Below are positions 1 through 39,787 of a stretch of DNA of 39,787 nt, piece by piece. Position numbers and translations under genes: made by a program. This DNA comes from a virus. The stretch spans positions 1 through 39,787 of the IMG/VR virus record IMGVR_UViG_3300007539_000054; one strand, 5' to 3'. The notes beneath the pieces are model-generated. The model was given only the letters and a program-made list of their open reading frames with translations. It had not been told where the DNA came from and did not search any database. The number at the start of each line of letters is the position of its first letter. Position 1 is the first letter of the stretch.

Positions 1-500
1 CCAGAAGTAGGAAAAAATCCTAAACTAAAGTCCACAGTTCTTGTAGTTACTCTATTACCATCAGAAGCTGTTAGTCTGGCCTTAAAGCTGCCTTCATTAG
101 CACTGTTTGTAGAGGGTGTAAAAGTATATACTCCTGTTGACTGATTAATTGTAGTTGCAGAAGCAAGCTGACTAGGAAGAGTTCCTCCTGGAGTATTATA
201 TTTAATACCGTATTCAATATCAAAACCTTCTGGGTCTTCTGCAACCATTGTCACCGTGCTGGTTGCGCCACTACTATTGAGCTCTTGAGCCGCTGTAGGA
301 GGCTCTGTAGTAATTACAGGGCTTTCATCACTGCCTGCAGCTATTCGATCCCACTCTGTGCCGTCCCACACATATAATGCATCGGTATCCTGAGTAAAAG
401 CTAAAGCGCCGTCAGAGTTCCCTGTAGTAGGAAGAGCTGCAAAATTAGCATATGCTGTAACTCCTCCTCCTGAGCCTTTTATATCTGAATAATTTGCCAT
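1..500 (-). CDS. Fibre-like protein with Ig/cadherin-like domain (partial, runs off left edge)
   Basis: The reading frame opens with ATG at 500 (MANYSDIKGSGGG...) and stays open to base 1, so only about 166 N-terminal residues are visible. The start shares its A with the stop of the upstream fibre gene (TAATG), which points to translational coupling. Residues about 20-57 contain ALAFTQDTDALYVWDGTEWD, a short beta motif I associate with marine phage fibre proteins. Residues about 60-166 read like an Ig- or cadherin-type domain (VTMVAEDPEG, TGVYTFTPS, FKARLTASDG). It follows a large fibre gene and probably belongs to the same host-adsorption apparatus. The C-terminal part, and so the receptor-binding part, lies outside the window. 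The fibre call rests on motif style and position only. Confidence 0.6.
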   Translation of the reverse strand, partial: MANYSDIKGSGGGVTAYANFAALPTTGNSDGALAFTQDTDALYVWDGTEWDRIAAGSDESPVITTEPPTAAQELNSSGATSTVTMVAEDPEGFDIEYGIKYNTPGGTLPSQLASATTINQSTGVYTFTPSTNSANEGSFKARLTASDGNRVTTRTVDFSLGFFPTS

Positions 501-3500
501 TATCGCTCCATCATTATCCAGCCTTGAGTAGCATTATAATATACTAATCCAAAAGCTGCTCTATCTACATCTACTGTTAAATCAGAAGCACTACCTTCTA
601 TATTATGTCCGTTTCGCGCTACTGTAATATTATTTGTTGCCGCATTTCCTGTGCCATCAATAATTCTTATTTCATCTCCTAAAGCTGCCGTTGCAGGAAG
701 TGTAACTGTTACTGCAGTTGAAGTGTCTACAATTAATTTATCTCCAGCTACCGCAGTATATGCTGCTGTTTTTTCTGCCCAAGTACTACTACTTCCTCCG
801 CCAGAAGGGTTAGTTTTTACCCACTGACTTGAAGAACCGTCGTTTACATAAACGTATAAGAAAAGATCATCGTCATCAAACCATAGGTCACCAGCCGAAG
901 GAGAAGTAGGAGCAGAGCCAGATACAGTTACAGAAGCACCCCCACTGGAACTTCCGGAGCTTCCAGAGCCCGAAGGGTTAGTTTGTACCCATTGACTAGA
1001 GTCTCCATCATTGTAGTATACATATAGCACAAGACCTGTAGAGTCAAACCAAAGATCACCAGCAGAAGGGCTAGTAGGAGCCGCGTCGGAAACTGTTACA
1101 GAGGCTCCACCCCCGCCTCCGCTTGATTGTGCTACCCAATCATAATCTGTACCGTTCCAGCTTAGTACTTCGCCACTAGATGCAGTGCTTGTATTTAAAT
1201 GTGTATCAACACTTGAATCATTATAGCTCCCTGTGGCAGTTAGCTCTTGTTGAACAAATGCAGTAGTAGCAATTTGAGTAGTATTTGTACCACTTGTAGC
1301 AGTTGGTGCAGTTGGTGTTCCTGTCAAAGCTGGATCAGCTAAAGGTGCTTTCAATGCTATGCTATTAGTTACAGTTGTAGAAAAGTTTACATCGTCACCT
1401 AAAGCTGCTGCAAGCTCATTTAGAGTATCTAAAGTGCTTGGTGCTGAATCTACAAGGTTTGCAACTTCTGTATCTACATATGACTTGTTTGCAAGCTCTA
1501 CCCAGTTTCCTGCATGAGCAAAATATCCAGCGCCTGTAGCATGAACGTGTGCAAACATACCATGATAAGTTGTTGCACTCGGTAAGTCGCTTGTAGTTGC
1601 AAACATATTTGCATAGTATGACTTACCTGTAGTAATAAAGTCACTACTACCAATATCTATGTCACCAGAAATTCCATATCCTGATAAAGTAGTAGGCGTA
1701 TTGATTAAATCCGCAAATGCTGTAGATTTTCTAAAAGTATTCTTACTATCCGCTACCTGAAGAGCGGTAGAAGATACAGCCACCCCTGCAAATACATCCG
1801 TAGCTGTAGCTGCAACTGTGCCATCATCTTGCACGTAGTAATCGCCATTTAATGTTAAACCTGTATATACATCGGCTATGCCACCTGCAAGTATAACATT
1901 AACAGAAGCCCCACTTGAAACAGTAGATTCTGCGACACCAAGCCAACTGTCCGAGTTAGAAACCGAGTCAAGACGTACTAAAGCTCCTGAGGTGCCCGCC
2001 ACTAGGAACAGGCCGTAACCATCTTTATTTTGGTGTGCACCAGGATTTGTGCCTGCACTACTACCGCTACCAAAGCCGGTATATCCACTATTTCTTGTAA
2101 ATGTACCCGCGCTTGTTAAAGTTCCAAGGCCATGTTTTAAGCTATAGCTTTGATATGTTTGATAAACTGCATAAATAGCTAAACCAGTGTCCGAGCTAGA
2201 AAATTGCCAATGTCTACTCGTTAAGCCTCTTCCTGAAACCCAGCCCGTAGCTATATCGTTTAGCGCTGTAAGAGTTGTCCCGTTAAATGATAGAGGTTTA
2301 ATATGTATCTCTACTTGAGGATTAATATCTCCGAACCCTCTACCTCTATCCAGTACAAATAAACCAGAACCTCCGTGGTAGTATATATTGTTATAGGTAT
2401 TAGCGGTACTTACAGAAAGAGCTGTATTCATGCTAACTGTAGTGCCGGAAATAGTACCTGTAGCATACTCTACAGTTGAACCATAAGGATCTGCAACTAC
2501 AATTTTATTTTGAACGTAGAAAATATCAGAAGGTACGCTGGTAAACCCAGTTATTTGATCATAAGTGCCAATAGTTATACTTGTACCACTAATTGAAAGG
2601 GCAGCTACTTGTATGTCCCCGTTAAAATCTTCTATAAGTAGTAAAGGAGTATTGCTCGGGCCCAGAGTTATGTCTCTTACAGTATCTCCAAAACTAACAG
2701 TAGTTGCTGTATTTGCTGTCCAAATTCCAGAAGATTGAGAGACAATACGTAGCTGATACCCACTACTAGTATAGTAAACTAGAACACCCTGGCTTGTTCC
2801 TGTCAAGTGTACATACTTTACGATTGCTCCCGCAGAAACACTTTGAGCTATAGTAGTTTCTGTGCTGCTTGTAATAGTTAAATTTGCAAAATCAGGAGTA
2901 AGTATATCTACTTTAATTTCTGAACCACTTCTAAAAAAGTAGTAGTATAAACTATTGTAGTCATCATAACCGATTGATGTTTGGTTTGCAGTGCTTGACT
3001 GGTAGGTAGTAAAACTACCTACAGCAGCAGCAGATAATCCTACCGAACTAACAGTACCAGCAGTATTTAAAACTACTGCGTCACCTTCAGTAATTGCGGT
3101 AGCAGAAGTATAACTCTTTTGTGAGTCTCCACCAGTAGTGCTAAACCCTGCTATTTCACCTTGTACGAATGCAGTAGTAGCAAGCTGAGTAGTGCTTGTA
3201 CCGCTTGCTGCAGTCGGAGCAGTCGGAGTGCCTGTAAATGCTGGAGAGGCCGTAGAAACAGCATCTGTAATTCCATACCCTGCAATAGTAGTGGGAGTGC
3301 CTGTTAAAGAACTAAATGCTCCATCAAATGCATCTGTAATTCCATACCCTGCAATAGTAGTAGGAGTACTGCTAATATTTGAAAAACTTAGGTCAGCAGG
3401 AGTAAAAGAAAATACACCATTTGTATTATTATAAGTAAGAGCACCTGCGCCAGATGCTGAAGTAGTGCTAATACTAAAACTATTTAGGCTTGCATTACCA

Positions 3501-5599
3501 AAGCTCGAGGTGTCAGCAGGGGTAAAAGTAAATTGTCCTGTACTACTGTTGTACCCTAATGCACCTTGGCCTGATGCAGTATTTGTAGAAACACTTAGGT
3601 CTGTAAGTTGTATTCCACTACTCGCAGTAACAGCATTTTGAACGAATGCAGTAGTAGCAATTTGAGTAGTGCTTGTCCCCCCGCCTGCTGTTGGTGCTGT
3701 AGGAGTTCCGGTAAATGCTGGGCTCGCTAGTGGAGCTGCGTCTGTTATACCGTATCCTGCGATAGTAGTGGGTTTACCTGTTAAAGAACTAAAGGCTCCA
3801 TCAAATGTACTATAATCTGTTCCGGCAATTGCAGCAGTTATATTTCCATTTCCGTCTGCTTTTACAATTCCTGTAATTGCACCAACAACCGGGTCAGTTT
3901 CTGTAGTGAGGGCGCTGCTTAAGTCTGGCGGGGTATAAGTAAATACACCGCTTGTGTTATTATATGAAAGAGAGCCTCCTCCTGATGCAGTATTTGAGGT
4001 TACACTAAAGCTACTTAGACTTGCATTACCAAGCCCACTAATTTCACTCTGTACGTAAGCTGTAGTAGCAATTTGAGTGCTATTAGTTCCACTTGAAGCA
4101 GTAGGGGCTGTTGGAGTGCCTGTAAGGCCCGGGCTTGCCAAAGGCGCTTTTGCTGCTAAACTATTTGTAACTGTGCTTGCAAAATTAGCATCATCATTTA
4201 GTGCTGCAGCAAGCTCATCAAGCGTGTCTAAACTAGTAGGTGCTGAGCTTACAAGATTTGCGATTTCAGTGTCAACATATGAAGTAGTTGCAAAGCTAGA
4301 AGTGTCAGCAGGAGTAAAAGTAAATTGGCCAGTACTACTATTATAGCTAAGCCCTCCTGTGCCTGAGGAAGAGCTCGCAGTAGTTGCAGAAAAATCAGAG
4401 AGTTCTGTCTTTTTAATATTAAGTAAATAAGTGTCAAGATTTGAGGTTGTAAATAACATTACCTCAGTAGCACTTATAGCTGTACCAATTTTTAATGAAG
4501 TAGAAGTTTTAGTCTGTACGAGAGTACCATCGTCCTCTGCAAAAACAGAACCGCCATCCGTCAGTCCTGCAAACCCAGAAACTTCTCCGTGTATTCTAAC
4601 AGATACGGAAGCAGTGTCAGCAGCCCCCGCAAGTGCTATACCTACAAAATTAAGATTTGATACAGAGCTAGAAATTGTGGAAACAGTGCCATCAGAGTTT
4701 ATTGCTACCGGATCTCTGGCGCTAATTGTCCCACTCGCTGTAAAAGATTGATCAAGAGGCTCTACTAACGATAGCTGTGCAAATCTCTTGTCAACAGTAG
4801 TAGATGCAATATTTAATGGAAGCACGTTTTCTTGGTCGCCAATAGCAGTATTTACAGGAACAACAAGAGTTGATCCGTCTGCTGAAATTTGTGCATCTCC
4901 TACAAAAATTGTGTTTTCGCCTACATGAAGCTCTTCAATATATGCGAAGTCAAATCTATCAGCATCAGTGCCTAGACTTGAAGAAGAGCCTGCAGGTAAA
5001 ATAGTGTTTACATGAAGCTCATTAAAATACTCAGTGCTAGTGCCTAAGTCTGCTCCACCAGCAGCTGCAGGCTTCACATCGCCCGAAAGATTTTCTAGTT
5101 TATCGTGAACATACTCTACTGGAGCTAAATATTGATTTACTGGGTCCCATGTAGTAAAGTTGTAACTCGTTCCCGTTAAACGAGGATAGCCTGTAAATAA
5201 AGGGCTATTTAAATCAGCTTTCAAGTTAATTGAATTAGCTAATGCTTGGTTGCCTATAGTAGCACTATTTACTGTGCTAGTTATAGGACTTAAAAGATCA
5301 TTAACTGCAGTAACTGTTTGAAGCTGAGATGCACCAGTACCCCCAGGATTAGGAGCCGTAGGGGTACCAGTGAACGCAGGGCTAAAAGATTGAACAAAGT
5401 TTGAGTTGATATAAGATCTAATACTTGCATCAGTATTAGCTAAATCAGTCTCTACTTGAATTATACCTTCTTTTAGATTTATAAAGTTAGAGTCTACCTC
5501 AAAGACTGAAAGCGCCGTACCCTTTGCAGCAGCGGTAGTACCCCCCGTATAACTTTGGGGGGTATTCTTTGTAACAATAGTTATGGTGCTAGCAGTCAT
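500..5599 (-). CDS. Large tail fibre protein with repeats and an inserted propeller-like domain
   Basis: A protein of 1699 residues, starting at ATG 5599 (MTASTITIVTK) with a weak ribosome site. Units of the form GTPTAP...TTQIATTAFVQ recur near residues 75, 490, 625, 800 and 1425; these match the phage tail fibre repeat family (Phage_fiber_2 type). TIAGYGITDA-like linkers recur between them. Residues about 290-385 form a beta module (DPVAINSDGTVS ... AEDDGTL ... GTAISATEV). A second copy of that module begins near 835 but is split by some 370 residues of repeated strands resembling a beta-propeller, then resumes near 1220 (WLGVAESTVSSG). Two 56-residue ASVTVS...SQWV units lie near 1490-1600, and a compact C-terminal domain ends in GWIMMER. 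The role is host recognition at the tail tip. Function is inferred from the repeat family and position. Confidence 0.85.
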   Translation of the reverse strand: MTASTITIVTKNTPQSYTGGTTAAAKGTALSVFEVDSNFINLKEGIIQVETDLANTDASIRSYINSNFVQSFSPAFTGTPTAPNPGGTGASQLQTVTAVNDLLSPITSTVNSATIGNQALANSINLKADLNSPLFTGYPRLTGTSYNFTTWDPVNQYLAPVEYVHDKLENLSGDVKPAAAGGADLGTSTEYFNELHVNTILPAGSSSSLGTDADRFDFAYIEELHVGENTIFVGDAQISADGSTLVVPVNTAIGDQENVLPLNIASTTVDKRFAQLSLVEPLDQSFTASGTISARDPVAINSDGTVSTISSSVSNLNFVGIALAGAADTASVSVRIHGEVSGFAGLTDGGSVFAEDDGTLVQTKTSTSLKIGTAISATEVMLFTTSNLDTYLLNIKKTELSDFSATTASSSSGTGGLSYNSSTGQFTFTPADTSSFATTSYVDTEIANLVSSAPTSLDTLDELAAALNDDANFASTVTNSLAAKAPLASPGLTGTPTAPTASSGTNSTQIATTAYVQSEISGLGNASLSSFSVTSNTASGGGSLSYNNTSGVFTYTPPDLSSALTTETDPVVGAITGIVKADGNGNITAAIAGTDYSTFDGAFSSLTGKPTTIAGYGITDAAPLASPAFTGTPTAPTAGGGTSTTQIATTAFVQNAVTASSGIQLTDLSVSTNTASGQGALGYNSSTGQFTFTPADTSSFGNASLNSFSISTTSASGAGALTYNNTNGVFSFTPADLSFSNISSTPTTIAGYGITDAFDGAFSSLTGTPTTIAGYGITDAVSTASPAFTGTPTAPTAASGTSTTQLATTAFVQGEIAGFSTTGGDSQKSYTSATAITEGDAVVLNTAGTVSSVGLSAAAVGSFTTYQSSTANQTSIGYDDYNSLYYYFFRSGSEIKVDILTPDFANLTITSSTETTIAQSVSAGAIVKYVHLTGTSQGVLVYYTSSGYQLRIVSQSSGIWTANTATTVSFGDTVRDITLGPSNTPLLLIEDFNGDIQVAALSISGTSITIGTYDQITGFTSVPSDIFYVQNKIVVADPYGSTVEYATGTISGTTVSMNTALSVSTANTYNNIYYHGGSGLFVLDRGRGFGDINPQVEIHIKPLSFNGTTLTALNDIATGWVSGRGLTSRHWQFSSSDTGLAIYAVYQTYQSYSLKHGLGTLTSAGTFTRNSGYTGFGSGSSAGTNPGAHQNKDGYGLFLVAGTSGALVRLDSVSNSDSWLGVAESTVSSGASVNVILAGGIADVYTGLTLNGDYYVQDDGTVAATATDVFAGVAVSSTALQVADSKNTFRKSTAFADLINTPTTLSGYGISGDIDIGSSDFITTGKSYYANMFATTSDLPSATTYHGMFAHVHATGAGYFAHAGNWVELANKSYVDTEVANLVDSAPSTLDTLNELAAALGDDVNFSTTVTNSIALKAPLADPALTGTPTAPTATSGTNTTQIATTAFVQQELTATGSYNDSSVDTHLNTSTASSGEVLSWNGTDYDWVAQSSGGGGGASVTVSDAAPTSPSAGDLWFDSTGLVLYVYYNDGDSSQWVQTNPSGSGSSGSSSGGASVTVSGSAPTSPSAGDLWFDDDDLFLYVYVNDGSSSQWVKTNPSGGGSSSTWAEKTAAYTAVAGDKLIVDTSTAVTVTLPATAALGDEIRIIDGTGNAATNNITVARNGHNIEGSASDLTVDVDRAAFGLVYYNATQGWIMMER
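799..1118 (-). repeat. Tandem duplication of a 168-bp fibre unit
   Basis: Two head-to-tail copies of a unit of about 168 bp (56 codons) lie inside the large fibre gene. Anchor positions 805 and 973 (aagggttagttt) are exactly 168 bases apart. Each encodes ASVTVS..APTSPSAGDLWF, then a Tyr-Val strand, NDG, SSQWV and a Gly/Ser-rich linker. The copies differ mostly at silent or conservative positions, so this is a duplication that has had time to drift. Confidence 0.8.
1131..1174 (-). repeat. 44-bp exact match to the other fibre gene (copy 1)
   Basis: These 44 bases, beginning gctacccaatcataatctgt, are identical to 11726-11769 in the separate fibre gene at 10903-14700. Both encode GEVLSWNGTDYDWVA. 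The identity at third codon positions suggests recent exchange between the two fibre genes. Confidence 0.85.
1244..5390 (-). repeat. Dispersed tail-fibre repeats (GTPTAP...IATTAFVQ)
   Basis: Copies at roughly 1245-1330, 3160-3245, 3640-3725 and 4060-4145, and a shorter one near 5335-5385, encode FTGTPTAPTA..GT.TTQIATTAFVQ. At DNA level they share the string gtagtagcaatttgagt with small changes. They match the phage tail fibre repeat that builds trimeric fibre shafts, and they mark recombination-prone positions inside the gene. Confidence 0.8.
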
Positions 5600-5615
5600 T
5601 TGTAGTCTCTACTAT

Positions 5616-7037
5616 TTAGGTTTGGTCAGATAATTGTACAGACCAAGTGATTTGCAGGGTATCAAGGGGTGCTTTAGTAACAACATCAAAAGTTGTACGA
5701 CAAAGCATTGTCTGGTCAATGATACCGCCACGAGGGCTTCCAGCCTTCCAAAGATTTACTTGGCCCCCGCCCGCTACATCTACTAGAGGCCCGTCTGCAT
5801 TTGCAGCATTATAGCCTGCATCTGTACCGTCTAATCCAGTAGCCGCGTAGTTAGTAGTAGTATCAAAAGTTCCGTGGGCTTCGGGACTATTGAAGATACC
5901 CGCTTCACGAACCAAAGTATTGGTAGATACTCCGGGGTTATTTTCCTTAAATGTAGCAATAAAGATAACTCTGTCGCCCATTTTCTTTTTACCACGTTGA
6001 GCATCCGGAGCTTGGCCAGCAGGCAAAGGGTATGTGGGGGTAGCAGATGCATTATAGTCATTCTCATCTGTACGATAGCCCTCTGTATCTGTACCAGAAT
6101 CTTCTACAATACTTGAAAGCACTCGAGTACCTTGGAAGACGCCATCTACATCAGTACCAAACTGCTCAAAATCACTTGAAGGTCGATCTTCAAACTCACC
6201 AAAAAATGGTGCAAGCGAGGCATTTGTAGCTGCATCAGGAACAGCAGTTTGAGTGTCATAATAACCACCAACTTGGCCCCTAATACGATTTTTATAATCA
6301 GTGACCAGCAAGCCAGCCGAATTATATGTAGAAGAGAAAGGGTGTCCTGAAGATGCAATTACATCAGTATATTGAAACTCCACCGTGGTAGTAGAGCCTG
6401 TAATTGTTCCAAGAGTTGCTTCAGCATTTCCAGTAGTTGCATTAACAAGATTTACAGTGGTAACACCAGTTGCTGTATCATTTACAATAGTACCGATTTC
6501 TGTGTTCGCAGAAAAAGTAGAGCTGAGAGTTCCATTAGGATCTACTTTCATTCCAGTACGTAAAGTTTGGCTAGTAGTAGAGCTAGTTGCAATTTTGAAG
6601 AAAGTGTCTCCAGCACTTGCAATAGCATTAACAGTTGTACCCCCACTGTCCGTAAATGTAGCAGGAACTGTAAAGCCAAAAACAGGGTAGTCATCAGTAC
6701 GTGAAGTATCCTTCATTACTTGTACTCGATCACCTACTTCACCCTGCAAGAATCGGTTAGTTTGAGTTGCAGCTACTACGGTAGAAGTATTTGCAGTTGT
6801 TTGAGCAGGGTCTCCCACTCCGATAGCCATATGGCTCATCATTCGAGGAATGATATGCTTTTTATTAATATCAAGACCTCGACGGTCTTGGCCGGTATCA
6901 ATCATTCGCCCAATAATATGAGCAATACCATAATCTGTTACAGCGTTACGAATAGTTTTATGCTGCTTGACTCGGCCATGTTGATCTCGGAGTACGAGAT
7001 TGACAATACCTTTAATTCTAGCATCATCTTTTAACAT
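5616..7037 (-). CDS. Putative tail fibre or tail-tip accessory protein, 473 aa
   Basis: The start at ATG 7037 is supported by AAGGAG seven bases upstream; the TAA of the gene before it overlaps this ribosome site (TAAGGAG). The N-terminus (KGIVNLVLRDQHGRVKQHKT, then NAVTDYGIAHIIGRM) resembles the opening of virion proteins that attach to tails or baseplates: a beta strand pair with an Asp-Gly turn, then a helix. The rest is rich in Thr, Ser, Gly and Asp, with VGDPAQTTANTSTV and a C-terminal beta section ending LQITWSVQLSDQT. There is no signal peptide, membrane segment or enzyme motif. It lies between a 1060-residue virion protein and the large fibre gene, so it probably joins or decorates the fibre complex. 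I do not recognise a named family with certainty. Confidence 0.6.
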   Translation of the reverse strand: MLKDDARIKGIVNLVLRDQHGRVKQHKTIRNAVTDYGIAHIIGRMIDTGQDRRGLDINKKHIIPRMMSHMAIGVGDPAQTTANTSTVVAATQTNRFLQGEVGDRVQVMKDTSRTDDYPVFGFTVPATFTDSGGTTVNAIASAGDTFFKIATSSTTSQTLRTGMKVDPNGTLSSTFSANTEIGTIVNDTATGVTTVNLVNATTGNAEATLGTITGSTTTVEFQYTDVIASSGHPFSSTYNSAGLLVTDYKNRIRGQVGGYYDTQTAVPDAATNASLAPFFGEFEDRPSSDFEQFGTDVDGVFQGTRVLSSIVEDSGTDTEGYRTDENDYNASATPTYPLPAGQAPDAQRGKKKMGDRVIFIATFKENNPGVSTNTLVREAGIFNSPEAHGTFDTTTNYAATGLDGTDAGYNAANADGPLVDVAGGGQVNLWKAGSPRGGIIDQTMLCRTTFDVVTKAPLDTLQITWSVQLSDQT

Positions 7038-7048
7038 GAATGTTCTCC

Positions 7049-10000
7049 TTAAAAATTGGCATGTTTGCCGTCTTCGCCGACATATGTCTCCATAAAGTAA
7101 CTAGGGAGACAGTACACAGGTACGAACGCAGTTCCAGAGTCAGCAGCCGCAACTTCGTTCACTAAAGAATTTTTCTGAGCTAGCTCAGGTTTAGGTATAA
7201 AAACTAGCTCAAGCAGAGGCGGTAACCCTGAACCAGGTCGAGGAACTAGTCTTTCCTCATAATAACCCTGATCTAATTGTACGCCTACCTGCTGCTCTAT
7301 TTCGGGTATTATTTTATGGGTTAAATCATTTCCTACTGCATTAATTCTATCACTAATTGAATCTTTGGGAGTTTTTGCAATAATTGCTCGAAGCATTTTT
7401 GCAGCAGCAGCATCAAACACAGAGTTCTTTTGTTTTATTTGAAAAGCCTCTCCCTTTATAAAGGTATATCCAATTATTATATCATCATATCTAGGGTCAT
7501 AAATTGGCTGAAAAGTCGCAGGAATAATATGTACGGTTTCATCGTCATTTGTAGTAACTGGGGGGCCATATATAGGGTCCCCATCTTCGTCCTCTCCTAG
7601 CAAAGGAGTTCTAGTTACTCTATAGCTTACCCTTTTACCAACTTTATTTTTGTCCTTCAAATCTTGTGCAAGAGTTTTGTCTCTTAGAAATGAAGCTGCT
7701 CCGTTAAATATAAAAGGTTTTAAACTTTTTGCAAAAGAATCATCTTCAACATCAGTTGTAGTCTTTAGCCTAACTTTAGCATCCCAATTTGCAGGTTGCG
7801 TTCTAAAATATGGAGCCACATTATAAGGCCAATATCTATTTCCGTCAGCTCCTGCTTTTTCATCATGTAAATGATAAGTATACTTGAGATCTATATCATA
7901 AAGAGGCTCTGCCATTAATTCAGATTCATATCTATGCCTGAATCCTATTTCTAATTTTTCGGTCGGTATATAATTTGTGGGCCCCAATCCTATATTATTT
8001 AATCTGTCTTTGGATGAAATTGAATCTTCTGTAGTAGGATTGCCCTGTATTTGAACAATGCCTTCTATCATTTTAAACATTTTGTTCCAGTATTCGGTTT
8101 GCAGCATACGATCAATGAACGTAGGCCCTGTCATAATTTGCCTTTTACCCCCATAAAGATTACTTGTATTTTCATCTTCAGTAGTCATTTCTCGAAGAAG
8201 TAAATTTATTCTTCGCCCACTGTCTTGGTGAGTAGTTCTATGAATATACGAAAGATAGAACGGGCCGTCTCGTTTTGCCCATCTTTTTTGTCGATTTGGA
8301 CCAAACGCACCGTGGTAATCATAAGTCCACTTTCTGGGAGCAGGCCCATAAGAGCCGTTATATCCGTAACCCAATCCTCTAAAAAATATCGTTAAGAATT
8401 CTCCGCCTTCTCCTTGAATTCTAGGAACGTCACTTGCTGCTAACGTTTTCTCTCCGAATCTATTAATTGAATCGTCGGTGTCTCTCCATACTATTGGATC
8501 GAGACCCGGTACTACTTCCTGTTTACCTAAAAGTTCTGCAACTGCACTTCCGTACCTATCTCGATATTCGGGATATAGTGCAGACTCTCTACCTTGTCGG
8601 AATCTACCCATATTTGATCGAGCACTGGTTTGAATATACCTTTCATTCCTTTGGTAGAACGGAGTAGATGAAGGCCACCCGTCTCTTACAGGTTCATAAA
8701 TATTACCGTCTTCATCTATAGGATTACCGTCTGCATCTAGAGTTATACTTGGATGGTATATAATCTTATCATATTCGTCACCTAGGTCTACCCAAACATA
8801 ATCTCCAAAGCCTCCTGATACTATAAATCCTGATAGATCACTATGTATAGACCAAAAAGTTTTTTCAATAAGAAAATCAAGTACAATTTTGTTTTTGCGC
8901 TCATCTTCCTGTATTTTAAACTTTTGTGTGGGTGGAGTAAAAAACTTTCCTTTAAAATTTAAACTTTGACTTAAATTTAGTAGATCTTCTTCTAAGCTAG
9001 ATACTTTTTTTCTTGGAAAACTTTCTGTAGCTGCAGCAACTCTAAGTCTATTACGTATATCAAACCCGAATTTTTCGGATATACTAAATAAACTTTCTTT
9101 GAACGGGCCTATAGCCTTTACAACTGTAGGAGCAGATTCTTTAGAAAATATCGAATCAAAAGCACTTGAATTTGCTTGTTTAAATACTTGTTGTTCAACT
9201 AAGAACTGATACTCTAAATCATTAGTTTGTCTATCGGTTATAGGTTCCAGCTCTTCCGGAAGCCCCCGTAGTTTTACATCCAGAGCAAATTTTTTGCGAA
9301 CTTCATCAGGAAGCATATAAAGAGTATCTGCTATAGCTCCTGTAGGAGTTGTTTTTGCTACCGCATGAGCCCTTGAAGCCGCATGAATAAATTCTCTATA
9401 CCCTGGGAGTATTCTAGGGTCGCAATAAAGAAACCCATCTGCGTCATAGCCGCTACCTGCAAGTCCAACTTCGAATTCGTTTGTTGGCTGATACCCAAAT
9501 GTTTGTGAGCTAATTAAGTCTACAGCGTCTCTAGAAGTAAATATATCTCCTACAAGTACTAAAGGTTGCTTACTCTCTGCAAAAAACTCATCCTCTCGTG
9601 ACTTTGTTTGTGCTAAACTAAAAAATTCTCCCTGCCCAGTAGCTAAATTTACGGGCGGAATAAAAAACAAGTCTTCTCCGATGTCAGTGTCACGCTTGAA
9701 TCGTGGTATATCAAGCAAAACATCCACTCTTTCAGATAGTGATCTATTTGGTACTTTGTCAACTAAAGGATCTGCAACTATTGTTGCGATCAACTCATTT
9801 ATGCTTCCGTTACCAAGTTGAGTGCTTATATCCGAAGCATCAGTAGCTGCTCTAGTTTCCGGAGGGCTTCCTACTGAAAGTGAAGTTATGTCAAAATCTC
9901 GTAGAGTTGTTGCACTGCTTATAAGATCTACATTATCTTCTTTTCTGAATTTTGGAATTCTGATCTCTTCAAGAGTATCGAGTAGCTCCAAGAACTCAGA

Positions 10001-10231
10001 TACATCAAACTCATAGTGAAGAATGTATCGAAGAATTGCTTTAAATAGTGACGGAGATGTTGCAAAAGTTTCGACACTATCTCTGCTAATATCTGCAGCA
10101 GTTGTTGAAATACTAGAAAGAAGGGGTGCGTTTAAGTCTACTCCGCTTAAGTCGGGAGCATTATCTACGGCATCCTTTAACGAGGGTGAGTCGATAAACG
10201 GAAGCTGTGTAAATAAAAGTCCGTCTTTCAT
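7049..10231 (-). CDS. Large protein of unknown function in the fibre block, 1060 aa
   Basis: ATG at 10231 overlaps the TGA of the small upstream gene (ATGA, four bases), which indicates coupled translation. The 1060-residue product is acidic to neutral, with no signal peptide, membrane helix or repeat structure that I can see. The first 150 residues are Asp/Ser/Leu-rich and helical in character (SLKDAVDNAPDLSGVDLNAP); the middle, residues about 500-830, is rich in Tyr, Trp, Arg and Gly (YGYNGSYGPAPRKWTYDYHG) like a folded beta-rich structural domain; the end returns to mixed alpha/beta. No catalytic motif stands out. Position inside the adsorption block and size suggest a virion component, perhaps a fibre-attachment or network protein. 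That role is inference; I do not recognise the family. Confidence 0.55.
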   Translation of the reverse strand: MKDGLLFTQLPFIDSPSLKDAVDNAPDLSGVDLNAPLLSSISTTAADISRDSVETFATSPSLFKAILRYILHYEFDVSEFLELLDTLEEIRIPKFRKEDNVDLISSATTLRDFDITSLSVGSPPETRAATDASDISTQLGNGSINELIATIVADPLVDKVPNRSLSERVDVLLDIPRFKRDTDIGEDLFFIPPVNLATGQGEFFSLAQTKSREDEFFAESKQPLVLVGDIFTSRDAVDLISSQTFGYQPTNEFEVGLAGSGYDADGFLYCDPRILPGYREFIHAASRAHAVAKTTPTGAIADTLYMLPDEVRKKFALDVKLRGLPEELEPITDRQTNDLEYQFLVEQQVFKQANSSAFDSIFSKESAPTVVKAIGPFKESLFSISEKFGFDIRNRLRVAAATESFPRKKVSSLEEDLLNLSQSLNFKGKFFTPPTQKFKIQEDERKNKIVLDFLIEKTFWSIHSDLSGFIVSGGFGDYVWVDLGDEYDKIIYHPSITLDADGNPIDEDGNIYEPVRDGWPSSTPFYQRNERYIQTSARSNMGRFRQGRESALYPEYRDRYGSAVAELLGKQEVVPGLDPIVWRDTDDSINRFGEKTLAASDVPRIQGEGGEFLTIFFRGLGYGYNGSYGPAPRKWTYDYHGAFGPNRQKRWAKRDGPFYLSYIHRTTHQDSGRRINLLLREMTTEDENTSNLYGGKRQIMTGPTFIDRMLQTEYWNKMFKMIEGIVQIQGNPTTEDSISSKDRLNNIGLGPTNYIPTEKLEIGFRHRYESELMAEPLYDIDLKYTYHLHDEKAGADGNRYWPYNVAPYFRTQPANWDAKVRLKTTTDVEDDSFAKSLKPFIFNGAASFLRDKTLAQDLKDKNKVGKRVSYRVTRTPLLGEDEDGDPIYGPPVTTNDDETVHIIPATFQPIYDPRYDDIIIGYTFIKGEAFQIKQKNSVFDAAAAKMLRAIIAKTPKDSISDRINAVGNDLTHKIIPEIEQQVGVQLDQGYYEERLVPRPGSGLPPLLELVFIPKPELAQKNSLVNEVAAADSGTAFVPVYCLPSYFMETYVGEDGKHANF

Positions 10232-10563
10232 GTAAAGTCATTTCTTACCTTTATATTGATTAATTCAAATGTACTCATAATCTTATTATCAGGAAGGGTT
10301 AACTCAACTTCAGCTTCATAAAAACCCTCCTCACAATCTGGATGAGTTAAAAAATCTTCTAAAGGAAACAACAGTTCCCCTGCCCCCAGAGACGTCGAGC
10401 TTGACGCAGTAATGCTAGCAATGACGCTTGTAGTTCCCTTTTTTCGAATATGCAACTGCACCTGGTGGCCTGCAACATCAAAAGCGGCACCAGTATCTTG
10501 TCGGGTTAGAGAAGTTTGAAGAGAGGGTCCAGTGTCTCCTTTAACTATTTGAATTATATCCAT
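10228..10563 (-). CDS. Small beta-domain protein, baseplate/fibre N-domain-like, 111 aa
   Basis: The first gene after a consensus promoter. The start is ATG 10563; the nearest purine-rich site, GGAG at 10577-10580, is 13 bases away, farther than usual. The pattern VKGDTGPSLQTSLT, then an alternating strand VQLHIRKKG, Thr/Ser-rich strands, and FYEAEVELTLPDNKIM matches the beta-sandwich found at the N-termini of phage baseplate upper proteins and in stand-alone small virion proteins. Here it forms the whole protein. Its stop overlaps the next start by four bases, so it is probably made together with the 1060-residue protein and may be its partner. The domain call is by pattern; the partner role is inference. 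Confidence 0.5.
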   Translation of the reverse strand: MDIIQIVKGDTGPSLQTSLTRQDTGAAFDVAGHQVQLHIRKKGTTSVIASITASSSTSLGAGELLFPLEDFLTHPDCEEGFYEAEVELTLPDNKIMSTFELINIKVRNDFT

Positions 10564-10602
10564 ATTTATTAATATACTCCAAAAGGAGGCTTTGACTATT
10601 TA

Positions 10603-10620
10603 TTGCTATGATTATAGCAA
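10603..10620. promoter_or_regulatory. Operator-like inverted repeat over the -10 box
   Basis: Arms ttgctat (10603-10609) and atagcaa (10614-10620) are perfect inverted repeats around a four-base spacer. The dyad covers the -10 hexamer at 10611-10616 and reaches the expected transcription start near 10604. It is therefore not within the transcript as a normal hairpin and is better read as a DNA-binding site. No regulator gene is seen in the window. Confidence 0.45.
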
Positions 10621-10639
10621 AGTACACCTAACTTGTCAA
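10611..10639 (-). promoter_or_regulatory. Perfect consensus sigma-70 promoter for the fibre block
   Basis: On the minus strand, TTGACA (10639-10634) is followed by exactly 17 bases and TATAAT (10616-10611), with a TG one base before the -10 box (extended -10). All twelve hexamer bases match the sigma-70 consensus. It lies in the 99-base gap before the gene at 10563 and points into the fibre genes, with a start expected near 10604. Confidence 0.85.
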
Positions 10640-10662
10640 GATTTATTTTTCAGAGGGGTGTG

Positions 10663-10893
10663 TTATGGGTTGGGGAAGGCGATGTCGCAAATGGAACGAA
10701 CTCTCGTAGGCTTATCCGAATAAGTATCTCCAGAAGTAATAGCATATCTGTTAAAACTTTCGGAAATTACTACAGAGTTTTCCAATATTTTTATTTTTTC
10801 GCGAACTTGCACAGTAGTTACAGTGTTTCCATTAAGGTCTACTGCATCTGTAACTTCTATCTTATCCACGATGGTTTCTTTTGAAAGAGACAT
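10663..10893 (-). CDS. Small conserved-looking phage protein of unknown function, 76 aa
   Basis: ATG at 10893 with AAGGAG five bases upstream; that ribosome site overlaps the TAA of the large fibre gene before it (TAAGGAG). The 76 residues have a beta strand pattern (NTVTTVQVREKIKILENSVV) followed by SESFNRYAITSGDTYSDKP and an ending SICDIAFPNP. I associate this pattern, a short strand, SES.xRY and an ending with a Cys and a Trp/Phe-Pro, with small accessory proteins near fibre genes in other phages, but I cannot name a function. It is the last gene before the fibre-block promoter. The reading frame and ribosome site make it a real gene. Confidence 0.6.
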   Translation of the reverse strand: MSLSKETIVDKIEVTDAVDLNGNTVTTVQVREKIKILENSVVISESFNRYAITSGDTYSDKPTRVRSICDIAFPNP

Positions 10894-10902
10894 TTTTACT
10901 CC

Positions 10903-13900
10903 TTATGTTGTTTGATAAGCTAGGCTTATTCGCAAATCTGTGGTATCATCATTTACCATTTCAGCAACAGTAAAACTTGTAGCGCTTGCTCCGCTGGTAG
11001 CAGGATTCATAGCAAAAGAGCCCCGAGGAGACCCCGTGTACCCATATACGTATACGTGGCGCATACTTGAAGCAGCCGCGCTAGATGCTTGCAATATATT
11101 TACTTGTCCTAAAGGAAAAGTATCGCTTGCAACTGTAAAAGGCAGAGAAAAATACAAAGTGTTCGTACTAGTTAATCCAGTAGTGTTTGCATTAAAAATA
11201 TTAATATGGCACATACAGAGTCTTCCTACTTTTGTATAGGTTCCTACAACGCCTGCCTGTGATTGTGTAACACTATTTCCTCCCGATCCAGCATCAAAAA
11301 GTTGAACCGTAAAAGTTCCTTCTTCATAATCTTCTCCGGCGTCTATTCGTGGAGTAACCCACTCATATTCTTCGGGGTGTGAAACACTACTAGTGCCCGC
11401 ATTATTTTTAACAGCTAAGTAATCCCCTGCAGTTGCTCCAGAAGATGCGGGAGGTGGAATACCATATAGATCATCAATTTCTATGGGGGTAACAGTCCAC
11501 TCGCTTGAGCTAGTATTATACATTAACGCACTAGGATTACTTCCCAGAGCTTGAACTGTGCCGGGAGGATTGTCCGCAGCAGTTTGAACATTTGAAAGCT
11601 GTCCAATTGTGAATGCAGTGTTTTCAAATTGTGATGTTGTAGAATTATATGCTAGTATATTGTCGTCTTGTGGACTGGATATAGTAACATCGTCTAAGTC
11701 ATTTAATACTGCTACATCTCCATTTGCTACCCAATCATAATCTGTACCGTTCCAGCTTAGTACTTCGCCTGTTCCTGCACTATTTTTATTTAAATGAGCA
11801 TCAACGTCAGAATCTGAGTATCCATCTGTAATACCATATCCTGAAAGAGTAGTCGGCGTATTTCCTAGCTCACTAAAACTAACGCTACCATCTACCCAGT
11901 TGGTTCCATTATACTTTAATACTTCTCCGGAGGCAAGAGTGCCTAAAACAACATCTGAAAGATCATCTAAATCTTGTACGTTACTACTGCCGCTGCTAGG
12001 AGTAACCCAAGCGTAGTCAGACCCGTTCCATGCAAGAACTTGATTTGTGCCCGCACTACTTCTATTCAAATGAGAGTCAACATCTGCATCAGTATAAAGA
12101 TCCGCACTTGTAATAAACGTAGGCTTATTTGCAATATGAGTCCAGTCAATTACAGAATCAACCCAAGCAGAGCCGTCCCACTTTAAGTAATCATTTTGAT
12201 TAAGAGTACCAAGGCTTACATCGCTTAGTTGTCCTAACGACATATTTATGTTGCCACTGGTACTGCTTGTTAACCAAGCATAGTCGGAGCCATTCCAGTA
12301 AAGCATCGATCCTGTGTTTGCACTACTTCTATTTAAATGAGCATCTACATCAGCGTTGGTGTAAGCGGCTGGAATAGTTGGCTTATTAGAGAGATCATTA
12401 TAGTTTCCACTAAATCCATCTGTAATTCCATATCCTGAGAGAGTAGTGGGGGTATTTCCTAAGTCACTAAAGTTAAGAGTTGCATCAACCCAGTTGGTTC
12501 CATTATACTTTAGTATCTCTCCAGAAGAAGGTGTGCCAAGACTTACATCATTTAGTTCTCCTAAAGTCTCTGGGGCGCCTACTATTTCCGCATAAGTAAC
12601 CCATTCATAATCAGATCCATTATAGCTTAAAAGCTCATTTGTGTTTGCAGTATTTCTATTTAGGTGAGTATCTACATCACTGTCTGTATAAAGTAAGTTA
12701 TCAACTTCTGTTCGGCTATACGTTTCTGTCTTAGTATACGCATCTGTAATTCCATAGCCCCCAAGAGTTGTGGGAGTATTACTTAAATCATTCCAACTTC
12801 CAGAAGATGCGATTGCAGCAAAGCCGGCTCCAGCTTTACTTTTATTTCTCCAGTCTGCCGTACTGTCTTGATAAACTAATAAATCTAAATTTTGTACATC
12901 AGCAATAGTTACATCATCAAACATTCCTAAAGTCAGGGTTGTAGGCTCGTACTTGCTTGAAGTCGAATTATATTGCAGTACTTGCTCGTTTGTCGGAGCA
13001 GTACTCGAAACATCTTCAAGCTCTGTAGTTTCATGATCTACAGGCTGATACTCCGTTGCAGATGAATTATACTTTAGTATTTGATTATCAGAAGCTGTGG
13101 TGGTAGATACATCCTCTAGAGAGGTAGTTTTAAAATCAACAGACTCATACTGAGTATTTGCATTATTATATTTTAAGACCGTTGCATCGTTCGGGGCTGC
13201 GGAGTCTACATTTTCTATATTCATTGTTGTATGAGCAACAATGGACATTGGGTTGCCTTGCGCACTTACTTGTTTAAGAATAGTACCAGGGGTAGCCGAG
13301 TCAATAGTTAAGCTAGCAAATGTTCCGCCATTGGCATCAAGATTTCCATCCTCGTCTACAATAAAATCTCCATCGCCTACATCTAGTTCTCCTGCATAGA
13401 CTGAATCAACATATAAGTTTCTCCAAGTATTTCCAGTTGTTCCTAAATCGTGGGTGCTCCCGCCATCAGGAATAATCCTACTATTCACAAGGCCATTAAA
13501 TACAATGTCGTCAACATTATTATCGCCAAGATTAACATTTCCATTAAGATTAGAGGTAGCGGCCACACTTATAGACCCAGCAGTCACAAGATCTCCGTTT
13601 GCATTTACAGTAAGATCGCCTCCACCAATATCAAGAGTTTCGCCTATAAGTGCGCCTGTTGCAGTTATGTCCCCAGTAGAGTCGATATCTCCAGTTACAT
13701 TCAAACCTTTGTTAAAGTTCCACTTATCATCCGAAGAAGTATAAAGTAGAGTAGCATTTGCACCTTCTAAAGTTATACCCCCGAGATTAACTGCGGCTGC
13801 ATTTGTTGCGCCTTCACCGATTACAATATTTTTATCGTCAACAGTCATAACACTACTATTAATAGTAGTAGTTAAACCATCTACTTGTAGGTCACCAAGT

Positions 13901-14700
13901 ATTTGCACAAGGCCGGAGGTTGCGCCTATAACAGCAGGATCAATTACTATAGTTGCAGGGCCTTTTATTGTTCCTCCCGCAACTTCTAAATTACCTGCAA
14001 TATTTATTTCGCCCGTATTATCTCCATGAGTAGCGGGATCAATAGTAAATTCATTTGGAACTTTTAAAGTATCTCCTGCAATCTCCAACGAGCCTGCAAT
14101 ATTTACTTCTCCGGTATTATCTCCATGAGTAGCGGGATCAATAGTAAATTCATCAGGAACTTTTAAAGTGGCTCCTGCAATAATTAAGCTACCTGTATCA
14201 TCTCCATGAGTAGCGGGATCTATGGTAAAGTCATTTGGAACTTGTAAAGTGGTCCCTTCAATCTCCATATCGCCCGCAATTACAACTTCTCCTGTTGCAT
14301 CTCCATGCGTAGCAGGATCAATAACAAACTCTGCAGGCCCTCGAAGCCAGCCACGAAGCTCTAAGTTATTCATCTTAGAGTTTATTTCTGTACCATCCCA
14401 GTTAAATGTGTCACCATTCGGATCGCCAATAGCAACTTTGTAGTAAAGAGGATCTGTGCCATCTGCTCCAAACCAAAAGCCTTGTCCTACATCGTATGCT
14501 GTTTTGCCGCCCTTGATAGACCCGGCACCCAGAAATGTAATACCGCCATCAGGACTATCAATAATGACGCCGTTATTTAAGGCATTTTCAGTAACAGCGC
14601 TCCCAGCCCCGTCGTCTAAACCTCCGCCCGGACCAGAGCCCGGACCCCCATTGAAAGGGCGAACGTCTAACCAAATCTCTGCAACAATCTTACCCGCCAT
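10903..14700 (-). CDS. Large repeat-built tail fibre protein, 1265 aa
   Basis: The start at ATG 14700 shares its A with the stop of the tail-tip gene (TAATG), with GGGGA upstream. Residues about 1-95 are a Gly-rich head (GGPGSGPGGGLDDG). Residues about 115-265 hold five IDPATHGD...G.L.V.GDTLKVPNE repeats. Residues about 270-480 resemble the shaft of marine phage fibres (DKNIVIGEGATNAAAVNLGGI, STHDLGTTGNTWRNLYV). From about 590 to 1060, modules with TPTTLSGYGITDG, DSDVDAHLNRxSA and LSWNGSDYEWVT alternate. The last 130 residues form a distinct domain (VQLFDAGSGGN ... VGRLCMCHINIFNANTTG) with the look of a C-terminal knob. It lies directly after the tail-tip gene, as side or central fibres do. 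The fibre role is well supported by the repeats; the receptor is unknown. Confidence 0.85.
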   Translation of the reverse strand: MAGKIVAEIWLDVRPFNGGPGSGPGGGLDDGAGSAVTENALNNGVIIDSPDGGITFLGAGSIKGGKTAYDVGQGFWFGADGTDPLYYKVAIGDPNGDTFNWDGTEINSKMNNLELRGWLRGPAEFVIDPATHGDATGEVVIAGDMEIEGTTLQVPNDFTIDPATHGDDTGSLIIAGATLKVPDEFTIDPATHGDNTGEVNIAGSLEIAGDTLKVPNEFTIDPATHGDNTGEINIAGNLEVAGGTIKGPATIVIDPAVIGATSGLVQILGDLQVDGLTTTINSSVMTVDDKNIVIGEGATNAAAVNLGGITLEGANATLLYTSSDDKWNFNKGLNVTGDIDSTGDITATGALIGETLDIGGGDLTVNANGDLVTAGSISVAATSNLNGNVNLGDNNVDDIVFNGLVNSRIIPDGGSTHDLGTTGNTWRNLYVDSVYAGELDVGDGDFIVDEDGNLDANGGTFASLTIDSATPGTILKQVSAQGNPMSIVAHTTMNIENVDSAAPNDATVLKYNNANTQYESVDFKTTSLEDVSTTTASDNQILKYNSSATEYQPVDHETTELEDVSSTAPTNEQVLQYNSTSSKYEPTTLTLGMFDDVTIADVQNLDLLVYQDSTADWRNKSKAGAGFAAIASSGSWNDLSNTPTTLGGYGITDAYTKTETYSRTEVDNLLYTDSDVDTHLNRNTANTNELLSYNGSDYEWVTYAEIVGAPETLGELNDVSLGTPSSGEILKYNGTNWVDATLNFSDLGNTPTTLSGYGITDGFSGNYNDLSNKPTIPAAYTNADVDAHLNRSSANTGSMLYWNGSDYAWLTSSTSGNINMSLGQLSDVSLGTLNQNDYLKWDGSAWVDSVIDWTHIANKPTFITSADLYTDADVDSHLNRSSAGTNQVLAWNGSDYAWVTPSSGSSNVQDLDDLSDVVLGTLASGEVLKYNGTNWVDGSVSFSELGNTPTTLSGYGITDGYSDSDVDAHLNKNSAGTGEVLSWNGTDYDWVANGDVAVLNDLDDVTISSPQDDNILAYNSTTSQFENTAFTIGQLSNVQTAADNPPGTVQALGSNPSALMYNTSSSEWTVTPIEIDDLYGIPPPASSGATAGDYLAVKNNAGTSSVSHPEEYEWVTPRIDAGEDYEEGTFTVQLFDAGSGGNSVTQSQAGVVGTYTKVGRLCMCHINIFNANTTGLTSTNTLYFSLPFTVASDTFPLGQVNILQASSAAASSMRHVYVYGYTGSPRGSFAMNPATSGASATSFTVAEMVNDDTTDLRISLAYQTT
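11726..11769 (-). repeat. 44-bp exact match to the other fibre gene (copy 2)
   Basis: Identical to 1131-1174 in the large fibre gene. Other LSWNGSDYEWVT-type modules in this gene (near 12000, 12270 and 12600) are visibly more diverged from it than the copy in the other gene is, which fits exchange between genes rather than duplication within one. Confidence 0.85.
11818..12523 (-). repeat. Repeated GYGITDG-...-NWVD fibre module (two close copies)
   Basis: Segments of about 110 bp at 11818-11931 and 12412-12523 encode the same order of motifs: EILKYNGTNWVD, a strand, then LGNTPTTLSGYGITDG. They are close to identical at DNA level by eye and are about 593 bases apart. The shared cccagttggttccattatac string marks both. 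Confidence 0.75.
13920..14345 (-). repeat. Tandem IDPATHGD repeats, 99/81-bp period
   Basis: The string ctccatgagtagcgggatc (or a one- or two-base variant) starts at 14022, 14121, 14202 and 14301, giving steps of 99, 81 and 99 bases. A fifth, more diverged unit lies near 13920-13960. Each encodes F.IDPATHGD.TGE..IAG and a strand. Loss of 18 bases in one unit (six residues) keeps the frame, as expected for slippage in a fibre shaft. Confidence 0.85.
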
Positions 14701-17700
14701 TAACTTCCCCTATCAATTTGTGCGATTACCGCATCGTTTGTTGTATCAGGACGATACGCTGTTCTATATAAATGATTAATAGTAGTAGATGTCGTATTTA
14801 CTCTATCTAACCGTATTTCAGTGTCAGACACTACTTCTACTACGAATGCCGAAGTCTCTCCAACAACAGTGGAAGAGCTAGTGAGTGGGTTTGCTAAATA
14901 AGCCACTACGTCTCCCGGCTCAAAATCTGTTGTAAATGTTGTACCGACTCCAGTAATTGTATAGCCAGAATCTCTTGTAAAAGATGTGCCAGATATAGCC
15001 GTCCACGCAGTATCAAGAGTAGCACTTCCATCACCTATATCTCTCCAATAGTCGGGACCATAGTTATTTGTTGTAGTGTCCCACTGCGCCAAAAAGCACT
15101 TTGGCACACTGTGATCAAAAATTACGTATAAGTCTCTAGCATCGTTATCAGCAACATTTGAGAGATCAACTACTGCATTTGCTTCTGTAACGTCAGCAGG
15201 ATTTCCTGGAGCGCCTTGACTTGCTAAGGTTGCGGGGTAGTTATCAAAAATAAACTCCTCACTTCCTTGAGATATACCATCTGTTCTAGTGCTCTTTATA
15301 GCATAGAAATCCCAGTTACGAGTACCATTTGTAACAGTTGTTGTTGTACTATAACTTGACTGCAACGATCCAATTGTGTACTCTTCTCCTCCATTAATTA
15401 ACTTAATATCACTAAGAGTATGAGTATCGTTTGGACCTCTCCATTTATAGTTTCCTACTCGCTCACCATTCCATATAAACTGATAGCGCTTTGCGCCCCC
15501 AGGCTCTGTAAGTCTTTGCATTGCGTATGCTCCAGATGGTATAGTACCTCCAAACTCTGGATCGACTGTCCATGCCGAGGAGAGCGAGAAGAACTCATCA
15601 GAAGAGTTAGTAGCAATTTTTGCAGGGGTATTAGAAGTTGCTCCTTTTGGAATGCCATGGATTCTTTCAGGCAAACTTGCAGAACCAAACCCTTTTATAC
15701 CCTCTTCTGTTTTAGAAGGGTAATATTTTGAAAATATTGGATCTAAATTATTTGAACTTGAATTTAAGCCCGGAAGAACTTTATACCTAATCCAATACCA
15801 TCTTTCAGTAGTGCCCTGTTCTTTAAGTATAGGATCAATAATAGTTGTACCTTTAGTAGTAAGAATAAGGGATGCACCATTAAAGTTACCGCTATTCGGA
15901 TTCATCCATACTTCAATGTCGTGAGTACTTGGAGAATAGTTTCCAGTATTTTCCCAAGTTAGTTCAATTCCTCCTACTGCGCCCTCACTCTCTACAATTT
16001 GACTTGCTAATAAATTTATTGGCCTTGTAATTTGTACACTTTGATTTGTGCCGCCCTCGTCATATGGCTGAACTAAATCATTCGCCATATGTTTTAAAAT
16101 AAATGCATCGTCATTGTGTTCTTTTGCTATAACATTTACTAGCAAATTACTTTTAGTTTTAAGAGACTCAATTCTAAATAGTTTATTTTCCCAATTAAAC
16201 TTACTGTAGGTAATTGCAATTATATTACCAGCTAATAACAGATACCCTTTGGGAGGCATTTGAAACGAAATCGTTAATCCAGCTCTAGACTCATCTAAAG
16301 CCTGCTGAGCATTGATCCTTAAGTTAAAATAATTTGTAATTGCAGGTGCTCTATAAGTGCCCTGCCTTTGAATTCCTTTATCTTGTGCAAGGTATTCAGA
16401 GTTAAAAAATGATATTGTTCGATTTCCAAATACTAAAGCAGGATCAGACATTTGTGCACTAAATGCATTAAATGTTTTAGATATTCCTTTGTCATCAAGT
16501 TTTATATCTCCAATAATATCATTTTCTGTAATAATTTCTGTATCTGCATCAAACTCAGCAAGGGGCTTTGCTTTTACCCGCATATCCAAATAATACTTAC
16601 CATTGCTATATCGTAGTATGCCATTAAATTGCTGCAATAAAGAATTTACATTTTCAAATATTTTTTGAGATGTGTCTATTACTGGATTTAGTTGGTGGCG
16701 AGTAACCCATCGCTGATCCCAACTTTCCCACCCTAAATATTTCCAATATTTTACTTCATCACTGTCGTACAAAGAATAGCCACTAACCATTCTAAGTGCG
16801 CCATTATTTAGTTCTAGTTTTTTAACTACAGGGTTTCCTGATGGCGCAATAAAGGGAGTATTATCTTTAAAATCAGATGCTACGGGATTTGATATTGTTG
16901 GATCTATTTTTAAATCCGCATCCTTAGATATATCTATATTAAAATTAACACTTCTTGTGTTATTTCTTAGTGTAGGTGAAGTAGATGATTGAGTTGTAGG
17001 CTCACTAATTGCAACCCCTTGAGTAGTAGTAGAACCATCACTACTTTCCATAATTTTTGAGTTGCCAGCCGTAGTCCAAACAATTTCATTAGTTTTAAAT
17101 GCATGGTTTTTTAACCACTTTGTGCCTAACTTTCCTATACAATCAGTAAAGGTAATTTGCCGAACATTTCTTAATATCATTGGTGAAGAGTTCTGCCAAT
17201 GAACTTCTGAAACCGTTTCTATTTTTGATATAGTTCCTTGCCAAATTAAAGGCTGTTGGAGAGAAGAAGGGTACCTACAAACGTCTCCAACGCTAAACGT
17301 CTGCATTGTTGAATCATTTCCAACTACTACAACAGTTATATCTGAGCCTGTGTCACAAGTACGGGCAGCTTCTTTAAAGGAAGGTACATCAATTAAATCA
17401 CTAGTAAGACCCTTGCCAAATCTAGGGTTAGTTAAATAATCTAATAAAATTAATGCAGGATTATTAGTAACTCTAGCATCTTGAGTATTATAAACCTGTT
17501 CATATTGTGTAGTACCTCCATCTCCTGGCTCTAGTATTTCCTCGCTTTTAGCTCCATAAGAGTATTTTAGATTTGTTAGAGACGATAAATGCTGATACTG
17601 TACAACATTTTTGTTTAGTACTAAAATTTCATTAGTATCGCAAAAAGAAGATAAAGTCGAGTCACTTGGCTGAGTAATAGTGGCATCGGCCATAAACTGA

Positions 17701-20612
17701 CCTCCGCCATCTCGTGAAAACTGAATTCTTAAACCATCTGCCTCACTGGAAGGGGTAAATGCGTCGCTAGAATCTTGATAAATTAATCTAAATCCATAAA
17801 CTTTAGACGTAGGAATATTATTAAATGTTGTAGTGTCTATTGAATCCACTGCATTATTAGTATTTGAACGTAAAATATTACTAATCCCGGTAGTTATTGT
17901 AGTGCTGATATTTCCGGCAGTAATTTGGTCCTGTAGACTTGCTTTTAGATTTTCAAAAGTGGCATCAGTTGTAGAATTATTAGGCTGACTTACAATACAG
18001 AGCCCTTGCCGAGTGGACGTTAAACTTCGTGCTATTCTATCTGCCGAAATACTTAAAGAATAATCTTCTGTTCCTACAGTAAAATTAAGTAATACAGACT
18101 GATTTTTTGATGCCGCTACTTTAATTGCATTTGAGGCAAACGTACTATTATAAATCTCATGGAAGTCAAATCCGTACATATGACGTTGAACATACTGAGT
18201 ACTTGTATTAGAGTCTCGTACACCTGCATTTATTAAATCATCTGTGTAACGAACAAGGTCTTCTTGTTCGTCAAAATAGTTGTCAGTAGTTACAAGGTCT
18301 CTTTGAATAATAAAATCTATTGAAGAAAATGTAAATGTTGTGCCCCCATCAATTACAAGGCCTCCAACGTCAAACAGATTACTTCCGCCCGTACTTGTAG
18401 TTGTCTCGGTTTGAGCAGGATTAGATGTATCCCCAGTAAATGTTTCCGACCTCATTACCCAAGGAACCGACGTATCCCCAGGCAACGTCATTGTAATAGT
18501 GCCTGCCGTACCCTCTTCAATTTTATTAAAAATATCTAAATAAGAAGAAGTACTTGAGGTCGGAGCAAATCTAAATCTCCAGTCAATTCTACCCCAAGGA
18601 TCGTATAAATACCACTTATCAATAATAGTAGCACTAATTGCGGAGTTATTATCTACAGCAAGGTTAACTGTGGCGCCTAAGGTATAATTTGATTCTCGAG
18701 TTTGCGGTGACAAGCTCTTATAAGACCCATCATAGTTTAAACAGTTTACATACTTTCCCTTTATAATGTAGTCAAATTTAGGCTGCTGTCCTGATTCTGC
18801 TGAAATTAAATCTTTTTGAACAACATATGCGGTATCAAGTAATCTGTGCGAAGCATCCCAGTACGCTCTTTTTTGATCCTGAGGAGCTCCGGGTTTGTAG
18901 AATAAACTTTGTACTTGAAATGCTAAACTTGAAGATAATTCTGTTAGTTTTGCATCATTTGCTTGATTAAACAGTCCTGCATGAAGAGTTATATCAATTA
19001 CATCATTGTCCCCTCCAAAATTAAAGGAGTATCTTTTTTCATGAGTAATGCCAACTTGTCCTACAGAATTAAAATCATTTGCAGTTGCGCTTGTATTTAT
19101 CGCCCAATTAAAATCAATAAACCACTCACCATTTATATATTGTTGAGGAATTACAATTGCAGTACGAACGGGGTCTGTTTGAACTTCTAAAGGATCACTG
19201 CTTGTATTTATAGGGGCAACCGAGTTTGAGCCTTCATTATCAAATCCTAAAATATAAGAGTACTCTCCCTCTAGAACATCGCCTAAAGTCATATTACCTA
19301 CACAAAAAGATCCTGTATAGTTATCTGCGGGCTGCCCCACCCCTCTTACATCTCCATCATTTTCGTCTCGGCATACAAGACCTTCGTCATCTATAATTAC
19401 ATCATAGATTGCTCTAATTGGGCCTTCTGAAAGAACATTAGCAGTATGTAGAATTGTAGAGCGAGCAGAAACTGTACCATTATCTACAGTACCTGCAGGC
19501 CCTAATTCTATATCGGCAAACACTGGGATGCCTTCGATTCTATTGACCCCGTAAACAACTGGAATAAGTTTTGCTGCTAGATTAAGACTTAGATCAAGTT
19601 CCTTAGCTACCTCATAAGTTTCCTCTTCCATGCTATAGCTCTTTCTAAGACCAAACATACTGCTTTTTTTCCTTAACTTAGGACGAGTCGCAGTATCAAT
19701 ATAAGGAGCTAGAACATTAAAAGATTTTTCAGCGTGCTCAAAACCTTTGTCAAATTCGTATACATCTCTTAATAACGCATCAGAGTTAGATGTTCCTGTA
19801 GCATCTAATGCCCTATGAAAGTCGTCTGAGGTTAGGCGCCCTTGAACACGAACAAAGTCTCCCCAATGACTTGTAAGAGTCCAAGTCATTAACGACTCTT
19901 TTTCGCCTTTTTCTTTTAAAGCACCTTTTGCAATAATCCCTTTAAAAAGAAGTACAGGACTACCGTAAAGAGTTCCTGTTTTTGGATTTGCAAAACATCG
20001 GTAAATATCTACAGTTTTATTTATATAGCTTTGAAAATTAAGAGCGCTGGCAGAAGAAGTTAAAGCAGTTACAGAAGCAGAATTATAAGTGGCCGTAGTT
20101 TGCACGGCTGAAATAGCGTCAGTAGCCGTTATTGCTGTAATATCAATACTTGTATCCGATCGAATACGATCAAGTCGAGCTGTAAAATCTACCCCTGCTG
20201 CTTGAAATCTTATTTCATCTCCAACCTGAAATCCAGATTCAAATAAATTCAAGTCAACAGTAGCAGTTGTAGAGCCTCCTGCAGCTAGCTGTGCACAAGT
20301 TAGAGTTACAATTGCGTCTCGCCCCAAGCTATTTGCACTCAGAGATAATGTCATTCCAGTAGCTTTTGCTTCTATATCTTCAGATACATCACCTACTTGC
20401 CCAAAATGAGTTGGATTATATGTTTGATTTTCAAAGTCTACAGGGTACGGGGCGTCCGTAAGGTATACATAATTTGTATCCGGAATAGTTTGATTATTTT
20501 TCGCATAGTCAATATTTGAAGGCTTTTCAAATTTAACGAGATGATATACTTGCAGAGGCACATTGTCTACAAGTGCATTTTTAAGAGCATTGTCTACATT
20601 ACGAAGGGCCAT
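14700..20612 (-). CDS. Tail-tip/host-specificity protein (gpL- and gpJ-like regions joined), 1970 aa
   Basis: ATG at 20612 with AAGGA upstream, nine bases after the previous stop. The first 250 or so residues (VPLQVYHLVKFEKP ... YLTDAPYPVDFENQTYNPTHFG ... FKGIIAKGALKEKGEKESL) look like the minor tail protein that caps the tube in lambda-like tails (gpL type). The next thousand residues carry the elements of tail-tip hub proteins: IPVVYGVNRIEGIPVF, LSEGPIRAIYDVIIDDE, and LRYSNGKYYLDMRVKAKP. Residues about 1530-1620 form a fibronectin-III-like domain (GGIELTWENTGN ... WYWIRYKVLPG). In lambda, gpJ sets host range and the tip opens for DNA exit. Here the two functions appear to be in one chain. 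Its place between the minor tail gene and fibre genes agrees. Exact domain borders are approximate. Confidence 0.8.
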   Translation of the reverse strand: MALRNVDNALKNALVDNVPLQVYHLVKFEKPSNIDYAKNNQTIPDTNYVYLTDAPYPVDFENQTYNPTHFGQVGDVSEDIEAKATGMTLSLSANSLGRDAIVTLTCAQLAAGGSTTATVDLNLFESGFQVGDEIRFQAAGVDFTARLDRIRSDTSIDITAITATDAISAVQTTATYNSASVTALTSSASALNFQSYINKTVDIYRCFANPKTGTLYGSPVLLFKGIIAKGALKEKGEKESLMTWTLTSHWGDFVRVQGRLTSDDFHRALDATGTSNSDALLRDVYEFDKGFEHAEKSFNVLAPYIDTATRPKLRKKSSMFGLRKSYSMEEETYEVAKELDLSLNLAAKLIPVVYGVNRIEGIPVFADIELGPAGTVDNGTVSARSTILHTANVLSEGPIRAIYDVIIDDEGLVCRDENDGDVRGVGQPADNYTGSFCVGNMTLGDVLEGEYSYILGFDNEGSNSVAPINTSSDPLEVQTDPVRTAIVIPQQYINGEWFIDFNWAINTSATANDFNSVGQVGITHEKRYSFNFGGDNDVIDITLHAGLFNQANDAKLTELSSSLAFQVQSLFYKPGAPQDQKRAYWDASHRLLDTAYVVQKDLISAESGQQPKFDYIIKGKYVNCLNYDGSYKSLSPQTRESNYTLGATVNLAVDNNSAISATIIDKWYLYDPWGRIDWRFRFAPTSSTSSYLDIFNKIEEGTAGTITMTLPGDTSVPWVMRSETFTGDTSNPAQTETTTSTGGSNLFDVGGLVIDGGTTFTFSSIDFIIQRDLVTTDNYFDEQEDLVRYTDDLINAGVRDSNTSTQYVQRHMYGFDFHEIYNSTFASNAIKVAASKNQSVLLNFTVGTEDYSLSISADRIARSLTSTRQGLCIVSQPNNSTTDATFENLKASLQDQITAGNISTTITTGISNILRSNTNNAVDSIDTTTFNNIPTSKVYGFRLIYQDSSDAFTPSSEADGLRIQFSRDGGGQFMADATITQPSDSTLSSFCDTNEILVLNKNVVQYQHLSSLTNLKYSYGAKSEEILEPGDGGTTQYEQVYNTQDARVTNNPALILLDYLTNPRFGKGLTSDLIDVPSFKEAARTCDTGSDITVVVVGNDSTMQTFSVGDVCRYPSSLQQPLIWQGTISKIETVSEVHWQNSSPMILRNVRQITFTDCIGKLGTKWLKNHAFKTNEIVWTTAGNSKIMESSDGSTTTQGVAISEPTTQSSTSPTLRNNTRSVNFNIDISKDADLKIDPTISNPVASDFKDNTPFIAPSGNPVVKKLELNNGALRMVSGYSLYDSDEVKYWKYLGWESWDQRWVTRHQLNPVIDTSQKIFENVNSLLQQFNGILRYSNGKYYLDMRVKAKPLAEFDADTEIITENDIIGDIKLDDKGISKTFNAFSAQMSDPALVFGNRTISFFNSEYLAQDKGIQRQGTYRAPAITNYFNLRINAQQALDESRAGLTISFQMPPKGYLLLAGNIIAITYSKFNWENKLFRIESLKTKSNLLVNVIAKEHNDDAFILKHMANDLVQPYDEGGTNQSVQITRPINLLASQIVESEGAVGGIELTWENTGNYSPSTHDIEVWMNPNSGNFNGASLILTTKGTTIIDPILKEQGTTERWYWIRYKVLPGLNSSSNNLDPIFSKYYPSKTEEGIKGFGSASLPERIHGIPKGATSNTPAKIATNSSDEFFSLSSAWTVDPEFGGTIPSGAYAMQRLTEPGGAKRYQFIWNGERVGNYKWRGPNDTHTLSDIKLINGGEEYTIGSLQSSYSTTTTVTNGTRNWDFYAIKSTRTDGISQGSEEFIFDNYPATLASQGAPGNPADVTEANAVVDLSNVADNDARDLYVIFDHSVPKCFLAQWDTTTNNYGPDYWRDIGDGSATLDTAWTAISGTSFTRDSGYTITGVGTTFTTDFEPGDVVAYLANPLTSSSTVVGETSAFVVEVVSDTEIRLDRVNTTSTTINHLYRTAYRPDTTNDAVIAQIDRGS

Positions 20613-20621
20613 ATAAATTCC

Positions 20622-21308
20622 TTAAGATAACGCTTCTTCTAATTTTACAGAAAAAGAATAAAGGCCAGAAGAGTCAAGGGTATAGTCGATTGTATCACCT
20701 ACAGCAATTACTCGAATTTTAGGGTTGTTTGGGTCCCAGTTTATAACGGGACTACCATTTGCGCTTGTTCTATCGACTTTTCTTTGCAAAGTAGGTGTTA
20801 TAAATAGTCGATAGTTTGTAGCGTCTATTGCAGTTATCTTGTAGGCTTTTAAATGGGTGGCATCTGTAGGGTCAGATATTGTAAACATATCTCCCTTATT
20901 AAGATCTGCTAAAGTACCCGAAGCTCCGGTCTGAAAGTATTGCTGTCCTGCGGGCTGAAGAATAGTCGCTGCAGCATAGTTAATTGTAGCCCTAGGAGTG
21001 CCAGGATACTGATATTGAGGAAGTTCTACAAAGAAAGCTTCTTGAAAAGACTGTCTTTGTAAAAGAAATGGGTACACAGTATTAAATTGAGCTTTTGTTA
21101 GTTTATTATAAGATATATCAACTTTCCACTGATGATATTGATTAATTCTACGATAGGTGATTCCTGAGCGCGAACGAGATGTAAGCACTGGCTGATTAGA
21201 TGTAAGTTTTACAGTCTTAAAGCCTGGGCCTGCAGTTCCTCCGCTAACATCTGTGCCGGCTTCGTCGATAGTATTGACGGGATCTGGTAGTGTATTTTGA
21301 ACTGCCAT
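20622..21308 (-). CDS. Minor tail protein (distal tail, gpM-like position), 228 aa
   Basis: ATG at 21308, two bases after the tape-measure stop, with AGGAG upstream. The N-terminal half contains KTVKLTSNQPVLTSRSRSG, RRINQYHQWKVDISYNKLTK and FNTVYPFLLQRQSFQEAFFV, a pattern of a tail-tip protein that measures and docks on the end of the tube. A middle insert (LNKGDMFTISD.TD) resembles a small beta barrel, and the end (YSFSVKLEEALS) closes the fold. In lambda-type tails the gene after the tape measure is gpM, then gpL, K, I and J; here one short gene precedes the fused tip protein. Function is assigned from position and general pattern. Confidence 0.65.
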   Translation of the reverse strand: MAVQNTLPDPVNTIDEAGTDVSGGTAGPGFKTVKLTSNQPVLTSRSRSGITYRRINQYHQWKVDISYNKLTKAQFNTVYPFLLQRQSFQEAFFVELPQYQYPGTPRATINYAAATILQPAGQQYFQTGASGTLADLNKGDMFTISDPTDATHLKAYKITAIDATNYRLFITPTLQRKVDRTSANGSPVINWDPNNPKIRVIAVGDTIDYTLDSSGLYSFSVKLEEALS

Positions 21309-21310
21309 TC

Positions 21311-24300
21311 TTAATACTCCTGAACGCTTACAGACTCAAGAAAAGTCTCGCCATTCGCATTTGCTGCATCTCTCAGCATGCTAATAATATTTCCTCTTTG
21401 ATTCATTAAGATATCTTCTACTCCATCAGCATCAAGTGCAGTAATATTTATATTTGCATTGATTGGAACGCCCATTTCTGAAACTTCATCAGCAGGTACA
21501 ATAGTTCCTGGCCGTTCCGGCACAAACATTTCTGGGCCCTGCTCTCCTACCATGAAGGCAGTATTTCCACCATTTGCACGATACTTCATGCCACCTGCTG
21601 CAGGTCGAAAGTTCTCTGGGCCTCCGATACCGCGAGCGCCTCGGAAGTACGCAATCTCTCCCGCCGCTCCCTGAGATTTTGCAAGATCTGTTGTTGTACG
21701 TCGCTCTCCAACAGTAATTTTAGTAGGTCCGGCTGATCCTTCGCCTGCAACGCTTCCGCCGCCTTGGTAAGACGTCGAAGCAACTGCTGCAAGCTGTGCT
21801 GCACCCATTGCAATTGCCATTGCAACCATTGGAGCAGTCCAAGGAAGACCTGGAGGAGCGGATGCTGCTTGCATTGCTGCTTGAGCAGTAGCCATAATTA
21901 TTCCGGCCATTTTCATTTTTTTGTCTTGTTCAAACGCTTTGCGTTTAATTTTGTCTTTCTTTGCCTCTAGTGCTTTGATTTTTGCAATGCTTTCTTTTGA
22001 CTTGCCGTCTTTCTTCTTTTCTGCGGCAATTTCTTTATCAATTGCTGATACAGCTGCATTTGCTTTTGCTTGCTGCATTGCTCCGATCGCTGAGATAGTA
22101 GCTCCGATAGCCCCTATTGCAGTTTCAGCAGATAGACTACCTTCTTTCATTTCTGCAAATACATTACTAAAGGCTTCTCCCATTTGAAGAGCACCTTGAC
22201 CAATAGCAGACATTAGTGCACCTTCAGGACTTAGTTGGGCTAAGTCAGACATAAAACCGGCTGTTTGCTCTTTTAAGAACGCAAACTTTTCAGCAGTTGT
22301 GCCTTGGTTCATTACACCTGCAGGATCTGCTTGATCCTGTGCAATTCCTGTCATAGCATTTGTCATGCCTTCAGGCGCGCCCAAACGTATTGCAGTCTCT
22401 CCTGCAATACCAATATTTTCTTGAGTTAGTCCAATATTTCCTTGACGAAGAGCTGCAATTTCTTTCTCAATTTCTAAACGACGCTCTGGAGTAGTTACCG
22501 CAGATTCTCTTTCGGTCTCTAATCTAGTAATTGCCTCTTCATTTAATAATCTTTGAGCGGCGATCGCATCTTGAATACGTCCCTGCTCTCGTAAAATTGC
22601 AATTCTACCTTCTGCCTCTGCAATAGCAGCAGACTCATTTGGGTTTAGTCCAAGCCTTTCTCGCTCCAACGCTACATTTTTTTGAGTCAAGTCATTCAGC
22701 TGTCTTTGAATTTCAAGCCTTGCTACAGGGTCATCTGTTTTTGCTTGCAAATCTTTTAATCGAGCTATTTCTGCTTCATTGGTCACTTTTTCGAGTGATA
22801 AAGCCCTATCGTACTCACCGTTTTCTCTTAATTGTGCAGTATATTGATTAACATAGCTTAATGCAGCCTGCTGTGCTTCTGTTATTGCTGCTGTTTGAGC
22901 TTGAGTTGCTGCTAGTGCCGCGTCTGCGGTTTTTGCCCTCTCCTCCCCAGTAGCAACCTCTATTGCAGCACTTCTTTGACCTTCCAAGCCTTGCATAGCT
23001 CCCATGAGTCCAGAGCCTGGTTTGCCTCCTTCTCCCTTTGCGCCCATGAGTTTATTAAACTGAGCTTCAGTAATTTGATTGCTTTCTTTCAGAGTTGCAA
23101 TTCTTAGTGCTTCTAACTCAAACTGAGACTCTAAAAGTGCATACTCCATATTAATTGTAGCAGTACGCAGCCTAATTCTTTCTTCTTCTGTTGCTTTTAA
23201 GTTTGCAGCCTCTGTTGCAGCTAAGTCTGCTTCTTCCGCGGCAGATACTGATCTTTGTTGAGTGGCAGCCTTAAGCTCTATAGCTCGTCGAGCAGATGCT
23301 AATTCTAACCCTTGCTTTGCTTGAAGCAGTGCTAGCTCCTTCGCTGCAAAGTCTAAAATCATTTTTTGAGTTTTTTGAAGCTCTTGAAGATTCTTATGCC
23401 TTTGAGTACCAACTTGAAGATTTTGTTGTGCTACAGAAAGCTCTTCAGCAACTAGAACCTTTCTTTCTCCGGTTAATCTATTTATTTCTACTTCGATTTC
23501 TTTACGCTGATCTGCATCTTTTGCTGCTGCTTTTTGTTGATTCAAGAAAGTTAATTGAGTGTCTATTTGAGATATCTTAGCATCCCTAACTTCTTGCTCT
23601 GCCGCGATAAGGGCTCTCACTCCCTCTTCACTTAAATCATTTACAGCTTTTAGTCGTTTTACTTCTAAGGTTTTTGACTGAATAATATTTTTTGCATTTC
23701 GCAGTCGCTCTTGCTCTGCAGCTAAAGTTTCTGTAAGATTTGCAAGACGCTCTTTATCAGTGCTACCTTCAGCTGCATCAAGCATCTCTCGTAGTCTGCC
23801 ACTGCTTCCTATTCCTTCGTCAATTATTTTGGTAATTTCTGCAATATCATCAGTGCCTGCAAGCGCATTCATCAAAGACTTAAGCCCATCGGTCATGCCA
23901 TCAATAGGAGTAGTTTTACTTAATGTATTAAAGTATTTGGTAGTCTCATCATTTACATTTTTCAGAGCTTCTTCTACAGAGGCAGTTTGCTGCCCTTGTG
24001 TTACTATTTCCTGCAGCACTGTTTTAGCGGTTTCTAGGTTAGCTGTACTTACCTTGCTAATCCCTTCCTTTGCTAATAGGCCCTGAAGTTCTTTACTTCC
24101 TTTTATTCGCTCATTTAAAAAGTCCACTTGTTCTTGAGCAGAGCCACTTGCTTGTGTAGCTTCCATCTTGTCTAGAACTTGAAGTACTTGAGAGGTTGCA
24201 TTTCCGAATGCTTTATATCTTTGAGTAACTGAATTAATTATTTTTGAGTTACCTTGTAGAGCTAAGTTTATTTCTCTAAAATTCTTGTCCAACTCTTTTG

Positions 24301-25876
24301 CGGTCTCCGCAGCGTCTGATACTACTTCTTCTAGTGCTTTGGTTTCTGCAGATTTAAAATAATTAAAAACAGCTTTTATGCCTTCATAAAGCATTGCCAT
24401 TACAGAAATAGCAATACCCACAGGGCCCAACAATAACGATACTGCTGCTCCTGCTAGTCGGAAAGCTCCAGCTGCTAACATAGCAGCAATTCTTGCATAT
24501 CCCATAGCTGTAGCTAAAAGAGTTGTTTGTAGTCTTGCGACGCCTACTGCTGTTGAGTACCCTTGTACCGTAACTTTTAATTGCTCTTTAGCTAATTTAT
24601 AGTTGCCCGAAGCTAAAGCTGCAAACATTGTAGCTTGAGCATCTTGAGTAGTTGCTAAAGTACTCGCAAGCTGAGCCTTTCTAACTTCTGCTACAACTTG
24701 CCCAGATACTTTCTTTCGTCTAGCATACTCAGCTTCTCCCTCAGCACCTTGCTTTAGAAGTTTTGCATTACTAACCATTGACATTTCTTGGCCTCTGATT
24801 GCGGCGTCAAAATCTTCTGTGGCTTGAGTGCCGTCTGCTAATTTGGCTGTTAGATTAGTAAGGCTCCCGGAGGATCGATTCATTGAGTCCAAACTTTCAA
24901 TATTTGACGCCGCAAGCTGCCTTTGGAACCCTGCCGCATCCGCAGCTCCTTCAGCATACTCCGATAAACTTCCTAGAAGTTTGCCTGAAATTGTAGAGCC
25001 AAATAAAAGAACTGCACCAACAAGTAAGCCAGTATTTTCAAGCAGTAGTGTAAGAAAAGGAATAACTCCAGTATTTACGATACTTAAAAAAGCCTTGGAA
25101 ACATCAGCAAAAGCTGCCGCAAGTTTATCAAACGGATTTGCATCTACGTCTGAAATTGCACCAAACTTCTGAGTTGCTTCATCTAGGGTCGCATTGGCGA
25201 ACGCCTGACGCTTTTCAAAGCTAGTAAGCTGCTCTACACCTTTACCTAGCTGTTTTGCATATTGATCGTATGCCTCATCTAGTTTTACAAAAATACCTAA
25301 TTCGTCAAGTAGTTCTGGTTCTAGTTTTGTAACACCGCGAGTAAAGCGTTCTAGAGAATCCTGAGTGTTTCTGCCCAGAGCAATGGAAGCATTTTTTGCA
25401 GCTATACCAAACTCTTCTATCATACTAGAGTCTAGCCCGGCACTTGTAATCATTGCCGTAGACCTCATAGCTTCTTCTAAACTGAGTGCGTGTCCTGTAG
25501 CTTCCTGTAATCCTTTAGACAATGTTCCCATTGCAAGACCTGATGCAGCTCCCAGAGTTGATAATCCTTCCGTAAGCTGCTCTACCTGGGCAGCTCTACG
25601 TAATACTCCGAAAGCAGCTGACAAAGCAAATACGTTTGCAGCAAGAGTTGCGTAGGCAGGTACCAAACCTCCTCCCATTGCTTGCTGCATCTTACTGAAT
25701 GCTTTTGTGCTATTGGAAGTCGCTCCCGCGACACCCTTTTCGCCTCGCTGGTATCTATTTCGTGAATTTGTAAGTTGATCCGTCGAGTCAGCGGCCTGTT
25801 TGGCTTTCTTGGCAACGATAGAAAGATCGCCATTGTCGTCGATACTTACTTTAATCTTAACTTCGTTTTGGGCCAC
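21311..25876 (-). CDS. Tail tape measure protein, 1521 aa
   Basis: GTG at 25876 overlaps the end of chaperone T by 20 bases; the ribosome site is weak, so translation may be coupled. The N-terminus is amphipathic (VSIDDNGDLSIVAKKAKQAA), followed by VPAYATLAANVFALSAAFGV and two hydrophobic stretches at about 270-295 (PFLTLLLENTGLLVGAVLLF) and 450-510 (LLATAMGYARIAAMLAAGAF onward). From about 510 to 1230 it is a long, charged, Ala/Glu/Lys-rich coiled coil; the end holds another hydrophobic helix and a Gly-rich domain. This order is typical of siphovirus tape measures, which set tail length and reach the host membrane at DNA entry. At about 0.15 nm per residue the tail would be near 230 nm, an estimate from the family rule. 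Confidence 0.93.
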   Translation of the reverse strand: MAQNEVKIKVSIDDNGDLSIVAKKAKQAADSTDQLTNSRNRYQRGEKGVAGATSNSTKAFSKMQQAMGGGLVPAYATLAANVFALSAAFGVLRRAAQVEQLTEGLSTLGAASGLAMGTLSKGLQEATGHALSLEEAMRSTAMITSAGLDSSMIEEFGIAAKNASIALGRNTQDSLERFTRGVTKLEPELLDELGIFVKLDEAYDQYAKQLGKGVEQLTSFEKRQAFANATLDEATQKFGAISDVDANPFDKLAAAFADVSKAFLSIVNTGVIPFLTLLLENTGLLVGAVLLFGSTISGKLLGSLSEYAEGAADAAGFQRQLAASNIESLDSMNRSSGSLTNLTAKLADGTQATEDFDAAIRGQEMSMVSNAKLLKQGAEGEAEYARRKKVSGQVVAEVRKAQLASTLATTQDAQATMFAALASGNYKLAKEQLKVTVQGYSTAVGVARLQTTLLATAMGYARIAAMLAAGAFRLAGAAVSLLLGPVGIAISVMAMLYEGIKAVFNYFKSAETKALEEVVSDAAETAKELDKNFREINLALQGNSKIINSVTQRYKAFGNATSQVLQVLDKMEATQASGSAQEQVDFLNERIKGSKELQGLLAKEGISKVSTANLETAKTVLQEIVTQGQQTASVEEALKNVNDETTKYFNTLSKTTPIDGMTDGLKSLMNALAGTDDIAEITKIIDEGIGSSGRLREMLDAAEGSTDKERLANLTETLAAEQERLRNAKNIIQSKTLEVKRLKAVNDLSEEGVRALIAAEQEVRDAKISQIDTQLTFLNQQKAAAKDADQRKEIEVEINRLTGERKVLVAEELSVAQQNLQVGTQRHKNLQELQKTQKMILDFAAKELALLQAKQGLELASARRAIELKAATQQRSVSAAEEADLAATEAANLKATEEERIRLRTATINMEYALLESQFELEALRIATLKESNQITEAQFNKLMGAKGEGGKPGSGLMGAMQGLEGQRSAAIEVATGEERAKTADAALAATQAQTAAITEAQQAALSYVNQYTAQLRENGEYDRALSLEKVTNEAEIARLKDLQAKTDDPVARLEIQRQLNDLTQKNVALERERLGLNPNESAAIAEAEGRIAILREQGRIQDAIAAQRLLNEEAITRLETERESAVTTPERRLEIEKEIAALRQGNIGLTQENIGIAGETAIRLGAPEGMTNAMTGIAQDQADPAGVMNQGTTAEKFAFLKEQTAGFMSDLAQLSPEGALMSAIGQGALQMGEAFSNVFAEMKEGSLSAETAIGAIGATISAIGAMQQAKANAAVSAIDKEIAAEKKKDGKSKESIAKIKALEAKKDKIKRKAFEQDKKMKMAGIIMATAQAAMQAASAPPGLPWTAPMVAMAIAMGAAQLAAVASTSYQGGGSVAGEGSAGPTKITVGERRTTTDLAKSQGAAGEIAYFRGARGIGGPENFRPAAGGMKYRANGGNTAFMVGEQGPEMFVPERPGTIVPADEVSEMGVPINANINITALDADGVEDILMNQRGNIISMLRDAANANGETFLESVSVQEY

Positions 25877-26279
25877 TTGTTTTTCTCTTTAGCTTATCAC
25901 GCTCCTTTTTTAATTCATCGGAGGATTTTTTGATAGCTCTTGAATCAAGAAAGTTTAGTACTTGGACTAAAAGTTCTTGATTATCAACTTCGAATACTTC
26001 TGCTAGGTACTTTAGGTTTGAGTAGTCTTTACCAACATACCCTATATCTGGATAAACTCTATCCCCTAAAACATTAAAAATAGATATTGCATCTAATATT
26101 TCTTCTGGAAAATCTTCCCAACCAGGAGGAATTTCATCTTCTATTGGCTCATTTCCCAGTTGTTCCATCATCTCAAAATAACGATCTTTCGTCATTTTAG
26201 ATTCTAAATTATTATACAGCTTCCCCAGTCTCTCCAGTAGTATTTCCATCTCTTTCTGTACGAAAGTTATCGAGATCAA
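25857..26279 (-). CDS. Tail assembly chaperone T part, made as a G-T frameshift fusion
   Basis: This frame opens only after a TAG at 26283-26285, and its first possible start (TTG at 26279) has no ribosome site. It overlaps the G gene by 68 bases and lies +1 (equal to -2) relative to it. Such an overlapping frame just before the tape measure is the standard layout of tail assembly chaperones, where a few percent of ribosomes shift frame to make G-T. T is acidic to mixed and ends in a Lys-rich helix (DELKKERDKLKRKTSGPKRS). With a shift at the GGGG at 26223-26226 the fusion would have about 265 residues. G-T binds the tape measure during tube assembly. The frame arrangement is seen directly; the mechanism is from the family. 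Confidence 0.75.
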   Translation of the reverse strand: MISITFVQKEMEILLERLGKLYNNLESKMTKDRYFEMMEQLGNEPIEDEIPPGWEDFPEEILDAISIFNVLGDRVYPDIGYVGKDYSNLKYLAEVFEVDNQELLVQVLNFLDSRAIKKSSDELKKERDKLKRKTSGPKRS

Positions 26280-26655
26280 AGACTACCTCATTGAGCCATG
26301 TGTCGAATTCAGTTGAGGATGAAACAAGAACTTCTGCATTTTCAGCGGTATAAGGGAGCTCTTGGCTCATATCTTTACCTTCAGTATCAATAAGAATAAG
26401 GGTTTCCAAATTCTCAAGAGTTAAGCCTTCCCAGCCTTTAATAACTGCAGCGCTAAACTCTACTACAAACTTATCTTCATCTAATGTTTCCATTACTTGA
26501 CGTGTCTTTCGATCAAACTTTTGAACTGTGCAACGCTTTCGAAGATTCGTAAGCTCTTTACGAGAAAGATTTGCAACCTTGACCTTAAAGCCAGAAAGTC
26601 CAGGAAAATCTACCCAGACTTCTTTTACGTCGACCATTAATTTTCTTAATTCCAT
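26212..26655 (-). CDS. Tail assembly chaperone G
   Basis: I place the start at ATG 26655 because AAGGAG lies eight bases upstream; the longer GTG frame at 26664 would overlap that ribosome site. The 147-residue product (MELRKLMVDVKEVWVDFPG ...) has the pattern of tail assembly chaperones: a short beta N-terminus, SRKELTNLRKRC, then FSAAVIKGWEGLT, LPYTAENA and FDTWLNEVV. It lies between the tail-tube genes and the tape measure, its usual place, and ends in a run overlapping the T frame. It acts in the cytoplasm of the infected cell and is not expected in the virion. Confidence 0.85.
   Translation of the reverse strand: MELRKLMVDVKEVWVDFPGLSGFKVKVANLSRKELTNLRKRCTVQKFDRKTRQVMETLDEDKFVVEFSAAVIKGWEGLTLENLETLILIDTEGKDMSQELPYTAENAEVLVSSSTEFDTWLNEVVFDLDNFRTERDGNTTGETGEAV
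26223..26226 (-). other. Proposed frameshift site (GGG-G) for G-T
   Basis: In the G frame the codons read ACT GGG GAA GCT GTA TAA; in the T frame CTG GGG AAG. A glycine tRNA on GGG can move one base and still pair with GGG, giving a +1 shift four codons before the G stop. The overlap where a shift can occur is only about 70 bases, and this is the best run in it. A -2 shift is possible on the same geometry. Confidence 0.5.
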
Positions 26656-26667
26656 TAAAACCACTCC

Positions 26668-27609
26668 TTAAATAGTGTTATATTGTAAAATACTACTAAG
26701 CGTAGTATTGTCTGTTAATCTCCAGTCAAACATTTGTGCATAGATTGGTCCTGGAGCTGCCCTGTTGGTATATGAAACAGCAGGCATATTAAAATCAAAA
26801 CCAGCAAAAGTACCTGAGTAATCCTGCCCTGCTTTAATTCTAAGTGTTGTATTAGTATCAAAGTTTAGAAAAGTGCTTTCTGATCCATCCTTTAAATACT
26901 TTCGAATATTTCCAGAAAATATTTTACCTTTTACAACAAAACCGCTAGGATACATCGCATTCGAGTTATCTGTAGCTGCGAGTCCGCCTTGTACTGTATC
27001 GTAGCCAACCCATTCTATATCATTCTGTAGCTCAGCCGAAATACCGAATACACAATCAGTAATATCAGTTGAATCTAATGTTACTGAAATATTCGGTATA
27101 ATACGCGTCAAAGAAGAGGGGTTAGATACAAGCGACTCGGAGCGCGCATTAACAAAGTTATCAAAATTTGTTTGCGGTGTTCCGTCGGTATTGCTTGTAG
27201 CGGATCGAATTAATTTTTCAGCTTCGCCTTCTACACCCAGCTTTAATATGCTAGTTTTGGAAATGGCGAACTCAGCGTTTGTAATTACAGCATTTTGTAG
27301 CTGAAAAATACTTTCGTCGCTTATAAAAAACAAGTCAAAAGCATTACAGTCGATAATACGGTCGAACACTATACTTTGACTAGATGAACTCTCCTTTACA
27401 ATATTTACAGTAAATGAAAAAGATGCCGGATTTGCCTTAACAATCGTTGATCGTTCAAAGTACTGGGGAGAGTGTACTGTATTTACAGATTCCGTAGATT
27501 CTGTGAAAGTTTGCGAGAAGGATATATCATTTTCGGGCTGAAGCTCGTAGATATTGTTGCCGTACACCAAAGCTAATTTGGTATTCTTTAGAAAGTTAAA
27601 GGCCGGCAT
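26668..27609 (-). CDS. Second tail-tube-like protein, 313 aa
   Basis: ATG at 27609 with GGAG upstream, the first gene after a promoter. It resembles the main tube gene before it in order of motifs: ISFSQTFTESTESVNT near the start matches the tube's FSFSQSTATTEVAVNE, and AMYPSGFVVKGKIFSGNIRKYL matches the tube's later strand section with its own conserved length. The rest is beta-rich (FDLFFISDESIFQLQNAVIT). The two genes are probably paralogues. In other phages a second tube-like protein forms the tail tip adaptor or a decorated segment, so this may be a tip-proximal tube or baseplate hub component. It could also be a minor tail protein of the same fold. Paralogy is by eye. Confidence 0.6.
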   Translation of the reverse strand: MPAFNFLKNTKLALVYGNNIYELQPENDISFSQTFTESTESVNTVHSPQYFERSTIVKANPASFSFTVNIVKESSSSQSIVFDRIIDCNAFDLFFISDESIFQLQNAVITNAEFAISKTSILKLGVEGEAEKLIRSATSNTDGTPQTNFDNFVNARSESLVSNPSSLTRIIPNISVTLDSTDITDCVFGISAELQNDIEWVGYDTVQGGLAATDNSNAMYPSGFVVKGKIFSGNIRKYLKDGSESTFLNFDTNTTLRIKAGQDYSGTFAGFDFNMPAVSYTNRAAPGPIYAQMFDWRLTDNTTLSSILQYNTI

Positions 27610-27623
27610 TTTTTATCTCCTCA

Positions 27624-27638
27624 TAATATGGTATATTA
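27624..27638. promoter_or_regulatory. Operator-like inverted repeat over the -10 box
   Basis: Perfect dyad taatat-ggt-atatta, 27624-27638. The upstream arm on the minus strand is itself the -10 hexamer, as in the fibre-block promoter where a dyad also covers the -10 box. The arm sequences differ between the two sites, so a shared regulator is not shown. Confidence 0.35.
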
Positions 27639-27661
27639 CTCCATTCAAGATGTTTTGTCAA
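27633..27661 (-). promoter_or_regulatory. Sigma-70-type promoter for the tail block
   Basis: On the minus strand, TTGACA (27661-27656), 17 bases, then TAATAT (27638-27633). The -35 box and spacer are ideal; the -10 box matches four of six positions. It lies directly behind a terminator and ahead of the gene at 27609, with its start expected near 27626. Confidence 0.75.
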
Positions 27662-27685
27662 GAATTATTTTTGGAAGGTGCATAG

Positions 27686-27708
27686 AAAAAACGGGCCGTA
27701 GCCCGTTT
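27686..27708 (-). terminator. Intrinsic terminator after the main tail-tube gene
   Basis: On the minus strand, AAACGGGC-TACG-GCCCGTTT forms an eight-pair hairpin with a four-base loop (stem 27689-27696 with 27701-27708), and the descending arm runs into six T residues. It lies about 20 bases beyond the tail-tube stop and ends the head/neck/tube transcript. Confidence 0.93.
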
Positions 27709-27728
27709 CAAAGTAGTGAAATATTTTA

Positions 27729-28922
27729 TTATACTTCTTTGTGATAGATAACTGTTGCTTCGTTGGTTTGATCCAAGCTCGTAGGAAGCGCGTGGAAGTT
27801 GATCTCAAGACCAATGATGTCTTCAATCTGGTGAGTTGGAATCTCTAAGTGCGCAGTAGGAATATCTACTTCGAGTTTTGGAGCAGAAGCTCCACCAACA
27901 CTAAATAGCAAATCAGTCGAGTTATTTACAATACTAACTGCTCTCGCTAGGTCATCAAATAGCTCTGCACTTGTTCCCGCATTAGCGTTAGTACCGCTGT
28001 TTAGGTAGCATGTAAAGCTTCCAGAAATATTTCTAGTTCCGGTAACATTGCCGAGCGGCTGGTTCACAACACAGAGCTCCTCTGGAGTAAGATAGGTAAG
28101 ATTGTTTTCGAAAGAAATACTTCCTCCTGTTAGTGTAAGCTCATATGAAGTGTCTGAGTAAGGAGACCCCGCGCCCGTAGTAGTAGTGATTTGAAGAGTT
28201 GAAAGACGGTTACGGATAAAGTTATCATTGCTATGAGCTACGCCATCATCAATGATGTAGTCATACCAATTTCCGCTAACAGCTGCAGGCATAGCAGTTT
28301 CTTGAGTAATCAAAGAACCAAGACCTGACCAATCAAGAGTAAGAATACCATCAATATCAAAGTCCATTGTTACAGAGTTGCACACGGCTTTTGATATTTT
28401 ATAGATGGTTTGTCCCTGTCCTGCTGCACCGTTGTAGTTTGCAGGAGTAGTTCCACAACCTCCTAATACAAAGAACAAATCAAATGTACCGAGGGCTGAA
28501 ACATTACTATCATTAAAGTCAACTGTTAAGTTTGAAGCACTTCCTGCAGCAGTTGCAGTTTTAGTGATAGCATTCGCCCATTGTCGTGTAGAGTGCGTAT
28601 AAGCACCTGCATTAACAAAGTTCGCCCATAAAAGCTCGTCTGTAGTGTGTGCATGGTTTCCTGTTGCAGTACGATGTGGTCGTGCATACATTTGAAGATT
28701 CCATTCTGCGGGCTCAAAAGCGTCTGTGAACATTTTACGACCTCGACGAGAAACGCCTGTCAAGTCCGCCATTTCGTTTACGGCTACTTCTGTAGTAGCG
28801 GTAGATTGTGAGAAAGAGAAGCCATCTAAAATAGGTAGCTTCCAGTAATACCTTTCGCCCGTACTGTCTTCAATCGAAGCATAGACGTTAGTATCTCTAG
28901 ATAATTGCAATTGTGCTGCCAT
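27729..28922 (-). CDS. Major tail tube protein, 397 aa
   Basis: ATG at 28922 with AGGAG upstream (AGGAGATATACTATG). The protein is beta-rich with the layout of long-tail tube subunits: an N-terminal strand section (YYWKLPILDGFSFSQST), a Trp/Asp-containing helix region (DELLWANFVNAGAYTHST), and a C-terminal half with ISFENNLTYLTPEELCVVNQ, NISGSFTCYL and a final strand block ending EATVIYHKEV. It contains several Cys residues (CGTTP, KAVCNSV, ELCVV, TCYL) with no metal motif. It lies between the tail terminator and tape-measure genes and is followed by a strong terminator, as expected for an abundant protein. It polymerises around the tape measure to form the DNA channel. Confidence 0.8.
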   Translation of the reverse strand: MAAQLQLSRDTNVYASIEDSTGERYYWKLPILDGFSFSQSTATTEVAVNEMADLTGVSRRGRKMFTDAFEPAEWNLQMYARPHRTATGNHAHTTDELLWANFVNAGAYTHSTRQWANAITKTATAAGSASNLTVDFNDSNVSALGTFDLFFVLGGCGTTPANYNGAAGQGQTIYKISKAVCNSVTMDFDIDGILTLDWSGLGSLITQETAMPAAVSGNWYDYIIDDGVAHSNDNFIRNRLSTLQITTTTGAGSPYSDTSYELTLTGGSISFENNLTYLTPEELCVVNQPLGNVTGTRNISGSFTCYLNSGTNANAGTSAELFDDLARAVSIVNNSTDLLFSVGGASAPKLEVDIPTAHLEIPTHQIEDIIGLEINFHALPTSLDQTNEATVIYHKEV

Positions 28923-28986
28923 AGTATATCTCCTATGATCTTGAAAAGGCTAGGTCGTGAATCGTTTGATTCGTGCCAGCATTTTC

Positions 28987-29820
28987 TTAGTAATGAACCT
29001 GTATCAGAATTTCTCCTACTCCATACGGCTCAAGAACTCCTTCGTCAGTCTCTATACTGACAATTTTAATATCATGAGTTTTTTGTGCGAGACCTTGCTT
29101 ATCAGTATAAGATAACGCACCATTTTCATCTAAAACTGTTTCTACGTCTTCAATTAATTTATCTAATGCTATTACGGCATCTTCTTCTTGAACGTAGCAA
29201 CGTAGTGTTACACTGAGGTATCGGTCTCTATATCCTGCGCCTTGATACTCTCGTGTTTCTGATCCCGCGTTAATGTGTATTGCAGGAAATTCTTCAATTT
29301 CATCCCAAAATTTGAGTCGAGGGTGAACATTGTCAAATACATCTGTAAGGAAGTCTCCGCTTCCATTAATTTTTTTCATTTCTCTAACTAATGCTTCTAC
29401 TATTGAAGAGCGTCTAGTTGTATGAGGCCTTCCAACAAATAGTCTAGTAGTTCCACTACTTGAAGAAGACGCTGGAGGGGCTGCAGCAATTGTAAAACTA
29501 GAGGTTGCTACAACAGTACCCGTAGCACTTCCACTTCTAATTGTTAAGTTTCCTTGTGTAGCGGTACTTGAAACAGCAGTTAAAGTAAAAGAACCTGTAT
29601 TTGATGTTATAGTAACTTGTCCCGAAGCAACATTTGTTGTTTGAAAACTGGTGGTTGGAGTAGCCGCCCAATATAAAATTGTTCCATCTGCAACATTTGT
29701 TGTTGTTATTGTAACAGTTGTTGATGTTCCTACCGTTAGAGTAGTACTAGGTAAAGAAATAGAATAACTTGGAGGTACTGTATTATACTGCTGATAGGCC
29801 ATTCTGTTGGGGCCTCCCAT
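28987..29820 (-). CDS. Ig-like domain plus tail terminator protein, 277 aa
   Basis: ATG at 29820 has an excellent ribosome site, GGAGGT at 29827-29832, seven bases upstream, so it can be made on its own. Residues about 18-112 are an Ig-like domain (SLPSTTLTVGTSTTVTITT, NVADGTILYWAAT), followed by a Ser-rich linker. Residues about 136-277 match tail terminator proteins, which cap the tube and join it to the head: SSIVEALVREMKKING, VHPRLKFWDEIEEFPAIHIN, then RYLSVTLRCYVQEEDAV and a final strand set. The gene lies between neck and tube genes as expected. The frame is also continuous upstream, through one TAG, with the subtilase gene. A tail terminator normally starts near the second domain; the Ig part is an addition. 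Confidence 0.75.
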   Translation of the reverse strand: MGGPNRMAYQQYNTVPPSYSISLPSTTLTVGTSTTVTITTTNVADGTILYWAATPTTSFQTTNVASGQVTITSNTGSFTLTAVSSTATQGNLTIRSGSATGTVVATSSFTIAAAPPASSSSSGTTRLFVGRPHTTRRSSIVEALVREMKKINGSGDFLTDVFDNVHPRLKFWDEIEEFPAIHINAGSETREYQGAGYRDRYLSVTLRCYVQEEDAVIALDKLIEDVETVLDENGALSYTDKQGLAQKTHDIKIVSIETDEGVLEPYGVGEILIQVHY

Positions 29821-29982
29821 CAGACCACCTCCAGCAGCGGGCAGGTGGCTTCTCCACCCTAAGTTTGTTACTCCAAATGCAGAAATTCCATCTATGTAAG
29901 CAGGGTCGTCTGGGTACCCCTCTTGAATAGCGTCTTCTATAGCAGCGTTATTAGACGAAGTTTCTACAAAAGTTTTTAACTA
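29821..29982 (-). other. In-frame amber codon and 53-codon bridge between subtilase and tail terminator
   Basis: The only stop between the subtilase frame and the terminator frame is TAG at 29980-29982. It falls in the sequence KNPGLTPA-TAG-LKTFVE; the usual subtilase form here is LTPAQ(L/V)K, so glutamine (CAG to TAG, one base) is the expected residue. After TAG, 53 codons without a stop lead to the ATG at 29820, and the frame is unchanged through 28987. The total open length, ignoring TAG, is 880 codons. Confidence 0.85.
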
Positions 29983-31629
29983 TGCCGGAGTTAGTCCGGG
30001 ATTTTTTTCTAAAATACAAGATAAAATTCCTGTAACTCCAGGAGCCGCCATTGAAGTACCACTTAATTTAAGTAACCCTTCTGTAGCGTCTAGGGGGTGC
30101 GTTATCTCTGTAGCACCCTGAGTAATCATTTTATTTTCTGCAAATGTTTGAGCTGGGTTCGTATGCTCATAAGGGCCATTTCTGCTGGAGGCTCCTAGTA
30201 TGTGAGATCCGGGGTGCCACAATGAAACTCCCGGGCCTCTCCCAGAATCAGAGGCTATACCTATCTTTTTAGGCCCTGAAGGCGCTCCTGTATCTCCTAC
30301 TTGAAAAGTATTTCTGTAATCTATATTTAGATTACCAACTATAAAAGCTTCGGGATGGTGTACTCCGCCTCTGTGCAGATAGTGAGTGCCTGAAGCTAAA
30401 CCAGTCCAAGGAGTTCCTGGCGCAGGGCTAGGTGTTGCAAGAGTAATTGTATTATTCCAATCGACATGAGTATCATGTGCAATATACTCATTGCTATTAC
30501 CTGCTGATATAACTACATGGACTCCTTCATCAATTAACTCCTCTATATCTGCTACAATAGAGGCTGAGTACGCGGGAATCTTACAAGTGTTGTAAGAATA
30601 GTTGGTGCCCCCTGAAACTGCATCATTAGTATTTATAAAAGAGTAAGAAATTCCATAACGTAGATTTCTATGGGTATGATCCTGCTCTACATCATTATTT
30701 GGTCGTAAATCTGCTGCCGAAGAGTATACACTACCTCTATAATTAACTGAACTAATATAGTCAGACCTGATTGTATAAGTAGAGCCCCAGCTCATATTTA
30801 CAATAGTAGGACGCTTATTTCCATTGGAGTCTACAGCTTTATTCCTATGAAATATTTTTATTTGATCGAAACAATCTGTATAAGCAGTATAATCTTCTAA
30901 GCCTCCGTATCCTGCTCCCATAGCTCCGAATTGAAGCTTTTGAGCATAAATTTGGGCTCCTCTAGCGTAGCCCATACTTTTACCAGCGGCAGTACTTGCT
31001 ACATGAGTTCCGTGACCATCCCAATCTCTGTAGTAATCATTAAGGTTAGAAGGGCTTGTACCTATTCCAGTTGTAGTTGCCCAATCAATTTTATTAACTC
31101 TACTTATGCCATTTGCATCTTGAAACTCATAGTGATCTGCATCTATTCCGGTATCTTGAATAACTATATCTACGCCTTCGCCGTCAGCACCATAAGCATA
31201 AACACCAGTGTATGTATTAGTAAAGCTGCCATCGGATTGTACATTCCAAGGCTCTGCTTTATTTGTTATCCCTCCTGATTGAGGAAACTGCCAAGGGTAC
31301 CCTTCCCCTGCACTAAATTCTGCTATCTGTCCGATCTTTCTGTAAGTTCTTTGAGGGTCCGCTCCTACACCTGAAGGGCCTATTTCTATATCAGGATTTT
31401 GCCAATATGGAATTTCAACTGCGAGTACGTCTGGATGAAGCCGCAAAACATTTGCCTCTAGCTGAGTCAAATAATAATTAGCTTGCCTAGTACTAGCAGG
31501 CCTTTCATTTGCTACTTCTACTTGGCGATTAGGAATTCCATCCCTGCCCTGAAAGTCAAGCATTCGTTCATGAAATTGATGAAAATCAACTCCTTTATTG
31601 AGAACGACTATATACTCTTTTTCAGACAC
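29980..31629 (-). CDS. Subtilisin-family (S8) serine protease with I9-like propeptide, 549 aa, ends at amber
   Basis: The start is GTG 31629, directly after the TAA of the neck gene (TAAGTG), with GGAG seven bases upstream. Residues about 5-75 (YIVVLNKGVDFHQFHERM, then LRLHPDVLAVE) match the I9 propeptide that chaperones and inhibits subtilases. The catalytic set is complete: D159 (IQDTGID), H206 (DGHGTHVAS), oxyanion N378 (ISAGNSN) and S526 (LSGTSMAAPGV). There is no signal peptide, so it should act in the cell or the virion, not by standard export. It lies among head-tail joining genes. It ends at TAG inside the usual last helix of the fold, and the frame continues beyond it. Protease activity is well supported by residues; substrate and timing are unknown. 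Confidence 0.9.
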   Translation of the reverse strand: MSEKEYIVVLNKGVDFHQFHERMLDFQGRDGIPNRQVEVANERPASTRQANYYLTQLEANVLRLHPDVLAVEIPYWQNPDIEIGPSGVGADPQRTYRKIGQIAEFSAGEGYPWQFPQSGGITNKAEPWNVQSDGSFTNTYTGVYAYGADGEGVDIVIQDTGIDADHYEFQDANGISRVNKIDWATTTGIGTSPSNLNDYYRDWDGHGTHVASTAAGKSMGYARGAQIYAQKLQFGAMGAGYGGLEDYTAYTDCFDQIKIFHRNKAVDSNGNKRPTIVNMSWGSTYTIRSDYISSVNYRGSVYSSAADLRPNNDVEQDHTHRNLRYGISYSFINTNDAVSGGTNYSYNTCKIPAYSASIVADIEELIDEGVHVVISAGNSNEYIAHDTHVDWNNTITLATPSPAPGTPWTGLASGTHYLHRGGVHHPEAFIVGNLNIDYRNTFQVGDTGAPSGPKKIGIASDSGRGPGVSLWHPGSHILGASSRNGPYEHTNPAQTFAENKMITQGATEITHPLDATEGLLKLSGTSMAAPGVTGILSCILEKNPGLTPA

Positions 31630-33051
31630 TTACACTCTCCTAGTATAAAATCTTCCAATAGCGAACTGAACTGCTATCTGTCTAATTGATTTATCAATTA
31701 ACTTTCTAGGATCTCGATCTACACTACCTTGACGATTTCCCTGCTCAAATGTTTCATATGGATTTCTTTGATATGTATAACCTATACTTGGAAATCCTTG
31801 TGCAGTTTGAGTAATGTCTGTTACTCTAACACTGCTTGCAAATCTTCCTGTTTGATACTGTAGTGCAGGAGGTATCATATTTTTAGCAACTACTCCAGGC
31901 AGCTGTTGATTAAAGATACCTATGTAACTTGCTATAGAATAAGGCGATTTTTGCGTTTTAGCAGCAGGCAGTTTTGTTTTTGGTACCCTAGCCTTTCCTA
32001 AAGTTGCTCTCGTAGTTTTCTTCACTTTAGAGCTATTTTTAGAATTACTTCCTCTTCTTGAGTTTTCTATTTTGGGCTCTTTTGAAGTAGTAATGCCCTT
32101 TTTCTTTCTAAATTCTTTTAGTACTGCTTTTGTTGCTTTTTTCTGAAATCTTTGCGTAGGACTATCAGATCCCTTTAATCCAGCAATTGGTTGCTTACTA
32201 TTTAAGCGCTCAATTCCTGCACGAAGTTGAGCCATAAATTCGTTTTTTTGCTTTGCACTCTCAAATCCAGCATTTCGATTATCCATTAAGCTTTGGGCAG
32301 TAAAAGTAAAGCTTTCTGTAGAATCATCTCTTACAAGTGTTAAATCAATTCCTAGTGCCTCTAGGTTAGACATTAACACTTCTCGACTAGCTTTTGAAGT
32401 ATAGTTTTTATTTATGGCAGTATCAATTGCATCTGCAATTCGACTTTCTAAAATTCCGGCACCTTCCATGTGCCCGCCCTCAACAAGATCTGTACCTTTG
32501 GTTATTTCTGTTTGGCCTTCTTTCATACGATCGTATTGTACAAATCGCATTTGTTCTTTATCGAAGTGCCCACTAACAGCTTTATTTAATCTTCGACCAT
32601 ATTGTTGTTTTAAAAACTCGTTAAGACCAAGTACAAAAGTGTTTAACTCTTCTGTGTACAAATTTTTTAACTTACTAAAATTATCAAAGTTAGGGTTCTG
32701 GTTTGGCGTCGCTTTAGGATTTGCAGTTTCTAATAAAGTTACTTTGATAAAATGCTGATTTGAAACTATCCTAACATCTCTCGTCTTTTTAAAAGTTTTA
32801 GACTGTGTTCTACACGCCTCTAGTATATTATTCGCACCTTTCTCTACATACTTTTTAACCTCTTCTCTTCCAAAAAGATTAAGAATGTCTCTATGCTCGA
32901 ATTCTTTTTCTATTTCTTCTACAAATAGTCTAGGGAGAAAGACAAAATGATTTGTTCGTCTATCTGCAGTATGCTTCCTGTACTCTTTGCTGTTTCTTAA
33001 TAGGTCTTTTTCCAGATCAATTAAAAAAGCCTGTAAACTAGCGCGAGACAT
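31630..33051 (-). CDS. Neck protein with HK97 gp10-like C-terminal domain, 473 aa
   Basis: ATG at 33051 shares a base with the stop before it (TAATG). The C-terminal 130 residues (IASYIGIFNQQLPGVVAKNM, ALQYQTGRFASSVRV, GYTYQRNPYETFEQ, PRKLIDKSIRQIA) match the pattern of head-closure/tail-completion proteins of the HK97 gp10 type, in which a short R.GRFASS motif recurs. Residues 1-285 are an unusual addition, helical and charged; residues about 285-360 are a Lys/Arg/Ser-rich linker. Normal members have about 110-160 residues, so this is roughly three times longer. Its place between the connector and tail terminator genes agrees with the neck. The function of the long N-terminal part is not known. 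Confidence 0.65.
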   Translation of the reverse strand: MSRASLQAFLIDLEKDLLRNSKEYRKHTADRRTNHFVFLPRLFVEEIEKEFEHRDILNLFGREEVKKYVEKGANNILEACRTQSKTFKKTRDVRIVSNQHFIKVTLLETANPKATPNQNPNFDNFSKLKNLYTEELNTFVLGLNEFLKQQYGRRLNKAVSGHFDKEQMRFVQYDRMKEGQTEITKGTDLVEGGHMEGAGILESRIADAIDTAINKNYTSKASREVLMSNLEALGIDLTLVRDDSTESFTFTAQSLMDNRNAGFESAKQKNEFMAQLRAGIERLNSKQPIAGLKGSDSPTQRFQKKATKAVLKEFRKKKGITTSKEPKIENSRRGSNSKNSSKVKKTTRATLGKARVPKTKLPAAKTQKSPYSIASYIGIFNQQLPGVVAKNMIPPALQYQTGRFASSVRVTDITQTAQGFPSIGYTYQRNPYETFEQGNRQGSVDRDPRKLIDKSIRQIAVQFAIGRFYTRRV

Positions 33052-33632
33052 TAAAAGTTTTTATACAGATCAAGTACGCGCTTTATATGGTCGGGAAACG
33101 CTACACTACTGTCTTGGCTGCTAGTTCCGGGATTCTGTAAAGTTGCTCCTGCGAGAGTTTTTCTCTCTTTATACTCATCTCTATAATAGTAAGTAATCAA
33201 ATCAATTACTGCTAATTTTAAGTCGCTTGGCAAGGATGAGTATCCAGCACGGTAAGTAATCTTTACAGACCCTGGACCTTTAGGCCAGTTTTTATAAGAA
33301 GATCCAGTCACATAGAATACAGTATCTGTGTTTTCGTCCAGATAGTAATTTGTGCTTGTCACAGCCTGATAACTAGAGGTGACTGAATCTCTTGTTTCTA
33401 CAGCACTTACCGATACTACAGGACTCTCAGTTAGTTGTACTAGATGAGTGTTCCAGTCGATGGTAAATGTTTCAACTTTGTCAGTGGAGTAAAAATCTAC
33501 AAATGTATTTCCACAATAAGTTTTTACTAATTGGCTCACAGACGTGATAAGCTGCGAAAGATTGTAATCATCTTTCGGATTCTGGATGCCTTCCATGTCT
33601 TTATACTCACGAAGAGTTATCAAATCAGCCAT
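33051..33632 (-). CDS. Head-tail connector (gp6-like), 193 aa
   Basis: ATG at 33632, just past the capsid terminator; I see no clear ribosome site ahead of it. The order of elements is that of HK97 gp6-type connectors: an N-terminal helix pair (LITLREYKDMEGIQNPKDDY, LSQLITSVSQLVKTYCGN), a long beta insert (FTIDWNTHLVQLTESPVVSV), a PGSVKITYRAGY strand, and a final helix (LKLAVIDLITYYYRDEYKER). The gp6 ring sits beneath the portal and receives the neck. It is adjacent to portal/capsid genes and to the neck gene. Assignment is from family pattern and position. Confidence 0.8.
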   Translation of the reverse strand: MADLITLREYKDMEGIQNPKDDYNLSQLITSVSQLVKTYCGNTFVDFYSTDKVETFTIDWNTHLVQLTESPVVSVSAVETRDSVTSSYQAVTSTNYYLDENTDTVFYVTGSSYKNWPKGPGSVKITYRAGYSSLPSDLKLAVIDLITYYYRDEYKERKTLAGATLQNPGTSSQDSSVAFPDHIKRVLDLYKNF

Positions 33633-33643
33633 AAGTCAATTAA

Positions 33644-33671
33644 TAAAAACTTGGGGAGGTTGCCCTCCCCA
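33644..33671 (-). terminator. Intrinsic terminator after the capsid gene
   Basis: On the minus strand, TGGGGAGG-GCAA-CCTCCCCA forms an eight-pair G+C-rich hairpin (33664-33671 with 33652-33659), followed by AG and TTTTTATT. It lies nine bases beyond the capsid stop. No promoter is visible between it and the next gene at 33632, so downstream genes need readthrough or antitermination. Confidence 0.93.
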
Positions 33672-33679
33672 GTTCAAGA

Positions 33680-35131
33680 TTATGCGTAGTCGAGCTTAAC
33701 AGCAGCAGCCTTACCAGCTACAGAGTCAAACAACTCGTCAAATCCAAGGTGTTGAGTACCAACAATGAGGCGTCGCTGTGCAGCAACTTCATAATCAGTC
33801 TCTACTGATACGCCACGGAGACGCGGCATAATAAAGTTAGCAGTGTTTACAGCGATAACACCAGCGTTCTCACCAGCAACAGTAGTAGCCGAAGGAGCTA
33901 CGAAGTTGTCAGAGATAACTACGGGTGAGCCGTAAACTGCACCAACTTGACCAGTCAGCTTCAGAGCGCGGTCTGAACCGACTTCGAAGACGTTGTCAAA
34001 CTCAGGATCATTAATCAGATCATGATACGCATCTTGTGATACGATGTAAACAATGTCTTGTGGCATGAGGCCATATACACCCATTGACTTACGGAGAGAT
34101 ACAAGATCAACCGCAGCAATAGTTGCAACAGAACCGGCAGCAGCAAACTTGTTACTAGCACCAGCACCTGAGTTACCGCCAGCAATCGCCATAGCGTCGA
34201 GACCAGCGATACCTGCACCATTACCATTCAAGATTGCCTTATCAACAGCGCGAGCGTGTGAACGTGCAATACCTTGAGTCAGCATAGGCATAAGATTTAC
34301 AAGGACTTCCTCGTCGATGTAGTTGTCCATGTAAGTAGTAGAAATCAAACGATCTACAGTCAGGATCTTCTGCTTTGCATTGTAGGTACCTGCAACGTCA
34401 TCGGTACCTTCACGATTAGCAATACCTGTGCCGCCAGCAGCCTTAGAAGCGTTAGCATCTTCGCCGCCAGTTGACCAAGTTGCAGTGTTAACATCTGTTT
34501 GCAGAGGAATAACAGTAGACTTAGAATTTACAGTCATCTCACGGAACAGATTTGCAACACGCAACTCAAGCTCGATTTCCTTCTCAATTTGAGTAGAAAC
34601 CTCTTGAGCGATATCAGGAGCATTTGAAGCGCCTGTGTAAGCGATACCAGCTTTCTCAAATACAGATTTAGCATAGTCAGTATCAAAGCCCTTCTGAGTC
34701 ATAACGCCCAGGAGGTGTGCATACATAAGCTCTTTGTTGCCCTTGATGTTAGCGCCACCTTCACGATCAGCGAATACACGCTTTGACTCGCGAATCTTGG
34801 TGAGCTCTTCGTTCTTCTCTTGAAGTTGTGCTTGGAAAGATGCAATGACTTCTTCAATCTTTGCGTCCTTCTCAGCCAGCTTAGACTCGATGTCTGCCAT
34901 CAGGCGATCAGCACCTGACTCAACACCTACACGAATAGCTGATTGAACTTCTTCTTCTTGAGCAGCCTTCTCAGCAGCTTCTTGAGCCGCCTTCTCTTCT
35001 GCTTCTTGAGCTGCCTTCTCTTCGGCAGCTTTTTGCTCGGCTTGCTTCATTGCAATCTTAGCAGCAGTCTCTTCTGCTACTTTCTTCGCAAAAGCTTCCA
35101 AGTCGACTTCGGGAGTTTGTACTTCCGACAT
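33680..35131 (-). CDS. Likely internal-start product: scaffold-capsid without protease, 483 aa
   Basis: In frame with the fusion, ATG at 35131 (M204, MSEVQTPEVDLEAFAKKV) has AAGGAG at 35138-35143 with a six-base gap. This ribosome site is far better than the one at the fusion start (AAGGA only three bases from ATG). The product would begin at the scaffold and contain the full capsid, comparable with HK97 gp5. A virion needs hundreds of capsid subunits but few protease subunits, and such a start would set that ratio. There is comparable nested use in lambda C/Nu3. The site is seen directly; use of it is inference. Confidence 0.6.
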   Translation of the reverse strand: MSEVQTPEVDLEAFAKKVAEETAAKIAMKQAEQKAAEEKAAQEAEEKAAQEAAEKAAQEEEVQSAIRVGVESGADRLMADIESKLAEKDAKIEEVIASFQAQLQEKNEELTKIRESKRVFADREGGANIKGNKELMYAHLLGVMTQKGFDTDYAKSVFEKAGIAYTGASNAPDIAQEVSTQIEKEIELELRVANLFREMTVNSKSTVIPLQTDVNTATWSTGGEDANASKAAGGTGIANREGTDDVAGTYNAKQKILTVDRLISTTYMDNYIDEEVLVNLMPMLTQGIARSHARAVDKAILNGNGAGIAGLDAMAIAGGNSGAGASNKFAAAGSVATIAAVDLVSLRKSMGVYGLMPQDIVYIVSQDAYHDLINDPEFDNVFEVGSDRALKLTGQVGAVYGSPVVISDNFVAPSATTVAGENAGVIAVNTANFIMPRLRGVSVETDYEVAAQRRLIVGTQHLGFDELFDSVAGKAAAVKLDYA

Positions 35132-35740
35132 AATGATCTCCTTGTCGGCGGATTTTTCCGCTTCGTCCGGTGTTTCACTAGCTACCGATGAATTTTCATC
35201 CTTAGCCAGAGACTGACCGGCTAGATCTACACGATTGGTGAAAGTTTTCTTGAACTCATTGTACTCTTCAATAGAGTCAAATGATTTCGCCAGAGAAAAA
35301 GTTGCTGCTTGATTGCAAGGTACCGATACTACCGATACTTCAAACAACTCAGCATCCTTAATCTTTAATCCGTCAGTTTCCGCTAGATAATCAGCATCCT
35401 TGACTCGGAAACCAACAGAAAAAGCTCCAAGAATGCCTTCTTTTACTAATTGCGCCACAGAATCTGGTGCAGATTTAGAAATTTTAGCCTTTAGTTCAAG
35501 ACCGTTTTCAGTGACTTTTAGTCCTGTAGCGCGTCCGATTGGCTTGTTATAGTCATGATTAAAAAGAATAATAGGATTCTTTTCAAAATTGTTCAGACCA
35601 CCCTTTGTCCATGCCTCCGCATCAATAGTATCGCCAGCACGATCAAAATCAGTTGTGCTAGCCATTCCGCAGATATGAACTCCTCCATCGTCTTCATCTA
35701 GAGTTTTGAAGGTAGAGGTAAGATTGAAAATCTTTTCCAT
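33680..35740 (-). CDS. Prohead protease-scaffold-major capsid fusion, 686 aa
   Basis: ATG at 35740 overlaps the previous stop (TAATG). Residues 1-160 are an HK97-type (S78) prohead protease: H62 in FNHDYNKPIG, S108 in GAFSVGFR, and an acidic residue in ELFEVSVVSVPCN (E131 or E134). Residues about 160-320 are a scaffold-like delta domain: a Glu-rich stretch, then AAEEKAAQEA repeats and a coiled coil (EKDAKIEEVIASFQAQLQEK). From about 335 onward is an HK97-fold capsid (FREMTVNSKSTVIPLQTDV ... LRGVSVETDYEVAAQRRLIV). In HK97 these are gp4 and gp5; here one frame encodes all three. The protease is expected to cut itself and the scaffold away during maturation. A strong internal start at 35131 may supply excess capsid without protease. 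Confidence 0.9.
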   Translation of the reverse strand: MEKIFNLTSTFKTLDEDDGGVHICGMASTTDFDRAGDTIDAEAWTKGGLNNFEKNPIILFNHDYNKPIGRATGLKVTENGLELKAKISKSAPDSVAQLVKEGILGAFSVGFRVKDADYLAETDGLKIKDAELFEVSVVSVPCNQAATFSLAKSFDSIEEYNEFKKTFTNRVDLAGQSLAKDENSSVASETPDEAEKSADKEIIMSEVQTPEVDLEAFAKKVAEETAAKIAMKQAEQKAAEEKAAQEAEEKAAQEAAEKAAQEEEVQSAIRVGVESGADRLMADIESKLAEKDAKIEEVIASFQAQLQEKNEELTKIRESKRVFADREGGANIKGNKELMYAHLLGVMTQKGFDTDYAKSVFEKAGIAYTGASNAPDIAQEVSTQIEKEIELELRVANLFREMTVNSKSTVIPLQTDVNTATWSTGGEDANASKAAGGTGIANREGTDDVAGTYNAKQKILTVDRLISTTYMDNYIDEEVLVNLMPMLTQGIARSHARAVDKAILNGNGAGIAGLDAMAIAGGNSGAGASNKFAAAGSVATIAAVDLVSLRKSMGVYGLMPQDIVYIVSQDAYHDLINDPEFDNVFEVGSDRALKLTGQVGAVYGSPVVISDNFVAPSATTVAGENAGVIAVNTANFIMPRLRGVSVETDYEVAAQRRLIVGTQHLGFDELFDSVAGKAAAVKLDYA
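34950..35065 (-). repeat. Short tandem repeats coding the scaffold Ala/Glu helix
   Basis: Repeated gcttcttgagc(c/t)gccttctc strings encode EEKAAQEAEEKAAQEAAEKAAQ, an imperfect repeat of about eight codons in the scaffold segment of the capsid fusion. It is likely a slippage-made, length-variable coiled coil. Confidence 0.7.
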
Positions 35741-36090
35741 TAGTCCTTACTCTTTGGTGCTGCTTTAGGTGCAGGCTTGCTCTCAGGCTTTGATGCGGCC
35801 TTTGGAGCTGGTTTTGAAGCAGGCTTAGTAGCCGGCTCTGCCGCCTTTTTAGTAGAAACTTTATTTACTACGGTGTCTACATCAGGGTACTGCTTTTTTA
35901 AAGAACCCATTACACGAGGCCAGCGCCCCATAAACAGTTTCTTCAATACTCTTCGCGTCATAGGAGCATCCACAGATTTACAGTATTCTTCATAGCTAAT
36001 ATCTGTTGTTAAGCCAAACATCTGAAACTGCTCATAAAGTTTTGCCAGTGTTGAGGCTCGTGCTCTGCTTGAGGTAATTTGTAAAGGCAT
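35740..36090 (-). CDS. Small head-module protein with Lys/Pro/Ala tail, 116 aa
   Basis: ATG at 36090 overlaps the portal stop (TAATG) and has GGAG upstream. The N-terminal 75 residues are helical (ARASTLAKLYEQFQMFGLTT, YEEYCKSV, RRVLKKLFMGRWPRVMGSL). The last 35 residues repeat KPAPKAASKPESKPAPKAAP, a flexible basic tail that may bind DNA or be disordered. It lies between portal and capsid genes, where small decoration, packaging or assembly factors are common. I do not recognise a family. The tight overlaps on both sides support real expression. Confidence 0.55.
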   Translation of the reverse strand: MPLQITSSRARASTLAKLYEQFQMFGLTTDISYEEYCKSVDAPMTRRVLKKLFMGRWPRVMGSLKKQYPDVDTVVNKVSTKKAAEPATKPASKPAPKAASKPESKPAPKAAPKSKD

Positions 36091-37289
36091 TATTCTTCTC
36101 CTTCTCCTTCTGGTGGTCTGCCACCTTCGTCTGGGTTTACGGCGCTTCCTGCAATGTTTGCGGGCACTCGTAAATCATCGTAACCATCTACAGGCTCGAA
36201 GTTTAGGGCTACTCGTGCTTCGTTCGGGCTGATAATACCCGTATTCACAAGAGCCTGATAATAAGAAGCCTGGTCTCGCAACTCAGGCTGCAAGGCTGGA
36301 ATATTGCTAGCATCTTCTACAACTTCAAATCCAAAAAATCTTTCTAGTGCAAAATTAATTTTACGAATAATCGGCAAAACTGTTTCGAGATAGTAAAGTC
36401 TCATGTTTGGACGAAGATTAGCGTTATTACCAGAGTCTAAAAGAATTGGAGGAATACCCAATGCTTTTAGTATAATTTTTTCGTTCTCTTCAATAGCTTG
36501 TTGAAAGTCAAGTTCTCGGAAGTTTACGTTCGAAATCTCATCAATCTCAATACCTCCATCCAAGATAAGAGGACGACGACCGCCTGCATCAGGACGGTAG
36601 CGAGCTTGCCAAGACTGAATCATTCGCTCTTTGATTTTTTCTGAAAGAGTATTGGGAGATTTCAGTACAAGCCCGGGAACTGCTCCATTCTTAAAGAAAT
36701 TATCTTGAAATTCACGCATCCGCTTGGTGAGTACCATAGTACGAAGGGCGGGCTTCAATCTAGATACTCCTCTATAAATAGAGTAAAAAGAGTTATCTTT
36801 AATATGAATAATTTCTTTAGGGCTAAAAGTTACTGTTTCATTATAAGTAAACTTTTCAATATAAGTAGATTCACTAGCATGAATAATCATTTTGCTAGCA
36901 GGAAGATGATATAGATGGACTCCGTCGTAATATATGAAAATATTTCCGTCAATTAAATAGTCAATTAACAGATTACGGCGGAATGTACTAATATCTTGAA
37001 ATAGATTTGGCTCTTTATTTAGTAGTAGCTCAACTCGAGATCTTTTAATTCCTTTTATTATACTTTGAGTAGGAAGCTGTGGACCAACTTTTACGTTGAT
37101 CTCTGCAGCGTCGTCAACAAGCATATTTACACCACGATTTACAATCTCTAAATCTTCATACGCCTGCTCAAAGCTGAACGTAGGCTCGCGGCTGCTTTCA
37201 ACTTTTCCGTCGAAGTATGGCTGAGCAGGATTGAGTTTTTCCTCATCTGCTTTAGGAGTTCTGCCAATTAGTCTGTCATACCATGCCAT
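36090..37289 (-). CDS. Portal protein (HK97 family), 399 aa
   Basis: ATG at 37289 (MAWYDRLIGRTPKADEEKLN) lies inside the end of the HNH gene (14-base overlap). The order of motifs is that of HK97-type portals: an N-terminal clip and wing (FEQAYEDLEIVNRGVNMLVD), YLIDGNIFIYYDG, the PKEIIHIKDNSFYSIYRGVS strand-turn, then FKNGAVPGLVLKSP, KALGIPPILLDSGNN, and a helical C-terminus ending in an acidic, Gly/Pro-rich tail. Portals form a twelve-fold ring at one vertex, through which terminase packs DNA. Length is normal for the family. Neighbours are terminase, an HNH protein and the capsid fusion. Confidence 0.93.
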   Translation of the reverse strand: MAWYDRLIGRTPKADEEKLNPAQPYFDGKVESSREPTFSFEQAYEDLEIVNRGVNMLVDDAAEINVKVGPQLPTQSIIKGIKRSRVELLLNKEPNLFQDISTFRRNLLIDYLIDGNIFIYYDGVHLYHLPASKMIIHASESTYIEKFTYNETVTFSPKEIIHIKDNSFYSIYRGVSRLKPALRTMVLTKRMREFQDNFFKNGAVPGLVLKSPNTLSEKIKERMIQSWQARYRPDAGGRRPLILDGGIEIDEISNVNFRELDFQQAIEENEKIILKALGIPPILLDSGNNANLRPNMRLYYLETVLPIIRKINFALERFFGFEVVEDASNIPALQPELRDQASYYQALVNTGIISPNEARVALNFEPVDGYDDLRVPANIAGSAVNPDEGGRPPEGEGEE

Positions 37290-37668
37290 GCTTTTCTCTT
37301 TGAATTTCTACCCAGCGCATTTGTTTTTCTGCAGTACCAAGCCCAGGATTGCGCCCATAAATTTTATGCAGCTCAAGGTGATGCGCGTGGCAGATAGTAA
37401 CAGTGTGATCGTACAGCTCTGCCCAGTTATCTTCTATAAACTCATCTCTCCAAATAGTAATGTATTCGTCAGTATAGTGAGATGGTCGTTCCTTTACTTT
37501 TTCTTTTAGCCACCTGCTAAGTAAAGGACTTAATGTATAAAAGTGATGAAAATCAAGGGAACTTGTAGCTCCACATATGTAGCACTCTTCATCCTTTTTA
37601 TATTTTGATTTTGCTCTATCCCTTATATACTTCACAGGGTCTCTTTTGAGCTTTTTCATACTTTGCAT
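37276..37668 (-). CDS. HNH endonuclease-like protein, 130 aa
   Basis: I choose ATG 37668 (MQSMKKLKRD) because AAGAGG lies five bases upstream; the TTG-led longer form at 37695 lacks support. A transcript from the promoter overlapping this point would start near 37660 and miss that ATG, so ATG 37659 may also be used. The protein has a CYIC pair (C29, C32), H41-H42 in LDFHHFY, and a CHAHHLELH end (C93, H96, H97, H101), the layout of a small HNH nuclease with structural zinc. HNH proteins beside terminase genes assist DNA packaging in HK97-like phages, which would fit this position; a homing nuclease is the alternative. The end overlaps the portal start. Confidence 0.75.
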   Translation of the reverse strand: MQSMKKLKRDPVKYIRDRAKSKYKKDEECYICGATSSLDFHHFYTLSPLLSRWLKEKVKERPSHYTDEYITIWRDEFIEDNWAELYDHTVTICHAHHLELHKIYGRNPGLGTAEKQMRWVEIQREKHGMV

Positions 37669-37695
37669 TATAGCCTCTTGGAGATAAATTGTCAA
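37667..37695 (-). promoter_or_regulatory. Perfect consensus sigma-70 promoter at the head-module start
   Basis: On the minus strand, TTGACA (37695-37690), 17 bases, TATAAT (37672-37667), preceded by an A/T-rich stretch. All twelve hexamer bases match consensus. It lies just after the terminase stop and partly inside the HNH gene's first codons, so its RNA would start near 37659-37661, at or next to an in-frame ATG (37659). Confidence 0.8.
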
Positions 37696-37717
37696 ATACT
37701 ATTTTTACAAGGTCTCA

Positions 37718-39022
37718 TTAAAAGCCAGTAACTGAGGTTTCAAAAGAATATAATGCATACCTCAGTGCATCTGCCATGTGAGACGCTCTATTGTGTTTCG
37801 GCTTTTCTCTTGCTAAGTTAGGATTAGGGTCCCACTGATATTGATCTAAACAAGATAAAGTTTCTCCACAACGTTGATCTACAAATAGCTTATCATTATC
37901 AACGATTGCTGCAACATGAGCGATACCATCAAGTACAGATTTCTTTGCATTTGTTGTTGGTATATCGTAATTTTGTGCAAAGTCAAATCGAGTCTGCTGG
38001 GCTGCGGAATCAATGTAAATATAATCAATATCCCATTTGTTCATTAATTTTTGTATTTCAACGGCATGTTGCTCTGTTGTTTTTTCAGCGTCTAGATACT
38101 CATCCAGAACATAGTATTTTTGCTCATCCCAATCATAAGCAATTACACAGAAAGCTGTAGGGTCACGATAACCAACGTCGAGACCACCAAAAACATCCAT
38201 GCGGCGAATATCAAGAAGCTCATTATTTGCGACACACTTTTCGTGATTGAAGTTCCATATTTGCCCTTCATAAGTGTTAAAGTCTGCTTCGTACTCTTGA
38301 CGAAACTCTGCTTCGGACATACTTTTTCTAGCTTCCGCAATATCCATTTCAGACATACGCGGATTATCTTGATAACTCGCTCGAATGGAACACCATTCTG
38401 GAAACTCATCATTAAAACCTCTGTCAAAAAACTCTGCGAACCAGTTATTTCTACCTCGCGGAGTGGAAATGAAGATTGCTTTAGAGTTGTCTTTGTCTAG
38501 GGTAGGACGCAATGCTACGTTAAATGTATCTTTACCGTCTGCGAGAGCTGCTTCGTCAAATATAATTAGATCGTAACTTCTACCTACACAAGAGTCTACT
38601 TGATTTACTGAACCCATGCGTACTGTTGAACCGTTACTCAGTTCGATTACTTTGTCTTTGGCATTATCTTTTGCTACTTCCAAGTCAAAGTGTTTAATTA
38701 GTTGTCTTTGTAAATCAAAAGAAATCTGAGACAGCGAGTAATTGGGAGACATTATAAGAATGTTAGAACCGGGAACAAGAGAGACAAGTTGCCCGATTAT
38801 GTTCGCGATGTATGTTTTGCCTTGTCTTCGACTAACTGCAGCACATACGAATCTATACTTAGAGTTATTAATCGCATTGATAATTGCTACCTGGGACGGT
38901 AGCGGGGAGACACCTAGTAGCTCAAGGTACTGAGTTACTGGCAATTTGAGGAAGCGTGTCTCAGATTGTAAATCTACTAATTCTTCTGATATTATATCAG
39001 CTCTACTTACTTGTACTGCCAT
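37718..39022 (-). CDS. terL: Terminase large subunit, 434 aa
   Basis: ATG at 39022, three bases after the o-spanin stop. The ATPase half has a terminase-style Walker A (VSRRQGKT, K69), Walker B with catalytic Glu (IIFDEAAL, D156-E157) and coupling motif III (ISTPRG). The nuclease half shows the RNase H-like acidic set: D282 (GLDVGYRD), D338 (YIYIDSAA) and D418 (HMADALRYAL). The enzyme pumps DNA into the prohead through the portal and cuts the concatemer. No small-terminase gene is in the window; it is probably upstream. The order spanins, then terminase, then head genes is like that in T7, although the head here is HK97-type. Confidence 0.95.
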   Translation of the reverse strand: MAVQVSRADIISEELVDLQSETRFLKLPVTQYLELLGVSPLPSQVAIINAINNSKYRFVCAAVSRRQGKTYIANIIGQLVSLVPGSNILIMSPNYSLSQISFDLQRQLIKHFDLEVAKDNAKDKVIELSNGSTVRMGSVNQVDSCVGRSYDLIIFDEAALADGKDTFNVALRPTLDKDNSKAIFISTPRGRNNWFAEFFDRGFNDEFPEWCSIRASYQDNPRMSEMDIAEARKSMSEAEFRQEYEADFNTYEGQIWNFNHEKCVANNELLDIRRMDVFGGLDVGYRDPTAFCVIAYDWDEQKYYVLDEYLDAEKTTEQHAVEIQKLMNKWDIDYIYIDSAAQQTRFDFAQNYDIPTTNAKKSVLDGIAHVAAIVDNDKLFVDQRCGETLSCLDQYQWDPNPNLAREKPKHNRASHMADALRYALYSFETSVTGF

Positions 39023-39025
39023 GAC

Positions 39026-39394
39026 TTATTTCTCTACTTTTGTAGCATCTCTATAATATATAATTATCTCTTTTTGTTGCCGTATATATCGTCGCAACTC
39101 CTGTAGATTAAAAGCCATGTTTTCATAGTCTTGAGGAGTCATTGCAAAAATCACAAAGTTACCGTCTTGCATCTTTCGAATTCTTGCAACTTGTTCTTCA
39201 AGATTCTTTTCAGTTACTACAAAAAACTCTACGTCCTGTAAGTCGATCTGTTTAGGAAGTTGAGGCTGATAAATTTCTAGTGTTTTATACTCCGTGACCG
39301 TTTTAATAATTGGCTCTGGAACTGGCAAGGGCTCAGGCTGTAACATTGAGCAGCCCCCCAGTGTAAGTAGTGCTACGCTACTGAGAATCCGCAT
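39026..39394 (-). CDS. Outer-membrane spanin (o-spanin, Rz1-like lipoprotein), 122 aa
   Basis: ATG at 39394 with GAGG upstream, overlapping the end of the i-spanin frame by 17 bases. The start MRILSSVALLTLGGCSM is a lipoprotein signal with lipobox LGGC (C15), followed by a Pro-rich segment (LQPEPLPVPEPI). The remainder is helical and charged (LEEQVARIRKMQDG, LQELRRYIRQQKE). It should sit in the inner leaflet of the outer membrane and join the i-spanin across the periplasm, fusing the membranes at lysis. It is longer than lambda Rz1. The pairing with the neighbouring i-spanin supports the call and indicates a Gram-negative host. Confidence 0.85.
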   Translation of the reverse strand: MRILSSVALLTLGGCSMLQPEPLPVPEPIIKTVTEYKTLEIYQPQLPKQIDLQDVEFFVVTEKNLEEQVARIRKMQDGNFVIFAMTPQDYENMAFNLQELRRYIRQQKEIIIYYRDATKVEK

Positions 39395-39787
39395 TTTCTA
39401 CCTCTTTGCTGTCTTGCTCTATAGCACGAAAGACTTCTTTCGTACCTTTATTAATTCTTGGCTCTATAAGTCCTGGCTTTGCTCTTGCAAGTCTTGTAAG
39501 ATCATGTCTTTTGAAGATAGACACGTAATCATCCATTTCTGCTTGCATTGCATTTGCTTTTTCACTTAACTCAGATACTGCCTGTAGTTGAATCTCTAAA
39601 TTTTCTTCTGCGCGTTGTCGAGCTGCAGCTTCACTTTCAAAAGCTAATTCTAGCTTTGCAGCGTTCTCTTTTAAAATTACTGCATTACCTTCTAGTCTTG
39701 CAATAATTGCATCTTTTTGACTTACCACGGTAGTGTGGTACATGTACCCAGCACCTGCAAGGACTAACATCAGTGGTAGGGCTTTTA
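39378..39787 (-). CDS. Inner-membrane spanin (i-spanin, Rz-like), 5' end outside window
   Basis: An in-frame ATG occurs at 39770, but the frame is open to the window edge, and the codons before it read KALPL, which completes the transmembrane helix (LPLMLVLAGAGYMYH). I therefore judge the true start to lie beyond 39787. After the membrane helix comes a long charged coiled coil (SQKDAIIARLEGNAV, KLELAFESEAAARQRAEENL) and a C-terminal KRHDLTRLARAKPGLIEPRI section typical of phage i-spanins. The stop is TAG, one of only two TAG stops in the window. Works with the overlapping lipoprotein at the last step of lysis. Confidence 0.85.
   Translation of the reverse strand, partial: KALPLMLVLAGAGYMYHTTVVSQKDAIIARLEGNAVILKENAAKLELAFESEAAARQRAEENLEIQLQAVSELSEKANAMQAEMDDYVSIFKRHDLTRLARAKPGLIEPRINKGTKEVFRAIEQDSKEVENADSQ

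Follow-up and report, generated by a model that had tools for sequence, protein, structure and literature searches.

A subtilase-Ig cassette in frame with a T5-type tail-terminator gene, and a private amber codon within its protease domain

The closest described counterpart of the terminator studied here is p142 of phage T5 (PF23818; PDB 8bcp/8bcu), a 161-residue stand-alone protein that ends the tail tube as a hexamer, and that stays monomeric when tagged at its N-terminus and forms fibres when tagged at its C-terminus (PMC11784142). Subtilases associated with virions have been described in marine T4-like phages (PHROG 9158 / Peptidase_S8; Synechococcus phages and relatives), where they are encoded as separate genes. 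A single stop between two in-frame virion domains is found in the A1 readthrough protein of Q-beta; there, the leaky stop closes a complete protein and is a permanent part of the gene.

We analyzed a 39,787-base record, probably a fragment, of a marine virus of bacteria (hereafter “the window”, i.e., the whole stretch of DNA at its full length), in which a subtilase, an Ig-like domain, and a tail terminator share one reading frame interrupted by a single TAG. The likeness to T5 p142 lies in the C-terminal 147 residues, by both profile and fold, and in the gene order beside head-completion, p143-like, and major tail genes; unlike the stand-alone T5 protein, the window terminator is preceded by ~730 additional N-terminal residues, and a hexamer is predicted for the fusion. 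The protease belongs to the same S8 family as the marine T4-like phage subtilases (identity up to 41%) and shares their catalytic residues, and some of these enzymes also carry similar Ig repeats (~45%) after the protease, but they are not joined to a terminator. The window stop, in contrast to that of Q-beta A1, is not conserved and cuts a domain. The fusion cassette, rather than the stop, is the part worth following: it would place an enzyme, probably as six tethered copies, at the siphophage neck, a place not usually tied to host-surface digestion. A literature search of incomplete coverage found no paper pairing “tail terminator” with “subtilase”.

We consider it very likely that this gene is a natural in-frame fusion that carries a private nonsense mutation or base error, with no evolved readthrough system. 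Specifically, a T5-type tail-terminator gene would have received a subtilase-Ig-linker cassette in frame at its 5' end, ordinary translation would yield a terminator carrying a protease, and the fusion would form the terminator hexamer, a ring at the head-proximal end of the tail, so that up to six proteases would be held at the neck by Ig/linker tethers. The TAG, located within the protease domain, would be either a nonsense mutation or a base error private to the window record; if real, it would result in a truncated, probably inactive protease, and the terminator would be obtained only via weak internal initiation or leaky reading. Given that an N-terminal tag left T5 p142 monomeric, the bulky N-terminus of the fusion could affect assembly. 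The protease may also cleave its own terminator free of the fusion. By analogy with baseplate-associated relatives, our guess for the protease substrate is a host-surface or capsule protein.

Layout and genomic neighborhood of the fusion gene

The window genes lie on the minus strand and are arranged as in a long-tailed phage, in the order portal, fused protease-capsid, head completion, p143-like neck protein, subtilase-terminator gene, and major tail protein. Beyond these come a baseplate tube-like protein, the tail chaperones, and, where a tape measure would be expected, a very long gene. The terminator sits between the neck/completion gene and the major tail gene, i.e., where a terminator is expected, and the upstream neck gene (31630–33051, minus strand) shows a weak match to the T5 p143 tail completion protein, in an order kept in cassette-free relatives.

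The subtilase-Ig-tail-terminator gene (28987–31629, minus strand) runs from a GTG at 31629 to a TAA at 28987, and the first-pass annotation had described it as one frame crossing a single amber codon. This description holds, with the TAG at 29982 to 29980 the sole in-frame stop over 880 codons. The open frame is not a product of chance, since the other five frames contain 16–28 stops in the ~330 codons after the TAG and homologues share the same layout. Pfam profiles identified Peptidase_S8 (E 5e-27) and Phage_tail_terminator_7 (PF23818; 116.8 bits vs a cut-off of 27, E about 1e-34 to 9e-34) in this one frame. A structure model of the fusion, of moderate quality (mean pLDDT 66, with low confidence for residues 559–618), suggests a propeptide-like fold at residues 1–72, an S8 core from ~150 to 617, an Ig-like beta-sandwich between protease and terminator at ~620–716, and the terminator at 738–880. 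In Foldseek comparisons, the terminator part matched T5 p142 (8bcu_A, E 3e-12, TM 0.77 by target length) and the protease part resembled proteinase K-like enzymes.

Within the gene, all on the minus strand, the GTG start (31627–31629) has AGGAG upstream and occupies the same place as the starts of stand-alone terminators; the left end of the cassette coincides with this codon or falls slightly upstream. Residues 1–72 (31414–31629) may constitute a subtilase propeptide, based on a beta-alpha-beta fold order in the model like that of the I9 propeptide; Pfam returned no I9 match to this stretch. The Peptidase_S8 part before the stop (29983–31182), located by Pfam profile and homologue alignment, is followed by the C-terminal remainder of the protease (residues 551–617, 29779–29979), which is lost if translation ends at the TAG. 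Next come the Ig-like domain (residues 620–716, 29482–29772), a Pro/Ser-rich linker (29431–29481) that is disordered in the model and marks the right end of the cassette, and the T5 p142-type tail terminator including its stop codon (28987–29430). The tether varies in length among fusions, the Ig-like domain being single in the window and in its relative L001 and double in two other relatives, L002 (fusion at 3001–5955) and L003.

Other genes in the neighborhood show features of their own. The prohead protease (Peptidase_S78) and major capsid protein form one 686-aa gene (33680–35740, minus strand), and two tail-chaperone open reading frames (ORFs; 25857–26279 and 26212–26664, minus strand) overlap. 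A −1 frameshift site in this overlap was rejected, as the slippery heptamer is absent. The second chaperone gene in the records of L001 and L002 aligns from 26195, so that the TTG start listed for the second ORF is probably wrong, and the two are probably ordinary genes.

The amber codon among relatives and within the protease fold

In scans of IMG/VR, this architecture recurred in three contigs: L001, at 92% identity in protein, and L002/L003, at 77%; L002 and L003 represent the same protein from two records, so that two lineages are counted besides the window. All three encode the fusion as a single uninterrupted ORF of 884 or 985 codons, which corroborates the physical link between protease and terminator first proposed from the window. 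A stop conserved among close relatives was not observed: the codon at the amber site is CAG in L001 and CAA in L002/L003, and TAG in none of the three. A degenerate DNA search across the site, allowing either glutamine or a stop, recovered the three fusion contigs along with subtilases from different gene settings, the codon being CAG or CAA in every case, and degenerate searches at two sites revealed no fusion-bearing contig beyond the same three. A nucleotide-level search of phage DNA with the gene region gave no match, and one scan of species genomes found no prophage relatives. Among the sequences searched, from which records very close to the window may have been held back, the amber is thus private to the window record, and the CAG or CAA codons and unbroken frames of the relatives indicate that the fusion is the normal gene. 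The protease displayed a dN/dS of ~0.2 between the window and L002, with constraint along the length of the frame.

The amber codon (29980–29982, minus strand; residue 550) lies 24 residues beyond the catalytic Ser526, at the start of a helix spanning residues 548–558 in the model, where ~65 residues of the protease part remain beyond it. The initial view that a complete subtilase domain precedes the TAG is contradicted by this position: the stop falls inside the fold and truncates the 288-position S8 profile at position 263, and stand-alone subtilase homologues run some 40 or more residues beyond the corresponding point. The major product would therefore be a damaged rather than a complete protease, probably inactive or unstable. 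The active site is as expected for a subtilase (MEROPS S8), with Asp159, His206, Ser526, and the oxyanion Asn378 in order and identical in 22 of 22 homologues; the intact enzyme is a predicted protease. Glutamine is, as previously suggested, the usual residue at position 550 (Q in 17 and E in 5 of the 22 aligned homologues, a count that includes the window's own row with its TAG read as Q). Overall, the TAG is most likely a private nonsense mutation or base error, which the first-pass annotation had listed as the plain alternative to readthrough and which we retain as the best reading.

Mutation, base error, or readthrough

The best explanation has two branches, depending on whether the TAG is real. 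We assign about an even chance to a real nonsense mutation disabling a dispensable neck protease, with the terminator then made from ATG 29820 or ATG 29802. The cassette is absent from most relatives, which suggests that the protease is dispensable, both ATGs are preceded by Shine-Dalgarno (SD)-like sequences, and the terminator ring takes just six copies per virion (a hexamer; PMC11784142). The separate terminator start put forward in the first-pass annotation is only partly borne out, however. The GGAGGT is indeed present at 29832–29827, six bases ahead of ATG 29820, and of the starts tested this candidate (29818–29832, minus strand) pairs best at its SD sequence (−10.6 kcal/mol), but the start is buried in RNA structure: opening it would cost 24.9 kcal/mol, and opening ATG 29802 would cost 17.8, vs 2.1–9.8 kcal/mol for 19 other starts tested, all of these energies being rough thermodynamic estimates. 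In addition, ribosomes halting at the TAG would leave the stem closed. The buried arrangement at ATG 29820 is also found in L001 and, in weaker form, in L002. Because the sequence at this place encodes a GGPNR motif common to the fusions, the GGAGGT and ATG need not be a start at all. Finally, amino acid changes were not in significant excess on the window branch (9N:4S vs 4N:7S, p=0.22), i.e., pseudogene-like relaxation was not significant there, a pattern in keeping with a TAG that either arose recently or is spurious.

The second branch, to which we give a substantial but smaller share of our belief, is that the fusion gene is intact in the phage, the TAG being either a base error in the consensus or a minor sequence variant that the assembler selected. 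The TAG is the only lesion found in the window, where none of the other orthologues compared was broken, relatives carry intact copies, and the terminator is expected to be essential while its alternative start is poor. On the other hand, a single transition is a plausible mutation, the codon that follows carries a synonymous change in the window as well, and substitution errors are uncommon in deeply covered assemblies.

Programmed or suppressor-dependent readthrough of the TAG, leading to a small share of protease-tagged terminators, appears very unlikely. The frame is open on both sides of the TAG, readthrough yields minor virion proteins in other systems, and a signal of purifying selection continues past the stop in comparisons with both L001 and L002; however, this signal largely predates the stop and hence does not count in favor of readthrough. 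Evolved low-level readthrough, the central proposal of the initial reading, conflicts with a stop that is not conserved in relatives and that interrupts the protease fold. RNA structure over the 98 bases downstream of the stop does not exceed that of shuffled sequences (z about −1), the TAG is followed by U, which is a poor readthrough context, and the terminator would have to come mainly from the buried start.

We regard as very unlikely a scenario in which the phage tolerates a genuine amber codon, a near-cognate tRNA or host suppressor reads it at a low level and so sets a small dose of protease-bearing terminators, and the rest come from the internal start; if true, this would constitute a dosage switch on the neck protease. 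Two points weigh against the natural fusion with a private mutation or error: independent fusion lineages besides the window number only two, and a real TAG would make a protein that appears essential dependent on a poor internal start, so that a degree of suppression or readthrough could still occur. Reassignment of TAG to glutamine by the phage or its host (code 15) is extremely unlikely and was rejected on codon counts: glutamine is the relatives' residue at the amber site, but the window contains 1 in-frame TAG in 13,010 codons, compared to 160 CAG and 347 CAA, another of its ORFs terminates in TAG, and no tRNA was found in the window.

An exchangeable subtilase-Ig cassette

Sequence comparisons across relatives indicate that the subtilase-Ig block is a 2.2–2.5 kb exchangeable cassette that joins the terminator gene in frame at its 5' end. 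Most relatives encode a short terminator of ~150 aa at the same place, starting directly after the neck gene, and in cassette-free relatives this 154-aa terminator begins where the fusion starts. One pair of contigs differs by the cassette: L009 and L002 are 97.1% identical across 2,988 bp upstream and 97.3% identical across 630 bp downstream, and the 2.5 kb cassette is found in L002 only, where it replaces 18 bp of L009. The window cassette shares 92–98% DNA identity with that of L001, vs mostly 50–75% for the backbones, and dS between the two is ~0.08–0.17 in the cassette and 2.25 (saturated) in the terminator. The window backbone is instead nearest to the cassette-free L006, with 93% protein identity to its stand-alone 154-aa terminator and 95% in head completion. 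Taken together, an L001-like cassette on an L006-like backbone and the L009/L002 pair indicate that the subtilase-Ig block is transferred whole and becomes joined in frame to the N-terminal side of different terminators. The cassette passes between phages independently of the terminator it joins, and the L009/L002 pair makes its effect on host range or virion assembly directly testable.

A chimeric assembly is an unlikely source of the fusion, because the L001 and L002/L003 fusions sit on different backbones and the window cassette is only ~92% identical to that of L001 in protein. A subtilase was present in 4 of 23 virus records tested, most of them fragments, i.e., in the three fusion records and in L092, which had been chosen for its stand-alone subtilase. 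Among 170 terminator loci, many of which are repeats of the same contig, no other terminator had a long N-terminal extension. As a separate observation, the neck gene is a mosaic between the window (31630–33051) and L001 (1594–3000), with ~38% protein identity overall and nearly identical DNA across its last 15 or so codons, beside the left end of the cassette.

Based on sequence similarity, the likely source of the cassette is the subtilase family of marine T4-like phages. Members of this family in L101, L092, and L113 are separate genes located beside baseplate-wedge/tail-fibre connector genes, and L113 has a tandem pair of subtilase genes (1981–3996 and 4001–5590) in this setting. In L100, L103, L110, L114, L138, and L163, the subtilase contains an additional segment of at least 100 residues, which separates the C-terminal protease motif from the region that follows the serine helix.
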